64,000 nucleotides of DNA. It comes from Psychroflexus salarius. Its GTDB lineage: Bacteria; Bacteroidota; Bacteroidia; Flavobacteriales; Flavobacteriaceae. This document shows positions 1 to 64,000 of this stretch, one piece after another. The notes beneath the pieces are model-generated. The model did not search any database and was not told where the DNA came from. It was given only the letters and a program-made list of their open reading frames with translations. The number at the start of each line of letters is the position of its first letter. Within the stretch, counting starts at the first letter, position 1. Position numbers and translations under genes: made by a program. The stretch is from positions 310,001 to 374,000 of the forward strand of contig NZ_FQTW01000001.1 in the NCBI RefSeq assembly GCF_900129035.1, in the 5' to 3' direction.

Positions 1-525
1 CAAGTAAAAGTTGATGCCCATCGGAAAACTTCAGTAGATAATATATATGCTGTTGGTGATGTTGTTGATGGTATTATGTTAGCACACAAAGCTGAAGAAG
101 AAGGTGCCATGGTTGCTGAAATTCTAGCAGGCCAAAAACCTCATATCGATTATAATTTAATTCCTAATGTTGTCTATACTTGGCCAGAAGTTGCTTCAGT
201 TGGTAAAACTGAAGAACAGCTAAAAGAAGACAAAATTGAATATAAATCTGGACAATTTCCTATGCGAGCGCTTGGCCGTTCACGCGCAAGTGGAGATATT
301 GATGGATTTGTAAAAATACTTTCAGACAAGTCTACTGATGAAGTGCTTGGTGTACATATGGTTGGTGCACGTGTTGCCGATTTAATTGCTGAAGCAGTTA
401 CAGCAATGGAGTTTAGAGCTAGTGCCGAAGACATTGCTCGTATGAGTCATGCTCATCCAACTTACGCAGAAGCTGTTAAAGAAGCAGCCTTAGCAGCCAC
501 TGATAATCGTGCTCTGCATGTGTAA
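1..525 (+). CDS. lpdA: Dihydrolipoyl dehydrogenase, C-terminal part (5' end outside window)
   Basis: This is the E3 flavoprotein of 2-oxoacid dehydrogenase complexes, reoxidising dihydrolipoamide with FAD and NAD+ in the cytoplasm. The frame is open from base 1 and gives 174 residues before TAA, so about the last third of the usual ~465 is present. Visible are the second FAD-binding motif (NIYAVGDVV, about residues 17-25), the dimerisation domain, and the catalytic His-Glu dyad in HAHPTYAE near the C-terminus. A hairpin terminator follows at 545. The E1 gene at 52146 could use this E3, but that is inference. Family assignment is secure; the start lies outside the window. Confidence 0.95.
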   Translation, partial: QVKVDAHRKTSVDNIYAVGDVVDGIMLAHKAEEEGAMVAEILAGQKPHIDYNLIPNVVYTWPEVASVGKTEEQLKEDKIEYKSGQFPMRALGRSRASGDIDGFVKILSDKSTDEVLGVHMVGARVADLIAEAVTAMEFRASAEDIARMSHAHPTYAEAVKEAALAATDNRALHV

Positions 526-544
526 CATCTGCTAAAAGTTTAAT

Positions 545-579
545 AAAAAGCCATTTCTAGTTATGGAATGGCTTTTTTT
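545..579 (+). terminator. Intrinsic terminator after lpdA
   Basis: GCCATT (550-555) pairs with AATGGC (567-572), flanked by an A-run and followed by seven T. It lies 20 bases after the lpdA stop. The flanking A-run means it could also work on the other strand, but no minus-strand gene reads into it. Confidence 0.85.
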
Positions 580-615
580 ATAGGCTACAGTTTAGGTATT
601 ACGTTGAATATATGC

Positions 616-623
616 TAAGTTTG
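616..623 (+). promoter_or_regulatory. Bacteroidota -7 element before the desaturase gene
   Basis: TAAGTTTG matches TAnnTTTG exactly. It lies inside the longest possible frame of the downstream gene (ATG at 612). If it is used, transcription starts near 629 and the first usable ATG is 639. The -33 side is weak: only TTTA at 591-594. Confidence 0.45.
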
Positions 624-638
624 CGAAAAAGCCCATTA

Positions 639-1523
639 ATGCAAAAAGAAACGCTTAGCTTAGAAGAAATTTCAAACTACGATTTTACGACTATTATTTG
701 GTTTGCAGCGCCGGTTATGTTTATACTGGTTGCTTTAGAAGCTTACTTTAGTTATAAACAAAACAAACACCTTTACCATACAAAAGATTTTTTTGCGTCA
801 TTATCTATTGGGATTGGCAATCTTCTTTTAAACGGTGTATTAAAGTTAGGTGTTTTTGCTTTTTTCTTATTCTTTTATAATTGGACACCTTTAAAAATCC
901 CACACACTTGGTGGTCTTATGTATTATGCTTTTTCGCTCTTGATTTTTTCAGATATTGGTCACACCGTTTAGCACATGAACAACGCTTTTGGTGGTCGAC
1001 TCATGTTGTACATCATAATTCAGAATATTACAACTTATCAACTTCATTTCGGTTATCTTGGACTCAAAATTTAAAGATTATTTTCTTCTTACCTGTTATA
1101 TTAATGGGTTTTCATCCTTTTGTGTTTTTGGTTGTTCACCAAATTGAAGTTTTATATCAATTTTGGATTCATACTGAATATATTGGTAAATTGCCAAAAC
1201 CAATAGAATATATCTTCACAACGCCTTCACACCATCGTGTGCATCATTCTAAAAATGAAAAATACCTTGATAAGAATTATGGCTCTACTTTAATCATCTG
1301 GGATAGAATGTTTGGTACATTTCAAGAAATGGAAGAAAAACCGGTTTATGGTATCACTAAACCTATAAAGACATACAATCCTATTAAATTGGTTTTTCAT
1401 GAATGGCAAGCTTATTTTAAAGACATGTTCAAAGCAAAATCATTAAAAGATGTTTGGCAAATTAACTTTGGAAGTCCAGTAGATTATCACAAAGAAGAAT
1501 TAGAAAAATCGGCTAAACAGTAA
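639..1523 (+). CDS. Sterol desaturase / fatty acid hydroxylase superfamily protein
   Basis: An integral-membrane di-iron oxygenase of the fatty acid hydroxylase superfamily, 294 residues. The three histidine clusters that bind the two irons are intact: HRLAH (about 109-113), HVVHH (122-126) and HHRVHH (198-203), set among four or more hydrophobic segments. The natural substrate is unknown; in Bacteroidota such proteins are found with lipid or carotenoid modification, but nothing next to it specifies which. I chose ATG 639 over in-frame ATG 612 because a perfect -7 promoter element lies at 616-623. Using 612 would add nine residues. It is a single gene after the lpdA terminator. Confidence 0.88.
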   Translation: MQKETLSLEEISNYDFTTIIWFAAPVMFILVALEAYFSYKQNKHLYHTKDFFASLSIGIGNLLLNGVLKLGVFAFFLFFYNWTPLKIPHTWWSYVLCFFALDFFRYWSHRLAHEQRFWWSTHVVHHNSEYYNLSTSFRLSWTQNLKIIFFLPVILMGFHPFVFLVVHQIEVLYQFWIHTEYIGKLPKPIEYIFTTPSHHRVHHSKNEKYLDKNYGSTLIIWDRMFGTFQEMEEKPVYGITKPIKTYNPIKLVFHEWQAYFKDMFKAKSLKDVWQINFGSPVDYHKEELEKSAKQ

Positions 1524-1698
1524 GCTGAATTTAAAGACAATCAAACCTTAATTGAAGCTAATTTAGTCAATAATTATTTGTATTTACTACTTAAATCAGT
1601 TATTTAATTAAACCTAGTTTAGTGGGAAATAATTTAAGTATCCTATATTTACTAAGTTTAATCGAAATAATCAATTATTGACTTAATTATATCTTCAA

Positions 1699-2184
1699 AT
1701 GAAAAAATATTCAATTGAATTTAAGTGGGCATTCATTTTTATTTTTATGAGCTTAGTTTGGATGCTGCTTGAAAGACTAACTGGTTTGCATGACGAAAAC
1801 ATAGATCAACACGCCATTTACACTAATTTAATAGCAATACCTGCTATTTTGATCTATTATTTTGCAATTAAAGAAAAGCGTGATCGTTTTTACAAAGGCC
1901 AAATCAGCTTCAAACAAGGATTTAAAAGCGGCTTAATTATCAGTATAATGGTCACTTTAATTACACCACTTAGTCTTTATATTTCAACTAAGTTTATTTC
2001 ACCTGAATATTTTACAAATGCGGTAGAATACTCAGTAAAGAATAAGTTAATGGTTAAAAATGAAGCACTCGCCTATTTTAACTATAAAAACTATCTCGTT
2101 TTAAGTTTAATAAGTGCACCAGTTATGGGAATAATAACTTCGCTAATAATTAGCTTGATTATTAAAACTAGAAAAGATGAATAG
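1699..2184 (+). CDS. DUF4199 family membrane protein
   Basis: A 161-residue protein with four predicted membrane spans (about 9-27, 43-59, 78-97, 139-156) and short charged loops, the size and layout of the Bacteroidota-restricted DUF4199 family, whose function is not known. A 175-base AT-rich gap separates it from the desaturase gene, and I see no clear promoter or hairpin there. Its stop is two bases from the stop of the convergent gene on the minus strand. Family assignment rests on pattern memory, including the SFKQGFKSG segment between spans two and three. Confidence 0.75.
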   Translation: MKKYSIEFKWAFIFIFMSLVWMLLERLTGLHDENIDQHAIYTNLIAIPAILIYYFAIKEKRDRFYKGQISFKQGFKSGLIISIMVTLITPLSLYISTKFISPEYFTNAVEYSVKNKLMVKNEALAYFNYKNYLVLSLISAPVMGIITSLIISLIIKTRKDE

Positions 2185-2186
2185 CC

Positions 2187-3491
2187 TTAGTTCAAGTTTA
2201 GTGTACTGTAATTAGCTTTTATATTTAAGGCTTTTGTAGTCGATAAACGTTCAGGATTTTGGTATGTAACAGCGTCAAATACTTTACTTGTTTTGAAATC
2301 AAGTTCTGTTTTTAAATTAAACTGAGATGATTTTGAGTTCACATAAAAGTTATAATCAACCTCTGGTAATTTCAGGTTTGCTTCAGAGTTTTTTAGGCTA
2401 ATATCAATCAAACTAAAATCTTCACTAATAGATTTAACCATCAAATTACCAAAAGAACCTTCAATAATAGCTTCATTTAATATTTTATCAATTGAAACAT
2501 TTGAAGTTTTTGAGTTTAGTATTAATCGCTTAACCTCGCCAAGCCGATTTTTTTTTGAGTATAACAAACTTAAATTTAAAGATTCTACCTCATCGATATT
2601 CACTTTAGAATGTTTTGCTGTAATGACGTTATTGTGTCCTGTTAAATTAGATGATTGCAAGCTTGAGTAGTTCAATCTTGCATTAATGTTATTTATGTTT
2701 GCTACCTTAAGTTGACTTCGCTTAAGATTTACATTTAGCTGCGTATTTTTCGGAATTTTAATTAAGATTTTAGTTTTAATCTTATGACTTTTTCTAAGAC
2801 GAATAGCTCTTCTTCTAACTTGCCTTTTTAATTCTTCTTTTTTTAAATCTTCTTTTTTTAAATCTTCTTTTATTTTATAAGTAATAACCCTAATAGAATC
2901 TTCCATTCCACTTTCGTTCCAGCCTTTAGCAAATCCTTCTTGCCATGCTTTCATTTCCTTTTTATAATCAGAGTTATTGAAAAAAGCCTTGATACTATCT
3001 TGAAATTTTTTTAAATAGGCTTTTCCTTCTGAATTAAATTGATTTATATCAAAATCTAAATTTATCTCTTCTAAAGATGGCGGTAATGGTGGTAATGGCG
3101 GCTTAGGTGGTGATGGTGGACCTTTAATATCTTCGGTTAAAATTTCAATTTTATCTGGGTTTAGCCTTGCTAATCTTCGGCCAAATTTAGAGCTGATATT
3201 ACCAGACTTAATTTCTACTTTTTTTGAATTCCCTAAAGCTTCAAAATTAAAATTTTCTAAAATTTTCTGGTTTATTTCATCACTTTCAGAATTAACCGTG
3301 ACTTCAGCTTCAACATCTACTCGATTTTTATTCCAAGTTTCAATTGTAATTTCAGCATTATTAATGTTAAGAAACACTTCAGCATTATCAGTAACCTTAA
3401 AACTCTCTTTAAAATGTTTAGTTTTTTGAGCTATGGCTGTAAAGCCTATCAAGAAACATAAACTAAATTTGATAATTTGTATTGTTTTCAT
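2187..3491 (-). CDS. DUF4097-like exported protein of an ECF sigma operon
   Basis: A 434-residue protein with an N-terminal signal peptide (hydrophobic 7-21, ending AIA-Q). The first ~90 residues resemble the start of putative-adhesin DUF4097-type beta proteins. The C-terminal half (about 250-434) is a run of short beta strands like the right-handed beta solenoid of that family. Between them is an unusual insertion: a proline-rich stretch (GPPSPPKPPLPPLPP, about 123-137) and a highly charged helical segment with the repeat KKEDL. It overlaps the anti-sigma gene by 29 bases, so it is probably a target or sensor partner of that sigma system. Function is unknown. Confidence 0.7.
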   Translation of the reverse strand: MKTIQIIKFSLCFLIGFTAIAQKTKHFKESFKVTDNAEVFLNINNAEITIETWNKNRVDVEAEVTVNSESDEINQKILENFNFEALGNSKKVEIKSGNISSKFGRRLARLNPDKIEILTEDIKGPPSPPKPPLPPLPPSLEEINLDFDINQFNSEGKAYLKKFQDSIKAFFNNSDYKKEMKAWQEGFAKGWNESGMEDSIRVITYKIKEDLKKEDLKKEELKRQVRRRAIRLRKSHKIKTKILIKIPKNTQLNVNLKRSQLKVANINNINARLNYSSLQSSNLTGHNNVITAKHSKVNIDEVESLNLSLLYSKKNRLGEVKRLILNSKTSNVSIDKILNEAIIEGSFGNLMVKSISEDFSLIDISLKNSEANLKLPEVDYNFYVNSKSSQFNLKTELDFKTSKVFDAVTYQNPERLSTTKALNIKANYSTLNLN

Positions 3492-4026
3492 TTTTTTTTT
3501 GGTTTAAATTATTCAACTTTCTTTTTAAATCTTGAAGCAATTCTAATCTAAGTTGAAGATTATCAATCATCGCATTAATAACTTCTTCTGTAACGCCAAA
3601 TTCGTTTAAGTCATTTTCTAATTCATTATAAGCTCTATTAATAACTGCAAGTTCTTCAATGTAGCTACTAACTAAGTCTTCATATTCTGGTGAAGTATCT
3701 ATAGTTGCAAGTTCTAGCTTAATTGAAGTTGTATAGTAATCTTCAATTGTTTGAAGCTCTGGAGACACATCACCTAAGCGTATTTGAGTTTTTGACTCTG
3801 TTTTTTGAATTGAAGATGCTGTTTCAGAAAAGCTAAATTGATGAAGTACTAAAACAGTGCTTAAAACAGCAATAACAGCAACTGCAGCCATTTTGTAAAT
3901 TATCGATTTATTCATTAAGGTTTTATGCTCAAATTCAGCTTTTAAACGCTGTTTAAACTTTTTCTCATGGCCATTGCTCATCTTTTTTGACTCATTATAG
4001 TTGAAGTCCTTACGCAAATCTTTCAT
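3463..4026 (-). CDS. Probable anti-sigma factor (single-span membrane protein)
   Basis: A 187-residue protein with one membrane span at about 46-65, a short charged cytoplasmic N-terminus containing KKFKQRLKAEFE, and a mostly helical Glu/Leu-rich C-terminal domain with coiled-coil character. It overlaps the upstream ECF sigma gene by 17 bases and the downstream gene by 29, so the three are translated from one message. Position and topology argue for an anti-sigma factor. No zinc-binding ZAS motif is seen, so the call rests on context. Confidence 0.7.
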   Translation of the reverse strand: MKDLRKDFNYNESKKMSNGHEKKFKQRLKAEFEHKTLMNKSIIYKMAAVAVIAVLSTVLVLHQFSFSETASSIQKTESKTQIRLGDVSPELQTIEDYYTTSIKLELATIDTSPEYEDLVSSYIEELAVINRAYNELENDLNEFGVTEEVINAMIDNLQLRLELLQDLKRKLNNLNQKKNENNTNYQI

Positions 4027-4558
4027 TATTCAACTGTTTTAATTGTTTTTGTAAATATTTCTTCCCACGATATAATTGTATGCGTGAATTATTTTCTTTT
4101 ATATTTAATATCCCGCTAATTTCTTCATGATCATAGCCTTCAATTAAGTATAACTTTAAAATGATGGCATATTTTTCAGGTAAAGCTTCTAAGGCATCTT
4201 TAACTTGATTTACTGTAATATGATTTTCAACCTTCCAATCATCTTCAAATCCTTCATCTATGACCTTTAAATTAGAGTCACTAAGTTCATCCGTAAACTT
4301 CAATTTTCTGCAATAATCAATACATTGATTAATTACAATTCGTTTTAACCAAGCACCAAAACTTACTTCACCTGTAAAAGACGCTAAGTGCTTAAAGGCT
4401 TTAATAAAAGCTTCTTGCGTTGCATCTTCAGCGATGTCTTTTTGCTTGATATACCGCATTGCAACACTTAACATAGCATCACAATACAAATTATAAAGCT
4501 TAAATTGGGCTTTAGGCTTTTGCTTTATGCAGTCTTTAATTAACTTGTCTTTAAACAC
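4010..4558 (-). CDS. ECF-type RNA polymerase sigma factor
   Basis: A 182-residue sigma-70 family factor of the extracytoplasmic-function group. Region 2 includes DIAEDATQEAFIKAFKHL (about 42-59). Region 4 carries the helix-turn-helix around EALPEKYAIILKLYLIEGYDHEEISGILNI (about 123-152; described by ends E123 and I152). The start codon is GTG; no in-frame ATG gives a full region 2. It is first in a three-gene operon with its likely anti-sigma factor and a DUF4097-like exported protein, so it probably responds to an envelope signal and may autoregulate. Confidence 0.92.
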   Translation of the reverse strand: MFKDKLIKDCIKQKPKAQFKLYNLYCDAMLSVAMRYIKQKDIAEDATQEAFIKAFKHLASFTGEVSFGAWLKRIVINQCIDYCRKLKFTDELSDSNLKVIDEGFEDDWKVENHITVNQVKDALEALPEKYAIILKLYLIEGYDHEEISGILNIKENNSRIQLYRGKKYLQKQLKQLNNERFA

Positions 4559-4676
4559 GCCGGCGGTTAAATTAAAATTGCTTCAACCTAAATACGTTGT
4601 AAAATATTTAGCGTTACAAACTTTAAGTTGATTTTATAAATTATTAAAAACAGAACAAATAAATTTACTTTTAAAA

Positions 4677-5384
4677 ATGGAATTTACATACCATAATGCC
4701 CATAATCGTGGAAAAACAAACTTAGGTTGGCTAGATTCTAAACACAGTTTCAGCTTTGGTCAATATTTTAATCCGCAATTGACTAACTTCGGCTTGTTAC
4801 GCGTTTTAAATGATGACCTAGTTGCACCAAGTATGGGTTTCGGTAAACATCCACATCAAGACATGGAAATCATTTCTATTCCGCTAAGCGGAAGTTTGCG
4901 CCACAGAGATGATATGGACAACGAAACTATAATTAAAGAAGGTGAAATTCAAGTGATGAGTGCTGGTACTGGCATAGAACACAGCGAGTTTAATAATAGT
5001 AAAACTGAAGCTGTAAACTTTTTACAACTGTGGATTTTTCCCAAGCAAAAAAAGTTAAAACCACGATACGACCAACAGTCAATTTCAAAAAAAATAAAAA
5101 ATGAATGGCAACAGATTTTATCACCACATCCTAATGATTCAGGCGTTTGGATACATCAGCAAGCTTGGATCAATTTAGGTGAATTTACAACAGCTACCTC
5201 AATTGATTATTCCTGCCATGTTGAAGCTAATGGTGTTTATTTTTTTATACTCGAAGGCGAAGCTGAAATAGCAACACAACAACTTGGCAAACGTGACGCT
5301 ATTGGTATTTGGGCTTTTGAAAGTGCACAAATTAAAGTCCAATCCAACACAAAAATTTTGGCCATTGAAGTTCCGATGCAATAA
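4677..5384 (+). CDS. Pirin family protein (YhhW-like bicupin)
   Basis: A 235-residue bicupin. The N-terminal cupin keeps the metal ligands at His58, His60 (GKHPHQDME), His102 and Glu104 (GIEHSE), almost the same positions as E. coli YhhW, which has quercetin 2,3-dioxygenase activity. The C-terminal half is the degenerate second cupin. In vivo the substrate is usually unknown. Its TAA is directly followed by the ATG of the photolyase gene, so the two are co-transcribed. With the photolyase and the SDR this looks like an oxidative or light-stress cluster, which is inference. Confidence 0.9.
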   Translation: MEFTYHNAHNRGKTNLGWLDSKHSFSFGQYFNPQLTNFGLLRVLNDDLVAPSMGFGKHPHQDMEIISIPLSGSLRHRDDMDNETIIKEGEIQVMSAGTGIEHSEFNNSKTEAVNFLQLWIFPKQKKLKPRYDQQSISKKIKNEWQQILSPHPNDSGVWIHQQAWINLGEFTTATSIDYSCHVEANGVYFFILEGEAEIATQQLGKRDAIGIWAFESAQIKVQSNTKILAIEVPMQ

Positions 5385-6875
5385 ATGAAGACTCAGACTT
5401 ACATAAATATTCACTGGTTTAAACGAGATTTGCGATTGCAAGACAATGAAGCTTTAAATGAAGCAATTTCAACAAACAAACCTACTTTATGCATCTATTG
5501 TTTTGAAGACTTTCTTTTAAATAATGAGCACTACAGTGAACGTCACTTCAACTTTATAAAGCAATCTTTAAATGAACTCAATTCTTTACTCAATAATTAC
5601 CAAACACATGTGTTAGTTGTGCAAGGTAATATGGTTGAATTATTCGAGAAAATTAGGCAACACTACCAAATCTCTACTGTTTATTCTCACAAAGAAACCG
5701 GCTTAAACTGTACGTATAAAAGAGATAAAAAAATTCTTGAATATTTAAGAAGTAAAAAAATTAAGTGGTTAGAATTTCAAAATAACGGTGTAATTCGAGG
5801 TCGGAAAAATCGAATAAATTGGCGTAAAGATTGGGAAGATTATATGAATCAAACACCTCTAAAATTCAAGGCTCATTCACGACAATTTTTATCTAACACG
5901 GCTATTGGAAAATTAGGCTTAAAAGAAGTGAATCTAGAAGTAAAAACTTCAAAATATTTTCAACCTGGCGGTCGAAGTTTTGCTAAGAAATACGCAGATT
6001 CTTTTTTTAATGAACGTATTTTAAACTACAGTTCTCATATCAGTAAACCAGACTTGGCAAGAACATCCTGCAGCCGCTTATCACCTTATATTGCCTGGGG
6101 AAATGTTAGTGTTAGAGAAATTGCTCAAAGGCTTGCAAGTAATAGATTAGAGAAACCTCATCTAAAAGGAAAGTCGATTAAACGTCAACTTAATGCGGTA
6201 GCATCGCGACTAAGTTGGCAAAGCCACTTTATCCAAAAGTTTGAGCAGGAATGTCGGATGGAGTTTGAACCTATTAATAAGGCTTACGTCGATGTATTTA
6301 AAGTTAATCAAAACTATATCAAAGCATGGAAAACTGCTGAAACAGGTTATCCATTAGTTGATGCAAGTATGCGATGTGTAAAAGAAACTGGCTACATTAA
6401 TTTTAGAATGAGAGCTATTTTAGCTTCTTTTTTTTGTCACCACTTATTTCAAGGGTTTTGGCATGGTAGCGCATTTTTAGCCCAGCAGTTCTTAGATTTT
6501 GAACCTGGTATTCACTACCCACAATTTAATATGCAAGCTGGAGTAACAGGCATTAATACCATACGTGTATATAATCCTGTCTTGAATGCCCAAAAACACG
6601 ATCCTGATGCTAGATTTATAAAACAATGGTTGCCTGAATTACAAAACTTGCCCGCAAATTTTGCTCATCAACCCTGGGAAATGACGCCGCTTGATCAAAG
6701 CTTTGCTAATTTTACATTAGGTAAAGATTATCCTTTGCCAATAGTTGACATTAGTAAAACAAGACAGCATGCATTAAACACTTTATATGGTTTACGCCAG
6801 AAACAATACTCTAAAAAAGAAAGTCAGCGTATTTTAAAAACACACACCTTACCTAATCGTAAACCTGAAAACTAG
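5385..6875 (+). CDS. Cryptochrome/photolyase family protein, FAD-binding
   Basis: A 496-residue flavoprotein. The N-terminal Rossmann-like antenna domain starts [16 protein letters not shown]. The C-terminal FAD domain includes [34 protein letters not shown] and [13 protein letters not shown]. The wording of the FAD domain ([23 protein letters not shown]) matches a bacterial clade close to class I photolyases rather than cryptochrome DASH. It probably repairs cyclobutane dimers using near-UV/blue light, but the activity cannot be read from sequence. It follows pirin with no gap. Two further family members lie at 37484 and 38795, so the organism invests heavily in photorepair. Confidence 0.9.
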
Positions 6876-6957
6876 TTTTAACAAGCCTTAAGACTTTTTA
6901 ATTTAGTATTAAATAAGTTTCAATATAATTTAATTAGATTGCCAAAAAAGTAATATT

Positions 6958-7596
6958 ATGGATGATGTTCTCGTGATTGGAGCTAACGGAAAAACAGGTC
7001 GACTGATTTGTAAAATTCTAGAGCAAGCTGATCATTACAAACCTTATGCAATGCTTAGACACGAAAGTCAAGCTAATTATTTTAAAAATAATAATATAAA
7101 AACAGTTATTGGTGACTTAGAAGAAGATTTTAGTCATGCATTTAAGCATACTGATAAAGTAATTTTTGCCGCTGGGTCTGGTGGAAATACTGGAGACGAT
7201 AAAACTGAAGCCGTTGATAAAAACGGCGCCATTAAAGCCATTGATTACGCTGAAGCTGCACAAATTGATAAGTTTGTAATGTTAAGTTCAATGGGGACCG
7301 AAAACCCGTCTCAAATGAAATCTTTACAAACCTATTTAGAAGCTAAAAAAGCGGCTGATGAGCATTTACAATCATCTCAACTTGATTTCAGTATTGTTCG
7401 GCCAGGAAGTTTAACCGATAATAATGCAAGCCATAAAATACAAGCAAGTGAGCGTTTAGGGAAATTTGGTGAAATTTCTCGTGAGGATGTTGCTTTTGCT
7501 TTAGTTTATTGCTTAAACCAAAAGCACGCTCCAAAAAAAACTTTTGAAATTATTAAAGGAGATACTCCTATTGAAGAAGCTATTAATGCCTTTTAA
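6958..7596 (+). CDS. NAD(P)-binding SDR family oxidoreductase
   Basis: A 212-residue atypical short-chain dehydrogenase with the nucleotide-binding motif VIGANGKTGR (about 6-15) and the strand MLSSMGTEN in place of the classical catalytic region. It is the YwnB/NmrA-like group that binds NAD(P) and often acts as a redox sensor or reductase of unknown substrate. An 82-base gap separates it from the photolyase gene, with no convincing terminator. The palindrome at 7596 directly overlaps its stop codon and belongs to the next gene. Confidence 0.85.
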   Translation: MDDVLVIGANGKTGRLICKILEQADHYKPYAMLRHESQANYFKNNNIKTVIGDLEEDFSHAFKHTDKVIFAAGSGGNTGDDKTEAVDKNGAIKAIDYAEAAQIDKFVMLSSMGTENPSQMKSLQTYLEAKKAADEHLQSSQLDFSIVRPGSLTDNNASHKIQASERLGKFGEISREDVAFALVYCLNQKHAPKKTFEIIKGDTPIEEAINAF

Positions 7597-7641
7597 TGTA
7601 ACTTCAGTTACATGTTAATAAGTGTTTTTAACTTTAATTTG
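7596..7641 (+). promoter_or_regulatory. Crp/Fnr-type palindrome and -7 element before the methyltransferase gene
   Basis: Positions 7596-7613 form a perfect inverted repeat ATGTAAC-TTCA-GTTACAT (7-base arms, 4-base spacer). The near-consensus -7 element TTAATTTG lies at 7634-7641. The distance from palindrome centre (7604.5) to the -7 element is 29.5 bases, identical to the layout at 12953-12997. With transcription starting about five bases past the -7 element, the operator centre falls near -41.5, the class II activator position. The regulator is probably the Crp/Fnr protein at 12316. Confidence 0.65.
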
Positions 7642-7654
7642 AATTAAAAAGATT

Positions 7655-8254
7655 ATGAAAGAATTTTGGGATGAGCGTTTTAAGCAAAATGAATATGTTT
7701 ATGGTGAAAGTCCTAATGCATTTTTAAAATCACAATTAACCAAGCTCCCTGAAGGTAAAATTTTATTTCCGCTTGAAGGCGAAGGACGAAACGCTTGTTA
7801 TGCAGCTACATTAGGTTTTAAAGTTGATGCATTCGATTTTTCTGAAGCTGGGAAAAAAAAAGCCTTAGAATTAGCTGATAAAAAAAGTGTTGTTCTTAAT
7901 TATTCTATTTCTAAATCTGAAGATTATGATTTTGGAATTGAAATATATGATTATATAGTATTAATCTTTGCGCATCTAAATCCAGCTATACGTCCTGAAA
8001 TTCACCAAAAAATAGTTAAAGCACTTAAACCTAATGGTCGTGTTATTATTGAAGGCTTTCACCCCAAGCAACTTGAAAATAATTATCCTTCAGGTGGGCC
8101 TAAATCATTAGAGATGCTTTACACAGCTGAGCTCCTAAAAAATGACTTCTCCGATTTAAACGTCCTATTGACAGAAGAAGTAGAAACCGAGTTAAATGAA
8201 GGTAACTATCACAAAGGCAAAGCATTTGTAACCCGATTTATTGGTCAAAAATAA
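7655..8254 (+). CDS. Class I SAM-dependent methyltransferase (TehB/thiol methyltransferase-like)
   Basis: A 199-residue methyltransferase starting FWDERFKQNEYVYGE, the N-terminal signature of the TehB / thiopurine-type group. Motif I appears as PLEGEGRNACYAA (about 40-52), the acidic end of strand 2 as AFDFSE, and motif IV as DYIVLIFAHL. Such small enzymes methylate soft anions or thiols (tellurite, sulfide, small thiols). The upstream palindrome matches the one in front of the rhodanese/persulfide dioxygenase operon, which favours a sulfide or thiol substrate; that is inference. The stop lies two bases from the stop of the convergent LysR gene. Confidence 0.85.
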   Translation: MKEFWDERFKQNEYVYGESPNAFLKSQLTKLPEGKILFPLEGEGRNACYAATLGFKVDAFDFSEAGKKKALELADKKSVVLNYSISKSEDYDFGIEIYDYIVLIFAHLNPAIRPEIHQKIVKALKPNGRVIIEGFHPKQLENNYPSGGPKSLEMLYTAELLKNDFSDLNVLLTEEVETELNEGNYHKGKAFVTRFIGQK

Positions 8255-8256
8255 TT

Positions 8257-9195
8257 TTAATTTTTGTCAGCTAAAAAATCCTGATACCATGAAAAATGCT
8301 GATTAATTAATTCTGTTTTAGAATTTGAAATATATTTTACAAATGCCTCAGCAACTGGTGATAAACGTTTACTCTTTAACCAAACAAGATTCCAAGTTGT
8401 TGTAATTGGTGTACCTTTCATAGGTATAATTTGTAAATCTTGATCAGACAACTCTTTCCTAATTCCAATAATTGGCATCATTGAAAACCCTAAACCAGCT
8501 ATAACCGCTTGTTTTACAGCTTCATTAGAAGTTAATTCAAGTCGTTTTGTATTCTTAATGTCATTAGATTTCATGTAAGCCTCCATAGCATGACGCGTTG
8601 CTGAACCATGTTCTCTAAAAATAAACGGAAGCTTTTTTAAAGCTGTTAAGTTATTGGTCTTGTTTTTAAAAACTTTATCACAATTTCCTATCCAAAATAA
8701 GCTATTGGGCATCAATTCAATTTTATTGACATTAAAAGTGCTTGGTATAGTAGATACCAATGCAAAATCGACATGATTTTGTTCTAGACTATCTAAAACT
8801 TTAAGCTTGTTTGTAACATCCATATTTAACTCAACACCTTCATGCTTGTTAACAAATCCAGATAAAAAATAAGGCATCACATACTTACCGGTTGAAACTA
8901 TTGAAATATTTAAATGACCAACCAATTGGTCACGATAAGACATCGTTTTAAAGTTAATAGCATGAACTTGCTCTACAATTTTTTGGCTAGCTTCGGCAAT
9001 TTCGCGTCCAAATTCTGTGACGTAAACTTGCCTCCCAATAACTTCTATTAAAGGAATTTCAAACTGTTCTTGTAAATTTTTAAGTTGTATTGAAACCGCT
9101 GGCTGGGATAAATGTAAAGCTTCAGAAGCTTTAGTGATACTCTTCAATTCGGCTACTTTTAAAAAAACCTGAAGCTGATGCAAGGTGTAATTCAT
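8257..9195 (-). CDS. LysR-type transcriptional regulator (CbbR-like)
   Basis: A 312-residue LysR regulator with an N-terminal winged HTH (LHQLQVFLKVAELKSITKAS, then ALHLSQPAVSIQLKNLQ) and a two-lobed effector domain. The effector domain resembles those of CbbR-like regulators of CO2-related genes. It is divergent from the 93-residue ORF and the SbtA-type bicarbonate transporter, with 158 bases between, so it most likely controls that transporter in response to a carbon metabolite. No clear T-N11-A operator could be picked out of the AT-rich gap. Confidence 0.9.
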   Translation of the reverse strand: MNYTLHQLQVFLKVAELKSITKASEALHLSQPAVSIQLKNLQEQFEIPLIEVIGRQVYVTEFGREIAEASQKIVEQVHAINFKTMSYRDQLVGHLNISIVSTGKYVMPYFLSGFVNKHEGVELNMDVTNKLKVLDSLEQNHVDFALVSTIPSTFNVNKIELMPNSLFWIGNCDKVFKNKTNNLTALKKLPFIFREHGSATRHAMEAYMKSNDIKNTKRLELTSNEAVKQAVIAGLGFSMMPIIGIRKELSDQDLQIIPMKGTPITTTWNLVWLKSKRLSPVAEAFVKYISNSKTELINQHFSWYQDFLADKN

Positions 9196-9326
9196 AATTA
9201 TTTATTATGCTAATTATATAAACCATAAATATACTTTAATAAATACTTTTTCCCAACTTTGTTGAAATATAATTATGACTTATTTAAAAGCAATACTCAA
9301 AAACTCTATTAATAATAATAAATCTT

Positions 9327-9334
9327 TATTTTTG
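9327..9334 (+). promoter_or_regulatory. -7 element before the SbtA operon
   Basis: TATTTTTG matches TAnnTTTG and lies 20 bases before the ATG at 9354, giving a leader of about 14 bases. No TTG is at the right distance for a -33 element, which would fit an activator-dependent promoter under the divergent LysR protein. Confidence 0.4.
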
Positions 9335-9353
9335 ATTTTTCCTAGCTTGTCAT

Positions 9354-9635
9354 ATGAAACAAAAAACAAGAAATAATTATAATAAAAAAATCATCTTTAT
9401 GACAACTATAGGTTTTGCATTTCATTTTTATGATAATACTATAACTGGAATTAAAAACTTAACCAATGAACAGCAACCTAACAAGATTAATGTTTTTGCC
9501 AATTCTAATTTTCAGTTTTTAAGAAATGTGGCAACTACACGAGATAACTATCAAACTAAGCTTCAGGACCTCGTTGAGATTAATCTAATTATTCATCAAT
9601 CACAACAATTATCAAGCTCTAAATTAAAATCATGA
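9354..9635 (+). CDS. Small hypothetical protein coupled to SbtA
   Basis: A 93-residue reading frame, Lys/Asn-rich, with one weakly hydrophobic stretch (about 14-26) and no recognisable domain. Its TGA overlaps the ATG of the transporter gene (ATGA), the classic coupling arrangement, and a -7 element lies just upstream. It is not a PII-like SbtB: no ferredoxin-like pattern or T-loop is seen. It may be a real leader protein or just an open stretch in an AT-rich leader. I do not recognise it. Confidence 0.4.
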   Translation: MKQKTRNNYNKKIIFMTTIGFAFHFYDNTITGIKNLTNEQQPNKINVFANSNFQFLRNVATTRDNYQTKLQDLVEINLIIHQSQQLSSSKLKS

Positions 9636-10597
9636 ATATAGATTTACTATTAGAAAACTTAACCAATCCAGCGCTTCTATTTTTTTTCTTAGGTATTGTA
9701 GCTTCACAAATTAAAAGTGATTTAAGTATTCCTGAGAATTCATCTAAGTTTATTTCACTTTATTTAATGTTTTCGATTGGCTTTAAGGGTGGCCAAGAAT
9801 TAGCGCACAGCCACTTAGGTCTAGAGGTTTTATGGATACTCCTTTTTGGAATTGGCATGGCAATGATAGTTCCCATTTACACTTTTTTTATTATGAAACC
9901 TAAGGTAGGCATCTTTAATGCCGGTGCAGTTGCTGCAGCTTATGGCTCAGTTAGTGCTGTAACCTTTGTAACTGCTGTTTCGTTTTTAGAATTACAAGAT
10001 ATAGATTTTGATGGTTATATGGTGGCTGTTATGGCTTCTATGGAAGCGCCTTCAATTATTATGGGTGTTTTATTAATTGCTCTTTTTCACAAATCATCTA
10101 AAACTGAAATTCCTTTTAGTTCAGTTTTGAAACACGCTATTACTAATGGTAGTGTTGTCTTAATTATTGGTAGTTTGATGATTGGCTTTTTTGCAAGTGA
10201 TGCACAAGCTGAAGGAATTAAACCATTTACAACAGACATTTTTAAAGGCTTTTTAGCTGTCTTTTTATTAGATATGGGAATAAATAGTGGCAAGCATTTA
10301 AAAGGTTTTAAGAAAAATGGATGGTTTAGCTTTGGTTATGCCATTTTATGTCCTTTAATTACTGGCTCTATTGTAGCCTATTTAAGTGGTTTTGTAACTG
10401 ATAGTGTTGGTAATAGACTCTTGTTTTCAATTTTAGCGGCAAGTGCTTCGTATATTGCTGTTCCTGCTGCCATGAGATTGGCTGTACCAAAAGCAAACCC
10501 TGGTTTATATTTACCAATGGCTTTAGCGATAACATTTCCTTTTAATATTAGTATTGGTATGCCTATTTACTTATCAATTATTCAAATGCTGCAATGA
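9632..10597 (+). CDS. sbtA: Sodium-dependent bicarbonate transporter family permease (SbtA-like)
   Basis: A 321-residue permease with about ten hydrophobic spans in two repeats, including LMFSIGFKGGQEL (about 46-58) in the first half and its counterpart FLLDMGINSGKHLKGF in the second, both typical of the SbtA/DUF897 family. It takes up HCO3- with Na+ across the inner membrane. In marine flavobacteria without a carboxysome it likely feeds anaplerotic carboxylases. A divergent CbbR-like LysR regulator is its neighbour, and a SulP-type anion transporter lies at 47126. The family is clear; transport of bicarbonate here is inferred. Confidence 0.88.
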   Translation: MNIDLLLENLTNPALLFFFLGIVASQIKSDLSIPENSSKFISLYLMFSIGFKGGQELAHSHLGLEVLWILLFGIGMAMIVPIYTFFIMKPKVGIFNAGAVAAAYGSVSAVTFVTAVSFLELQDIDFDGYMVAVMASMEAPSIIMGVLLIALFHKSSKTEIPFSSVLKHAITNGSVVLIIGSLMIGFFASDAQAEGIKPFTTDIFKGFLAVFLLDMGINSGKHLKGFKKNGWFSFGYAILCPLITGSIVAYLSGFVTDSVGNRLLFSILAASASYIAVPAAMRLAVPKANPGLYLPMALAITFPFNISIGMPIYLSIIQMLQ

Positions 10598-10627
10598 TAA
10601 AAAATTGTAATTTTGTTCAAAAAATGA

Positions 10628-11257
10628 TTGGAACGCTTACAAAATCATAAAGAAGAACGATTAAACGCACTAACCCATGCAGTAGCGGCGATTGCAAGTT
10701 GTATTGGGTTGTTTTTTTTAATTCAAAACCTTCCTGAACAATATGATTATGCCAAACTTGGCGCTTTCATTTATGGCTTTAGCTTGATTTTTTTATACCT
10801 AGCTTCTAGCACCTATCACTTTGTACGCTCAAATAAATTAAAAAAAAGCTTTCGTATTCTTGACCATATTAGTATTTACGTTTTAATAGCAGGAACTTAT
10901 ACACCTATTTGCTTAACTGTTTTAAAAGAAAGCCAAGGTGATTTACTATTAATATTAGTTTGGGTAATTACATTAATTGGCAGCATCTTAAAACTATTTT
11001 TTACGGGAAAGTTTGAAAAATTATCCCTTTTACTCTATTTGGTCATGGGTTGGTTAATACTTATTGATATTCAATATGTGTTATTAACTTTTTCAACAGA
11101 AGCTTTAGTATATTTAGCTGCTGGAGGAATAGCTTATAGCGTAGGAATTATTTTTTATACGAGATATCAACTTAATTACCACCATGTATATTGGCATTTA
11201 TTTGTAATGCTGGGTAGTTTATTTCACTTTTTAATGATTTATCAAATACTTAAATAA
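10628..11257 (+). CDS. PAQR family membrane protein (hemolysin III/YqfA-like)
   Basis: A 209-residue protein with seven predicted membrane spans. It has the family's metal-site pattern: SSTYHF after span 2, the DH pair in LDHISIYVLIAGTYTP, and the C-terminal HHVYWHLFVMLGSLFHF. These His/Asp/Ser residues bind zinc in PAQR hydrolase-like proteins. The start is TTG at 10628: the nearby ATG at 10624 is out of frame and stops after eight codons, and the conserved N-terminus (EERLNALTHA) lies immediately after the TTG. One base separates it from the next gene. The bacterial role, possibly membrane fluidity, is unsettled. Confidence 0.88.
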   Translation: MERLQNHKEERLNALTHAVAAIASCIGLFFLIQNLPEQYDYAKLGAFIYGFSLIFLYLASSTYHFVRSNKLKKSFRILDHISIYVLIAGTYTPICLTVLKESQGDLLLILVWVITLIGSILKLFFTGKFEKLSLLLYLVMGWLILIDIQYVLLTFSTEALVYLAAGGIAYSVGIIFYTRYQLNYHHVYWHLFVMLGSLFHFLMIYQILK

Positions 11258-11258
11258 T

Positions 11259-11687
11259 ATGAAACAATTTATTTTATTAAGCCTATTAATGGCTTTGACA
11301 ATAACCGCTTGTCAAACTGATTCAAAACCGGTAAAAAAAAGCCAGAATAATGAAAAAAAACTGACAGAGGTAAAAAATGCCAAAGAAGAAATTGACTGGC
11401 AAGGTACTTATGAAGGAATTTTACCTTGTAATGATTGTGAAGGTATTCGTCTCAAAATAGTTTTACAAAAAAGCAACTATGTACTAAAAGGCTACTATAA
11501 AGGAAAAGATAATTCTAACTTTAGTCATGAAGGCGAACTTGAATGGAAAAATGAATCAGTAATTCATTTAGAGTATGATAATTTAAGCTACAATTTTCTT
11601 GTTACTAAAAAAGAGTTGAAGGTTTTAGACGAAGCAGGTGAAGTTATCGATTATAATGGAACGTACGGTTTAAGAAAGACATCTTAA
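11259..11687 (+). CDS. NlpE-like copper-resistance family lipoprotein
   Basis: A 142-residue lipoprotein: signal peptide ending in the lipobox TITAC (Cys18), a charged linker, then an NlpE N-terminal-like beta domain with WQGTYEGILPCNDCEGIRLKIVLQ (key residues: Gly-Thr-Tyr, then CxxC at about 59-62). In E. coli NlpE is an outer-membrane sensor for copper and surface contact; the Bacteroidota versions are mostly uncharacterised. It follows the PAQR gene by one base. Its TAA and the TAA of the convergent gene share one TTAA at 11684-11687. Confidence 0.82.
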   Translation: MKQFILLSLLMALTITACQTDSKPVKKSQNNEKKLTEVKNAKEEIDWQGTYEGILPCNDCEGIRLKIVLQKSNYVLKGYYKGKDNSNFSHEGELEWKNESVIHLEYDNLSYNFLVTKKELKVLDEAGEVIDYNGTYGLRKTS

Positions 11688-12277
11688 AAGGCTTTAATCT
11701 TTTTAACTTCAGCTTTTTCTAAATCATCAATAGTTATTTTACCAATTCTATAACGTACAAGCCTAAGTGTAGGAAAACCGACTTTAGCTGTCATCTTTCT
11801 GACTTGACGGTATTTACCTTCAGTAATACAAATGCTAATCCATGAAGTTGGTCCGTGACGTTCATCCCGAATAGATTTATTTCGATCAGGTAATTTTGGT
11901 TCTGAAATCACTTCAACTTTACATGGTTTTGTTTGGTAAGCTTTTCCAAAGATACTAATCTCAACCCCAAAGCTTAATTCAGCTAAAGCTTCAGTGGTTA
12001 TAATTCCATCAACTTGTACCCAATATTCTTTTTCAATGCCTAAACTTGTAATCCGGTAACTTGCTTTACCATCTGTAGTAAGTAACAAAAGCCCTTCTGA
12101 ATCTTGATCTAAACGACCAACAGCCATTGTGTTTGGTGCAAAATTACCTAATTCACCTAATAATTTTTTTTTGCGTCTTTGATCTTGATTGTAAACAAAC
12201 TGACTTAAATAACCATCTGGTTTATATAATTTATAATAAGAATGATTTATGATTTTACAGGTTGAATTTTGTTGCAT
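11684..12277 (-). CDS. rRNA large-subunit pseudouridine synthase, RsuA/RluE family
   Basis: A 197-residue pseudouridine synthase without an S4 domain, like RluE. The catalytic aspartate lies in GRLDQDSEGLLLLT (Asp about 57), followed by the KEYWVQVDG strand and the C-terminal TEGKYRQVRKM motif. It modifies uridine in 23S rRNA in E. coli RluE (U2457); the exact target here is inferred. It is divergent from the Crp/Fnr gene with only 38 bases between, so the two promoters overlap or abut. Confidence 0.9.
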   Translation of the reverse strand: MQQNSTCKIINHSYYKLYKPDGYLSQFVYNQDQRRKKKLLGELGNFAPNTMAVGRLDQDSEGLLLLTTDGKASYRITSLGIEKEYWVQVDGIITTEALAELSFGVEISIFGKAYQTKPCKVEVISEPKLPDRNKSIRDERHGPTSWISICITEGKYRQVRKMTAKVGFPTLRLVRYRIGKITIDDLEKAEVKKIKAF

Positions 12278-12315
12278 TTAATAGTATGTTTACGTAGCAA
12301 AAATACCAAAAAAAA

Positions 12316-12945
12316 ATGCTCAAAGAATTAGAATTAAATTATGCTCATCTATTTGAATCTGAGCTATTAAAAGAAATTAGTCAAATTGCAATTCTAAAAG
12401 AAGTTAAAGAAGGTGAAGAATTAATTAGAATTGGTCAATACTTAAAAAGTATGCCACTTTTAGTTGAAGGCGCTATTAAAGTATTACGCGAAGATGAAGA
12501 AGGTTTTGAACTGCTTCTTTATTACCTAGAACGTGGTGAAACCTGTGCCATGACTTTAAGTTGTTGCACTACAAACCATAAAAGTAAAATTAGAGCTGAA
12601 GCCGAAACCGACTCTAAACTAATCATGATTCCTATTGAAAAAATGGATGAGTGGCTTGTAAATTATAAATCTTGGCGAAATTTTGTCTTCAACAGCTACC
12701 ATGAACGCCTCAATGAAGTACTTGAAACTGTTGATAATATTGCCTTTAAAAAAATGGATGAACGACTTCTCTCCTACTTAAAAAGAAAGGCAATACATAA
12801 TAACACTAATATAATTTCAAGTACACATCAGGATATTGCTTATGATTTACACACGTCTCGTGTAGTTGTTTCAAGACTATTAAAACAACTTGAAAAGCAA
12901 AACATTATAAAATTAAAACGTAACCATATTGAAATAATAGAATAG
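12316..12945 (+). CDS. Crp/Fnr family transcriptional regulator with clustered cysteines
   Basis: A 209-residue regulator: an N-terminal cyclic-nucleotide-binding-like beta roll and a C-terminal winged helix (STHQDIAYDLHTSRVVVSRLLK, recognition helix around Ser-Arg-Val-Val-Val-Ser-Arg). The beta roll lacks the cAMP-binding phosphate cassette but carries Cys77, Cys83 and Cys84 (ETCAMTLSCC), which could bind a cluster or react with persulfide. It is followed by the rhodanese and MBL-rhodanese genes, with a perfect palindrome in between. It most likely senses sulfide/persulfide or redox state and activates those genes; the signal is inferred. Confidence 0.88.
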   Translation: MLKELELNYAHLFESELLKEISQIAILKEVKEGEELIRIGQYLKSMPLLVEGAIKVLREDEEGFELLLYYLERGETCAMTLSCCTTNHKSKIRAEAETDSKLIMIPIEKMDEWLVNYKSWRNFVFNSYHERLNEVLETVDNIAFKKMDERLLSYLKRKAIHNNTNIISSTHQDIAYDLHTSRVVVSRLLKQLEKQNIIKLKRNHIEIIE

Positions 12946-12952
12946 TTTTAAG

Positions 12953-12997
12953 CGTAACTATTGTTACGGATGCATTGTTTTTAATAAGTGATATTTG
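12953..12997 (+). promoter_or_regulatory. Crp/Fnr-type palindrome and -7 element before the rhodanese operon
   Basis: CGTAAC-TATT-GTTACG at 12953-12968 is a perfect inverted repeat. The near-consensus -7 element GATATTTG is at 12990-12997. Centre-to-element distance is 29.5 bases, the same as at 7596-7641. With a start near 13002 the operator centre sits at about -41.5, the usual place for activation by a Crp/Fnr dimer. The adjacent regulator gene (12316-12945) is the obvious candidate. Confidence 0.7.
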
Positions 12998-13006
12998 CAT
13001 AAAACT

Positions 13007-13336
13007 ATGACTATGTTTTCATTATTTAAAAGAAAAAAAATGGATGAAATAAAAATCTACAACAAAAAAGATTTTTCAGAAGCAATTTCAAACAAAAATG
13101 TACCATTAGTTGATGTTAGAACACCTAACGAATTTAATGGAGGAAAAATTGCTCATGCCAAAAACATTGATGTCATGTCTCCCGATTTTGTCGATAAAAT
13201 TAAAGAACTCGACAAAGAAAAAACAACTTACATCTATTGCCGTAGCGGTAATAGAAGTCAAAAAGCTGCTAGAGTTATGGTCGACTTGGGTTTTAAAGAA
13301 GTTATTGACCTTGAAGGTGGCTACATGAATTGGTAA
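13007..13336 (+). CDS. Rhodanese-like domain protein
   Basis: A single-domain rhodanese of about 109 residues. The active-site loop CRSGNRS is intact (Cys about 79), preceded by the DVRTPNEFNGGKIAHAKNIDVM signature (Asp-Val-Arg and the Gly-His region). It carries sulfane sulfur as a cysteine persulfide. Start choice is open: ATG 13007 or 13013 would leave a very short leader after the predicted start of transcription, and ATG 13040 (after an A-rich stretch, reading MDEIKIYNKK) begins right at the domain. A TTG at 12995 falls inside the -7 element and is rejected. It forms an operon with the next gene, 34 bases away. Confidence 0.9.
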   Translation: MTMFSLFKRKKMDEIKIYNKKDFSEAISNKNVPLVDVRTPNEFNGGKIAHAKNIDVMSPDFVDKIKELDKEKTTYIYCRSGNRSQKAARVMVDLGFKEVIDLEGGYMNW

Positions 13337-13370
13337 TTAATAATAAAGTTTAATAAAAATCCTAATACCT

Positions 13371-14714
13371 ATGTTAATAAAACAATTTGAAGACAAAGCA
13401 CTGGCTCACTACTCCTACGCTATAGTTTCTGAAGATAAAATGGCCGTGGTAGATCCTGCTAGAAATCCAGAACCTTATTATAATTTAGCTGAAGAACATA
13501 ATGCTAAAATAGTAGCTGTTTTTGAAACGCATCCACATGCTGACTTTGTAAGTAGCCACTTACAAATACATCAAGAAACCTCAGCAACAATTTATGCAAG
13601 CAAATTAGTTGGTGCTGATTACCCACATAAAAGTTTTGATGAAGGTGACCATTTTACAATGAATCAAATTAATTTTAGAGCAATTCACACACCTGGACAT
13701 TCGCCAGATGGCATTACTATTATTGCTGCTGATGGTGAAGAACAAGCGATGTTCTCAGGAGATACACTATTTATAGGTGATGTTGGTCGACCAGATTTGC
13801 GTGAAAAAGCGGGTAACCTAAAAGCCAAACGTCAAGAACTTGCTGAAATGATGTATGAAACAATCACCACTAAATTTAACGATTTAAGTGATGATGTACT
13901 TATTTATCCTGCGCATGGTGCTGGAAGTTTATGCGGTAAAAATATGAGTGATGCTGCAAGTAGTACCTTAGGTAATGAACGCACAGGAAATTGGGCATTT
14001 CAAGCCAAGTCTAAAGAAGAATTTGTTGAGGAAATCTTAAAAGGGCAACCGTTTATACCTCATTATTTTGGTCATGATGTTGAAATTAATAAAACTGGCG
14101 CTAAAACCTTCAAGACAGCTGTTGCAAATATTGATGTAAAACTCAATATTGAAGAATTTGATGCTGATGCTTTAGTAGTTGATACAAGAGACCAAGAGTC
14201 ATTTAGCAATAACCATTTGCCTAATAGTATTAATATTATGGCGAGATCAGAAAGCGATAAAATTGAAACTTGGTTAGGTGCTATCGTTAAGCCTAATGAA
14301 GAATTTTATTTAGTGGTTGATCATTATAATTCTATTGAAGATTTAAGCGCAAGAATTGCTAAAATTGGTTATGAAAGTCAAATTAAAGCCATTTTAACCT
14401 TAGGTAATACTCAATTTGAAAAAGACACTCAACAACTAGATTATAGTAATTTCAAGAATAATCCAGATCAGTATACAATTATTGATATTAGAAATGAAAA
14501 TGAATTTACTGACCAAAAATTCTTTAATCAAGCTGAGAATCATCCACTTAATGAACTTCGTGAAACGACTCAAAACATAGATACATCAAAACCAATTGTT
14601 GTACATTGTGCAGGCGGTTACCGAAGCGCTGCTGGAAGCAGTATTGTTAAAAATAATTTAGAAAATGCTGAAGTTTATGATTTAAGCGACAGAATTGAAG
14701 ATTTTAAGTCATAA
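13371..14714 (+). CDS. MBL-fold persulfide dioxygenase-like protein with two rhodanese domains
   Basis: A 447-residue fusion. Residues 1-235 are an ETHE1/CstB-type metallo-beta-lactamase domain: HPHAD at 54-58 (followed by Phe where many have His), His110 in HTPGHSPDG, Asp131 in SGDTLF and His182 in PAHGAG. Two rhodanese domains follow. The first (about 255-350) has lost its catalytic Cys (LVVDHYN at the active-site position). The second (about 355-447) keeps Cys413 in VVHCAGGYRS. Such fusions oxidise persulfides to sulfite and thiosulfate. It lies downstream of the single rhodanese under the same palindrome. A terminator starts 24 bases after its stop. Confidence 0.92.
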   Translation: MLIKQFEDKALAHYSYAIVSEDKMAVVDPARNPEPYYNLAEEHNAKIVAVFETHPHADFVSSHLQIHQETSATIYASKLVGADYPHKSFDEGDHFTMNQINFRAIHTPGHSPDGITIIAADGEEQAMFSGDTLFIGDVGRPDLREKAGNLKAKRQELAEMMYETITTKFNDLSDDVLIYPAHGAGSLCGKNMSDAASSTLGNERTGNWAFQAKSKEEFVEEILKGQPFIPHYFGHDVEINKTGAKTFKTAVANIDVKLNIEEFDADALVVDTRDQESFSNNHLPNSINIMARSESDKIETWLGAIVKPNEEFYLVVDHYNSIEDLSARIAKIGYESQIKAILTLGNTQFEKDTQQLDYSNFKNNPDQYTIIDIRNENEFTDQKFFNQAENHPLNELRETTQNIDTSKPIVVHCAGGYRSAAGSSIVKNNLENAEVYDLSDRIEDFKS

Positions 14715-14729
14715 TCCATAATAAAATAC

Positions 14730-14769
14730 TAAGTTTGAGGGTTAAAGTTTAGCTTTAACCCTTTTTTTT
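14730..14769 (+). terminator. Intrinsic terminator running into the next ATG, with a -7 element in front
   Basis: GGGTTAAAG (14739-14747) pairs with CTTTAACCC (14753-14761), followed by eight T (14762-14769) that directly touch the ATG of the next gene at 14770. Just before the stem, TAAGTTTG at 14730-14737 matches the TAnnTTTG -7 element exactly. Transcription from it would begin inside the 5' arm, so that message could not form the full hairpin. Confidence 0.8.
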
Positions 14770-15801
14770 ATGAAGAATTGCATATTACTAGGTTTCCTGT
14801 TCTTGTTATTTAACGCTTGTCAAGAACAACATACAGCTTCTAAATTAAAGTTGACAGTTAACTTATCAGGAGATTACCCCAAAACATTAAGGCTCAAGTT
14901 TGATGACAAGCTATTAAAGAAAGACGTAAAAAACAGTCAAGCTGTATTTGAAGCGACATTAGAGTCTGGTAAATCTGCAAAAATTTTATTGAACGACTCC
15001 ACTTCTTCACAGACGTTTTATATTGAACCTAAATCACAAAGTCTCAATTTGTTGGTTGACAAAGTAACAATCGGCAAATTGAGCTATTTAGAAAGCAAGC
15101 TTCAATTAATTGAATTAACCGAAGCAAAAAAGATTTTAGAGTCCTACGAAAAATTCAAACTAAAGAAAATTTCTGAAAAAAGTTTTTTAAATCAATTTGA
15201 AAAATTTAATCTAAAACACCCAAACCATCAAGTTATCGGCTTTATTTTAAGTGAATTAGCCTATGATAATTTAATCAAGTTTAAGAAACTTCAACTGCTA
15301 TTTGAGCAAACAGTACGAAAAGCTTTTACTAAAAGTGATTTTGATCGTTTTGAAAATTATTATACAAAGCGTAAAAAATATCAGATTGGTAATCCTTTTT
15401 TTGATTTTGAACTCAATGACTTAGAAAATAAGCTAATTTCTAAAAGCAATTTAAATAATAGATTAATATTTGTCGAGTTTTGGTCAACTTGGCAAGCTGA
15501 AAAGGCTTTAATTCAGCAAAAAAGTTTGCTTAATAATTACCGCCAAAATAAAGCCAACGGCTTTGAAATTGTTGCTATTTCACTTAACACCAATAAATCT
15601 GAATGGATAAAACACGTCTTAGGCCAACAAATGCCTTGGATTAACTTAATAGCTGAACAAGGATTTACAAATAAAATTGCTACCGAACTCGGTATTACCC
15701 ATATACCTCAAAATTTCTTGATTGACCAAAAAGGCAACATTATTGCAAAAAATATCTCACTTAAAGAATTAGAGGTTTATCAGAATATTATTCTTGATTA
15801 A
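14770..15801 (+). CDS. TlpA/thioredoxin-fold lipoprotein lacking the catalytic cysteines
   Basis: A 343-residue lipoprotein: signal peptide with lipobox FNAC (Cys17), a DUF4369-like N-terminal beta domain, a helical middle, and a C-terminal thioredoxin fold from about residue 205. The fold is clear from FVEFWSTWQAEK (235-245) and the cis-proline loop THIPQNFLID (Pro313). The CxxC that should follow the Trp is replaced by Gln242-Ala-Glu-Lys245, and the only Cys in the mature protein is the lipidated one. It therefore cannot act as a thiol-disulfide reductase; a binding or chaperone role is possible. The start codon abuts the T-tract of a terminator. Confidence 0.85.
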   Translation: MKNCILLGFLFLLFNACQEQHTASKLKLTVNLSGDYPKTLRLKFDDKLLKKDVKNSQAVFEATLESGKSAKILLNDSTSSQTFYIEPKSQSLNLLVDKVTIGKLSYLESKLQLIELTEAKKILESYEKFKLKKISEKSFLNQFEKFNLKHPNHQVIGFILSELAYDNLIKFKKLQLLFEQTVRKAFTKSDFDRFENYYTKRKKYQIGNPFFDFELNDLENKLISKSNLNNRLIFVEFWSTWQAEKALIQQKSLLNNYRQNKANGFEIVAISLNTNKSEWIKHVLGQQMPWINLIAEQGFTNKIATELGITHIPQNFLIDQKGNIIAKNISLKELEVYQNIILD

Positions 15802-15829
15802 ATGCTTAATTTTATAAAAAAATATATTT

Positions 15830-16384
15830 ATGAAAATTACATTACAATTATTATTAGTCGCTTTTATTGGACTTTTAGCTTGTACATCTGCAAAATCGCA
15901 AAACTTAGATTTTGGTATTAAAGCTGGTGCTAACTTTGCGAATTTAAGTGATGCTGAAAGCTTAAATTTTGATGCAAAAACAGGCGTTACCGCTGGACTA
16001 TTTGTGGCAGCGCGTTTCAATATGCTTTCTGTACAAGCTGAATTATTATATTCAGAACAAGGCGCTGAATCAAGTTTAACAGATATCGAATTTAATTATG
16101 TGCAATTACCTATACTAGCTAAATTACACTTTTTAAGAGTTTTAAATCTCCAATTCGGACCACAATTTGGTTATCTAGCCAATTATGATGATTATGAAAA
16201 TTCTGAAAAATTAGACTTCAGTTTACTCGCAGGTTTAGGGGCACATTTAGGTAATTTCAGGATTGATGCACGCTACAATTTTGGCTTAACCAATCCATTT
16301 AATGATGAAAGCATAAATGTAAATGGATACCAATCTGCTAAAAATGAATATTTTTCATTAGCCATTGGTTATAGCTTTTTATAA
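15830..16384 (+). CDS. Porin family outer-membrane beta-barrel protein
   Basis: A 184-residue protein with a signal peptide (hydrophobic 5-18, cleavage after CTSAKS-Q) and alternating amphipathic strands, starting NLDFGIKAGANFANLSD and ending in an aromatic residue pattern (SLAIGYSFL) as outer-membrane barrels do. It is the Bacteroidota PorT-like/OMP_b-brl_2 group, predicted eight strands. The cargo or function is unknown. It follows the thioredoxin-fold gene by 28 bases and may be co-transcribed. Its stop lies one base from the convergent gene's stop. Confidence 0.85.
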   Translation: MKITLQLLLVAFIGLLACTSAKSQNLDFGIKAGANFANLSDAESLNFDAKTGVTAGLFVAARFNMLSVQAELLYSEQGAESSLTDIEFNYVQLPILAKLHFLRVLNLQFGPQFGYLANYDDYENSEKLDFSLLAGLGAHLGNFRIDARYNFGLTNPFNDESINVNGYQSAKNEYFSLAIGYSFL

Positions 16385-16385
16385 A

Positions 16386-16691
16386 TTATTCAGGTAAAAG
16401 CTTCACCATAATGTCGTTTTCTGTTGAAGTTTTTACCTTTACAAATCTGATTTTATAGCCTTCTTTTTTAAAAAGTAATTCGTCTCCACGTTTTTTAGTA
16501 TTGATTAAAAACTGACCATTGGTTTTAGATTTGGCGTACAAATCTGTCCCAACAACTTGAATTAAAACATCGTTTAAGGCTTCATCTTGCTGATTAACAA
16601 CTTTTCCGCTAATTAAATTAGAATCGCTTCCACAACTTAAAAGTGCTGTTGAAATAAAACAAAAAACAGTTAACTTTACTAATAATTTCAT
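16386..16691 (-). CDS. Small lipoprotein with carboxypeptidase-regulatory-like domain
   Basis: A 101-residue lipoprotein: signal peptide with lipobox ALLSC (Cys20), then one CarboxypepD_reg-like beta sandwich beginning ISGKVVNQQDEALNDVLIQV. Such domains usually sit at the N-terminus of TonB-dependent receptors; here it stands alone. The divergent M1 peptidase gene begins 11 bases away, so the promoters of both must overlap coding sequence. The role is unknown. Confidence 0.78.
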   Translation of the reverse strand: MKLLVKLTVFCFISTALLSCGSDSNLISGKVVNQQDEALNDVLIQVVGTDLYAKSKTNGQFLINTKKRGDELLFKKEGYKIRFVKVKTSTENDIMVKLLPE

Positions 16692-16702
16692 ACCTTTAAA
16701 AT

Positions 16703-18343
16703 ATGCGTCTAATATACTTTATCTTTTGTTTTTTACTCCTTCCTTTTACAAGTAAAGGCCAAATTTTAACAGCTAACCGAACTGACTATACTAAAGCTGA
16801 TTCTCTTCGCGGTAGCTTAAGACCAGAGCGCACAAGTTATGATGTTAAAAAGTATAAAATTAAAGTTCGTGTAAATCCAGATAAACGTTACATTTCTGGT
16901 GTTAATAAAATGCAGTTTAGAATTTTAAAACCAACGCAAAGAATTCAAATTGATTTATTCGAAGAAATGAACCTAGATTCGGTTGTTTTTAACCAAAAGA
17001 AACTTCAATATAAACGAGAATTTAATGCTGTGTTTATTAAATTACCTACTGTTTTACAACCAAATAACGACTTACAAGACATTCAATTTCATTTTTCGGG
17101 CTTTCCAAAAGTGGCTAAAAATGCACCTTGGGATGGCGGATTTGTCTTTAAAAAAGATCAAAACAATAAACACTTTGTAGGTTTAGCTGTACAAGGCATA
17201 GGTGCAAGTCTATGGTTACCAAATAAAGACCATTTAAGTGACGAACCTGAAGAACTTGAAATGACTATTGAATGCCCTAAAAACTTAGTAGCGGTTTCTA
17301 ATGGTAGATTTATAACTTCATATGAAGTCGATCAGAATTTCAAAGCCTATCAATGGAAAGTTGAAAATCCAATCAATAACTACAACATCACCATTAATAT
17401 TGGAGATTATGTACACTTTTCTGATAAATTTAGAGATCTTGACCTTAATTATTATGTCTTAAGAGGTCATCTTCAAGCAGCTAAAAAACAATTTGAACAA
17501 GTTAAACCAATGATGGCTTGTTTTTATGAAAAATTTGGTGAATATCCGTTTAAAGAAGATAGCTTCAAATTAGTAGAAAGTCCCTATTTAGGTATGGAAC
17601 ATCAAAGTGCTGTTGCCTACGGAAATGCGTACAAAAACGGCTACAGAGGTACCGATTTATCAGGAACAGGCATTGGTTTAAAATGGGATTTTATCATCGT
17701 TCACGAATCTGGTCACGAATGGTTTGGTAATAGCATTACGGCCTCAGATATTGCAGATATGTGGATCCATGAAAGTTTTACAAGTTATTCTGAAGCTGTA
17801 TTTGTAGAATGTGAATATGGAAAAGATGCTGCAGAAACTTATTTAGTAGGTCTAAGGCAAAATGTTCAAAATGATGAACCTATTATTGGTGATTATGGTG
17901 TTAATGCTGAAGGTTCTGGTGATATGTACTACAAAGGTGCAAATATGCTTCACAGTTTAAGAAGTACGGTTAATAATGATTCACTGTGGTGGAAAACCAT
18001 CAAAAAATTTCATGAAAATTTTAAACATACCACGACAAATTCAACAGCTGTTATTAAGTTTTTTGAAGACGAAACAAAAATGAACCTTGCGCCTATTTTT
18101 AGGCAATATTTAAAATTTGCCGAATTACCTAAACTGCTAATAAAAAGGGAAAACAAGATTGTTTTAGTGAAATGGGAAGCAAAAGCAAAAAATTTCTCAT
18201 TACCAGTTGAAGTCATTACAAACAATAAAACGTTTAGAACTCAAGTTTCAACTCGTGAGTTTACCAAACTTCAAATTGGTAATTCTGAAAACTTTAAGCT
18301 TAATAATTATGGCTTTTATTTTAAAACTGAGGTAATTAATTAA
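16703..18343 (+). CDS. M1 family metallopeptidase (exported)
   Basis: A 546-residue zinc aminopeptidase-like protein with a signal peptide (about 1-18). The zinc site is complete: HESGH at 334-338 and Glu357 in WIHESFTSYSE. The exopeptidase motif is GMEHQ (297-301) rather than GAMEN. It is shorter than full M1 enzymes, ending soon after the catalytic domain with one small beta domain. It acts in the periplasm or at the surface on peptides. A second M1 enzyme is at 44982. Its stop directly abuts the stop of menE on the other strand. Confidence 0.9.
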   Translation: MRLIYFIFCFLLLPFTSKGQILTANRTDYTKADSLRGSLRPERTSYDVKKYKIKVRVNPDKRYISGVNKMQFRILKPTQRIQIDLFEEMNLDSVVFNQKKLQYKREFNAVFIKLPTVLQPNNDLQDIQFHFSGFPKVAKNAPWDGGFVFKKDQNNKHFVGLAVQGIGASLWLPNKDHLSDEPEELEMTIECPKNLVAVSNGRFITSYEVDQNFKAYQWKVENPINNYNITINIGDYVHFSDKFRDLDLNYYVLRGHLQAAKKQFEQVKPMMACFYEKFGEYPFKEDSFKLVESPYLGMEHQSAVAYGNAYKNGYRGTDLSGTGIGLKWDFIIVHESGHEWFGNSITASDIADMWIHESFTSYSEAVFVECEYGKDAAETYLVGLRQNVQNDEPIIGDYGVNAEGSGDMYYKGANMLHSLRSTVNNDSLWWKTIKKFHENFKHTTTNSTAVIKFFEDETKMNLAPIFRQYLKFAELPKLLIKRENKIVLVKWEAKAKNFSLPVEVITNNKTFRTQVSTREFTKLQIGNSENFKLNNYGFYFKTEVIN

Positions 18344-19453
18344 TTATTTCATTAAATTTTTTAAAGTTCTTTTTCGGTGAACTTTACCATTATCGGTTTC
18401 TTCAAACTTGTCAATTAGATAAATATGCTTAGGACGTTCAAATTTATCAAGAGAATTAAGCTGATTTACACCTTCTTTTAAATCACTTAAAAACTGGTCT
18501 GAGTGTGGTGCTTCAACAAATAAAATTAATTTTTCACCCAAAGCATCATCTGGAATTCCTGCTAAAAAAAAACGTTGTGTAATAATAGCTTGTAGTTTTC
18601 GCTCAACAACCTCAGGAAAAATTTTAATTCCGCCAGTATTAATTACATTATCAAACCGACCTTTCCAATAAAACTTTTTATAAGTTTCTAAATCAACAAT
18701 ATCATTAGTAATTAATGGCTTATCGACAATCTTCGGAGCGCGAATAATTAAACAGTTGCGATCATCTTGACCAAAACTGATTTTTGGTAAGGCTTTAAAA
18801 GGTTTGAGCTGAAATTCATCTTCATTAGTTCGCTTAGGATTTAGCTTTCTTGCGGCTACATGTGACACAGTTTCTGTCATCCCATAAACTTCGTAAACTT
18901 TTGTGCTTAAACCTTGAATTAAATTAATTAAATTTTCAGAAACTGTGCCGCCTCCAACAATTAGTTTTTTAATGAGGTGAAGACGATTTAATGAATTATC
19001 AAGTTGAAATGGTGTCATAGCACAAAAATCATAACGCTTAAAGACCTGTTCAAGAGGTGCTGAGTTTGGGTTAACTAGATCGAGATGCCAACCCAACATC
19101 ATGGCTCGAATTAACATCATTCGGCCAGCAATAAATTGAGCTGGCAAGCATAACAATGCCGTTGATTTCTCTTTAATTTTAAAAAATTTACCAGTGGCCA
19201 GAGCACTTGCAATCATTTTATCTTTACCAACAAAATGAACTTTAGGTTGACCTGTAGATCCTGATGTTCTAATTTTTATTGTATCGTAATCTTCATTTAA
19301 CCAATCAAGTAGAAAGTTACCGATTTGCTCTTCATAAAATTCGCCTTCTTTAATAAAGCTGTAGGCAACTAACTTTAATTCATCAGCAGAATAATGTGTA
19401 CCGTTCAACTTAAAATCTGGATGTATCTCTAAAAATGAGTGCTCTTTTTTCAT
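18344..19453 (-). CDS. menE: o-Succinylbenzoate-CoA ligase (AMP-binding)
   Basis: A 369-residue adenylate-forming enzyme, on the short side as is usual for the Bacteroidota MenE. The P-loop is RTSGSTGQPK (about 61-70), followed by YEVYGMTETVSH and the C-terminal catalytic lysine region DNGKVHRK. It activates o-succinylbenzoate in menaquinone synthesis. It is last in the minus-strand set menC - CPBP protease - menE, which supports the assignment over a generic acyl-CoA ligase. A 73-base gap separates it from the CPBP gene. Confidence 0.9.
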   Translation of the reverse strand: MKKEHSFLEIHPDFKLNGTHYSADELKLVAYSFIKEGEFYEEQIGNFLLDWLNEDYDTIKIRTSGSTGQPKVHFVGKDKMIASALATGKFFKIKEKSTALLCLPAQFIAGRMMLIRAMMLGWHLDLVNPNSAPLEQVFKRYDFCAMTPFQLDNSLNRLHLIKKLIVGGGTVSENLINLIQGLSTKVYEVYGMTETVSHVAARKLNPKRTNEDEFQLKPFKALPKISFGQDDRNCLIIRAPKIVDKPLITNDIVDLETYKKFYWKGRFDNVINTGGIKIFPEVVERKLQAIITQRFFLAGIPDDALGEKLILFVEAPHSDQFLSDLKEGVNQLNSLDKFERPKHIYLIDKFEETDNGKVHRKRTLKNLMK

Positions 19454-19526
19454 TATAAAATTGTGTTATACAATATTAACAAATTGATTGTTTTAAGGTA
19501 TTAAATTTTGGTTAAATAGATATTTA

Positions 19527-20444
19527 CTAAGCTTTACCGGTTAATTTTTGCTTCCAATTAGACCAATTATACTTTTTGCTAAAAACTAGTATAATTAAAG
19601 GGTAAATTACTAAAACAGGAATAAATATATCAAAAACCTGATTAGGCTCACCAATATATCGCAAAATTGAATTGGTTTGGAACGCTGTCCAGTCTGAGGT
19701 AACCAATAAAACCGTTATTAAGTTATTAGCAGCATGAAAACCTAAAGCTAATTCCAAACCTTCATCCATTAATGTTATTATGCCTAAGAAAAAACCAGTT
19801 CCTATGTACGATACTAGAAGTACATAGCCTATTTTATTAATCTCTGGATTTGCAATATGCATCACACCAAATAACACTGAAGTTAGTACTAAAGCGAGTA
19901 ATCTACTTTTAAAGTAGCTACCAACACCTTGTAACAAATAAGCTCTAAATAAATATTCTTCAAAACTAGTTTGCAATGGAATTAAAATAATGGCAATACC
20001 AAACAGTATAAAAAAACGAACTGGTTCAAAATTAAACACATAATTACTAGGGTTTGAGTAGTAATCATACAATGTTGCGCTAATAATAAGTAAACTAATA
20101 ACTACAAAACTAAATACAACTCTTGACCAATCAATCTTTGATCTTGAAGTTGTCAATGAAGTTAAAGATTGTTTATGAACATGCTTGATATAGAGCAATA
20201 ATAACAAACAAAAAACAGCTAAAGGAGATACAGTTATTACAAATGCCCAATTAGCACCAACACGATCAATTTGTTCTTTGATTAATTGCGCTTGATCTAT
20301 ATCTAAAAGTATCACAGTCAGGATATTTAAACCCATAAAACCAAAAAACAAGATTGAAGGCACTAAATATTTCCAATAGCCTAAACTACCTTGACGGGCT
20401 TGACCTATAAAATTTGCAGTTTTTAAACTTGTGGTGTCTCCCAT
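19527..20444 (-). CDS. CPBP family intramembrane glutamic endopeptidase
   Basis: A 305-residue protein with about eight membrane spans and the three motifs of the Abi/CPBP (Rce1-like) family: EEYLFR (about 162-167), the GVMHI segment (His about 195) and FHAANN (about 237-242). Its start overlaps the end of menC by 22 bases, so it is translated with menaquinone genes, though no role in that pathway is known. Substrates are unidentified. Confidence 0.9.
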   Translation of the reverse strand: MGDTTSLKTANFIGQARQGSLGYWKYLVPSILFFGFMGLNILTVILLDIDQAQLIKEQIDRVGANWAFVITVSPLAVFCLLLLLYIKHVHKQSLTSLTTSRSKIDWSRVVFSFVVISLLIISATLYDYYSNPSNYVFNFEPVRFFILFGIAIILIPLQTSFEEYLFRAYLLQGVGSYFKSRLLALVLTSVLFGVMHIANPEINKIGYVLLVSYIGTGFFLGIITLMDEGLELALGFHAANNLITVLLVTSDWTAFQTNSILRYIGEPNQVFDIFIPVLVIYPLIILVFSKKYNWSNWKQKLTGKA

Positions 20445-21460
20445 TTTAATGTAGAATTATAAAATAATTTCTCACCTTTAACTTCTAATGGTGATGTTAT
20501 GTTATTGGTATAAAGGCTTCCCGTTCCTAAACCCTGAGGCTTATCAAGCTGAAATTTACTTGCATACTGTGCAATTGCATTTAAACCAATGTCGCTCTCT
20601 AAAGCACTCGTTATCCACCAGCCTATTTTACGATCTTCAGCCAATTTAATCCATTCTGATGAATCTGAAAATCCACCAATTAAACTAGGCTTTAAAATAA
20701 TATATTGTGGCTTTAATTCATCTAACAACTTAGCTCTATGAGTTGTATCAACAACTTCAATCAACTCTTCATCTAAAGCTATTGGTAATGGCGTATTTTT
20801 ACATAATTCTCGCATGGCTTGCCATTGATTTTGTTTAATCGGTTGCTCTATGCTATGAAGATTAAACTGACTTAATTTTTCTAATTTTTGTAAAGCATGA
20901 TCTGGATTAAAAGCACCATTAGCATCAACCCTGAGCTCTAAAACTTCAGCTGAAAATTTAGATCGTAAATACGCTAATAATTCTAATTCAGCTTGAAAAT
21001 CTATCGCACCAATTTTAAGCTTAATGCAAGAAAAGCCTTGGTCGAGTTTAGCTTTTATTTGTTCAAACATAAAAGATTTATCGCCCATCCAAATTAGACC
21101 ATTAATGGTAATACCTTGTTGATGCTTATAAAAATCAGTATCAAATAAATAAAATGGATTTTGACTTTTTAATGACTTAAAAGCCATTTCTAATCCAAAT
21201 TTAATTGAAGGAAATAACTTCAACTGTTCGGAAAGATAATTAAAACCCAAGTTTATGTTTTCACAAGCCCACTTCAATTGATTTTCAAATTCAGGGACAT
21301 CATCTATGCTTAACCCACGTAAAATTCCGCATTCACCTATGCCAAAACCTGTATCATCTTCAATTTTAATAAACCAAGTCTCTTTAGTTTTTAACACACC
21401 GCGAGAAGTTCCACTCGGACGCTTAAAATTTAAAATATACTTACTGTAACTTGCTTTCAT
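20423..21460 (-). CDS. menC: o-Succinylbenzoate synthase (enolase superfamily)
   Basis: A 345-residue enolase-superfamily enzyme that dehydrates SHCHC to o-succinylbenzoate for menaquinone. The active-site residues follow the family order: Lys in IKLKIG (about 146-151), Asp in VDANGAF, Glu in EQPI, Asp in ALDEEL and Lys in ILKPSL. Context with menE supports MenC over muconate cycloisomerase or dipeptide epimerase relatives. It is first in the three-gene set. Confidence 0.9.
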   Translation of the reverse strand: MKASYSKYILNFKRPSGTSRGVLKTKETWFIKIEDDTGFGIGECGILRGLSIDDVPEFENQLKWACENINLGFNYLSEQLKLFPSIKFGLEMAFKSLKSQNPFYLFDTDFYKHQQGITINGLIWMGDKSFMFEQIKAKLDQGFSCIKLKIGAIDFQAELELLAYLRSKFSAEVLELRVDANGAFNPDHALQKLEKLSQFNLHSIEQPIKQNQWQAMRELCKNTPLPIALDEELIEVVDTTHRAKLLDELKPQYIILKPSLIGGFSDSSEWIKLAEDRKIGWWITSALESDIGLNAIAQYASKFQLDKPQGLGTGSLYTNNITSPLEVKGEKLFYNSTLKWETPQV

Positions 21461-21501
21461 GTCTTAGAATTAGACACAATTTTAATGTAAAAGTTACAAT
21501 T

Positions 21502-23463
21502 TTAACGCATGATTAATTTGATTTTATGACTTTTTTCTTCTGAACTTAGTTGAACAAAATAAACACCTTTAGATAAATTAGGATTCAATGTAATTTTAGA
21601 AGAATTGACTTCTGATTGATAAACTAGTTGACCACTAACATTATAGATTTTAAGATTTGAAAAGTTTTGAGAGGTTGAAATGCTAAACCTTCCAGTTGAA
21701 GGGTTTGGGTAAAGTTTTACATTCTCAATTTCAGTTGAAGTTGTTGATAATGAGCTATCCCAAGCTTGCCCAATTTTATCACCCCAAATATAATCGACGA
21801 GTTCAGGATAATCTATAAATGGGTTTCTATTGGTTTGCCAGTTATAAATCACGTTATTACGATTCATTTCATAATCATCTGGTGGGTCTTGCTCGTGCCA
21901 ATCTAACAGCGTTTGCAAATCACCTATTTGCCCAGCGTTAGCTGTTGTTGGAAAACCATTAACCACTTCTAAACCATTGTAACGAATTTGCATATAAAAA
22001 ACTGCTCTAGCAACATCGCCTTTAAAGCTACCTTGATTACCTGTTGGTCCTATATATTCTCCAAAATTTTGATTACCACGACTACTGTTTTCTGTAGATA
22101 AAGCTGGCCTTAAGTGGTGTGCATCTGAATTACCATGGCGAAGTGAATCGGCCGTGGTATTCCAAAAAACATTAATACCATTAGCAATATCGTCATCATC
22201 AATACTGAAAAAACCACCCTTTGACCTAGGAAAAACATGCTCTCGATTCCATTTATCTATACTAGCAGAACCTGTTTGCTTTTCGTAGACTGGCTTATCA
22301 ATTTCTGAGTAAATAAGCCAAACTTTATTACTGTTTAGCGGACTTACATCAGCTTCTTCTAAAATAAAATAAATATCTGCGTAAGAATGCGTTTTAACCA
22401 CACCTTCTTCAGCAATAATGGCTTGTAATTCGTTTATTAAATTTTGATCGCTTAAGCCTTCAATATTTGTGTAATAGTTTTCTGGGGCTGTACTTGAAAC
22501 TATACCAAAAGTTGGGTTTAATGGTGTACCATAATTAGCAACTTGAAAATCGTCATCAACTATAATAACTTCAATATTATTTGCATTTAAAACATAAGGT
22601 GCTGCAGGTTCTGAAATTAAAATATTGACAAACTCATCACCTTCATCAAGGTTATCATCAACAGTTTGTATAGTAAGGGTTTCAGATGCTGTACCAGAAG
22701 TTATTGTTACAGAAGTATCTCCAATGTAGTCAGACTGATTAAAACCAGCGTTGGCAAGCGTAAAATTTAGACTCAAATCTTGAGATAATACTTCACTAGC
22801 CGTGAAAGTAATATCAAAACTTTCTGACTCGTTTATGTTAGTGCTAGAAACTTGAGCATTTATAAATATTGGTGTTACTCCACTACCATCGTTAGGGACA
22901 CGAGGCGTTGGTGTAGCAACAAACCATGAACCATCATTATTCCTCTGTATAGATTCGAAGTCCTTATTATTGTTGTCATCTTCATTAATTTGAGCTTGAA
23001 CACCTAATAAATTCATCAAATCAACATCGTCTGAATCATCGGTATCATAAACTAATGCATCTATAAGATTATTGGTTGTAGCTAATGTTTGATCTGGAAA
23101 ATCAGACTCGTCACCTTGATAAATAGCTACAGCATCGGCGCCATTTTGAAAGACATTTATAGGAAGTAATACATTAGGTGCAGGATCTAACTCTGGACCA
23201 CCGAGCACCAATAAACCATTAAAATCTGTCTCTAATCCATCAAGGTTGAAAGTGTAATAACTTGAATTTCCACCACTGGAAGAGCCATTAAATAACACCA
23301 TAATATAACCATCTAAAGGAGTATTTGGATTTGGGGTTTTAAATTCAATAAATTCTTTATCGTCAACACCATCAGTATCTGCATCAAGTTCATTAATTAT
23401 AACTTGGGCATTGAGCGTTGAAAATGTAAAAATAAAGAGACTAAAAAAAAGTAATTTGCGCAT
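21502..23463 (-). CDS. Secreted endonuclease I family nuclease with T9SS sorting domain
   Basis: A 653-residue extracellular protein: signal peptide (about 1-19, NAQ cleavage), lamin-tail-like beta domain (about 22-190), a Calx-beta-type domain (about 200-310), an endonuclease I catalytic domain (about 330-560, with WNREHVFPRS, DAHHLRP and SSRGNQNFGEY) and a type IX secretion C-terminal domain (about 580-653, starting NVKLYPNPSTGRFSIST). It probably digests environmental DNA for nutrients. I chose the ATG at 23463: it begins the signal peptide, and a -7 element lies 16 bases before it. The frame extends to 23535 but that part reads like leader sequence. Confidence 0.92.
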   Translation of the reverse strand: MRKLLFFSLFIFTFSTLNAQVIINELDADTDGVDDKEFIEFKTPNPNTPLDGYIMVLFNGSSSGGNSSYYTFNLDGLETDFNGLLVLGGPELDPAPNVLLPINVFQNGADAVAIYQGDESDFPDQTLATTNNLIDALVYDTDDSDDVDLMNLLGVQAQINEDDNNNKDFESIQRNNDGSWFVATPTPRVPNDGSGVTPIFINAQVSSTNINESESFDITFTASEVLSQDLSLNFTLANAGFNQSDYIGDTSVTITSGTASETLTIQTVDDNLDEGDEFVNILISEPAAPYVLNANNIEVIIVDDDFQVANYGTPLNPTFGIVSSTAPENYYTNIEGLSDQNLINELQAIIAEEGVVKTHSYADIYFILEEADVSPLNSNKVWLIYSEIDKPVYEKQTGSASIDKWNREHVFPRSKGGFFSIDDDDIANGINVFWNTTADSLRHGNSDAHHLRPALSTENSSRGNQNFGEYIGPTGNQGSFKGDVARAVFYMQIRYNGLEVVNGFPTTANAGQIGDLQTLLDWHEQDPPDDYEMNRNNVIYNWQTNRNPFIDYPELVDYIWGDKIGQAWDSSLSTTSTEIENVKLYPNPSTGRFSISTSQNFSNLKIYNVSGQLVYQSEVNSSKITLNPNLSKGVYFVQLSSEEKSHKIKLIMR

Positions 23464-23479
23464 TATAGGGAATTTTAGG

Positions 23480-23487
23480 CAAATGTA
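23480..23487 (-). promoter_or_regulatory. -7 element of the secreted nuclease gene
   Basis: On the minus strand TACATTTG matches TAnnTTTG exactly and lies 16 bases before the chosen ATG. The closest TTG upstream gives a 23-base spacer, longer than usual, so the -33 side is weak. Confidence 0.45.
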
Positions 23488-23580
23488 GAGATTTAGATTT
23501 AAGGGAATGTCAACTAAATGTAAAAATGGGCACAAAAAGATAAAAAGCTATGAGAAATTTTATGCCAATTATGCCCAATA

Positions 23581-23603
23581 AAAAACCCCATTAAAAAATG
23601 GGG
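23581..23603 (-). terminator. Intrinsic terminator of tRNA-Ser
   Basis: On the minus strand CCCCATT pairs with AATGGGG (short A/T loop), followed by T-rich sequence, five bases after the tRNA 3' end. The + strand view shows the A-run 23581-23585 and the arms at 23586-23592 and 23597-23603. Confidence 0.75.
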
Positions 23604-23607
23604 CTTG

Positions 23608-23692
23608 CGGAGAAAGAGGGATTCGAACCCCCGGAGGTGTGACCCTCAACAGTTTTCAAGACTGCCGCATTCGACCACTCTGCCATTTCTCC
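23608..23692 (-). tRNA. tRNA-Ser (anticodon UGA)
   Basis: An 85-base class II tRNA read on the minus strand. The acceptor stem GGAGAAA pairs with TTTCTCC, discriminator G. The D arm contains AGAGTGGTCGAATG. The anticodon loop is CTTGAAA with anticodon TGA. There is a long variable arm, and the T arm ends GGTTCGAATCC. CCA is not encoded. It reads serine codons UCN, mainly UCA. The region 23464-23878 contains only this gene, its promoter and terminator, and leaders of the flanking genes. Confidence 0.97.
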
Positions 23693-23703
23693 AATTGCGA
23701 GTG

Positions 23704-23733
23704 CAAATATAGAAGCTTATTTTAATTCACAAA
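23704..23733 (-). promoter_or_regulatory. Promoter of tRNA-Ser
   Basis: On the minus strand a TTTTG -33 element (23730-23733) is followed by an 18-base spacer and the exact -7 element TATATTTG (23711 down to 23704). The -7 element ends 11 bases before the tRNA 5' end. Confidence 0.75.
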
Positions 23734-23878
23734 AGATTTTTTTGAAATTTTTTATTGTGATTAATACCTATCAAGCATTCTAAAAAGTTTCTCTTTGTAA
23801 ACCAATAACTTAAACATATCAAAAAATGACATTAGCAATTCTAAAAGCTTTGATTTATATTAGCACTAAATTAAACTT

Positions 23879-24895
23879 ATGAAACTTTTATACTTTCCTT
23901 TTTTACTTATTCTATTGATTTCTTGTAAGACCACTAAATCACAATCGACAGATAAATCTCAACTAAAATTTGCTAAAACAATTACAGCTAACGATTTAAA
24001 TGATTATTTAACGGTCTTTAGTTCAGATGATTTTGGAGGCCGTGAAACCGGTACAGAAGGTCAAAAAAAAGCGGCTAATTATTTAAAAGACTTTTATATA
24101 AGTTTAAATATTTCAGGTGGTGATTTAGACGAAACACCCTATTTCCAAGAAATTAGCTCTAGTTATTTTAATAATAAATTTGCAGATAGCGAAAATGTAA
24201 TTGCAATTATTAAAGGTAATGAACTTCCTAATGAATATTTGGTATTAACTTCTCATTACGATCATTTAGGTATTAAAAATGGAAAAGTCTTTAACGGAGC
24301 TGACGATGATGGCTCTGGAACAGTCGCTATAATGGAAATTGCTGAAGCCTTTATGGAAGCAAAAAAGGAAGGTTTTGAGCCTAAAAGAAGTATAATTTTC
24401 TTACATGTTACAGCTGAAGAAAAAGGTTTACTCGGATCTAAATATTATTCTGATAACCCGATTTATCCATTAAATCAAACCATTGCTAATCTCAATATTG
24501 ATATGATTGGACGTCGTGATAAAGCTCATAAAAATAATGATAATTATGTGTATTTAATTGGGAGCGATCGCTTAAGTACTGAACTGCACAACATATCTGA
24601 AAACGCTAATAAAAAATTTACAAACTTGGATTTAGATTATAAATTTAATGCTAAAAATGATCCTAACCGATTTTATTATCGAAGTGATCACTACAACTTT
24701 GCTAAATATGACATACCAATTATTTTTTACTTTAACGGTGTTCATAAAGATTATCATAAATCAACAGACACAGCTGAAAAAATTGAATATGATTTGTTAG
24801 CTAAAAGAGCTAAACTCATATTTCATACTGCTTGGGAACTTGCCAACAGAGAAAACAGACCAATTGTAGACCAACCTACTCTAGATAAAAAATAG
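23879..24895 (+). CDS. M28 family metallopeptidase lipoprotein
   Basis: A 338-residue lipoprotein (lipobox LISC, Cys16) with an M28 aminopeptidase domain. The two-zinc site is complete: His in TSHYDHLG, Asp in GADDDGSG, Glu-Glu in HVTAEEKGLLGS, Asp in NIDMIGR and His in YRSDHYNFA. It removes amino acids from peptides at the outer membrane or periplasm. A DUF-free compact form, it has no PA domain inserted. It is a single gene with its stop seven bases from the convergent DoxX gene. Confidence 0.9.
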   Translation: MKLLYFPFLLILLISCKTTKSQSTDKSQLKFAKTITANDLNDYLTVFSSDDFGGRETGTEGQKKAANYLKDFYISLNISGGDLDETPYFQEISSSYFNNKFADSENVIAIIKGNELPNEYLVLTSHYDHLGIKNGKVFNGADDDGSGTVAIMEIAEAFMEAKKEGFEPKRSIIFLHVTAEEKGLLGSKYYSDNPIYPLNQTIANLNIDMIGRRDKAHKNNDNYVYLIGSDRLSTELHNISENANKKFTNLDLDYKFNAKNDPNRFYYRSDHYNFAKYDIPIIFYFNGVHKDYHKSTDTAEKIEYDLLAKRAKLIFHTAWELANRENRPIVDQPTLDKK

Positions 24896-24902
24896 AATTA
24901 TG

Positions 24903-25268
24903 TTAATCTATTAACATTACAGCCAATGATAATAGTAACATTAAAAATGCGGGTAAAGATTTTTTAAGTTCGTCATTAATTTTTACATGCATAGAAATTG
25001 CACCTATCATTAAAACAGCCATGATTAAAGCTGAATATAATTCAATTTGTGGAATCCAATAACTCACAATTAAACCTATAGCTGCTAAGATTTTTAAACC
25101 TCCTATAATTGGAACAGCAGTCTTTGGTAAACCATACGCCTTAAATTCATCCACCATATTATTAGCTTTAGCTCCACGCCAGGTTGTAGGCTTATTGTAT
25201 CGTATTAACCAAACATTAAAAATACCAAATGCGATAATAAATTTTAAAACAATATCTATATATTCCAT
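24903..25268 (-). CDS. DoxX family membrane protein
   Basis: A 121-residue protein with four hydrophobic spans and the DoxX-like pattern KTAVPIIGGLKILAAIGL (Gly-Gly-Leu-Lys core, about 53-70) in span two. DoxX proteins are linked to quinone-dependent or oxidative-stress complexes, but the function of this short form is not known. A bidirectional terminator lies upstream on the same strand (25343-25374), so it has its own promoter. Confidence 0.8.
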   Translation of the reverse strand: MEYIDIVLKFIIAFGIFNVWLIRYNKPTTWRGAKANNMVDEFKAYGLPKTAVPIIGGLKILAAIGLIVSYWIPQIELYSALIMAVLMIGAISMHVKINDELKKSLPAFLMLLLSLAVMLID

Positions 25269-25342
25269 AAAAGCTTTTTCTTGAAAATAGTAGATTCTAA
25301 TTATATACTAATACATATCAGCTTAAATAACTAAGATTTAAC

Positions 25343-25374
25343 AAAAAAAGCCAGTACAACTACTGGCTTTTTTT
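25343..25374. terminator. Bidirectional terminator between the DUF4252 operon and doxX
   Basis: AGCCAGTA (25349-25356) pairs with TACTGGCT (25361-25368) around loop CAAC, with A-run before and T-run after. It ends the minus-strand ECF/DUF4252 operon 17 bases after the last stop; it could also work on the + strand. Confidence 0.88.
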
Positions 25375-25390
25375 GTTTTAATTTTGATGA

Positions 25391-25912
25391 TTACTTAAAA
25401 TTCTCTGAAAAATTTTCTATTTGAGACATATCTAATTTATCAGCCATACTAAGTAGTTTAGCCAAATCATTTGGTTTTAAATCACGGCTATTTAAACGTG
25501 CTACTAACATTCCTGTTTCTTTGCTTTTTCCATAAAAAACAACTTCATCGATTTTAATGTCATTACCGATATACAATAAGTTCATGCCTTTATCATCAGC
25601 GTTCATTTTCATCAGTGTCTGATAAGTTGAATTCTCTAAAATAGTTTCAACTTGTCGGGTTTCTTTTTCGTAAGCTACTTGATTTACGCTATCTGTTGGC
25701 ATCGCAGCAACATTAATTGATTTAATTTTTTTTAAAGTTGCTTGCTCTTCAGTTGATAGTTCCTCAATATTTGGCACTAATAAATCAGTTGCTACACTCA
25801 TTGTTTTAAAATTAGCATCTTTATCTTTAGATATTAAATACTCCTGTAAACTTTGTTTGTTAGAACATGAGACTAATATCATTAAGCACAATGTTGTGAA
25901 TAAATATTTCAT
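25391..25912 (-). CDS. DUF4252 lipoprotein (second copy)
   Basis: A 173-residue lipoprotein (lipobox LVSC, Cys16) of the DUF4252 family. It shares with its neighbour at 25915 the C-terminal signature around NDIKIDEVVFYGKSKETGMLVARL and the ending 'LAKLL...LDMSQIE'. Two tandem DUF4252 genes after an ECF sigma / anti-sigma pair is a recurrent flavobacterial arrangement. The function is unknown. Two bases separate it from the first copy. Confidence 0.85.
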   Translation of the reverse strand: MKYLFTTLCLMILVSCSNKQSLQEYLISKDKDANFKTMSVATDLLVPNIEELSTEEQATLKKIKSINVAAMPTDSVNQVAYEKETRQVETILENSTYQTLMKMNADDKGMNLLYIGNDIKIDEVVFYGKSKETGMLVARLNSRDLKPNDLAKLLSMADKLDMSQIENFSENFK

Positions 25913-25914
25913 TG

Positions 25915-26454
25915 TTATTTGTTTTTCTTGTTTTTTAAATTTTCAAGTGATTCTGCGCCTGGTACGTCAAGTTGACTGGTAAGTTTAGAAATTTCATTTA
26001 AATCTATAAGACCATTAATTAACATCACAACGGTTTCAGAGTCGTTACTATCGCCATTATTTACATACATAAATAGCTGGTTGACTAAATCATCAGTTTT
26101 TCCAGGTTTTACATAAAAAACAACTTGATTATCATCATCATTTACTTTCATAAGCAAATCAAGTTTTGTATTAGCTAAGTAGTTATCAACTTCAGCTTTT
26201 AAGCTGTTTTTAGTTGTTTGATTTTGACTAATAAAAATCTTGATGTCTTCTAAATTTTCGACTAATTTGATGTAATCTTGCATATCTTCATCTTGACTTT
26301 GCAAGTCTAATTTACTCATTAATTTAAACATCTGTTTAGTCACTAATACCGACGTGACACCTTTCTTATTCTCAAATTGAGAAAAATCCTGAGCCATTAT
26401 TGAGCTTGTTAACATTGCTACAGTCATGGCTATTAAAATTGATATTGTTTTCAT
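25915..26454 (-). CDS. DUF4252 exported protein (first copy)
   Basis: A 179-residue exported protein: signal peptide ending SIMAQ (about 22), then DUF4252. Features are GVTSVLVTKQMFKLM near the N-terminus and DNQVVFYVKPGKTDDLVNQLFMYVN in the core (key run Val-Val-Phe-Tyr-Val). It is soluble rather than lipidated, unlike the second copy. It lies between the anti-sigma-like gene (6-base gap) and the second copy (2-base gap). Probable output or sensor of the ECF system; function unknown. Confidence 0.83.
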   Translation of the reverse strand: MKTISILIAMTVAMLTSSIMAQDFSQFENKKGVTSVLVTKQMFKLMSKLDLQSQDEDMQDYIKLVENLEDIKIFISQNQTTKNSLKAEVDNYLANTKLDLLMKVNDDDNQVVFYVKPGKTDDLVNQLFMYVNNGDSNDSETVVMLINGLIDLNEISKLTSQLDVPGAESLENLKNKKNK

Positions 26455-26460
26455 AATTTA

Positions 26461-26913
26461 TTATTTTAAATATTTATTTGTTGAAGATTTTAGTTGATTA
26501 ATGTATTTTAATTTTTCTGTGTTTTGATTAATTTCTGAAGATACAGCGTTTAATATAGCTACAGTTTGTGCTAAGGCTTCTCTTGCTTCACGCTCTTCTT
26601 GGGTTGATAATTGATTTGAATTAAATATAAAAACAGAAGTAGTTAAAGCTATAATTAAAGCCGCAGCAATTTTATACCATACATATTTAGAATTTGATTT
26701 ATCGGTCACTTCAACCTGACTTGATTCTTGGTTTAAATCTTGATGCCCAAGTTGTCCGAATCCTAAAAATATATGTTGATATACTTCTAAATCTTCAGGA
26801 ATAGCTTCTCTATTTTTAAAGAAACTATATAATTCTTGCTCTTCTTCTAAGCTAGTTTCAGCATTTTCATATTTAGCAATTAGTAACCTTATTCTAGTGA
26901 TCTCTAATTTCAT
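26461..26913 (-). CDS. Probable anti-sigma factor (single-span membrane protein)
   Basis: A 150-residue protein: cytoplasmic N-terminal ~75 residues with a helical segment (LLIAKYENAETSLEEEQELY), one membrane span (about 79-97) and a short Gln/Asn-rich outer tail. The N-terminal segment resembles the zinc-less anti-sigma helix bundle of Bacteroidota. It overlaps the sigma gene by 4 bases. The call rests on topology and position. Confidence 0.75.
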   Translation of the reverse strand: MKLEITRIRLLIAKYENAETSLEEEQELYSFFKNREAIPEDLEVYQHIFLGFGQLGHQDLNQESSQVEVTDKSNSKYVWYKIAAALIIALTTSVFIFNSNQLSTQEEREAREALAQTVAILNAVSSEINQNTEKLKYINQLKSSTNKYLK

Positions 26914-27428
26914 GATTGTTGTCTTTTCATTTGTTTTACTAAAGCCTTTCTTGCTCTTGACAAAGTTACTCTTACATTGGTTTCGCTCATTTCCATAATA
27001 CCTGCAATATCTTCAAAACTATAAGCTTCTATGTCGCGTAGTTGAATTAACATACGGTAGTTAATTGGCAAAGCAGCAATACAATTATTTAACTTTTGGA
27101 CTTGATCTTGTGTTTCAATAACTTGGTCTATGTTTTTGGCATTGTCCTCAATATTTTCATGTGTTAAACTTACATTTTGATTACGCTTTAACTTCAATTG
27201 GTCGTAACAATGATTTTTAGTCACTGTCATCGCAAATGCTTCTAAATTTGATTTATCAGCAAGTTGCGATCGTTTTTCCCAAAGCTTGACCATCACATCT
27301 TGAACAGCATCTTTAGCAGCATCTTGCGAAACTAGAAGCCTCCTTGCTAATCTAAATAGCTTAGCCTGCATAGGTTCTATTTGATGCATAAATAAATCTG
27401 CGTTCATTTGGTTTTGGTTAGTCTTCAT
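26910..27428 (-). CDS. ECF-type RNA polymerase sigma factor
   Basis: A 172-residue ECF sigma factor. Region 2 contains LFRLARRLLVSQDAAKDAVQDVMVKLWEKRS (about 23-53); region 4 contains ALPINYRMLIQLRDIEAYSFEDIAGIMEMSE with the HTH and then NVRVTLSRARKAL. It heads the operon sigma - anti-sigma - DUF4252 - DUF4252 and probably controls its own transcription. It is divergent from the S41 protease gene with 70 bases between. Confidence 0.93.
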   Translation of the reverse strand: MKTNQNQMNADLFMHQIEPMQAKLFRLARRLLVSQDAAKDAVQDVMVKLWEKRSQLADKSNLEAFAMTVTKNHCYDQLKLKRNQNVSLTHENIEDNAKNIDQVIETQDQVQKLNNCIAALPINYRMLIQLRDIEAYSFEDIAGIMEMSETNVRVTLSRARKALVKQMKRQQS

Positions 27429-27498
27429 TATCTCGACGAATGAATCTTAGGTTTGTTACAATTATTTTATAAATTTATAAACTTTTAATTAATGACTT

Positions 27499-28887
27499 AT
27501 GTTGAAAAAAATAATGCTCATGCTTTTGGCTTGCTTGACTATTTCAAGTTGTCAAGATGATATAGATGATGTTATTACACCTGCATCGACGCTAGAAATA
27601 AATGATTTTGTATGGAAAGCTATGAATGTTTTTTATCTATACAAGCCTGATTCTCCAAACCTAGCAGACAATGCATTTGCTACTAATGAAGCTTACGCCA
27701 ATTATTTAAACAGCTTTGAATCGCCAGAAGCTTTATTTAACGATTTACTAGCGCCACAAGATCGGTTTTCAATAATTGTTGATAATTATATTGCTCTAGA
27801 AAACAGTCTTGATGGTATTAATTTTACAACCGGCATGCAATTTGGTTTAGTTAATATTTCTGATTCAAATTCAGTTTTTGGGTTTGTAAGGTATGTTGTA
27901 CCAAACTCACCAGCAGAAGACGCTGGAATTGAGAGAGGTATGATATTTAACAGCGTTAACGGAGAAACTTTAACACCTAATACAAATTTTAATTCACTTT
28001 TTGGTGGAGATGCCTACACTATTGGTTTAGCTGAATTTAATGGTGCTGAATTAACACCATTATCAACTGAAATCAGTTTATTTAAAACTCAACTAACCGA
28101 AAACCCTATCTACTCAGTTGAAGTGATTGAAGAAGACAATACCAAAGTTGGTTATCTGATGTATAACGGGTTTAGAAGTAATTTTGATAGTCAGCTTAAT
28201 ACGGTTTTCGCCAATTTTAAGTCTGAAAATATTGATGAGCTTGTTCTTGATTTACGTTACAATTCAGGTGGTAATATAGAAACAGCTAAAGATTTAGCTT
28301 CAATGATTACAGGCCAGTTTCAAGGCGAAATTTTTGCTTTTGAATATTATAATGACAATTTTGATGATGAAGAATTACGATTTGATAATCAAATTAGAAC
28401 TGGAGCAAATATTAGTAGCCTCAATCTAAACCGTGTATATATCTTAACCGGTTTTTCAACAGCTTCAGCAAGTGAATTAGTTATAAATACCTTAAAACCT
28501 TATATTGATGTTATTCAAATAGGGCAAACAACTGTCGGTAAATTTGAAGGCTCTGTCACCTTGTACGATTCTGAGAACTTTAGACGTGATGGCGCAAGTA
28601 TTAATCACTTGTACGCTTTGCAGCCACTGATTTTAAAAACAGCTAATGCTAATGGTGTAACCGATTATTTTGAAGGATTAACGCCTGATGTTCAGTTAAA
28701 TGAAGATTACACCAATCCTGGTATTATTGGGAACCAAAATGAACCTTTACTTAATCGTGCTTTAGAAGAAATGGGACTTAATTTAACCGAAGGTAAACCA
28801 AGCTTACCATTATCTCAGCTTTCAAGTGAGTTATTGTTCGAAAATCAAGCACTTCAGCCAACATATCAACGCATGTACGTTAAATAA
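27499..28887 (+). CDS. S41 family C-terminal-processing-type peptidase lipoprotein
   Basis: A 462-residue lipoprotein (lipobox ISSC, Cys18) with an N-terminal helical region, a PDZ-like domain (about 110-190) and an S41 protease domain (about 210-400). The active-site serine lies in GFSTASASELV, and the usual following lysine region is TTVGKFEG. The family is common in Bacteroidota and probably degrades or trims periplasmic or surface proteins. It is divergent from the ECF operon; a link to it is possible but not shown. Confidence 0.88.
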   Translation: MLKKIMLMLLACLTISSCQDDIDDVITPASTLEINDFVWKAMNVFYLYKPDSPNLADNAFATNEAYANYLNSFESPEALFNDLLAPQDRFSIIVDNYIALENSLDGINFTTGMQFGLVNISDSNSVFGFVRYVVPNSPAEDAGIERGMIFNSVNGETLTPNTNFNSLFGGDAYTIGLAEFNGAELTPLSTEISLFKTQLTENPIYSVEVIEEDNTKVGYLMYNGFRSNFDSQLNTVFANFKSENIDELVLDLRYNSGGNIETAKDLASMITGQFQGEIFAFEYYNDNFDDEELRFDNQIRTGANISSLNLNRVYILTGFSTASASELVINTLKPYIDVIQIGQTTVGKFEGSVTLYDSENFRRDGASINHLYALQPLILKTANANGVTDYFEGLTPDVQLNEDYTNPGIIGNQNEPLLNRALEEMGLNLTEGKPSLPLSQLSSELLFENQALQPTYQRMYVK

Positions 28888-28888
28888 A

Positions 28889-30064
28889 TTAATCGCGCCT
28901 AAACTGAGCACTTATTTCAAAAATATGCGCTAATATATTTCGGTCAGTATCGGTTAATTTAATATTTCGGCGTTTCATTACAACTTCAGCTACTTCAAAA
29001 ACCTTATTTAATTTATAGGTTTTAAAACCTTGACTTCCACCCCAAGAAAAACTCGGAATAAAATTTCGTGGAAAACCAGAACCAAAAATATTGGCAGATA
29101 CACCAATCACTGTTCCTGTGTTAAACATTGTATTAATACCACATTTTGAGTGATCACCCATGATTAAACCACAAAACTGTAAATTGGTATTTTTAAACCG
29201 GTTGGCTTCATAACTCCATAATTTTACAGGTGCATAATTATTTTTAAGGTTTGAAGTATTGGTATCAGCTCCTAGATTACACCACTCACCAATAACCGAA
29301 TTTCCTAAAAACCCGTCATGGCCTTTATTTGTATAACCCTGAATAAGTGAATTGCTCACTTCGCCTCCAACTTTCGAGTGCGGCCCAATAGTTGTGCCTG
29401 TGTATATTTTAGCGCCCATTTTTAGGGTTGAATGCTCACATAAAGCAAATGGTCCACGAACTGACGTATTTTCCATTAAGACAGCGTTTTTACCAATATA
29501 AATTGGCCCTTCTGAAGCGTTTAAAGTTGCATTATGAATTTCAGCGCCTTCTTCAATAAAAATCTGTTCTGAATTAACTGCATAAACATGTGTTGGTATG
29601 GCTTGTGAAGCTTTATGCTGAGTTAATAATGTGAAATCTGCTGAAATGGCTTCATGGTTTTTAGAAAATAAATCCCATATATCTTCAATATAAATGCCGT
29701 TAAAATCAACTGAAATCGATGTGTATTTATTGATATCAAAACCTTCAACTGGATTAGCATAATAAGCTAAGACATTGTTTTCGTGCTCCAAGGCTTCATT
29801 AGTACCTAATTGCTGAAGCTGTTCAACAAAATTTTCAGTTGGTAAAAATCGACTGTTAATAAAAAGACATTCGCCAGATTCAATAGACTTAAACTTGTTT
29901 TGAAGGTAATCTTCAGTTTGATAAAATATAGAGGCCGACGGAAAATAATGCTGAAACTTTTCAGTAATTTTTAAAATTCCAATACGTAAATCAGCAATTG
30001 GTCTTGTATAGGTTAATGGTAAAAAATTGTTTCGATATTGGTCGTCAAATAAAACGATATTCAT
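28889..30064 (-). CDS. GlmU-like sugar-phosphate nucleotidyltransferase/acyltransferase-fold protein
   Basis: A 391-residue protein resembling the Bacteroidota GlmU family: an N-terminal degenerate nucleotidyltransferase-like part starting [21 protein letters not shown], then a left-handed beta helix of hexapeptide repeats (about 185-350; for example [18 protein letters not shown]). The Gx(T/S) nucleotide-binding loop LxxGxGxRM of true GlmU is missing, so it may be a sugar acetyltransferase or a partial GlmU. It is a single gene, divergent from panB with 60 bases between. Confidence 0.82.
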
Positions 30065-30124
30065 AAGGTAAAGTTTATATTCCTAATAATTTGGCTAAAT
30101 TTACACACAATTAAATTTAATACA

Positions 30125-30943
30125 ATGTCTACAGCAAAAAAACAATATAAAAGAGTCACCGTAAAATCATTAACCGATATGAAATCGAATAATGATAAAA
30201 TTTCAATGATCACGGCTTATGATTATACAATGGCTCAAATTGTGGATCATGCTGAAATTGATGTGATCTTAGTTGGCGACTCCGCTTCTAATGTTATGGC
30301 TGGCCATGAAACTACTTTGCCTATTACACTTGATCAAATGATTTATCATGCTTCAAGTGTTATTAGAGCTGTAAAACGAGCTTTAGTGGTAGTCGATTTA
30401 CCTTTTGGAAGTTACCAGAGTGACCCAAAAGAAGCCTTAAGAAGTGCTATTAGAATTATGAAAGAAAGTGGTGCTCATGCAGTAAAATTAGAAGGTGGAA
30501 AAGAAATTAAAGATTCTATTAAACGCATATTGAAAGCAGGAATTCCTGTTATGGGTCATTTAGGTTTAACGCCGCAATCAATTTATAAGTTTGGAACTTA
30601 TACGGTTAGGGCTAAAGAAGAATATGAAGCCGAGAAACTTAAAGAAGATGCTAAAATGCTTGAACGCATTGGCTGTTTTGCTGTGGTTTTGGAAAAGGTT
30701 CCTGCTAAATTAGCAAAAGAAGTTGCGCAAAGTATTAGCATTCCTGTGATTGGTATTGGCGCTGGTGGTGGCGTTGATGGGCAGGTTTTAGTAATTCACG
30801 ACATGTTAGGCATGAACAAAGAATTTAGCCCACGTTTTTTACGTCGTTATGCAGATTTACATTCTGAAATGACTCATGCACTTCAACAGTATAAAAAAGA
30901 TGTAAAATCGCAAGATTTTCCTAACGAAAACGAGCAGTATTAA
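30125..30943 (+). CDS. panB: 3-Methyl-2-oxobutanoate hydroxymethyltransferase
   Basis: A 272-residue PanB, full length for the family. The metal- and substrate-binding segments are present: [43 protein letters not shown], and [22 protein letters not shown]. It makes ketopantoate from 2-oxoisovalerate for pantothenate and CoA. Nearest neighbour is HMG-CoA synthase, another CoA-related enzyme, but with a 96-base gap and no functional link shown. Confidence 0.96.
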
Positions 30944-31039
30944 ATCCGCAATCCTTGTAGTTAATAAATTATAAATTGTTTATATTTTTAACATAATACC
31001 TTACAGGATGTTTTGCTAATTTGCACAAAAATTAGAGTG

Positions 31040-32371
31040 ATGAATGTAGGTATAAGCCATATAGCGTTTAGTATTCCTAAACTGTATTTAGATGTAGAAA
31101 ATTTCTCAAAATATCGCCAAATTGACGCCGAAAAGCTTAAAAAAGGTTTAGGTATTTATAAAATGGCCTTTTTAGACCATCATCAAGATACGGCAACTTT
31201 AGCCGCTAATGCTTTGCTAGACTTAGTTCAAACCAACCAATTAGATCCTCGAACTTTAGATCGTATTTACTTAAGTACAGAAAGCGGCTTAGACAGTTCA
31301 AAACCGACTGCTACCTATGCCGTACAAATGGTCGAAAAACAACTAGAATCGCAGTTTGGTGAACGTTGTTTTAAACATACAGATGTCGTTGATATGACAT
31401 TTGCCTGTATTGGAGGTGTTGATGTCTCGCAAAACACTTTAGACTATGTGCGTGTAAATCAAAAATCTAAAGCGGTTGTTATCGCAAGTGATTATGCAAA
31501 GTACGCACTTAATTCACCAGGAGAATATACCCAAGGTGCTGGTGCAGTGGCCATGTTAGTTGAAACTGAACCCAAATTAATATCTTTTAATTCTGAGATT
31601 GGTATAGGCTTTAAAAGCGAACATGATTTTTTTAAGCCACGGCGTTTCTACTCGAAAGCTAAAATTAATGGCAAAGCTTATGATGAAGATATTTTGCAAG
31701 TATTTAGAGACGATCCCGTTTTTGATGGGCAATTTTCTAACAACTGTTACCAAGATAGAATTCGAGAAGCTTACTTCAACTTAAAAGATAAGTTAAAATT
31801 AAAATCAACAGAGCCTTTATTTAATCGGTGGAGAAGTATTATTTTTCATCTTCCTTATGCATTCCATGGAAAACGAATTTTTACAGAAATTTATGGAATT
31901 GAAACTAAACCTCAAAAACAATTTAGTTTTGAGGACTTAAAAGCTTTAGGAAAATCAAATGAATATCGTGAATTCGTGAATGATAAAATAACAGCTGGCC
32001 AGAAAGCCTCTTCAGAAATTGGGAATTTATATTCAGCCTCTATTTTCATGGCTTTAATTTCAGATATTTTTTACAAACAAGAAAAACTAAATGTTGGAGA
32101 CCAACTTGGTTTTATCGCTTATGGAAGTGGTTCTAAATCTAAGGTTTTTCAAGGCAAATTAACAGCTTCATTTTTAACTGAAATAAATAAAACTAATTTA
32201 AAACAAAAACTAGATTATCGAAAAGCTATTTCTTTTGCAACGTATAAAGACTTGCACCAAAAAACAAAATCTACTTCAGTTTTACAACCTAAAAATGAGT
32301 TTGCCTTAGAGAAAATAGAAACCACTCATACTGACCAATTAGGGGCGCGATTTTACACTTATCAAACTTAA
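31040..32371 (+). CDS. Hydroxymethylglutaryl-CoA synthase family protein
   Basis: A 443-residue thiolase-fold enzyme. The acylated cysteine is in TFACIGG (about 119-125), and the general-base histidine region is FHLPYAFHGK. It condenses acetyl-CoA with acetoacetyl-CoA for the mevalonate pathway, which flavobacteria use for isoprenoids. I chose ATG 31040 (MNVGISHIAF): the frame opens at 31013, but the added residues are leader-like. Its TAA shares one TTAA (32368-32371) with the stop of galE. A biosynthetic HMGS-like role other than mevalonate cannot be excluded. Confidence 0.9.
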   Translation: MNVGISHIAFSIPKLYLDVENFSKYRQIDAEKLKKGLGIYKMAFLDHHQDTATLAANALLDLVQTNQLDPRTLDRIYLSTESGLDSSKPTATYAVQMVEKQLESQFGERCFKHTDVVDMTFACIGGVDVSQNTLDYVRVNQKSKAVVIASDYAKYALNSPGEYTQGAGAVAMLVETEPKLISFNSEIGIGFKSEHDFFKPRRFYSKAKINGKAYDEDILQVFRDDPVFDGQFSNNCYQDRIREAYFNLKDKLKLKSTEPLFNRWRSIIFHLPYAFHGKRIFTEIYGIETKPQKQFSFEDLKALGKSNEYREFVNDKITAGQKASSEIGNLYSASIFMALISDIFYKQEKLNVGDQLGFIAYGSGSKSKVFQGKLTASFLTEINKTNLKQKLDYRKAISFATYKDLHQKTKSTSVLQPKNEFALEKIETTHTDQLGARFYTYQT

Positions 32372-33390
32372 TGCGTTTGTCTTAACTTTAATTGCCACTT
32401 CCACGCACTTGCTAAGGCGTCATCAAGAGTTAATTTAGTTGCCCAACCTAATTCATTTTTCGCTTTTTGGGTGTCGGCATAAGCTGCTACAACATCGCCT
32501 TCTCGCCTACTTACTATTTTGTGTGGAAGCTCTTGGTTTGTAACACGCTCAAATGTTTGGACTACTTCTTTCACAGAACTGCCTTTACCAGTTCCTAAGT
32601 TAAAGACTTCAAAATTGGTTTTACAGCTATCTTGTAGTTGGCGTTCTAAGGCAACTACGTGGGCTTTTGCTAAATCGACTACGTGAATATAATCACGAAT
32701 GCAAGTGCCATCAACTGTTGGATAATCGTCTCCAAAAATTGATAATTCATTACGGATGCCAGCCGCCGTTTGTGTAATATAAGGGACTAAATTTTGTGGT
32801 GTTCCAATAGGAAGTTCGCCAATCTCAGCCGATTCGTGAGCACCAATAGGATTAAAATAACGCAAAGCAATTGCCTTAAAATGACTGTAAGTTTTTGCTG
32901 TATCTCTGATTATTTCCTCACCAATTTGTTTTGTATTTCCATAAGGAGATTCTGCTTGTTTAACAGGCGCGTCTTCAGTAATAGGTAATTTATCTGCTTC
33001 GCCATAAACAGTGCATGACGAGCTAAAGATGAAGTTAGCTTGTTGAAATTGAGTTTGAGCTTTCAGTAAATAGACTAAGGTATTAATGTTATTCTCATAA
33101 TAAAGTAAAGGATTTTCAACACTTTCACCGACCGCTTTTGATGCAGCAAAATGAATGATTCCGCTTAAATCTTGATGATTTTTAAAAAACTGATTGACTT
33201 TTTCTCGTTCACATAAATCAAAATTATGAAATTCTGGTGTTTTCCCTGTTATTTTTTCAATCCCGCTTAAAACATCTATTGACGAATTTGAAAGGTTATC
33301 AATAATAACGACTTCATAATTTTTTTGTTGTAATTCGACTACAGTATGTGACCCAATGAAGCCTAAGCCGCCAGTTACTAAAATTTTCAT
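32368..33390 (-). CDS. galE: UDP-glucose 4-epimerase
   Basis: A 340-residue extended SDR. The NAD-binding motif GGLGFIGSH is at the N-terminus, the catalytic Ser lies in SSSCTVYG, the Tyr-Lys pair in YGNTK, and RYFNPIGAH and the C-terminal AYADTQKA are the GalE signatures. It interconverts UDP-glucose and UDP-galactose for polysaccharide synthesis or galactose use. It is a single gene, convergent with HMGS and divergent from the DUF3817 gene. Confidence 0.95.
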   Translation of the reverse strand: MKILVTGGLGFIGSHTVVELQQKNYEVVIIDNLSNSSIDVLSGIEKITGKTPEFHNFDLCEREKVNQFFKNHQDLSGIIHFAASKAVGESVENPLLYYENNINTLVYLLKAQTQFQQANFIFSSSCTVYGEADKLPITEDAPVKQAESPYGNTKQIGEEIIRDTAKTYSHFKAIALRYFNPIGAHESAEIGELPIGTPQNLVPYITQTAAGIRNELSIFGDDYPTVDGTCIRDYIHVVDLAKAHVVALERQLQDSCKTNFEVFNLGTGKGSSVKEVVQTFERVTNQELPHKIVSRREGDVVAAYADTQKAKNELGWATKLTLDDALASAWKWQLKLRQTH

Positions 33391-33430
33391 AGGTTAGTTA
33401 GATTTTAAGATTCTTATGGTTAAAAATACC

Positions 33431-33438
33431 TAATTTTG
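33431..33438 (+). promoter_or_regulatory. -7 element before the DUF3817 gene
   Basis: TAATTTTG matches TAnnTTTG, 45 bases before the ATG at 33483. No TTG is at the right spacing upstream. Confidence 0.35.
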
Positions 33439-33482
33439 TAACCGTAAAATTAAATTTTATTTTTCAATCAAACGAACACATC

Positions 33483-33761
33483 ATGATAAAAGCCTTTAAA
33501 ATATTAAGTTACCTAGAAGCTATATCTTTTTTAGTATTACTTGGCATTGCAATGCCTTTAAAATACATGTATGATATGCCAGAATATGTAAGAGTTGTTG
33601 GTATGGCGCATGGCATTTTATTTGTACTGTACATTATTGGTGCCTATTATATGTATGAAAAACTGAACTGGAAGTTCTCAACTTTTATGATTGTTGTTTT
33701 ATGTTCAATTTTACCATTTGGACCATTCTACGCTGATAAAAAATACTTACCTAGTTCTTAA
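33483..33761 (+). CDS. DUF3817 family small membrane protein
   Basis: A 92-residue protein with three predicted membrane spans and the family's opening KILSYLEAISFLVLLGIAMPLKYMYDMP (key residues Glu-Ala-Ile-Ser and the Lys-Tyr pair). DUF3817 proteins are small integral membrane proteins of unknown function, also found at the C-terminus of some transporters. Its TAA shares a TTAA (33758-33761) with the convergent thioesterase stop. Confidence 0.88.
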   Translation: MIKAFKILSYLEAISFLVLLGIAMPLKYMYDMPEYVRVVGMAHGILFVLYIIGAYYMYEKLNWKFSTFMIVVLCSILPFGPFYADKKYLPSS

Positions 33762-34150
33762 TCCTCAGCTAGACGATTTTTCACATATTCAACTTCAGTT
33801 TTACCGTGAGGTTTCGCTTGGCCGTTTTCATCTAAACTTACCATAACTATTCGGTCTACGCTGATAATAGTCTTTCGTGTCATTTTGTTCCTGACTTCAC
33901 ATTTTAAAGTTAGTGAGGCTTTGCCAAACTTAACCACTTCAATACCAATTTCTATGATATCACCTTGAACAGCAGAGCTTTGAAAATCAATTTCACTAAT
34001 AAATTTAGTTACCGTTTTTTGATTTTCAAGCTGAATAATTGAATACAATGCAGCCTCTTCATCTATCCATTCTAGCAATCGACCACCAAATAAAGTTCCA
34101 TTAGGATTTAAATCTTCAGGTTTTACCCATTTTCTTGTATGAAATCTCAT
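33758..34150 (-). CDS. Acyl-CoA thioesterase (hotdog fold, YciA-like)
   Basis: A 130-residue single-hotdog thioesterase. The family pattern is NPNGTLFGGRLLEWIDEEAALYS (about 15-37), with the conserved Asn-Pro-x-Gly-Thr-x-Phe-Gly-Gly and the Asp in WIDE, then FISEIDFQSSAVQGDIIEIG. It hydrolyses acyl-CoA to free acid and CoA, with broad specificity in E. coli YciA. It is a single gene; an exact -7 element lies 16 bases upstream (34166-34173). Confidence 0.9.
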   Translation of the reverse strand: MRFHTRKWVKPEDLNPNGTLFGGRLLEWIDEEAALYSIIQLENQKTVTKFISEIDFQSSAVQGDIIEIGIEVVKFGKASLTLKCEVRNKMTRKTIISVDRIVMVSLDENGQAKPHGKTEVEYVKNRLAED

Positions 34151-34165
34151 AATTTTATTTTAGTA

Positions 34166-34173
34166 CAAATCTA
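34166..34173 (-). promoter_or_regulatory. -7 element of the thioesterase gene
   Basis: On the minus strand TAGATTTG matches TAnnTTTG exactly, leaving a leader of about ten bases before the ATG at 34150. No convincing -33 element. Confidence 0.4.
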
Positions 34174-34237
34174 AATTATAAGATTTTACTATACTAAGAT
34201 TTTTAATAATAGATTTTTATAATCATATTAAGTCTTC

Positions 34238-35440
34238 CTATTGATTTACAAAATCCTGAAGATAGGCATATTTGGCTGTTAACTGACCATTCTCTGTCAT
34301 CTTAGCTCGCTCTAGAATTCCATCTTTATCCTTATTAAAAAAAGCAGGAATCACATGTTCTGCAAACATTTCTCCAAAGCCTTCACTAGCATCTTTAGGA
34401 AGTTCGCAAGGTAAATTGTCAACAGCCATAACAGTAATTGCTTCCGGATGATTAAATTCAACTTCTTGTTCTGAAATAGGATGATAGCCATAAAACGGTT
34501 CAGCGATAGTTGATGGTTTTATTGTTGAAGCTACAGGACCATCGATATCACAACTTACATCGGCTACTAAGTTGATGTTAAATTGAGGTGATTTAGCATC
34601 TTCTCTAGTATACAGATATGGTGCGCCTTCTCCGTAAAAGTGACCTGCAATAAAGTAATCGGTTACTTCTGCAAAACGCATAAAATCACTTTCATAATCT
34701 TCTGGATGCTTAAAAAAGTGAGACTTAGAAACTTCACCTTTACAGGTAGACTTAGGTTTATTGTAATCTAAAACATCAATTTTACAATAAACCGGCTCTT
34801 CAAACTTTTCACTTAAAAATGCCTCTACGCCGACTGATTTAATTTTTAAATGATCTAAAATTTCTTTTGCTCCGAGAGCCACTTTTCCGCTTCCGGTCAA
34901 ACAAATTTTTATTTGAGGCAATTTGATTTTGTCTAGTTCTTCTTTTACGGCATTTAAGTCGTCTAAATATTCAACTTTAGGCAAGTTAAATAAATTATCT
35001 CTTAAACCTAAAGCTCTAAAACCATTATAAGCGCCAACCAAACCTGCATATCTACCAAAACCGATTAGTCTTGAACCATTAGTTTTGGTGATGACTTCAT
35101 GATCGTAAAGGGTGATTTTTTTATCAAGAATGGCCTTCAATAAATCGCGATTATAAGGCTGCATTTTGATGGTATGTGAAAAGAAAAAATAGGATTTATG
35201 TGGAATTAAAGCTTCAATAGGAACTTCTTTTACACCTAACAAAACATCACAAGCATCTAGATTTTCACTTACCTCAATATCACGTTTCTGATAGCTTTCG
35301 TCAGGAAATATACGAATATCTGAAGGCTCGACTACAAATTTAAGTTGGTGTTCTTGCTGAAGCTGATCAACTTGTTCTGGTGTAAAAACCACACGTCTAT
35401 CCGGCGGTGTTTTACGTTCTTTAATTAATCCTATTTTCAT
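34238..35440 (-). CDS. NAD(P)-dependent saccharopine/alanine dehydrogenase-like protein
   Basis: A 400-residue protein of the alanine dehydrogenase / lysine-2-oxoglutarate reductase family. The N-terminal AlaDh/PNT half begins KIGLIKERKTPPDRRVVFTPEQ and includes the conserved Arg and Lys region. The C-terminal half contains KICLTGSGKVALGAKEIL (Rossmann Gly-x-Gly-x-x-x-x-Gly). Bacteroidota commonly carry this saccharopine-dehydrogenase-like form; the substrate is not proven. I chose ATG 35440. A TTG at 35449 would be in frame but falls where transcription should start, given the -7 element TAAGTTTG (minus strand, 35457-35464). Confidence 0.82.
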   Translation of the reverse strand: MKIGLIKERKTPPDRRVVFTPEQVDQLQQEHQLKFVVEPSDIRIFPDESYQKRDIEVSENLDACDVLLGVKEVPIEALIPHKSYFFFSHTIKMQPYNRDLLKAILDKKITLYDHEVITKTNGSRLIGFGRYAGLVGAYNGFRALGLRDNLFNLPKVEYLDDLNAVKEELDKIKLPQIKICLTGSGKVALGAKEILDHLKIKSVGVEAFLSEKFEEPVYCKIDVLDYNKPKSTCKGEVSKSHFFKHPEDYESDFMRFAEVTDYFIAGHFYGEGAPYLYTREDAKSPQFNINLVADVSCDIDGPVASTIKPSTIAEPFYGYHPISEQEVEFNHPEAITVMAVDNLPCELPKDASEGFGEMFAEHVIPAFFNKDKDGILERAKMTENGQLTAKYAYLQDFVNQ

Positions 35441-35456
35441 TAATTTCAATTTTGCC

Positions 35457-35464
35457 CAAACTTA
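35457..35464 (-). promoter_or_regulatory. -7 element of the saccharopine dehydrogenase-like gene
   Basis: On the minus strand TAAGTTTG matches TAnnTTTG exactly, 16 bases before ATG 35440. This supports the downstream start. No -33 element at standard spacing. Confidence 0.45.
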
Positions 35465-35557
35465 ACAAAAATCTTCAAGTTAAATTAAGGATTTTTACAA
35501 AGAGCTTAACACCTCAAAAACATTTACACGTTTAACTTTACGCAAAAAATATCGAAC

Positions 35558-36661
35558 ATGAATCAATCTCAAGAATTATTAAAACCAATAAAACTAGGGG
35601 ACTTAGAACTTAATAACCGTGTAATTATGGCACCGATGACTAGAAGTCGTGCTGATAATGATGCCAATGCACCAACTGATATACATGTAAAATATTACAC
35701 GCAACGGGCAAGTGCAGGATTAATAATCAGTGAAGGTGCTCAAGTTTCTGAAAGAGCTGTTGGTTATATAAATACGGCAGGAATTCATAGTAAGGAACAA
35801 ATTGAAGGCTGGCGAAAAGTGACCGACGCTGTACATGAAGAAGGCGGAAAAATTTTCATTCAACTTTGGCATGTTGGCCGCATGTCTCACCCAGATTTTC
35901 ATGATGGCAAAAAACCTTTGGCCCCAAGTGCAGTAAATCCTCATTCTCAATCTTATACTCCAGAAGGTTTTAAAGATACAGTTGAACCAAAAGCCATGAC
36001 AACTGAAGAAGTAAAGCAAACCGTTCAAGACTTTAAATTTGCAGCTAGAAATGCTGTTGAAGCTGGTTTTGATGGTGTTGAAATTCATGCTTCAAATGGT
36101 TATTTGTTTCATCAATTCTTTAATAAATCATCTAATAAACGCACAGACGAATACGGCGGAAACAAAGAAAACAGAACTCGTTTTTTATTTGAAGTCTTAG
36201 ATGCTATAAAAGTATTTGTTCCGGAAAACAGAATTGGTATTCGATTAAATCCATCGCTAAACGGAATCTTCGGCATGGAAGCTGATGAAGAAACAATACC
36301 AACTTTTGAATATATTGTAAAAAAATTAAATGATTACAACTTATCATATTTACATTTATCTGAACCATTCAATGATGTAAGCGATATCGACTATTTAGTG
36401 ACTAACATTGCTGAACATTTTAGACCTCTGTATAATGGAAATTTAATGATTAACGCTGGTTTTACTCAAGAATCTGGAAATAAAATTATTAAAAACGGCC
36501 ATGCTGATATGGTGGCGTTTGGAAAATTATTTATTTCAAATCCTGATTTGCCTATTCGCTTTGAAAAAAATGCTGAATTACAAGATTGGGATTCAGATAC
36601 CTTTTATGTACCAGGCGAGAAAGGCTACACCGATTATCCACTATTAAGCGAGACATCATAA
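35558..36661 (+). CDS. Alkene reductase (Old Yellow Enzyme family)
   Basis: A 367-residue FMN-dependent TIM-barrel enzyme of the NemA/OYE group. Visible are the FMN site APMTRSRAD, the QLWHVGRMSHP segment, the substrate-binding His-Asn pair in GVEIHASNGYLFHQFF, and the C-terminal DMVAFGKLFISNPDLP. It reduces activated C=C bonds or nitro groups with NAD(P)H. It is upstream of a flavin reductase and the photolyase operon, but an intrinsic terminator separates it from them. Confidence 0.95.
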   Translation: MNQSQELLKPIKLGDLELNNRVIMAPMTRSRADNDANAPTDIHVKYYTQRASAGLIISEGAQVSERAVGYINTAGIHSKEQIEGWRKVTDAVHEEGGKIFIQLWHVGRMSHPDFHDGKKPLAPSAVNPHSQSYTPEGFKDTVEPKAMTTEEVKQTVQDFKFAARNAVEAGFDGVEIHASNGYLFHQFFNKSSNKRTDEYGGNKENRTRFLFEVLDAIKVFVPENRIGIRLNPSLNGIFGMEADEETIPTFEYIVKKLNDYNLSYLHLSEPFNDVSDIDYLVTNIAEHFRPLYNGNLMINAGFTQESGNKIIKNGHADMVAFGKLFISNPDLPIRFEKNAELQDWDSDTFYVPGEKGYTDYPLLSETS

Positions 36662-36708
36662 TTTTGTTTATTTTTTAACACAAAAACATTAAACAATATT
36701 TAAATTGA

Positions 36709-36733
36709 GCCGGTAAAATTATCGGCTTTTTTT
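36709..36733 (+). terminator. Intrinsic terminator running into the flavin reductase ATG
   Basis: AGCCGGT pairs with ATCGGCT (one G-U pair; arms 36709-36714 plus neighbour and 36721-36726, loop AAAATT), followed by seven T that end at 36733. The ATG of the flavin reductase gene is 36734, so no ribosome-binding space remains. A partial -7-like string TAAATTG sits right before the stem at 36701-36707. Confidence 0.75.
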
Positions 36734-37378
36734 ATGGCACATCTTAAAAAAACAGATTTAAACGCACTTGAATCTCGCTACAGAGCTAATTTAATTAACT
36801 CTTGTAGTGGAATTAAATCTGTAAATTTAATAGGCTCAACAAATAACTCAGGAATTACAAATCTAGCCATCTTTAATTCGGTTATGCACATTGGTAGTAA
36901 TCCGCCTATGTTAGGCTTTATATTGCGTCCGACAACTGTTAGACGAGATACTTACAATAATATTTTAGAAAACAAGCAATTTACTATTAACCAAATACCA
37001 TATCACCTGATTGAACAAGCGCACCAAACTTCAGCAAAATATGAAGTCAATGCATCTGAATTTGATGAACTTAACATCGAACAAGAATTTATCGAAGAAT
37101 TTGAAGCGCCTTTTGTTAAAGATTCAGCAATAAAAATGGCTTGCCGATATGTAAATTCATACTTAATTGAAGAAAATGGATGTCGCCTTATTATTGGAGA
37201 AATAGAACATATTATTTATGATGAAAAAGGACAAGCAGAAGATGGTTGGCTTGACGTTTCAAAGTTGAAGTCTACAGCATGCATAGGCCTTGATGCTTAT
37301 GTTGAAACACAACTAATTAAACGCTTAAGTTATGCAAAACCAAATGAAAATTTAAAACAAATTTCTCATGGCTCATAA
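36734..37378 (+). CDS. Flavin reductase family protein
   Basis: A 214-residue FMN-binding split-barrel protein of the flavin reductase family. The typical opening is [21 protein letters not shown], followed by [12 protein letters not shown], the FMN phosphate region. It reduces or binds flavin, and could feed the flavoenzymes around it (OYE, two photolyase/cryptochromes). The start is fixed by the conserved N-terminus, even though the ATG touches the T-tract of a terminator. It overlaps the next small gene by 11 bases. Confidence 0.88.
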
Positions 37379-37511
37379 AAAAACACATTTGCCAGAAAAA
37401 ATTTGTTTAACCTGTGGTAGGCCATTTACTTGGCGAAAGAAATGGGAAAAAAATTGGGAAAACGTAAAATATTGTAGCAAACGATGCAGAACAGAAAAAA
37501 AGTCAACTTAG
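37368..37511 (+). CDS. DUF2256 zinc-ribbon mini-protein
   Basis: A 47-residue protein, easy to overlook. It starts [20 protein letters not shown], continues with WRKKWEKNW and ends in CSKRC, the two Cys pairs (CLTC and CSKRC) expected to bind zinc. This is the DUF2256 family, which often neighbours cryptochrome and photolyase genes. It overlaps the flavin reductase gene by 11 bases and the cryptochrome DASH gene by 28, so all three are translated from one message. The function is unknown; a link to photolyase/cryptochrome is suggested by context. Confidence 0.88.
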
Positions 37512-38794
37512 TTTGGTTCAGAAACGATTTAAGAGTTCGTGATAATCAAGTATTAACTAATGCAATGAAGTCTAATATGCCTGTGATAGCTCTTTATGCT
37601 TTCGATCCAAGGCATTTTGAAGAAACCGAATACGGATTTAAAAAAACTGAAAAATTTAGAGCTAAATTTTTAATTGAATCCGTAAAATGTCTTCAACAAA
37701 AACTAAAAGATTTAAATATAGGTTTATACACTTCAACTGATACGCCAGAACAAGCGCTTCATCAACTTCAGCAAGATTTTGAAATTGAAGAAATCTTCTT
37801 TCAAACAGAATGGACTTCAGAAGAAAATAAAGTCCAGAAAAATATAGAGAATGCTAATCCTAGCATTAAATTAAATTCTACTTATAACCAATTTTTGTTT
37901 CACCCTGAAGATATTCCGTTTAATGATTTTAAACAAATTCCTGAAGTTTTCACTCAGTTTAGAAAAGCTTGCGAAAAACAAAGCCAAGTTAGAGCAGAGC
38001 TACCTGTGCCTCATGCACAAGATAGTTCATACTTTATTGATTTTAAAGCTAAAATGCCATCACTTAATGATTTAGGTTTAGACAATTTTAAAGTAGATTC
38101 TAGATCTGCCTTTCCTTTTGAAGGTGGTGAAAAATCGGCTTGGGGAAGGCTAAGCAATTACTTTTGGGAAACAAAAAAATTACAATACTACAAGAAAACA
38201 AGAAACGGCTTATTAGGCACTGATTACAGTTCTAAGTTTTCAGCCTGGTTATCAAATGGCTCTATTTCAGCGGTTTCAATTTATCATCAAGTTAAAAAAT
38301 TTGAAAAAGAAATCAAAAAAAATCAGGACACCTACTGGTTGATTTTTGAACTTATTTGGCGTGATTATTTCAAATATATTTCACTTAAACATGGAAATTC
38401 AATTTTTAAATTAGGTGGAATATTAAATAAAGATTATAAGTGGAATAATCATGAAAAAGCCTTTCAACAATGGATTAACGGTCAAACACCTGAAAATTTT
38501 GTCAATGCAAACATGCTTGAATTAAAACAAACAGGTTTTATGAGTAATCGCGGGCGACAAAACGTCAATAGCTATTGGGCAAAAGAGTGGCAACAAGATT
38601 GGCGAAAAGGAGCAGCCTATTTTGAAGCGATGCTAATTGATTATGATGTGCACAGCAATTGGGGCAATTGGATGTATAATAGCGGTGTTGGAAATGACCC
38701 ACGCGACAGAAAATTTAACATTAAACGTCAAGCTGAACGCTACGATTCTAACGGAACTTATCAACGCACGTGGTTACAAGAAAACTTATTTTAA
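37484..38794 (+). CDS. Cryptochrome DASH (single-strand photolyase-like)
   Basis: A 436-residue photolyase-superfamily protein. It has the N-terminal antenna domain ([16 protein letters not shown]) and an FAD domain with the DASH signatures [47 protein letters not shown] and [22 protein letters not shown] (cited by their key runs). DASH proteins repair dimers in single-stranded DNA and may signal blue light. It shares its stop/start junction with the Fe-S photolyase gene (no gap), forming flavin reductase - DUF2256 - DASH - Fe-S photolyase. Confidence 0.93.
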
Positions 38795-40327
38795 ATGAAA
38801 ACATTACGACTCATTTTAGGCGATCAGCTCAATTACAATCATTCATGGTTTAAAGACACATCAGAGAATTTTATTTATTTCATGGCTGAAACTAAAGAAG
38901 AAACGAGCTATGTTAAACATCACATTCAAAAAATAGTTGGCTTCTTTTTAGCGATGCGAAATTTCGCAGATCATCTTAAGAAAAATAATCATGAAGTTAT
39001 TTACTATCAGATTGACGATAAGGATAATAAGCAATCATTAGAGCAAAATCTTACTTCAATAATTAAAAAACATCAAATTAGTAAATTTGAATATCTTTTA
39101 CCTGACGAATACCGCTTAGACCAGAAACTAGAAGCATTTTGCAATCAATTAGACATAGATTCATCCTCTAAAGATACTGAACATTTTTATACCGAAAGAA
39201 ATGATATAAGTAAGTTCTTTGAAGGAAAGAAAGAAATGGTCATGGAGTATTTTTACAGAGATATGCGTAAAAAACATGACTTGTTAATGAATGGTAAACA
39301 GCCTGTTGGAGGTCAGTGGAATTACGACAAAAGCAATCGTAAAAAATGGTCTGGACAAGTTGAAGTTCCTAGTTATAAAAATTTTAAAAAGGATGTCAGC
39401 GAAGTTATTAACCAAATCAATAAATCTTATATTAAGCACTTTGGGCGAATAAATGCAAAAAGTTTCTCGTGGCCAACTTCTAGAAAAGAAGCATTGGATG
39501 TGTTAGATTTCTTTTGCAAGCATCTACTACCCCATTTTGGTGATTATGAAGATGCCATGCATACCGATGAAAATATGTTATTTCATTCAAGGCTTTCATT
39601 TTCTTTAAACTCAAAAATGTTATCACCTAATGAAGTTAATAATGCTGTAATTAAACATTACCATCAACATCAAGACCAAATAGACATCTCTCAAGTTGAA
39701 GGTTTTGTAAGGCAAGTCTTAGGTTGGCGAGAATACATGCGAGGTATTTACTGGAAAGAAATGCCAGATTATGCCTCAAAAAATGCATTAAACAATAAAA
39801 ATAAACTACCAGATTTTTATTGGACAGGTAAAACTAAAATGAACTGCTTGAACCAATCTATCAATGCTAGTTTAAACCACGCTTATGCACATCACATCCA
39901 AAGATTGATGGTTTTAGGCAATTTTGCACTTTTAACCATGACCAATCCAGACGAAGTTGATGCTTGGTATTTAGGTGTATATATTGATGCTATAGAATGG
40001 GTAGAAATTACTAACACACGTGGTATGAGCCAGTTTGCAGATGGAGGAATAGTAGCCACAAAACCTTATGTCTCTAGTGGTAGCTACATCAATAAAATGA
40101 GTAATTATTGTAAATCTTGTCATTACAAAGTAAAAGCTAAAGAAGGTGAAGAAGCTTGCCCATTCAATAACCTTTATTGGAATTTTTTACATGAAAAGCA
40201 AGATGAGTTTAAAAATAACCCAAGAATGAATATGATGATGAGCCTGCTCAAGAAAATGAATAAATCAACACTTGAAAATCACATTAATAGGTCTCAGAAA
40301 ATTATAAATAATCCTGATAATTTTTGA
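38795..40327 (+). CDS. Iron-sulfur cryptochrome/photolyase (PhrB/FeS-BCP group)
   Basis: A 510-residue member of the Fe-S bacterial cryptochrome/photolyase group. It opens MKTLRLILGDQLNYNHSWF. The four cluster cysteines are at 351, 439, 442 and 455, matching one-for-one (offset +1) those of Agrobacterium PhrB (350, 438, 441, 454), which repairs (6-4) photoproducts. The region AHHIQRLMVLGNFALL and EWVEITNTRGMSQFADGG belong to the FAD/lesion site. It follows the DASH gene directly. Together with the class I-like gene at 5385, three different photolyase types are encoded in this window. Confidence 0.95.
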   Translation: MKTLRLILGDQLNYNHSWFKDTSENFIYFMAETKEETSYVKHHIQKIVGFFLAMRNFADHLKKNNHEVIYYQIDDKDNKQSLEQNLTSIIKKHQISKFEYLLPDEYRLDQKLEAFCNQLDIDSSSKDTEHFYTERNDISKFFEGKKEMVMEYFYRDMRKKHDLLMNGKQPVGGQWNYDKSNRKKWSGQVEVPSYKNFKKDVSEVINQINKSYIKHFGRINAKSFSWPTSRKEALDVLDFFCKHLLPHFGDYEDAMHTDENMLFHSRLSFSLNSKMLSPNEVNNAVIKHYHQHQDQIDISQVEGFVRQVLGWREYMRGIYWKEMPDYASKNALNNKNKLPDFYWTGKTKMNCLNQSINASLNHAYAHHIQRLMVLGNFALLTMTNPDEVDAWYLGVYIDAIEWVEITNTRGMSQFADGGIVATKPYVSSGSYINKMSNYCKSCHYKVKAKEGEEACPFNNLYWNFLHEKQDEFKNNPRMNMMMSLLKKMNKSTLENHINRSQKIINNPDNF

Positions 40328-40354
40328 TTGTTTTAACAATTAAAAATATATTTG
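40324..40354 (+). promoter_or_regulatory. Promoter of the repeat lipoprotein gene
   Basis: TTG (40324-40326, inside TTTTTG) is followed by a 20-base spacer and the exact -7 element TATATTTG (40347-40354). The ATG is at 40379, leaving a leader of about 18 bases. The -33 element overlaps the stop of the Fe-S photolyase gene. Confidence 0.75.
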
Positions 40355-40378
40355 CAACTTAACAATTAAATATTAAAC

Positions 40379-40711
40379 ATGAAAAAGACATTTTTAACAT
40401 TAGGAGTTGCAACTGCTTTAGTTCTTGGAACTGTAAGCTGTACAGAGAAAAAAGCCGAAAAATCTGAAGACAAAGTTGAAGAAACTATGGACAAGGCTGA
40501 AGATAAGATGGAAGAAGGCGCTGAAGAAGTAGAAGAAACTATGGAAGAAGGCGCTGAAAAAGTAGAGGAAACTATGGAAGAAGGTACTGAAAAAGTAGAA
40601 GAAACTATGGAAGAAGGTGCTGAAAAAGCTAAAGAAGCTATGGAAGAAGGTGCTGAGAAAATGGAAGAAGGCGCTGAAAATGCAAAAGAGAAAATGGAAG
40701 GTGAAATGTAA
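40379..40711 (+). CDS. Small lipoprotein with 11-residue Glu-rich repeats
   Basis: A 110-residue lipoprotein: signal peptide with lipobox TVSC (Cys21), then almost entirely an 11-residue repeat of the form EKVEETMEEGA from about residue 38 to 103 (six copies, the middle three near-identical). The repeat is strongly acidic, free of Pro and aromatic residues, and fits an amphipathic helix with 11-residue periodicity, as in LEA or apolipoprotein-like proteins. It is probably attached to the outer membrane and may protect membranes or proteins under stress; this is inference. It has its own consensus promoter and terminator. Confidence 0.85.
   Translation: MKKTFLTLGVATALVLGTVSCTEKKAEKSEDKVEETMDKAEDKMEEGAEEVEETMEEGAEKVEETMEEGTEKVEETMEEGAEKAKEAMEEGAEKMEEGAENAKEKMEGEM
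40490..40687 (+). repeat. Tandem 33-bp repeats within the lipoprotein gene
   Basis: Six in-frame units of 33 bases (40490, 40523, 40556, 40589, 40622, 40655), each encoding one 11-residue repeat. Units 2-4 differ at only a few positions, suggesting recent duplication and possible copy-number variation between strains. Confidence 0.85.
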
Positions 40712-40730
40712 TTTACTTTCATTATAAAAC

Positions 40731-40761
40731 AAAAAAAGCCTCATTTATTGAGGCTTTTTTT
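40731..40761. terminator. Bidirectional terminator between the repeat lipoprotein and tsaC
   Basis: GCCTCA (40738-40743) pairs with TGAGGC (40749-40754), with seven A before and seven T after. It serves both convergent genes and is the only convergent junction in the window with room for a hairpin. Confidence 0.9.
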
Positions 40762-40780
40762 ATGACTAAATTTAAGTTGA

Positions 40781-41398
40781 TTAAATCTCTATAGCACCTT
40801 TTCCCTCTCTAATCAAAACTGGTTCATTTTGAGTCAAGTCTATGACGGTAGAAGCCGTATTATCGCCATAACCACCATCTATTACTAAATCAACATGTTT
40901 CTGCCATTTCTCAAAAATCAATCCTGGGTCAGTAGTATATTCAATAAGGTCATCTTCATCTCGTATTGATGTAGAAATAATAGGGTTTCCTAATTTTTCA
41001 ACAATTGCTCTAGCTATTGAATTATCTGGAACACGAATCCCGACCGTTTTTTTCTTTTTAAAAACTTTAGGTAAGTTATTATTTCCAGGCAGAATAAAAG
41101 TATAAGCTCCAGGCAAATTTCGTTTCAAAATCTTAAATGTATTGGCGGGAATTTGCGCCACATATTCTGACAGATTACTCAAATCATGGCAAATAAATGA
41201 AAAGTTAGCTTTTTCAAGTTTTACACCTCGAAGTCTTGCAACTTTTTCTAGCGCTTTATTGTTATTTATATCGCATCCTAAGCCATAAACAGTATCTGTG
41301 GGATAAATAACCAAACCGCCATTTTTAAGAACTTTTGTTATTTTATCTAATACCTTTTCAGAAGGATTTTCTTCATATAATTTTACATATTCTGCCAT
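40781..41398 (-). CDS. tsaC: L-threonylcarbamoyladenylate synthase (TsaC/Sua5 family)
   Basis: A 205-residue YrdC-domain protein, without the extra Sua5 domain. Signature segments are GLVIYPTDTVYGLGCD, KRLRG-like VARLRGVKLEKANFSF, PGAYTFILPGN and the C-terminal STVIDLTQNEPVLIREGKGAIE. It makes threonylcarbamoyl-AMP for the t6A modification of tRNA. It is last in the minus-strand operon uvrD-type helicase - K+ channel - tsaC, with a 2-base gap to the channel gene. Confidence 0.93.
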   Translation of the reverse strand: MAEYVKLYEENPSEKVLDKITKVLKNGGLVIYPTDTVYGLGCDINNNKALEKVARLRGVKLEKANFSFICHDLSNLSEYVAQIPANTFKILKRNLPGAYTFILPGNNNLPKVFKKKKTVGIRVPDNSIARAIVEKLGNPIISTSIRDEDDLIEYTTDPGLIFEKWQKHVDLVIDGGYGDNTASTVIDLTQNEPVLIREGKGAIEI

Positions 41399-41400
41399 AA

Positions 41401-42033
41401 TTATCGATTTTTACCTTTTTCTTTTATAGTATCAACTCTTCCTGTAATATAAGAAATTACAGCACCAAAAGAAGCAATTCCTGTTAAAATTAAAATCCCA
41501 GAAAGCAACTTTCCTATTGAAGTAACAGGATAAAAATCTCCATACCCGACAGTTGTAATGGTTACATAGTTCCACCATAACGCATCTTCAGCAGTTTTAA
41601 TATTACCGCTATCTTTTTCAAAATACAATACTAAAGTTGACGTAATAATCATAATTGTTACAGCCATAAAAATAATAAGGCCATACAAGCTTGCCACACG
41701 ATTAGAGCTAATAAACTTCACTAACATTCTAAATGACTGGATAATTCTTAAAACTCTAAAAATTCGAAAAATTCTTACATATCTAAATTCAGCTATAACA
41801 GGAATTGAAGATAACAAATCTAACCAACCATAGGTGAAAAAGTATTTTAGCTTTTGGTCGCTATTAATAAATTGTTTCAAAAAATCATAAAAGAAAACGA
41901 CACATAAACCAAAATCATAATAATGCAAAAGTTTATTGACTTCTGATTCTTCAGGCAAAAAAAATGTCATTGTCAATAAAGCAATACTAAATAAAGATAA
42001 AGCAGCAACGATGAGTTTGTTTACGCTTAACAT
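41401..42033 (-). CDS. Voltage-gated-type potassium channel / ion transporter
   Basis: A 210-residue cation channel subunit of the six-span type, with the pore helix and the K+ selectivity filter TTVGYGDFYP (about 163-172). The S4-like helix is rich in regularly spaced arginines (RYVRIFRIFRVLRIIQSFR). A short charged C-terminus follows. It conducts K+ across the inner membrane. It abuts the helicase gene upstream (no gap) and tsaC downstream, so it is co-expressed with DNA repair and translation functions. Confidence 0.92.
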   Translation of the reverse strand: MLSVNKLIVAALSLFSIALLTMTFFLPEESEVNKLLHYYDFGLCVVFFYDFLKQFINSDQKLKYFFTYGWLDLLSSIPVIAEFRYVRIFRIFRVLRIIQSFRMLVKFISSNRVASLYGLIIFMAVTIMIITSTLVLYFEKDSGNIKTAEDALWWNYVTITTVGYGDFYPVTSIGKLLSGILILTGIASFGAVISYITGRVDTIKEKGKNR

Positions 42034-44352
42034 TTATAACTTTTTAAGTTTAGCAAATTTTAAAATAAGATTTTTAACACCACTAGAATTAAAATTAATT
42101 GAAGCTTTAGCATCAATGCCTGCACCATTAACTTCAATCACTGTTCCCTGACCAAAACGCTCGTGTTCAACTAAATCACCGGCTTTTAAATTAACTGGTT
42201 TCGCTGGTTTTGAGATTGTTTTGCCTTCTGGTTTCAACTTTCTAAGCTTACGAAGCTGCTGTTCGGTTGGTTTATGACTTGGTGGCGGTGTTGCCTTTTT
42301 TGGTTTTTCTTGGCGAAGTTTTGACTTATCAACATCATCATCAAAAATATCACGATCAATAAACGATTTAAATTTATAATCGTCTTTAGGTACCATAAAA
42401 TCTAAAAAACTCTCATCAATTTCTTCAATAAACCGACTAGGCTCTGCATCTATTAATTTTCCCCATCGATAACGTGAAATTACATAAGTTAAATAGGCTT
42501 CTTTTTCAGCACGAGTTAGGGCAACATAAAATAAGCGGCGTTCTTCTTCAAGTTCACTCCTCGTATTCATACTCATGGCCGAAGGAAATAAATCTTCTTC
42601 TAAACCAACAATGTAAACATATGGAAATTCTAAACCTTTGGCTAAATGTATCGTCATTAACGCAACTCGATCTTCATCACCAATATCTTTATCCATATCA
42701 GTTGCTAAGGCAACATCTTCTAAAAACTCTGTAAGCGAACCTGTGGCATCAACTAATTCTTTTTGTCCTTCAACAAAGTCTTGAACACCATTGAGTAATT
42801 CTTCTATATTTTCTAATTTAGCGATACCTTCAGGTGTACCATCTTTTTTAAATTCCTGCAGTAAACCTGATTTTTTAGCGACCAATTCAGTCATATAAAA
42901 CGCATCTTCCCGCTTAGCTGAAATTTGAAAGCTTTTGATCATGTTTATAAAATTACCAAGCTTCGTTTTGGTGCCTCTATTAATTTTTAAATCGAGTTTA
43001 TCAATATGCTCGATAATTTCAAAAATACTGCGTTTATAATGGTTAGCAGCAAGGCTTAATTTATCCATTGTTGTTTGACCAATACCACGTGTTGGAAAGT
43101 TAATGACTCGCTTTAAGGCTTCTTCATCTTTAGGATTCACAATGAGTCTTAAGTAAGCTAAAACATCTTTAATTTCTTTTCGTTGATAAAAAGACAAGCC
43201 GCCATAAATTCGATAAGGAATATCTTTTCTCCGCAAGGCATCTTCAATAGCTCGACTTTGCGCGTTTGTACGATATAGCACTGCAAAATCGCCATTTTTA
43301 GACTGATTTTGCATACGCTTTTCAAAAATAGAACTGGCTACAAATCGGCCTTCTTCAGCGTCGTTCATTAAGCGATTAACATGAATTTTCGATCCAGGTT
43401 CATTTTCTGTCCAAACAACTTTTTCAAGCTTAGTTTTATTTTTATCAATTACAGAATTCGCCGCTTGAACTATATTATTGGTCGATCGGTAATTTTGCTC
43501 TAAACGAAATGACTTAACCTCATCATAATCACGTTGAAAATTTAGAATATTATTAATATTTGCGCCTCTAAAAGCATAAATACTTTGGGCATCATCACCA
43601 ACAACACAAATATTTTGGAAGCGATCACTTAAAGCTCTCACAATTAAATATTGGGAATGGTTGGTATCTTGATACTCATCTACTAAGATATATTTAAAAC
43701 GCTGTTGGTACTTTGCTAAAACGTCAGGAAATCGTGTTAACAACTCGTTGGTTCTTAATAATAAATCATCAAAATCCATTGCTCCAGCTTTAAAACAACG
43801 CTCGACGTATTCTTGATAAATATCACCCATTCTTGGGCGTTTTGCCATTGCATCGGCTTCTTGAAGATCGTAATCATTACGATAAGCTTTAACTGTAATT
43901 AAGCTATTTTTAAAGGATGAAATACGGGATAGAATTTGTTTGTATTTATAGACATCTTTATCCAGATTCATTTCTCTAATAATACTCCGCATTAACCGCT
44001 GAGAATCGTTAGAATCATATATCGTAAAATTTGAAGGGTAACCTAGCTTATCACCTTCAATACGAAGAATCTTAGCAAAAACAGAGTGAAAAGTTCCCAT
44101 CCAGAGGTTTTTAGCTTCATTGCTTCCAACAATTTGGGCAATACGATTTTTCATTTCTCGTGCCGCTTTATTAGTAAAGGTTAAAGCTAGAATATTAAAC
44201 GGGTCTACGCCTTGATGCATCAAATGTGCAATGCGAAAAGTTAAAACACGTGTTTTACCCGAACCAGCACCAGCAATTACAATCATTGGGCCGTCTTTTT
44301 GTAAAACAGCTTCCCGCTGGGCTTCATTTAATTGATCAATATAGTCTTGCAA
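42034..44352 (-). CDS. UvrD/PcrA-type superfamily 1 DNA helicase
   Basis: A 772-residue UvrD/Rep-family helicase: LNEAQREAV (Q motif), Walker A AGAGSGKT (about 27-34), DEYQDTN (Walker B), GDDAQSIYAFRGA, VALMTIHLAKGLEFPYVY and LFYVALTRAE, with a C-terminal Tudor-like domain (DLVEHERFGQGTVIEV) as in PcrA. It unwinds DNA in repair and replication restart. The start is TTG at 44352: the conserved N-terminus begins there, an in-frame stop lies ten codons upstream and no ATG intervenes. A -7 element (TATTTTTG, minus strand 44382-44389) is 30 bases upstream. Confidence 0.93.
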   Translation of the reverse strand: MQDYIDQLNEAQREAVLQKDGPMIVIAGAGSGKTRVLTFRIAHLMHQGVDPFNILALTFTNKAAREMKNRIAQIVGSNEAKNLWMGTFHSVFAKILRIEGDKLGYPSNFTIYDSNDSQRLMRSIIREMNLDKDVYKYKQILSRISSFKNSLITVKAYRNDYDLQEADAMAKRPRMGDIYQEYVERCFKAGAMDFDDLLLRTNELLTRFPDVLAKYQQRFKYILVDEYQDTNHSQYLIVRALSDRFQNICVVGDDAQSIYAFRGANINNILNFQRDYDEVKSFRLEQNYRSTNNIVQAANSVIDKNKTKLEKVVWTENEPGSKIHVNRLMNDAEEGRFVASSIFEKRMQNQSKNGDFAVLYRTNAQSRAIEDALRRKDIPYRIYGGLSFYQRKEIKDVLAYLRLIVNPKDEEALKRVINFPTRGIGQTTMDKLSLAANHYKRSIFEIIEHIDKLDLKINRGTKTKLGNFINMIKSFQISAKREDAFYMTELVAKKSGLLQEFKKDGTPEGIAKLENIEELLNGVQDFVEGQKELVDATGSLTEFLEDVALATDMDKDIGDEDRVALMTIHLAKGLEFPYVYIVGLEEDLFPSAMSMNTRSELEEERRLFYVALTRAEKEAYLTYVISRYRWGKLIDAEPSRFIEEIDESFLDFMVPKDDYKFKSFIDRDIFDDDVDKSKLRQEKPKKATPPPSHKPTEQQLRKLRKLKPEGKTISKPAKPVNLKAGDLVEHERFGQGTVIEVNGAGIDAKASINFNSSGVKNLILKFAKLKKL

Positions 44353-44381
44353 AAGAAATTTGTTTTTCAGTAGTTAGATTT

Positions 44382-44389
44382 CAAAAATA
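44382..44389 (-). promoter_or_regulatory. -7 element of the helicase - K+ channel - tsaC operon
   Basis: On the minus strand TATTTTTG matches TAnnTTTG. A second exact match, TAAATTTG, is at 44397-44404 on the same strand. No -33 element at standard spacing for either. Confidence 0.35.
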
Positions 44390-44464
44390 ACAGAAACAAA
44401 TTTAATTATCGGCGCACTTTAGCATCTTATTTTCTTTAATATCTTTGAAGAAATTTAAAACGCT

Positions 44465-44980
44465 ATGCCAAGTATTGAAACACTTATAATGATTTTGCTC
44501 CCAGCTCTAGTGGTTGGTGGTGTTGCTTACTATTTTTTTAAGACACATACTGATTTTCTAAAAGAAACTCAGTATAATGATAATCTTCAAGCCTTAAAAA
44601 AAGAGGCCTTACCTGTAAGAATTCAAGCTTATGAACGTTTAACTTTATTCTTAGAGCGCATTAATCCTGGTAATCTCCTACAACGTGTTAAACCCACAGG
44701 CAATAATAAATTTGATTATGAAAATTTGCTAGTAGCTACTATTGAACAGGAGTTCGAACATAATTTAGTGCAACAAATTTATGTTTCAGACAAGTGCTGG
44801 CAAGCGATTAGAGCTTCTAAAAATGCAACTATATCTTTAATTAGACAGTCAACAATGAGCGAAAAAATTACCGACAGTCAAAAATTACGCGAATATATTT
44901 TAACAGAACTACTTGAAAAAGAATCGCCTAGCATGACTGGTTTAGCTTTCTTAAAAAATGAAGCCAAACAGTTGTGGTAA
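44465..44980 (+). CDS. DUF7935-type conserved membrane-anchored protein
   Basis: A 171-residue protein with one N-terminal span (about 8-26) and a cytoplasmic helical domain. Characteristic runs are LPVRIQAYERLTLFLERINP and IEQEFEHNLVQQIYVSDKCW. I recognise it as a conserved Bacteroidota family (DUF7935) without known function. It is a single gene divergent from the helicase operon and convergent with the M1 peptidase gene. Confidence 0.78.
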   Translation: MPSIETLIMILLPALVVGGVAYYFFKTHTDFLKETQYNDNLQALKKEALPVRIQAYERLTLFLERINPGNLLQRVKPTGNNKFDYENLLVATIEQEFEHNLVQQIYVSDKCWQAIRASKNATISLIRQSTMSEKITDSQKLREYILTELLEKESPSMTGLAFLKNEAKQLW

Positions 44981-44981
44981 G

Positions 44982-47051
44982 CTACTTTTTCAATAAATCT
45001 TTGAGCTTTGAGCGGTTGTGAATTTTATCATTATTAAGTAGTTCTATAACGATATTATTGATAGCATCATCTTTTAATATTTCAGTAAATAGTTGTTTTA
45101 CAAAACTTCTATAGCGCCAAACAGGATGACTTAAATCTTCGCTTAAGTTAATTAAACTTTCCTCGTCAAAATAATTGAGCTGAAACAAATACACAAAAGC
45201 TTGACGCTTGATTTGATAAGGCATTTTTGATCCTGTAAAAGATACTAAATCTTTCACTGGTTGGTAGGCTTCATCTGGATTGGTCAGTGCTGAAAGCATT
45301 AAGTGTAATAACTTTATATTTAAATGGATATTACCGTCTTGACCTTTAGTTTGTTTAAGGTAAATGTTTCTTTTTTTAGGAAAATTAAGCCATAATTTCA
45401 ACAGAGCATGTTCTCTTGTAAGATAAGATTCATCACTTAGTAATTCTTCAAAAGATAACTGAAGTTGATGCGGAATTTTATTGAGGTTTTTAATGAGAAC
45501 TTGACGTGTTTTAAGGTGATTGGTTTGTAGTGCTAGTTGAAGTAACTCGGGTTCAATCAAATTTTTATCGCTGATTAATTGCAGTGCCACCTCAGGTCCA
45601 AAAAAATCAATGTGTTTACTTAATAATGCTTCTTTTAACTGCTTTTCTTTTTCAGAAACAGGTCGCTCACGCAAAGCCTTCAGCTCAAATAGTTGCTCAA
45701 TAAAAGGTGATTCCTTCAAAATAAGTTGTGCTTCTTTAGCTGGAAACGACTTTTGCAATAACCAATCTTGTTTAAATTGTGCTAGGTTAACTTTCGTCAA
45801 CGATTGAACTTCAGCTAAAAAATCATCAGTTTCAACAGGTTTATAAGCATTATTGACTAAATACTGGCTAATCGCTTCAAAAAAGACTTTATCACCTACT
45901 CGATTTCGCAAAGCGTGAAGTGCCCAAGCCCCTTTTTCATAAAATGTAAGCGAATTAGCATTTGGATTTAACAAACGCTGGCCTTTTCCTTGGTCTGAGC
46001 GCAGTTTTAAACTTTCCGCAGTCGTGAATAACTGATGCTCGAAAAATTCAGTACCAAACAAGTGTTCTTGAGCTAAATACGAAAAATAAGTGGCAAATCC
46101 CTCATGTAGCCAATGATGCTTTGCTGAAGTTTCGGTTACTAAATTCCCAAACCATTGGTGCGCTAATTCATGTGCTTCTACATTAACAAAATCTGAATCA
46201 TTTTTTGCAATTGAGTCAGTGATAAATTCGTCTGAAAAAATGGTACAAGTTGTGTTTTCCATACCTGCATATAAAAAATCCCGAACACCGATTTGTTTAT
46301 AATTTTGCCAAGGATAGCTCACACCAATTTTCTGCTCTAAGAAATTAAATACTTCTTGCGTATAGGTATAGGTTGACTTAAATTTTGTTGAGTCTTGAAT
46401 AGGTAAATAATTGTGTATAGGAATTCCGCTTTTTGAGTTTTGGGTTTCTTCAATATAATTACCAGCTGCAAAAGCAACCAAATAACTACTCATTGGTTGT
46501 TGCATGTCAAATTCCCAAGTTGATAAATTTAAGTGTTCAGTTTTACGCTTTAGGCTTCCATTAGAAACTAATTTATATCGACTTGGCAAGGTATAAGTTA
46601 AATCAAATTCAATTTTATCACGCATATCATCCAAACTTGGTAACCAATGTGAAGTGTACTTACCTTGACCTTGCGTCCACATTTGAAGTGGAAATTCAGA
46701 ATCTCCTAATTTGCCTGTAAAATAAAGTGTTTGTTTTGGTTTAGCTTGATAGCTTAAATTTATTTTATAACTTTTGTTAGGTTTAAAATGATGATAGAAA
46801 ATTATTTTTTCAGAATTATAGTTGAACTTGAATTGATTTAAATTGATGGACTTAAAATTTTGAGCATCAAAAAACACTGAGTCAACTGCTGACTTGATAT
46901 GAAAATAAATTGAAACTTCACCTGAAATACTTCGTAAAGTATCATTTATAGTGACTTCAGCTTTAATCCTTTCAACATCTAAATTTGGCTGATGTTGTGC
47001 TGTTAAAATTGATGTAATAAATAGGCTTAGTAAAACTAAAATAGCTTTCAT
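44982..47051 (-). CDS. M1 family aminopeptidase (exported)
   Basis: A 689-residue exported zinc aminopeptidase: signal peptide (about 1-18), N-terminal beta domain, catalytic domain with GMENT (263-267), HELAH (294-298) and Glu317 in HEGFATYF, and a C-terminal helical repeat region. All catalytic residues of an active M1 enzyme are present, unlike the GMEH variant at 16703. It removes N-terminal amino acids from peptides in the periplasm. It has a single-gene layout, with the SulP gene 75 bases upstream. Confidence 0.93.
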   Translation of the reverse strand: MKAILVLLSLFITSILTAQHQPNLDVERIKAEVTINDTLRSISGEVSIYFHIKSAVDSVFFDAQNFKSINLNQFKFNYNSEKIIFYHHFKPNKSYKINLSYQAKPKQTLYFTGKLGDSEFPLQMWTQGQGKYTSHWLPSLDDMRDKIEFDLTYTLPSRYKLVSNGSLKRKTEHLNLSTWEFDMQQPMSSYLVAFAAGNYIEETQNSKSGIPIHNYLPIQDSTKFKSTYTYTQEVFNFLEQKIGVSYPWQNYKQIGVRDFLYAGMENTTCTIFSDEFITDSIAKNDSDFVNVEAHELAHQWFGNLVTETSAKHHWLHEGFATYFSYLAQEHLFGTEFFEHQLFTTAESLKLRSDQGKGQRLLNPNANSLTFYEKGAWALHALRNRVGDKVFFEAISQYLVNNAYKPVETDDFLAEVQSLTKVNLAQFKQDWLLQKSFPAKEAQLILKESPFIEQLFELKALRERPVSEKEKQLKEALLSKHIDFFGPEVALQLISDKNLIEPELLQLALQTNHLKTRQVLIKNLNKIPHQLQLSFEELLSDESYLTREHALLKLWLNFPKKRNIYLKQTKGQDGNIHLNIKLLHLMLSALTNPDEAYQPVKDLVSFTGSKMPYQIKRQAFVYLFQLNYFDEESLINLSEDLSHPVWRYRSFVKQLFTEILKDDAINNIVIELLNNDKIHNRSKLKDLLKK

Positions 47052-47125
47052 TATTCAGTTTTTACAAATATCTTATAAAAATAGAATTATACGATGCTAA
47101 ATAACAAAAGCTCAGAAAAGATACA

Positions 47126-48700
47126 TTAAATCTGGTCAGAAACAACTTTATAAGTTGGGTCTTCAATAACATTCACGTCAATGATTTCTTCTGCATTCTT
47201 CAATAAGTTTTTACAATCTGGTGAAAGGTGTTTTAAATGAACTTTTTTACCAACTTTCATGTAACGTTCAGTGATTTTGTTTAAAGTTTCAATAGCTGAC
47301 ATGTCTACTACTCTACTTTCTTTGAAATCAATAATAACTTCATCAGGATCGTTAAGGACATCAAATTTATCGTTAAAAACAGTTGTTGAACCAAAGAATA
47401 ATGGACCGTAAATTTCATAATGCTTCACGCCGTTTTCATCCATGTGCTTTCTAGCGCGTATTCGTTTAGCATTATCCCAAGCAAAGACTAAAGCTGCTAT
47501 AATTACACCAACCAGTACAGCAAGCGCCAAATTATGTAATACAACAGTAACAGCTGTAACCAGAACCATTACCAGAATGTCTGATTTTGGCATACGCTTA
47601 AAAGTTTTTAAGCTTGCCCACTCAAAAGTGCCAATTGCAACCATAATCATAAGTCCAGTTAATGCAGCCATTGGAAGTTGCTCAATTACACTTGCGCCGA
47701 ACATAACAAATGCTAATAAGGCTAAGGCTGCAACGATACCAGACAACCTAGCCCTTGACCCTGAAGAAATGTTAATAAGACTTTGGCCTAACATTGCGCA
47801 GCCACCCATTCCTAAAAAGAAACCAGATAATACATTTGCAGTTCCTTGAGCAACAGCTTCTTTATTACCATGACCGCGTGTTTCGGTAATTTCATCTATA
47901 ATATTAAGCGTTAATAAACTTTCTATAAGTCCTACTCCTGCTATGATAGCTGAATAAGGTAAAATGGTTAAAAACGTATCTAAAGTAAACGGAATATTAG
48001 GTATTGAAGGTATAGGAAAACTTCCTGATACCGATGCTATATCTCCTACGGTTGAAGTATCAATATCAAAAAAGTATACTATCCCAAAAATAACCAATAT
48101 AGCAGCTAAGCCTGCAGGAAATGCCTTCGTCAATTTAGGAAGTCCCCAAATTATAATGATTGTTAAAATTACCAATCCTAAAAACATATAAAGTTGTTCG
48201 CCTTGCATCCATGGTGCGCCATCAACTGTACTATCAACTGTAAACTGAGGCAGTTGAGACATAAAAATGATAATGGCTAGACCATTAACGAATCCAAAAA
48301 TAACAGGATGAGGCACTAAACGCATGAGTTTACCTAGTTTTAGAGCGCCTGCGATTATTTGAATGATCCCTGCTAGTATAACTGTAACAAAAACATATTG
48401 TGTAATTTCATCAATTGTGATATTTGGATTAGCAGTCTTAAGAGTTACAATAAGTCCTGAAAAAACAACAGCAACGGCTCCAGTAGCTCCTGAAATCATG
48501 CCAGGTCTTCCGCCTAAAATAGAAGTCACTAAACCCATGATAAAAGCTGCATATAAACCTGTAAGCGGTGATAAACCTGCTAATAGCGCAAAAGCAATTG
48601 CTTCAGGCACAAGAGCTAAAGCAACTGTTAAGCCAGACATGATTTCGATTTTGTAATCAACTTTTTGTTTGAAATCAAACAAATTGAATACTTTTTTCAT
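47126..48700 (-). CDS. SulP family inorganic anion transporter with STAS domain
   Basis: A 524-residue SulP transporter. It has about 10-12 spans, opening GLTVALALVPEAIAFALLAGLSPLTGLYAAF (key run Val-Pro-Glu-Ala), and a C-terminal cytoplasmic STAS domain (about 420-515). Bacterial SulP proteins move sulfate, bicarbonate (BicA) or dicarboxylates. BicA-like bicarbonate uptake is plausible because an SbtA homologue is also present, but the substrate is not determined by sequence. It is downstream of oxyR with a 198-base gap that shows a -7-like TAGTTTTG (minus strand, 48828-48835), implying a leader of about 120 bases. Confidence 0.9.
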   Translation of the reverse strand: MKKVFNLFDFKQKVDYKIEIMSGLTVALALVPEAIAFALLAGLSPLTGLYAAFIMGLVTSILGGRPGMISGATGAVAVVFSGLIVTLKTANPNITIDEITQYVFVTVILAGIIQIIAGALKLGKLMRLVPHPVIFGFVNGLAIIIFMSQLPQFTVDSTVDGAPWMQGEQLYMFLGLVILTIIIIWGLPKLTKAFPAGLAAILVIFGIVYFFDIDTSTVGDIASVSGSFPIPSIPNIPFTLDTFLTILPYSAIIAGVGLIESLLTLNIIDEITETRGHGNKEAVAQGTANVLSGFFLGMGGCAMLGQSLINISSGSRARLSGIVAALALLAFVMFGASVIEQLPMAALTGLMIMVAIGTFEWASLKTFKRMPKSDILVMVLVTAVTVVLHNLALAVLVGVIIAALVFAWDNAKRIRARKHMDENGVKHYEIYGPLFFGSTTVFNDKFDVLNDPDEVIIDFKESRVVDMSAIETLNKITERYMKVGKKVHLKHLSPDCKNLLKNAEEIIDVNVIEDPTYKVVSDQI

Positions 48701-48898
48701 TTCAGAAATATTAAAAAGTTAGTAGATAAAGTAAGAACATATAAATCATACTAAAATCTAAAAATAGACCAAGCAAAATCATCTTTTGTTAAAACACAAG
48801 ACGAATATAGCCTAATTTTAAAAGGCGCAAAACTATAATAAAAACCAACAACTAAAAACTAGACTTCTGTTTTTTTATATCAGGTGGCAATTATCTAA

Positions 48899-49852
48899 CT
48901 ATTTAAGCTTAGAATTTTGAATGGGACTGATTATTTTGACATCCTGAAATTTTATTGCACCTTTAACAACTCCTGAAATGACTTGTTTTAAAGCTTCAAT
49001 CAAATGACTTTTAAGTTCGTTTTTATGGTGAATAATACTAATTTCTCTGGCTGGATTGGGCTTTTCAAAGTAGCGTAAATTTTGTTTTTGCTTCTCTGGT
49101 AAATCCATAGTGTGCAGATAAGGTAAAAGTGTCATGCCTAGGCCTTCATCTGATAGTCTTGTCAGGGTTTCAAAACTTCCACTTTCAAGATGAAATGCTT
49201 TTGTATTTTCTACATAGCTTACATTTTTACATAGATTTAAAATACTATCCTTAAAACAATGCCCATCTTCTAATAGTAAAATTTCTTCTGGGTCTAATTG
49301 ATTGACCTTAATATAGTCTTGCTGATGAAACTTATGGTTAGGTGGCACGTAGGCTACAAAAGGTTCATAGTATAACGGTTTTTCTACTAGAGCGTCATTA
49401 TCTAAAGGAGAAGCAGCAATTCCGGCATCTAAGTGACCTTCTTTAATGCGGTCTATAATGACATCTGTTGTCATTTCTTCAATTTTTAATTGAACTTTTG
49501 GGTACTTATTGACAAAATTCTTCAAAAACATAGGAAGCAAGGTTGGCATTACAGTTGAAATAATGCCTATTCTAAATTCACCTCCGATGTAGCCTTTTTG
49601 CTGTTCAACAATGTCAGCAATTCGATTACTTTCATTTACAATATTCTTGGCTTGATTAATAATTTGAATACCAACTGAAGTTAGCTCTATAGGCTTTTTA
49701 GAACGGTTAAAAATTTTTACGTCTAACTCTTCTTCAAGCTTTTGAACTTGCATACTTAAAGTTGGTTGTGTAACAAATACTTTTTCGGCTGCTTTAGTGA
49801 AATTTTTGTATTCGGCTACGGCTAATACGTATTGTAATTGGGTAATTGTCAT
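48899..49852 (-). CDS. oxyR: Hydrogen-peroxide-sensing LysR regulator OxyR
   Basis: A 317-residue LysR protein. The HTH is at 16-45 (AEYKNFTKAAEKVFVTQPTLSMQ region). The redox pair sits at Cys199 and Cys208 (GHCFKDSILNLC), exactly the E. coli OxyR positions, which form a disulfide on H2O2 exposure. It activates catalase and peroxiredoxin-type genes; none of these is in the window. An exact -7 element (TACCTTTG, minus strand 49878-49885) is 26 bases upstream. Confidence 0.93.
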   Translation of the reverse strand: MTITQLQYVLAVAEYKNFTKAAEKVFVTQPTLSMQVQKLEEELDVKIFNRSKKPIELTSVGIQIINQAKNIVNESNRIADIVEQQKGYIGGEFRIGIISTVMPTLLPMFLKNFVNKYPKVQLKIEEMTTDVIIDRIKEGHLDAGIAASPLDNDALVEKPLYYEPFVAYVPPNHKFHQQDYIKVNQLDPEEILLLEDGHCFKDSILNLCKNVSYVENTKAFHLESGSFETLTRLSDEGLGMTLLPYLHTMDLPEKQKQNLRYFEKPNPAREISIIHHKNELKSHLIEALKQVISGVVKGAIKFQDVKIISPIQNSKLK

Positions 49853-49877
49853 ATTTTCAAAACTTATTGCTAAGCTT

Positions 49878-49885
49878 CAAAGGTA
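49878..49885 (-). promoter_or_regulatory. -7 element of oxyR
   Basis: On the minus strand TACCTTTG matches TAnnTTTG exactly, giving a leader of about 20 bases. No -33 element at standard spacing. Confidence 0.4.
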
Positions 49886-49941
49886 TAATTTTTTCTTATG
49901 AAATGAATAAATTGAAATTATTTACTGGCTAAATTCAATAG

Positions 49942-50718
49942 TTATTGCAAGTCAGCTTTTAGTTTTTTCTGCAGATCATCGTAATTATCATAAATCGCAA
50001 ATTCGCCATTTTTAAGATATGAAACTTGGCCGTTTTCTTCACTAACCACGATAGCTAATGCATCAGTTTTTTCGGTGATACCAACAGCAGCGCGATGACG
50101 CAGACCAAACCGCAATGGAATTTCACGACTATTTGAGACTGGTAAAATAACTCTTGTTGCTGTTATTTTATTACCTTCAATTATAATAGCGCCATCGTGT
50201 AATGTAGAGTTTTTGAAAAAGATGGATTGTAATATAGGTTTGTTGATTAAAATATCCATTTCATCTCCTGAATCTTTCACAAAATCAAGTTGTGTATTCC
50301 TTTGAAAAACCATGAGAGCTCCAGTTCTTTTTTTTGATAAATCTTTAACTGCTTTTATAATTTCAGAGAGATATTTAGAGTCATTTTCTGTTTCATTTAA
50401 ATTAAACGACCTAAGAAAAATATTTTTACTGGTCAAGTTTGTTGAGCCCAACATTAATAAAAATTTACGGATTTCTTGTTGAAATACAACCACTAAAGCA
50501 ATCATACCAACGCCAATAAATTCGCCTAAAACACTGCTTAACATTTCCATCTTAAGTAAAGCAGTTAACTTACCTAAAAGGTAAATTATAACAATACCAA
50601 TAAAGATATTGATGGCAGCCGAACCACGGACTAATTTATACAGATAATAAAGCATAATCGCCACAAAAACGATATCTAAAACATCTAAAATCCCTATTTC
50701 TAAAAAATCAAATTTCAT
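49942..50718 (-). CDS. cdaA: Diadenylate cyclase CdaA
   Basis: A 258-residue c-di-AMP synthase: three N-terminal spans (about 10-80) and a DAC domain with the catalytic DGA motif in STLHDGAIIIEGNKI and the RHR motif in LRHRAAVGITE. c-di-AMP controls potassium and osmotic balance in other bacteria. It overlaps folP by 11 bases and forms a set OmpA-like lipoprotein - folP - cdaA. The ATG at 50718 is used; a TTG one codon earlier is unnecessary. Confidence 0.95.
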   Translation of the reverse strand: MKFDFLEIGILDVLDIVFVAIMLYYLYKLVRGSAAINIFIGIVIIYLLGKLTALLKMEMLSSVLGEFIGVGMIALVVVFQQEIRKFLLMLGSTNLTSKNIFLRSFNLNETENDSKYLSEIIKAVKDLSKKRTGALMVFQRNTQLDFVKDSGDEMDILINKPILQSIFFKNSTLHDGAIIIEGNKITATRVILPVSNSREIPLRFGLRHRAAVGITEKTDALAIVVSEENGQVSYLKNGEFAIYDNYDDLQKKLKADLQ

Positions 50719-51547
50719 CAAGCGAGCCTAATCTATTGTATAAATCTATCGTTTCTTTAGCTTCTTTAACATCGTGAACTCTTAAAATTTTTGCTCCTTT
50801 TTGTAAAGCAATCATATTTAGTGCTGTTGTACCGTTTAAAGCTTCTTTAGCAGAAGTCTTTAAAGTTTTGTAAATCATTGATTTACGAGACAAACCGATT
50901 AACATTGGTAAGCCTTGTATTTGCAATAACTCAAGTTTACTTAACAATTCAAAATTTTGATCAATGTTCTTAGCAAATCCAAAGCCAGGATCTATTATAA
51001 TATCATGAATACCTGCTTTTTGAGCCTTAGCAATGTTAATGGAGAAGTAATGACGTATTTCGACAAGTAAATCATCATAAGTTGTTAAGGACTTCATGTT
51101 TTGCGGTGTTCCCTTCATATGCATCATCACGTATGGCACTTGATATTTAGCCACAACGTCATACATTTTTAAGTCAAGATTTCCTCCTGAAATATCATTA
51201 ATTATAGCGGCGCCTTCATTTAAAGCAGCATCTACAACTTGAGATCGAAAAGTATCAATAGAAAATAATACTTCAGGAAATTCTTTTCGAAGAAGCTTCA
51301 ATACAGGAATAAGTCGGTTTAACTCCTCTTCTACTGAAATATCAACAGCACCAGGTTTCGAACTATAAGCGCCCAAATCAATAAATGTAGCGCCTTCAAT
51401 TAGCATTTTTTCAACTTGTTGAGTAATTTGAAGTTCGTTTTTGAATTTACCACCATCGTAAAATGAATCTGGTGTCAAATTCAATATCCCCATTACTTTG
51501 GGTTGTGTTAAGCTTATTAACTCACCTTTACAATTTATAGAAGTCAT
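50708..51547 (-). CDS. folP: Dihydropteroate synthase
   Basis: A 279-residue DHPS, full length. Signatures are MGILNLTPDSFYDGG near the N-terminus, FIDLGAYSSKPGA, SIDTFRSQV, INDISGG, DPGFGFAK and the C-terminal LRVHDVKEA. It joins p-aminobenzoate to the pterin pyrophosphate in folate synthesis and is the sulfonamide target. It overlaps the upstream gene by one base (TAATG) and cdaA by 11. Confidence 0.96.
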   Translation of the reverse strand: MTSINCKGELISLTQPKVMGILNLTPDSFYDGGKFKNELQITQQVEKMLIEGATFIDLGAYSSKPGAVDISVEEELNRLIPVLKLLRKEFPEVLFSIDTFRSQVVDAALNEGAAIINDISGGNLDLKMYDVVAKYQVPYVMMHMKGTPQNMKSLTTYDDLLVEIRHYFSINIAKAQKAGIHDIIIDPGFGFAKNIDQNFELLSKLELLQIQGLPMLIGLSRKSMIYKTLKTSAKEALNGTTALNMIALQKGAKILRVHDVKEAKETIDLYNRLGSLDEI

Positions 51548-52092
51548 TAATTTTTAGTTTGCTCAATAGCTTTAGAAATTAAAAAATCGTTGGCTACAAA
51601 GCCTATTTCTAGATGTGATTGATTTTTGCTCTGACCAGAATTTAAAACAATTACCGATATTTTTTTTGATTCTGCTTTTGAGATTAAGTCTTCAATTTGT
51701 TGCGTTGATAAATCTTTTTGATCTATAATTAAATTAAAATTGTAAGTTGAAGTATAATCTAACACTTTATCCAAGACTTCAGTTTTAATTTGTGTTGAAG
51801 TCATAAACTCAACACCTTCAGCAACCCGATTAATTGAAGCCTTTGGGAAATCTTGCTGAAGTTCTTTAGCAAAAACATCCATTTGGTTACCAACAAATGC
51901 CCCAGAAACTCCACCGATGGACTGATCTGAAATAAAATCAATCACTGTAATTATTTCAGTCTCAATTTCTGGTTTTTCAATGGCTTTTTTTTCTTTAATT
52001 ACAGGGTTCGGTTGACCAACTGATGGTTTAGTTGTACTACATGATGTTAAACTCATGCTTAATATACAAATAAATAATACTACTAATTTCAT
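51547..52092 (-). CDS. Degenerate OmpA/YiaD-like lipoprotein
   Basis: A 181-residue lipoprotein (lipobox LTSC). The segment GGVSGAFVGNQMDVFAKELQQDFPKASINRVAEGVEF and the end LEIGFVANDFLISKAI follow the order of OmpA-family lipoproteins, which read GAxIGxxMDKQAxELExxxPGAxVERVGEGI ... RRVEFAIxANxxL. The glycine-zipper run is shortened, and the peptidoglycan-binding Asp and Arg (in NxxLSxxRA) are not recognisable. It may be a repurposed or decaying member. ATG 52092 is chosen over a TTG three codons earlier. It heads the folP-cdaA set. Confidence 0.6.
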   Translation of the reverse strand: MKLVVLFICILSMSLTSCSTTKPSVGQPNPVIKEKKAIEKPEIETEIITVIDFISDQSIGGVSGAFVGNQMDVFAKELQQDFPKASINRVAEGVEFMTSTQIKTEVLDKVLDYTSTYNFNLIIDQKDLSTQQIEDLISKAESKKISVIVLNSGQSKNQSHLEIGFVANDFLISKAIEQTKN

Positions 52093-52145
52093 TGATTTCA
52101 ATTTATAATCAAATATACATATATCAAGGTTAAAAGTCTTCGTAT

Positions 52146-54122
52146 TTAATAATTTACTAAGTCTTCTATGCTTTTATTAAGTCTTGATTTACCTAAAAAC
52201 TGAGTTTCTAAAGCCTGCGCAAAAGGTACTGGCGTTGGTAAGCTTGATACAATTTTTATTGGTCCGTCAAGATATTCAAAACATTGGTCTGAAATTAATG
52301 CTGAAATATCTGAAGCAACACCGCCAAAACTTGTGTCTTCTTGCACAATTAGTAATTTTCCTGTTTTTTTAACAGAATTAATAATAGCTTCTTCATCAAG
52401 TGGTGCTAAAGTCCTTAAATCCAGCACATCAGCTTCAACATGATCTAATTCTTCAAGACTTTCTAAAACCCAATGCACAGCAGCACCGAAAGAGATAATA
52501 CTAATTTGATGACCTTCTTTTAGATGATTTGCTTTTCCTAATGGTAAAGTCGTGTAATTTTCAGAAACATCACCTCTCACGCTTCTATACAGCGCTTTAT
52601 GCTCAAAGAACAAAACAGGATTTGGGTCTTCTATCGAAGCTGCTAATAAAGCTTTAGCATCTTCTGGAAAAGCAGGGTAAACAACTTTTAATCCTGGTGT
52701 TTTAGTAAACCAAGCTTCATTGGTTTGGCTATGAAAAGGTCCTGCGCCAACACCTGCACCACAAGGCATTCTGACCACAACATCGGCATGTTGATTCCAC
52801 CTGTAATGCACTTTTGCCAAATAATTTACAATCGGGTTAAAACCAGAACTCACAAAATCAGCAAACTGCATTTCAACAACAGCTTTCATGCCGTTAATTG
52901 ACAATCCCATTGCTGCTGAAACAATAGCCGATTCACAAATAGGTGTATTTCTAACGCGTTCTTTACCAAACTGCTCTACAAAGCCTTCGGTAATTTTAAA
53001 AACGCCACCATACTCAGCGACATCTTGCCCCATAATCACCAAATTATCAAACTTTTGCATGCTTTGCTGAAGTGAATTTCTTATAGCATCTACAAATCTA
53101 ATATGTGTAGTGACTTCAGATTTAGGTGAAGGCTCTAAGGAAAAAGATTTATAAACATCAGCTAGTTCATCTTCAACCGAAGAACTGATGGCTGGTGCCT
53201 TAAAAGCGATATCTAAATGTTCTGTAATTTCTTTAATAATTTTAGTTGAAAATTCTTGTTTTTGCTTTGGCGTTAATAGATTGGCTTTGATTAAAGCTTC
53301 TTCGTAATTATCAATCGGATCTTTAGATTTCCAATACGCCATTAAATCATCTGGAACATATTTAGTACCGCTTGCTTCTTCATGACCACGACGTCTAAAA
53401 GTTTTAAATTCGATTAAAACTGGACGCTGATTTTCGCGCATTGAAGTTGCAATTTCATTAAGTTTAGTGTAAACTTCAACAATATTATTACCATCAATAA
53501 TATGAGCTTCCATGCCATAAGCTTGACCTCTATCGGCGATATGCTCACATTTAAATTGCTCTTCCGTAGGTGTTGACAAACCGTAACCATTATTTTCAAC
53601 ACAAAACAAAACAGGTAATGACCAAACTGAAGCTACATTTAGAGCTTCGTGAAAATCGCCTTCGCTTGTACCACCTTCACCAGTAAATACAGCTGTAATT
53701 TTATTTTTTTCACGCAATTTATGGGCTAGAGCAATACCATCGGCAACACCTAATTGTGGCCCTAAATGCGATATCATGCCAATTATTTTAAACTCTTGTG
53801 TTCCAAAATGAAAACTACGATCTCTACCTTTAGTAAAACCGTTGGCCTTACCTTGCCATTGTTCAAATAAGCGGTAAAGCGGTATTTTACGTTCGGTAAA
53901 TACCCCTAAATTTCGATGCATTGGTAATATATATTCGTCTTGGTTTAAAACCTGTGTTACACCAACAGCAATGGCTTCTTGACCAATACCACTAAACCAT
54001 TTTGAAATTTTGCCTTGACGCAAAAGCGTTAGCATTTTTGTTTCGATTAAACGTGGCTTAAGCATTGCTTTATATAACTCAATCGCTTTTTCTGGCGATA
54101 ATAAATCAAGTTGAAAATTCAT
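52146..54122 (-). CDS. Fused alpha-beta 2-oxoacid (branched-chain type) dehydrogenase E1
   Basis: A 658-residue thiamine-diphosphate enzyme with both E1 subunits in one chain. The alpha part (1-~325) contains GIGQEAIAVG, GEGGTSEGDFHEALN (ThDP motif) and RRRGHEEASG. The beta part (~345-658) contains MGQDVAEYGG, PICESAIVSAAMG, FADFVSSG and RMPCGAGVGAGPFHSQ. It decarboxylates branched-chain or related 2-oxoacids with E2 and E3 partners not present here (lpdA at 1 is a possible E3). ATG 54122 is chosen because an exact -7 element lies at 54143-54150; the frame continues to 54209. Confidence 0.92.
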   Translation of the reverse strand: MNFQLDLLSPEKAIELYKAMLKPRLIETKMLTLLRQGKISKWFSGIGQEAIAVGVTQVLNQDEYILPMHRNLGVFTERKIPLYRLFEQWQGKANGFTKGRDRSFHFGTQEFKIIGMISHLGPQLGVADGIALAHKLREKNKITAVFTGEGGTSEGDFHEALNVASVWSLPVLFCVENNGYGLSTPTEEQFKCEHIADRGQAYGMEAHIIDGNNIVEVYTKLNEIATSMRENQRPVLIEFKTFRRRGHEEASGTKYVPDDLMAYWKSKDPIDNYEEALIKANLLTPKQKQEFSTKIIKEITEHLDIAFKAPAISSSVEDELADVYKSFSLEPSPKSEVTTHIRFVDAIRNSLQQSMQKFDNLVIMGQDVAEYGGVFKITEGFVEQFGKERVRNTPICESAIVSAAMGLSINGMKAVVEMQFADFVSSGFNPIVNYLAKVHYRWNQHADVVVRMPCGAGVGAGPFHSQTNEAWFTKTPGLKVVYPAFPEDAKALLAASIEDPNPVLFFEHKALYRSVRGDVSENYTTLPLGKANHLKEGHQISIISFGAAVHWVLESLEELDHVEADVLDLRTLAPLDEEAIINSVKKTGKLLIVQEDTSFGGVASDISALISDQCFEYLDGPIKIVSSLPTPVPFAQALETQFLGKSRLNKSIEDLVNY

Positions 54123-54142
54123 ATAATTATAATTTGTAATTT

Positions 54143-54150
54143 CAAAAGTA
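54143..54150 (-). promoter_or_regulatory. -7 element of the E1 gene
   Basis: On the minus strand TACTTTTG matches TAnnTTTG exactly, about 20 bases before ATG 54122. It lies inside the longer open frame and therefore argues for the later start. Confidence 0.45.
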
Positions 54151-54241
54151 AATGAAATTATAAGTTTTTTAAAGAAACATTCAACATATTGTAGAATTAA
54201 TAACTTCATGCTTTAAATCAACTTACTTTATAATATTTCAT

Positions 54242-54249
54242 TAAATTTG
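54242..54249 (+). promoter_or_regulatory. -7 element of the dioxygenase operon
   Basis: TAAATTTG matches TAnnTTTG exactly, 20 bases before the ATG at 54270. No -33 element at standard spacing. Confidence 0.45.
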
Positions 54250-54269
54250 TATTCTTTAAATTTTACTTT

Positions 54270-55232
54270 ATGTCAATGACTAACATACCAAGCGTTGATT
54301 TAGCAGATTTTTTATCTGAAGATCCAAAACGCAAGCAAAAATTTGTGAATGAAATTGGAACTGCTTACGAAGAAATCGGTTTTGTAGCTCTTAAAAACCA
54401 TTTCTTAGACGAGAAATTAGTCAGCAGTTTATATACTGAAGTTAAATCGTTTTTTGACTTACCTGAAGATACAAAGAAAAAATATGAGCGTGAAGACATT
54501 GGCGGTCAACGTGGCTATGTTTCATTTGGGAAAGAACACGCAAAAGGCCAAAAGAAAGGAGATTTAAAAGAGTTTTGGCATTTTGGCCAAGAACCTGATG
54601 AAGATGCTCAACTTACTGAAGAGTATCCAGAAAATATTAAAGTTGATGAGTTAGATCACTTCAATGAAGTTGGCATGAAAGCATATAAAATGCTTGAAAA
54701 AACAGGCATTTATGTATTAAGAGCTTTAGCGCTTCATATTGGTATTAAAGAAAACTATTTTGATTATTGGGCAAGTAATGGAAATTCAATTCTTAGACCA
54801 ATTCATTACCCACCAATTACCGAAGAACCTCAAGGCGCAGTTAGAGCTGGCGCTCATGGAGATATCAACTTAATAACGCTGTTAATGGGCGCATCAACTG
54901 GCGGCTTACAAGTACAACGCAAAGATGGTGAATGGATTGATGCTATCCCAAATGAAGATGAACTTGTGATTAATGTTGGCGATATGTTAGAGCGTCATAC
55001 CAATAACAAATTACGCTCAACAATTCACCGCGTCGTCAACCCACCGAAAGATCAATGGGATCAGCCACGCTATTCTATTCCGTTTTTTATGCACCCAAGA
55101 AGTGAAATGAAACTAGATTGTCTAGAAGAATGTATTTCTGAAGAAAATCCAAAACAGTATGAAGATATTACAGCTGGCGAATTTTTACACCAACGCTTAG
55201 TTGAAATTGGGCTGATTAAACCAGAGAAATAA
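54270..55232 (+). CDS. 2-Oxoglutarate/Fe(II)-dependent oxygenase, isopenicillin N synthase family
   Basis: A 320-residue oxygenase with the DIOX_N domain (IPSVDLADFL, about 5-14) and the double-stranded beta helix. Iron ligands are His and Asp in AHGDINLITLL (about 193-195) and His in STIHRVVNPP. The 2-oxoglutarate Arg is in PRYSIPFF. These proteins hydroxylate or cyclise small molecules; no beta-lactam pathway genes are near, so antibiotic synthesis is unlikely. It heads a run of six close genes to 57784. Confidence 0.9.
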   Translation: MSMTNIPSVDLADFLSEDPKRKQKFVNEIGTAYEEIGFVALKNHFLDEKLVSSLYTEVKSFFDLPEDTKKKYEREDIGGQRGYVSFGKEHAKGQKKGDLKEFWHFGQEPDEDAQLTEEYPENIKVDELDHFNEVGMKAYKMLEKTGIYVLRALALHIGIKENYFDYWASNGNSILRPIHYPPITEEPQGAVRAGAHGDINLITLLMGASTGGLQVQRKDGEWIDAIPNEDELVINVGDMLERHTNNKLRSTIHRVVNPPKDQWDQPRYSIPFFMHPRSEMKLDCLEECISEENPKQYEDITAGEFLHQRLVEIGLIKPEK

Positions 55233-55238
55233 AAGGTT

Positions 55239-55580
55239 ATGGATTTACAAGACCAGTTGAAGAAATTGTTCCCTGACCATGAACCCAATCACCAAGATGA
55301 AGTCTCAGATGAAAGCAAATTAACTGAACTTGACATATGGCTTCAGGACAGGCCTTTACATTGTAAATTTGAAAAACGAAAAGGCAAAGTAAATACGATT
55401 ATTGAAGGTTACAACGGTGCTAAAAAAGACTTCAAAAACTTAACAAAGTTACTTCAAAAAGAATGTGGTGTTGGTGGAAGCTTTAAAAATGAAATGATTA
55501 TAATTCAAGGTGATTTTAGAGACAAAATTATGCAAGTTCTCAATGAAATTGGCTTTAAAACAAAACGCGTAGGCGGATAA
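55239..55580 (+). CDS. SUI1/YciH family translation factor
   Basis: A 113-residue protein with the SUI1/eIF1 fold in its C-terminal 75 residues (RKGKVNTIIEGYNG, LTKLLQKECGVGGS, IIQGDFRDKIMQVLNEIGF). The E. coli homologue YciH binds the 30S subunit and tunes start-codon selection, also under stress. It lies 6 bases after the dioxygenase gene. Confidence 0.93.
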   Translation: MDLQDQLKKLFPDHEPNHQDEVSDESKLTELDIWLQDRPLHCKFEKRKGKVNTIIEGYNGAKKDFKNLTKLLQKECGVGGSFKNEMIIIQGDFRDKIMQVLNEIGFKTKRVGG

Positions 55581-55593
55581 TCTAAATTTTCTT

Positions 55594-55806
55594 ATGACTG
55601 TAAAAGATGCTAATGGTAACACCTTAGAAGAAGGTGATGCTGTAACTTTGGTAAAAGATTTAAAAGTTAAGGGAACTTCAACAACCCTAAAAAGAGGCAC
55701 TAGTTTTAAAAATATTCAATTAACGAATAATTCAACCGAAATAGAATGCCGGAATAAAAAAATAAAAGGTTTAGTCCTCAAAACTCAATTTGTAAAAAAA
55801 GCTTAG
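55594..55806 (+). CDS. PhnA/YjdM C-terminal domain protein
   Basis: A 70-residue protein equal to the C-terminal PhnA_C domain (VKDANGNTLEEGDAVTLVKDLKVKG, ending IKGLVLKTQFVKKA). The N-terminal zinc-ribbon half of longer YjdM proteins is absent. Despite the PhnA name, a role in phosphonate use is not supported for this family. It is 13 bases after the SUI1 gene and 3 before the phosphorylase gene. Confidence 0.92.
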   Translation: MTVKDANGNTLEEGDAVTLVKDLKVKGTSTTLKRGTSFKNIQLTNNSTEIECRNKKIKGLVLKTQFVKKA

Positions 55807-55809
55807 TTT

Positions 55810-56682
55810 ATGGCTATAAAAGATTCAGAATTAATTTTAAATCCTGATGGTAGCATTTATCATCTTAATTTGAAACCAGAAAACATCGCCGATACTATTA
55901 TTACGGTTGGCGATCAAGATCGTGTTGAAAAAGTAACTGATTTCTTTGACGAAGTTGTTTTTGAAACACAAAAAAGAGAGTTTAAAACACAAACAGGTTT
56001 CTATAAAGGTAAAAAACTAACAGTAATATCAACAGGTATTGGGATAGACAACATAGACATTGTTATTAACGAGCTCGATGCCTTAGCAAATATTAATCTT
56101 GAAACACGCGAGATTAAACCTAACCATCACAAGCTTAATTTTTTACGTATTGGAACATCAGGTGGCATTCAACCAGAAGTTGGCTTAGATAAATTTGTTA
56201 TGGGCAAAGCTGGAGTTGGTTTTGACGGTTTATTACATTATTACAAAAATGAAGCTTTTAATATAAAAGCTACGGCAAGACTAAATGAGCATTTAAACAT
56301 ATCACCTAAAAAACCGACGCCTTATATTGTTGATTGCGACTTAGAGCTAGCTTCTATCTTTGAAAATAAACCGCAAGTAATTAGTGGTTATACAGGAACA
56401 AATCTAGGTTTTTATGGACCGCAAGGTCGTAAATTAAGGTTAGAACTTGAAGATCCTGATTTTATAGATCAACTTGCAAGTTTTAAACACAATGATTATA
56501 AAATCACAAATTTAGAAATGGAAACTAGCGCCATTTATAGCTTAGCAAAAATGCTGGGTCATGGCGCATTATCATTGAACGCCATTATAGCAAATCGCGC
56601 AAATGGAGAATTTAGCCAAGATCCAAAAGCAGCTGTTAAAAAATTAATCAAATTTACTTTAGATCAATTAGCATTACATTAA
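55810..56682 (+). CDS. Nucleoside phosphorylase
   Basis: A 290-residue purine/uridine phosphorylase-superfamily protein. Typical segments are ITVGDQDRVEKV, VISTGIGIDNIDIVINEL (phosphate and ribose site), LRIGTSGGIQ and NLEMETSAIYSLAKMLGH (Glu-Met-Glu binding ribose). It cleaves nucleosides with phosphate; whether purine or uridine is preferred is not clear. It is in the SUI1-PhnA run. Confidence 0.92.
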   Translation: MAIKDSELILNPDGSIYHLNLKPENIADTIITVGDQDRVEKVTDFFDEVVFETQKREFKTQTGFYKGKKLTVISTGIGIDNIDIVINELDALANINLETREIKPNHHKLNFLRIGTSGGIQPEVGLDKFVMGKAGVGFDGLLHYYKNEAFNIKATARLNEHLNISPKKPTPYIVDCDLELASIFENKPQVISGYTGTNLGFYGPQGRKLRLELEDPDFIDQLASFKHNDYKITNLEMETSAIYSLAKMLGHGALSLNAIIANRANGEFSQDPKAAVKKLIKFTLDQLALH

Positions 56683-56701
56683 ACTGCTTAAAATATCCTA
56701 C

Positions 56702-57553
56702 ATGCTAAAACTAAAAATTGGTGGCGTACCTGAGCATTTTAACTATCCTTGGCTTCATGCGATCAACCATAATTTATTCAATCACACGAACTACCAATTA
56801 CAATTTCAATTTCAAAAAGGTGGCACAGGCGAAATGATTGAAGAGCTAGAAAATAAAAATCTAGATCTAGCTATCATGTTAACTGAAGGTGCTATTTTAA
56901 AAATAAATAAGGGAACCAATTTTAGGATTCTTCAAAAATACGTCGAAACACCACTACTTTGGGGAATTCATGTTGCTGCAAATTCTTCATATAAACAAAT
57001 TTCTGATTTAGAATCTAGCACAATTGCTATCAGCAGGTATGGTTCTGGCTCACACTTAATGGCAGTTGTTAATGCCAAACAAAACAATTGGGATATTTCT
57101 AAACTGAATTATAAAGTTTGCGATAATCTAGATAATGCAGTTTCAAGTCTTGAAAATAAAACATCAGATTATTTAATGTGGGAACATTTTACAACAAAGC
57201 CGCTAGTTGATCAAGGTATTCTAAGACGACTTGATGATTGCCCAACGCCTTGGCCTTGTTTTGTAATTGTTTGTCGTGAATCAATTTATCAAACCTATCC
57301 AGAAGAAATAAAACATCTACAAGAAAAACTTCATTATAGTATTAAAACGCTAAGAAATGATAAATTTTTAGCAGAAAAAATTGCTTCAAAATTTAATCAA
57401 AGAATAGATGATGTTAAACAATGGATTAAAATAACTGAATGGAGTAACCAACAACAATTATCTAAAACTGAAATTAATCAAGTACAGCATCAACTTAAGG
57501 AACTCAACTTACTTGATTCTATCTTAAATTATGAAAATTTTATATTAAGTTAA
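56702..57553 (+). CDS. Cytoplasmic periplasmic-binding-protein-fold protein (NMT1/SsuA-like)
   Basis: A 283-residue protein with a type II substrate-binding fold, of the NMT1/SsuA-like group (LKIGGVPEHFNYPWLHAI, then FQKGGTGEMIEELENKNLDLAIMLTEGA). It has no signal peptide or lipobox, so it is probably cytoplasmic, unlike ABC transporter binding proteins. No permease or ATPase is next to it. It may be an enzyme or ligand sensor. It is 20 bases after the phosphorylase gene. Confidence 0.75.
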   Translation: MLKLKIGGVPEHFNYPWLHAINHNLFNHTNYQLQFQFQKGGTGEMIEELENKNLDLAIMLTEGAILKINKGTNFRILQKYVETPLLWGIHVAANSSYKQISDLESSTIAISRYGSGSHLMAVVNAKQNNWDISKLNYKVCDNLDNAVSSLENKTSDYLMWEHFTTKPLVDQGILRRLDDCPTPWPCFVIVCRESIYQTYPEEIKHLQEKLHYSIKTLRNDKFLAEKIASKFNQRIDDVKQWIKITEWSNQQQLSKTEINQVQHQLKELNLLDSILNYENFILS

Positions 57554-57607
57554 GTTTAGACGCAACCTTTTAAAAAAAATTCATCTTATGTATAAATCTG
57601 TTAATAA

Positions 57608-57784
57608 ATGCTGAGTACCATTTTAATAATTTTAGGCACCTTACTACTCATAAATTTACTGCTTTTAATATTTAGCTCAAATAGTAAAAGCAAAAAATCC
57701 ACTAAAACCAAAATTAAACTTAACGGTCCTAAATCTTTGGCTAAAAGTAAAAAAACAAAATACGTTCTATACGCAGACAAGTAA
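57608..57784 (+). CDS. Small single-span membrane protein (58 residues)
   Basis: ATG at 57608 opens 58 codons: a hydrophobic N-terminal segment (STILIILGTLLLINLLLLIF, about 3-22) followed by a strongly basic, Lys/Ser-rich tail ending KKTKYVLYADK. Composition and topology look like a real small membrane protein, N-out/C-in by the positive-inside rule. It lies 54 bases after the binding-fold gene. Its TAA abuts the stop of ung on the other strand with no base between, as do other convergent real genes here. I do not recognise the family. Confidence 0.65.
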   Translation: MLSTILIILGTLLLINLLLLIFSSNSKSKKSTKTKIKLNGPKSLAKSKKTKYVLYADK

Positions 57785-58453
57785 TTACCACTTTATTGTT
57801 TGTTTTTGGTGTGAATTTAAAAATGAGTTGGTAGTTGAAAAATGCCTATTCCCAAACCAATAGCCACGATTGGCACTTAGAGGTGATGGATGACCACTTG
57901 TTAACACCAAATGTTGATCTGCATTAATTAGCCTAGCTTTTTTCTTGGCAAAACCACCCCAAAGTAAAAATACGAGCTGTTCTTTTTCATTAGATAATTT
58001 TTTAATTACAGTATCTGTAAACACTTCCCAACCCTTATTTTGATGACTTCCTGCTTCATTTGCACGTACAGTTAGTGTTGCATTTAAAAGTAAAACGCCT
58101 TGTCTTGCCCAATGATTTAGATTACCATGATTAGGAATTTCAAAATCTTTTATGTCCGTTTTTAATTCACGGAAAATATTTTGCAATGAAGGTGGAATCT
58201 TGATGCCTTCTGGAACCGAAAATGCCAGGCCATGTGCTTGGTTTTTACCGTGATAAGGATCTTGACCCAAAATAATAACTTTGGTAGCTTCTAAATCACA
58301 CAATTCAAATGCGTTAAAAATATCTCTACCTTTAGGAAAACAAGTATAGTTTTTATATTCACTCTTTACAAATTTTGCTAAACTTTTAAAATAAGGCTTT
58401 TCAAATTCATCTTTTAAGAAAGATTTCCAATTTGAATTAATAGCGACATCCAT
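57785..58453 (-). CDS. ung: Uracil-DNA glycosylase (family 1)
   Basis: A 222-residue UDG with the catalytic water-activating loop GQDPYHGKNQAHGLAFSV (Asp about 60), the uracil-binding Asn in LLLNATLTVR, and HPSPLSANRGYWFGNRHF, the minor-groove intercalation loop. It removes uracil from DNA in base-excision repair. It is divergent from mutS2 with about 40 bases between. Confidence 0.97.
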   Translation of the reverse strand: MDVAINSNWKSFLKDEFEKPYFKSLAKFVKSEYKNYTCFPKGRDIFNAFELCDLEATKVIILGQDPYHGKNQAHGLAFSVPEGIKIPPSLQNIFRELKTDIKDFEIPNHGNLNHWARQGVLLLNATLTVRANEAGSHQNKGWEVFTDTVIKKLSNEKEQLVFLLWGGFAKKKARLINADQHLVLTSGHPSPLSANRGYWFGNRHFSTTNSFLNSHQKQTIKW

Positions 58454-58492
58454 GTTTTAAGTAATTTTGTAAAAGTTGATTTGAACAAACTT

Positions 58493-60664
58493 ATGACAAA
58501 TATTGAAGAAAAAGCTTTACAAGATTTAGAATTTAACATAGTTACTCAGCAGCTTTCTGAGTTTTGTGTTACAGACATAGGAAAAGCAAAAGCACAAAAA
58601 CTTCAACCCTATTCTAAGCAACAACAAATCTTATATCAAATTGATCTTACAAAAGAATACAAATCATCTGAACTAGAAGATCATTCAATACCTAATCATG
58701 GTTTCGATGCCATTTCAGAAGACGTGAAACTTCTAAAAATTGAAGGTTCAAAACTAGAGTTATTAGGTTTCAGGCGTTTACATTCAATTTCAGTAACTAC
58801 AAATATTCACCTTAAATTCTTCCATAAATATCAACCCATTTATCCTAAGTTACACTCTAAGTCACAACAAATTACGTATACTGAAGATGCAATTTTGGCC
58901 ATTGAAAAAGTTGTAAATCGATTTGGTGAAATAAAAGATACCGCTTCTAACGAACTAGCATCGATAAGACGTGGTATCAATATTTTAAAAGGTAAAGTCA
59001 ATTCAAGTTTCAGTAAAGCCTTGTCCAGATATAGCAGTTATGGCTATTTAAGTGACATTAAAGAGTCTATTGTAGATAATGTGCGTGTTTTAGCCGTACC
59101 AGCAATGCATAAACGCAAAGTAAAAGGTAGTATGTTAGGCAGCTCTAAGTCTGGTAGCCTGATTTATATACAGCCCGAAGAAACCCATGAAGCCGAACGC
59201 GAGCTCAGCAATTTACTGTATGAAGAAAAAGAGGAAATCAATAAAATTTTACGTGAACTTACCGAATTTATTAGACCATTTGCAGATTTATTTCTAAGCT
59301 ACCAAAATTACTTAAGCGATATTGATGTAATTGCTGCTAAAATTAAATATGCTGAGCTCTACAACGGTGTTATGCCAAAGATTTCAACTGAAAAAGAAAT
59401 CTATTTAAAAGAAGCATATCATCCACTTCTACTTATTAATCATAATAAAATTAATAAGAAAACTTACCCGCAAGACATCAGTTTGAACAAGAAAATGCAA
59501 ATTATTGTTATCTCAGGTCCAAATGCAGGTGGTAAAAGTATAACTCTAAAAACAGTTGGTTTACTGCAGTTAATGCTTCAAAGCGCGATGATGCTTCCGG
59601 TACATGAATTTTCACGCATCAGTATTTTTGATAAAATTTTAACTGATATCGGTGATAACCAAAGCATAGAAAATCATTTAAGCACCTACAGTTACCGTCT
59701 TAAGAATATGCGTAAATTTTTAAAAACTTGTAATGCCAAAACCTTATTTTTAATTGATGAATTTGGTACAGGAACCGATCCTGAATTAGGTGGTGCACTA
59801 GCTGAAACTTTTTTAGAAGTTTTTTACGAAAAAGGCGCTTATGGCATTATTACAACACACTACGCCAACCTCAAAATGATGGCTAATGAAGAAAATGCTA
59901 TTGTAAACGCAAATATGATGTTTGATGGCAAAAGTTTAGAACCAATTTTTAAATTGAAGTTAGGCGAAGCTGGAAGTTCATTCACCTTTGAAGTTGCCCA
60001 AAAAAATGGCATTCCGTATAGTTTAATCAATCGCTCTAAAAAGAAGGTAGAACGCGGAAAAATCAGATTCGATAAAAGCATTGCTAAACTTCAACAAGAA
60101 CGCTCAAAATTGGCTAAAACAACTTCTAAATTAGAGTCTAAAGCCTCAAAAGCCGACGAAGAACAAAAACGTCTAGATGAAATAAATGCTAAAATTCAAC
60201 AAAAACTAGAAAGCTATCAAGAGTTATATGATAGCAATCAGCACATGATTCGATTAGGCGAGAAATTAAATACCTTAGGTTTAAAATATTTCAATAATAA
60301 AAACAAACGCCAACTATATTCTGGTATTTTAAGCATCGTAGAAAAGGAAAATGCAAAGCGAATTAAACAATCAAAAAAAGAGGAAAAACGAAAACAACAA
60401 GAAGAAAAGCAAGTTAAAACTGAAGTCGAAAACAAAATCAGTAAAATTCGCAATAAAAAGAAACAACTTAAAAAAACAGCGTCTAAAACCGAAAACAAGC
60501 CCAAACCAAAGCCTAAATTATATCTTGGCGATAGTGTTAGAATGGAAGATGGCAGAGCTGTTGGTACTATAGACAAAATTGAAAAAAATAAAGCTGTTGT
60601 TAACTATGGTGCATTTACCACAAGCGTTTCTGTAGATCAACTAGAATTGGTTAAACGAAAGTAA
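58493..60664 (+). CDS. mutS2: MutS2 family protein without Smr domain
   Basis: A 723-residue MutS2-like ATPase. The Walker A loop is SGPNAGGKSITLKT (about 343-356), Walker B LIDEFGTGTDPELGGALAET, followed by a long charged coiled coil (about 525-670) and a small C-terminal beta domain (YLGDSVRMEDGRAVGTI). The C-terminal Smr nuclease domain of many MutS2 proteins is absent; the chain ends just after the KOW-like domain. Homologues act in recombination control or ribosome rescue. ATG 58493 is used; a TTG at 58481 is in frame. The DCC gene follows one base after its TAA. Confidence 0.9.
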   Translation: MTNIEEKALQDLEFNIVTQQLSEFCVTDIGKAKAQKLQPYSKQQQILYQIDLTKEYKSSELEDHSIPNHGFDAISEDVKLLKIEGSKLELLGFRRLHSISVTTNIHLKFFHKYQPIYPKLHSKSQQITYTEDAILAIEKVVNRFGEIKDTASNELASIRRGINILKGKVNSSFSKALSRYSSYGYLSDIKESIVDNVRVLAVPAMHKRKVKGSMLGSSKSGSLIYIQPEETHEAERELSNLLYEEKEEINKILRELTEFIRPFADLFLSYQNYLSDIDVIAAKIKYAELYNGVMPKISTEKEIYLKEAYHPLLLINHNKINKKTYPQDISLNKKMQIIVISGPNAGGKSITLKTVGLLQLMLQSAMMLPVHEFSRISIFDKILTDIGDNQSIENHLSTYSYRLKNMRKFLKTCNAKTLFLIDEFGTGTDPELGGALAETFLEVFYEKGAYGIITTHYANLKMMANEENAIVNANMMFDGKSLEPIFKLKLGEAGSSFTFEVAQKNGIPYSLINRSKKKVERGKIRFDKSIAKLQQERSKLAKTTSKLESKASKADEEQKRLDEINAKIQQKLESYQELYDSNQHMIRLGEKLNTLGLKYFNNKNKRQLYSGILSIVEKENAKRIKQSKKEEKRKQQEEKQVKTEVENKISKIRNKKKQLKKTASKTENKPKPKPKLYLGDSVRMEDGRAVGTIDKIEKNKAVVNYGAFTTSVSVDQLELVKRK

Positions 60665-60665
60665 A

Positions 60666-61076
60666 ATGAAAGTCCCTGAAGACAAATGTATTGTATTATT
60701 TGACGGCGTTTGCAATTTATGCAACTCTGCTGTACAAACTATCATTAAATACGATAAGAAAAACAAATTTGTATTTGCAAGTTTACAGAGTGAAATTGGT
60801 AAGCATTTACTAAGCGAACGCGGCATTAATACAAAAACAACAGATTCAATTGTCTTGATTATTCCTAATGAAGCCTATTTTATTAAATCTGATGCTGCAT
60901 TAGAAATCGCTAAAAAGTTATCAGGCATTTTTCAATTTTTTGGGGTGTTTAAACTTCTGCCAAAAGGCTTAAGAGATCAGCTTTATGACTTCATCGCTAA
61001 AAACCGCTATAAATTATTTGGTCAAAAAGCACAATGCATGATTCCCGAAAAACCTGTAAAACATAAGTTTTTATAA
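60666..61076 (+). CDS. DCC family thiol-disulfide oxidoreductase-like protein (DUF393)
   Basis: A 136-residue protein with the family motif FDGVCNLCNSAV (Asp about 12; Cys-x-x-Cys 15-18) and FASLQSEIGKHLL. The fold is thioredoxin-like. Although named DCC for the DxxCxxC motif, its reaction is not established. It is coupled to mutS2 with one base between. No + strand terminator with a T-tract follows; the hairpin after it is oriented for the minus strand. Confidence 0.92.
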   Translation: MKVPEDKCIVLFDGVCNLCNSAVQTIIKYDKKNKFVFASLQSEIGKHLLSERGINTKTTDSIVLIIPNEAYFIKSDAALEIAKKLSGIFQFFGVFKLLPKGLRDQLYDFIAKNRYKLFGQKAQCMIPEKPVKHKFL

Positions 61077-61077
61077 A

Positions 61078-61108
61078 CTAAAAAATCCACCGCAAGAGCG
61101 GTGGATTT
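61078..61108 (-). terminator. Strong intrinsic terminator, minus-strand orientation
   Basis: On the minus strand AAATCCACCGC (61108-61098) pairs with GCGGTGGATTT (61093-61083), loop TCTT, an 11-base-pair perfect stem, followed by a run of T to 61080 and AG. On the + strand the same stem is followed by only three T then CC, so it is weak there. It would end the candidate small RNA and possibly also act as a barrier for + strand transcription from the mutS2 unit. Confidence 0.8.
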
Positions 61109-61160
61109 CCTACCTAACCAAAATATCTCTTTCGAGATAAAACTAACTGTATTTAAAATA
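61079..61160 (-). ncRNA. Candidate small RNA upstream of uvrA (minus strand)
   Basis: About 80 bases. From a start near 61160 the RNA has an AU-rich 5' end, a perfect hairpin UAUCUC-GAAA-GAGAUA (GNRA tetraloop; 61139-61124), an unpaired linker UUUUGGUUAGGUAGG (about 61123-61109) and an 11-bp terminator hairpin ending in a U-run. A consensus promoter precedes it (61166-61196). The RNA-type GAAA loop appears only in this orientation. No open frame of note is inside. No protein-coding role is apparent for this 245-base intergenic region otherwise. It could be a conserved flavobacterial RNA; I cannot name a family. Confidence 0.6.
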
Positions 61161-61165
61161 CAATA

Positions 61166-61196
61166 CAAATTTATATTTAAAATATCAAAAGGCAAA
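61166..61196 (-). promoter_or_regulatory. Promoter of the candidate small RNA
   Basis: On the minus strand TTTG (61196-61193) is followed by a 19-base spacer and the exact -7 element TAAATTTG (61173-61166). This is the full Bacteroidota promoter layout, pointing away from uvrA. Confidence 0.7.
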
Positions 61197-61304
61197 GTAT
61201 AAACAGAGGTTTAATTTATTTTAAAGACAACTTTAACACCTTAAACAAATCTTAATTTGAATAAGCCGAACCATAACAAACAAAACTTAAGACGGTATTT
61301 TAAT

Positions 61305-61312
61305 TACATTTG
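61305..61312 (+). promoter_or_regulatory. -7 element of uvrA
   Basis: TACATTTG matches TAnnTTTG exactly and ends nine bases before the uvrA ATG (61322), so the message would be nearly leaderless. No -33 element at standard spacing. Confidence 0.5.
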
Positions 61313-61321
61313 CAGTTGGCT

Positions 61322-64000
61322 ATGAAAAAAACACAAAATCAACAAATTGAAGTTTATGGTGCTCGCGTTCATAATCTTAAAAATATAGATATAAATATCC
61401 CACGTGAGCAACTTGTGGTTATCACAGGTTTATCGGGTTCAGGTAAATCTTCTTTAGCGTTTGACACGATTTATGCTGAAGGACAACGCCGTTATATTGA
61501 AACATTTTCGGCCTACGCAAGACAATTTCTCGGTGGCTTAGAGCGTCCAGATGTCGATAAGATTGAAGGCTTATCGCCAGTGATTGCAATTGAGCAGAAA
61601 ACAACTTCAAAAAGTCCGCGGAGTACAGTTGGTACAATAACTGAAATCTACGATTTTATTAGATTACTTTTTGCTCGGGTTGGTACAGCTTACAGTTACA
61701 AAACCAACGAAAAAATGTTGAGTTATAGCGATGAGCAGATTCAGCAAAATATTGTTGATAAGTTTAATAATAAGCACATTAATATTTTAGCACCAATCGT
61801 TAAATCGAGAAAAGGCCATTATCGTGAACTTTTTGAACAAATCGCCAAGCAAGGTTTTTTAAAAGTACGCATTGATGGTGAAGTTCGAGACATTGAAAAG
61901 GGAATGAAAATCGATCGCTATAAAACGCATGATATCGAAATTGTAGTTGACCGTTTAAAAGTTTCTAAAGATCAAACTAGCCTGAAACGCTTAAAACGAA
62001 GTATCTCCACCGCAATGAAACATGGCGATAATGTGTTGATGATTTTAGAGCATAAAACCAATCAACCCCAATTTTTCAGCCGTAATTTAATGTGTCCAAC
62101 CACTGGCATGTCTTATCCAAATCCCGAGCCTAACAGTTTTTCATTTAATTCACCTAAAGGTGCATGTCAAAAATGTAATGGTATAGGAGAACTTTATGAG
62201 GTTAATGTTGACCGAATTATTCCCGATCGAAGTTTATCAATTAAACAAGGTGCTTTAGAACCTCATGGGAAGTTTAAAAAAAGTAATTGGGTATTTAAAC
62301 AAATTGAAGCCATCTCAGAACACTTCAACTTTAAGCTTGATACAGCAATAAACGATATTCCTTCAGAAGCGCTTCAGGTCATTTTATATGGCGGCAAAGC
62401 AAACTTCAAAAAATTTAGTGAAGCTTCTAAGGTTAACAAACGCTTTAGTTACAACTTTGAAGGCGTTGCCAAATTTATCGCGCAAACATTTCATCAAAAA
62501 GAATCTTCAGCAAGCTTAAAACGTTGGGCAAAGCAATATATGGACAAAAAAGCATGCGACCAATGTCATGGTTCAAGGCTCAACAAAATTGCAAGACATT
62601 ATAAATTTATTAACAAAACCATCGAAGATTTAATCTCGATGGATATTGATGAATTATTTTCATTTTTTAATTCCGCTGAAAAACAACTATCAACTTCTGA
62701 ACTTAAAATTGCTAAAGAAATTATTAAGGAAATTCAAACTCGGCTGAAGTTTTTAGTTGATGTAGGACTTAACTACCTGAATTTAAATCGTGGTTCAAAA
62801 ACCTTATCTGGCGGTGAAGCTCAGCGTATTAGATTAGCAACACAAATTGGCTCACAGTTAGTTGGTGTCTTGTACATTTTAGACGAACCAAGTATTGGCC
62901 TACATCAACGTGATAACGAAAAACTGATCAACTCTCTTGAAGCTTTGCGCGATTTAGGAAATTCTGTTTTAGTTGTTGAACATGATAAAGATATGATAGA
63001 ACGCGCTAATCATGTAATTGATATCGGTCCGTTTGCTGGCAAAAATGGCGGCGAAATTATCAGTCAAGGTCATCCCAAACATTTACAAAAAGCTTCAACG
63101 ATGACGGCTGATTATCTGTCGGGTAAAAAGCAGATTGAAATCCCCAAAAAACGCCGAAAAGGCAATGGAAAACATCTGCATTTAGTTGGCGCAAAAGGTA
63201 ATAATTTAAAAGATGTGTCTGTAAAAATTCCGCTTGGAACTTTAACGCTAGTCACAGGTGTTTCAGGAAGCGGAAAATCAACTTTAATTAATGAAACGCT
63301 TTACCCTATTTTAAATAATCACATTTATAATGGGGTAAAAGAACCTTTAAGCTTTAAAACAATTAGAGGTTTAAAACACATTGATAAGGTTATTGATATT
63401 AACCAACAACCTATCGGCAGAACGCCTCGTTCTAATCCAGCAACTTACACTGGCGTTTTCAGCGAAATTAGAAACTTATTTACAAAAACACCTGAAGCGC
63501 AAATTCGAGGTTATAAACCTGGGCGTTTTAGCTTTAATGTTAAAGGTGGTCGTTGCGAAACTTGTCGTGGTGGCGGTGTAAAAGTGATTGAAATGAACTT
63601 CTTGCCTGATGTTTATGTAGAATGCGAAACTTGTATGGGCAAACGCTTTAATCGCGAAACTTTAGAGATGCGTTACAAAGGCAAATCAATTAGTGATGTA
63701 CTAGAAATGACTATTGATGAAGCTACTGACTTTTTTGAGCCCATCCCAAAAATATACCGAAAACTCAAAACTATTAAAGATGTTGGTTTAGGATATATCA
63801 CTTTAGGTCAACAAAGCACAACACTTTCTGGTGGTGAAGCGCAACGCATAAAACTAGCAACAGAATTATCTAAACGAAGTACAGGAAATACCTTTTATAT
63901 TTTAGATGAACCTACAACTGGCTTACATTTTGAAGATATTAGAATATTGATGAATGTGCTACAAAAACTGGTAGATATTGGTAATACTGTTCTTATTATT
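61322..64000 (+). CDS. uvrA: Excinuclease ABC subunit A (3' end outside window)
   Basis: The frame is open from ATG 61322 to the window end: 893 codons, about 50 short of the usual ~940 residues. It has two ABC ATPase halves. N-terminal Walker A is [14 protein letters not shown] (about 37-50); the second is [15 protein letters not shown]. The zinc-finger cysteines are present (CQKCNG and [15 protein letters not shown] and CETCMG), and both signature motifs are seen ([24 protein letters not shown]). It is the damage-recognition subunit of nucleotide excision repair. It starts very close after its -7 element. The candidate small RNA lies divergent, about 160 bases upstream. Confidence 0.97.

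Follow-up and report, generated by a model that had tools for sequence, protein, structure and literature searches.

Signals between the DCC and uvrA genes

The analyzed window, a 64,000-nt stretch of the Psychroflexus salarius genome, contains a DCC1-like gene (60666-61076; PF04134) that is preceded by a gene with MutS domain V and followed by uvrA, whose ATG lies at 61325. A DCC-protein scan of genome contigs detected no relative. The minus strand of the DCC–uvrA spacer carries the following features, convergent with the DCC gene and divergent from uvrA:

61166..61196, minus strand: Bacteroidota sigma-A promoter, TTTG-N19-TAAATTTG (sequence match; activity predicted)
~61078..61161, minus strand: predicted noncoding RNA of ~84 nt (fold, conservation, covariance match, free of ORFs)
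61148..61162, minus strand: 5' hairpin UGUAUU-UUA-AAUACA, at the predicted 5' end of the RNA
61124..61139, minus strand: hairpin 2, UAUCUC-GAAA-GAGAUA, perfect (sequence)
61109..61123, minus strand: G/U-rich linker UUUUGGUUAGGUAGG, proposed contact site (conservation, high G count)
61080..61108, minus strand: intrinsic terminator, a perfect 11-bp stem (61083-61108) with a U-run (TTTTTT at 61085-61080)

A first-pass annotation, made from the sequence alone, had described a promoter with a 19-base spacer, a hairpin with a GAAA loop, a linker and an 11-bp terminator stem with a U-run. All of these were found where it had placed them, with both hairpins perfect, while the additional 5' hairpin had been overlooked. 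Since the -7 box is located at -12 to -5 in F. psychrophilum, according to PMC9723704, transcription is predicted to begin near 61161 and to yield an RNA of ~84 nt. As had been claimed, the unit does not appear to encode a protein, with no ORF of more than five codons inside the predicted RNA (61078-61161). Its position divergent from the DNA-damage gene uvrA was also borne out, but nothing beyond that position ties the RNA to uvrA or to DNA damage; the -7 box of uvrA itself, at 61305, is more than 100 bp from the unit.

Full promoters (TTTG-N18..20-TAnnTTTG) occur at 0.107 per strand-kb of intergenic DNA in the sister genome, G020, and at 0.140 in the window's own genome, G000. A 1.6-Mb portion of G020 was screened for strong terminators that are preceded, at a distance of 25-120 nt, by a slightly relaxed promoter and lack an intervening frame of at least 100 aa on that strand. 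The combination is rare, with 15 of 323 terminators retained. Nine of these 15 units hold a tRNA gene (ARAGORN), indicating that the screen selects for genes of stable RNAs; the candidate RNA belongs to the other six. The same rule applied to 400 kb of G000 returned five of 86 terminators, two of them with a tRNA. A separate unit of ~100 nt lacking a tRNA or long ORF was seen outside the window, at G000:C18:243763 (+) and G020:C1:4913 (+); judged by its signals, it is a further small-RNA candidate.

Predicted fold of the RNA

The RNA (61078-61160) folds with a predicted energy of -28.8 kcal/mol (z -5.83), and none of 200 shuffled sequences was equally good. Because much of this signal comes from the terminator, the part preceding the linker was folded separately, and only 0.6, 1.0, and 0.4% of 500 shuffles were as stable in G000, G020, and a third Psychroflexus genome, G003, respectively. 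Hairpin 2 by itself is unremarkable, since the window has 0.58 stems of 6 bp with a 4-nt loop per kb. The two hairpins had been described as GC-richer than their surroundings, which is true of the terminator (50%) but hardly of hairpin 2 (31%), given 25% in the spacer and 32% in the window. The linker stands out by its G content: with seven G residues in the 20 nt before the stem, it is surpassed by none of the 119 terminator-like sites that 400 kb of G000 contain and equalled by one weak site. It had also been described as exposed, and ~11 nt are indeed predicted to be so in G000 and G020, but its last four bases (UAGG) pair with the U-tail in the model, as do still more linker bases in the fold model of G003.

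Conservation and covariation in Psychroflexus

Comparison of 27 genomes of the genus located the unit between DCC and uvrA in G000, G020, and G003. In a fourth genome (G017), the contig starts within the linker and extends across the terminator into DCC, so that the end of the linker and the terminator are retained. No copy of the RNA was detected in the other 23 of the 27 genomes, some of whose assemblies are fragmented, and in these assemblies the matches to DCC and uvrA are not neighbors. Two UvrA-like frames of ~1500 residues, each with one internal TGA, were observed in the genus (G016:C1:204169 and G001:C1:556839).

All three full copies have the TAAATTTG -7 box, at a promoter spacing of 19 in G000 and G020 and 17 in G003. 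Between G000 and G020, the RNA region (61078-61169) is identical at 90 of 92 positions, as compared to 103/122 in the rest of the spacer and 349/411 in DCC. Relative to the more divergent G003, identity drops to 58/122 in the spacer, 17/24 in the 5' part, 268/435 in DCC, and 282/375 at the start of uvrA, whereas the linker region (61104-61123) keeps 18 of the 20 positions that are all identical in G020. In the MAFFT alignment, hairpin 2 (8/16) and the -7 region (8/14) of G003 are out of place, although this genome does have TAAATTTG and the stem; a covariance search matches this copy with 44 bits (E 1.9e-7 for 9957 bases). The 5' hairpin stem is longer in G003, and the GAAA loop of hairpin 2 is replaced by an AUU triloop. 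A motif search of the 27 genomes allowing up to three mismatches gave exact matches only in G000, G020, and G003 among the 30 loci inspected from a longer list of matches. The inspected weaker matches in the genus to a two-sequence covariance model, R1, share little beyond a terminator and were rejected as copies, and an exact-pattern match in a metagenome-assembled genome named Cryomorphaceae (L129) was discarded for lying inside a 323-codon ORF.

Covariation was assessed on an alignment (A5) of three sequences and 23 pairs, in which 98.6% of the cells pair. Both bases differ in four of the 23 pairs, of which one belongs to the 5' hairpin and three to the terminator (G003), a number matched by five of 500 shuffles and compared with zero or one for slid structures; with effectively two lineages and an alignment fitted to the model, this is a weak test. 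All six pairs of the 5' hairpin are kept in the three species, one of them altered on both sides. None of the six pairs of hairpin 2 varies, and hence it shows no covariation. Covariation of the terminator would be expected of a plain terminator too and is not by itself a sign of a gene; it is the 5' hairpin and the linker that argue for one. The search for conservation and compensatory changes proposed in the first-pass annotation had a positive outcome, with the unit in three genomes and changes on both sides of 4/23 pairs, and the conserved stems, -7 box and linker favor its central reading of an sRNA gene that carries both a promoter and a terminator of its own.

Comparison with known RNAs

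To our knowledge, few flavobacterial sRNAs have been characterized. Rfam release 15 returned nothing at threshold in the window except a tRNA at 23608-23692. The best Rfam match at the site, BSnc120, scored 25.9 bits, where the gathering score is 114, and was taken as chance. The Flavo-1 motif (RF01705), likewise a Bacteroidota RNA, had been put forward for comparison, but the candidate RNA does not match its covariance model: there was no match at the gathering score in the window and none up to E 10 in 60400-62000. No description of the candidate RNA appeared among the listed openly available papers on Psychroflexus or flavobacterial sRNAs, and the literature containing the letters of the motif was unrelated, among the matches listed.

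According to PMC7366714, nine of 11 intergenic candidates tested in B. thetaiotaomicron were confirmed by Northern blot, eight of them with a start site and terminator, a rate that favors candidates of the promoter-terminator kind. The B. thetaiotaomicron RNAs GibS and FopS (PMC7366714, PMC11697453) resemble the candidate RNA in being intergenic, with their own promoter and intrinsic terminator, and they possess a conserved single-stranded contact region of the sort proposed here. Their seed is at the 5' end, whereas the candidate RNA has a hairpin there and its conserved segment just before the terminator. FopS is multicopy and binds the RRM protein RbpB, in contrast to the one known copy per genome of the candidate RNA and the lack of a detected RRM_1 protein in G000. 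Rfp18 of Flavobacterium psychrophilum, as described in PMC9723704, is similarly an independent flavobacterial sRNA with strong structure and genus-wide conservation, but its pairing is predicted from the third stem-loop rather than from a linker.

Searches for targets and protein partners of the linker

The linker had been called a natural pairing region, a suggestion that gained no support from target searches. Among 1354 start regions of G020, 102 reached -12 kcal/mol with the linker, as compared to 52-108 with 12 shuffled linkers; duplexes with the linker are thus no commoner than with shuffled ones. A galE-like mRNA was rejected as a target: it offers ten perfect pairs just before its start in G020, but a mismatch breaks them in G000, and only places with three mismatches were present in G003. 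Comparison of G020, G000, and G003 yielded no conserved pairing target. Searches that detected Hfq and RRM_1 in five and two of 14 control genomes, respectively, found neither in G000.

A recurrent element before terminators in Flavobacteriaceae

When R1 was run on 249 genomes of the family, 25 of them, including G000, gave matches at E up to 0.05. Most of the 26 loci read by eye consisted of a terminator alone, but two (L131 and L144) yielded a pre-terminator element. Two other genera have a unit with UUUGGUUGGUUAG before its terminator that faces an alpha/beta-hydrolase gene in convergent orientation, and a similar element, UUUUGGUUGGUUAG, precedes the terminators of unrelated Flavobacteriaceae transcripts. 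The pattern TTTTGGTTRGKKAG occurs at 460 places in the 249 genomes vs. 281 for the reversed pattern. In 30 excised loci, the first matches of 30 genomes, TTTTGGTTGGTTAG had a strong hairpin and T-tract no more than 90 nt downstream at 14 of 21 sites (one of 205 control spans), while variant sequences had a terminator in two of ten cases (one of 95 control spans). Across 148 genomes of the order, the exact element was not enriched (13 matches vs. 29 for the reversed control), so that only part of the family shows the association with terminators.

The alpha/beta-hydrolase-side units, of which eight sequences were aligned, are not in Rfam where searched. RNA-like units of UUUUGGUUGGUUAG and a terminator lie near position 1500 of L131, L144, L176, L188, and L201, and also occur in L180, L189, and L204, the last with UUUUGGUUAGUUAG in place of UUUUGGUUGGUUAG. 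In five genera, they converge with alpha/beta-hydrolase genes that are homologous to one another, and L180, L189, and L204 share other neighbors. Relocation of the candidate unit from this locus was considered and rejected, as another frame directly follows the hydrolase gene in G020, the one genome read among the 12 of the genus that have this gene. Among other contexts, the element was also seen before or after a gene for an Arg/Ser-rich low-complexity protein (L177, L190, L194, L197, L198, L202, and L203), on both sides of it in L197; in L177 and L198 this gene adjoins a UvrA-family gene. The protein is presumably exported, and neither translation nor Pfam supported its identification as an RNA helicase. 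Twenty element loci searched against Rfam gave a single match, to Flavo-1 (RF01705; L183:1268-1416, plus strand, 54.9 bits), which lies shortly before the TTTTGGTTGGTTAG element on the other strand, beside the element and not on it. A general G-rich rule before terminators was rejected for G000, G066, and G020, in which the enriched 6-mers were mostly A/T-rich or derived from tRNAs.

The sister genome has a second unit of this type at G020:C1:1466232 (minus strand; L299), comprising a TATATTTG box, the hairpin AUGAA-GUUUU-UUCAU, AUUGGUUAGUUAG and a terminator. It is convergent with a tyrosyl-tRNA synthetase gene, and a similar element is convergent with the homologous gene in G066. From GGUUAGGUAG in the candidate RNA to GGUUAGUUAG in G020 and GGUUGGUUAG in the family, one base differs per step.

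The linker of the candidate RNA, UUUUGGUUAGGUAG, agrees with the element in its first eight bases, fits only the relaxed pattern and likewise sits before a terminator. It is conceivable, if doubtful, that linker and terminator together are a variant form of an element located at 3' ends in Flavobacteriaceae (UUUUGGUUrGkUAG), to which a common factor would bind, and that the linker is no seed for mRNAs. The recurrence of the element before strong terminators in unrelated contexts and the promoter-hairpin-AUUGGUUAGUUAG-terminator unit of G020 are in line with this, but the second half of the linker differs (AGGUAG vs. GGUUAG), no exact copy of the element was found in G000, the order-wide counts fall below the reversed control and the searches of G000 for Hfq and RRM_1 were negative.

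Interpretation

Another explanation is that the stem mainly forms the 3' end of the convergent mutS2-DCC unit, as a two-way terminator or end stabilizer, to which the minus-strand unit would be incidental. The stem starts 6 nt past the DCC stop codon, and the plus-strand sequence of 61060-61150 folds as well (-25.4 kcal/mol); no other terminator-like site was listed for that strand in 60400-61900. Against this, the stem is followed by TTTTTT on the minus strand but by TTT and then CC on the plus strand, and in four genomes the U-run is retained on the minus strand, with three T residues at most on the plus strand. Nor does the explanation account for the conservation of the -7 box, the 5' hairpin and the linker, and we regard it as unlikely. 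The earlier argument that the U-run and GNRA loop exist in one orientation only holds for the U-run, found solely on the minus strand in the four genomes and indicating that the element is not simply the mutS2-DCC terminator, but not for the loop, which is lost in G003. The stem may nevertheless also stabilize the end of the mutS2-DCC mRNA. Antisense control in cis, by cleavage of mutS2-DCC readthrough overlapping the RNA or through an effect of its transcription on uvrA, would suit a position convergent with DCC and divergent from uvrA that is kept in G000, G020, and G003, but is improbable, as the RNA ends before the DCC stop codon, falls short of the uvrA promoter and would not need a constant linker alongside changing stems.

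The small-RNA reading is the best one. The locus is probably a real gene for a regulatory noncoding RNA, transcribed on its own and restricted to one Psychroflexus lineage, whose product acts in trans via its linker; it would be a new member of an ordinary type of RNA. Counting against this reading are the promoter spacing of 17 in G003, the invariant hairpin 2, the start-region duplexes that shuffled linkers form as often, the partly paired linker in the G003 model and the restriction to four of 27 genomes. From the promoter and terminator signals we infer that RNA polymerase would start at about 61161 from a standard Bacteroidota promoter, synthesize ~84 nt and stop at the intrinsic terminator, and the 5' hairpin and 3' terminator would protect the product. 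The linker, UUUUGGUUAGG(U/G)AGG, is the best-kept unpaired part and the likely working surface, whose action in trans would rest either on base pairing with mRNAs or on contact with a shared RNA-binding factor. Along with its promoter and covarying fold, the candidate RNA offers a single conserved surface that lends itself to direct testing.

By its likeness to the UUUUGGUUGGUUAG element, the linker may serve as a contact site that different 3' ends have in common. We tentatively raise the possibility, itself rather uncertain, that UUUUGGUUrGkUAG is an undescribed, G/U-rich and single-stranded module placed before terminators in Flavobacteriaceae, of which the candidate RNA carries a variant, and that it is common to unrelated sRNAs and mRNA ends, would be recognized by a factor that is neither Hfq nor RRM_1, and would play a role like that of the enterobacterial Hfq-binding 3' module. 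If the link to the element is true, it would provide a handle on what, if anything, replaces Hfq in those Bacteroidota without Hfq or RRM_1.
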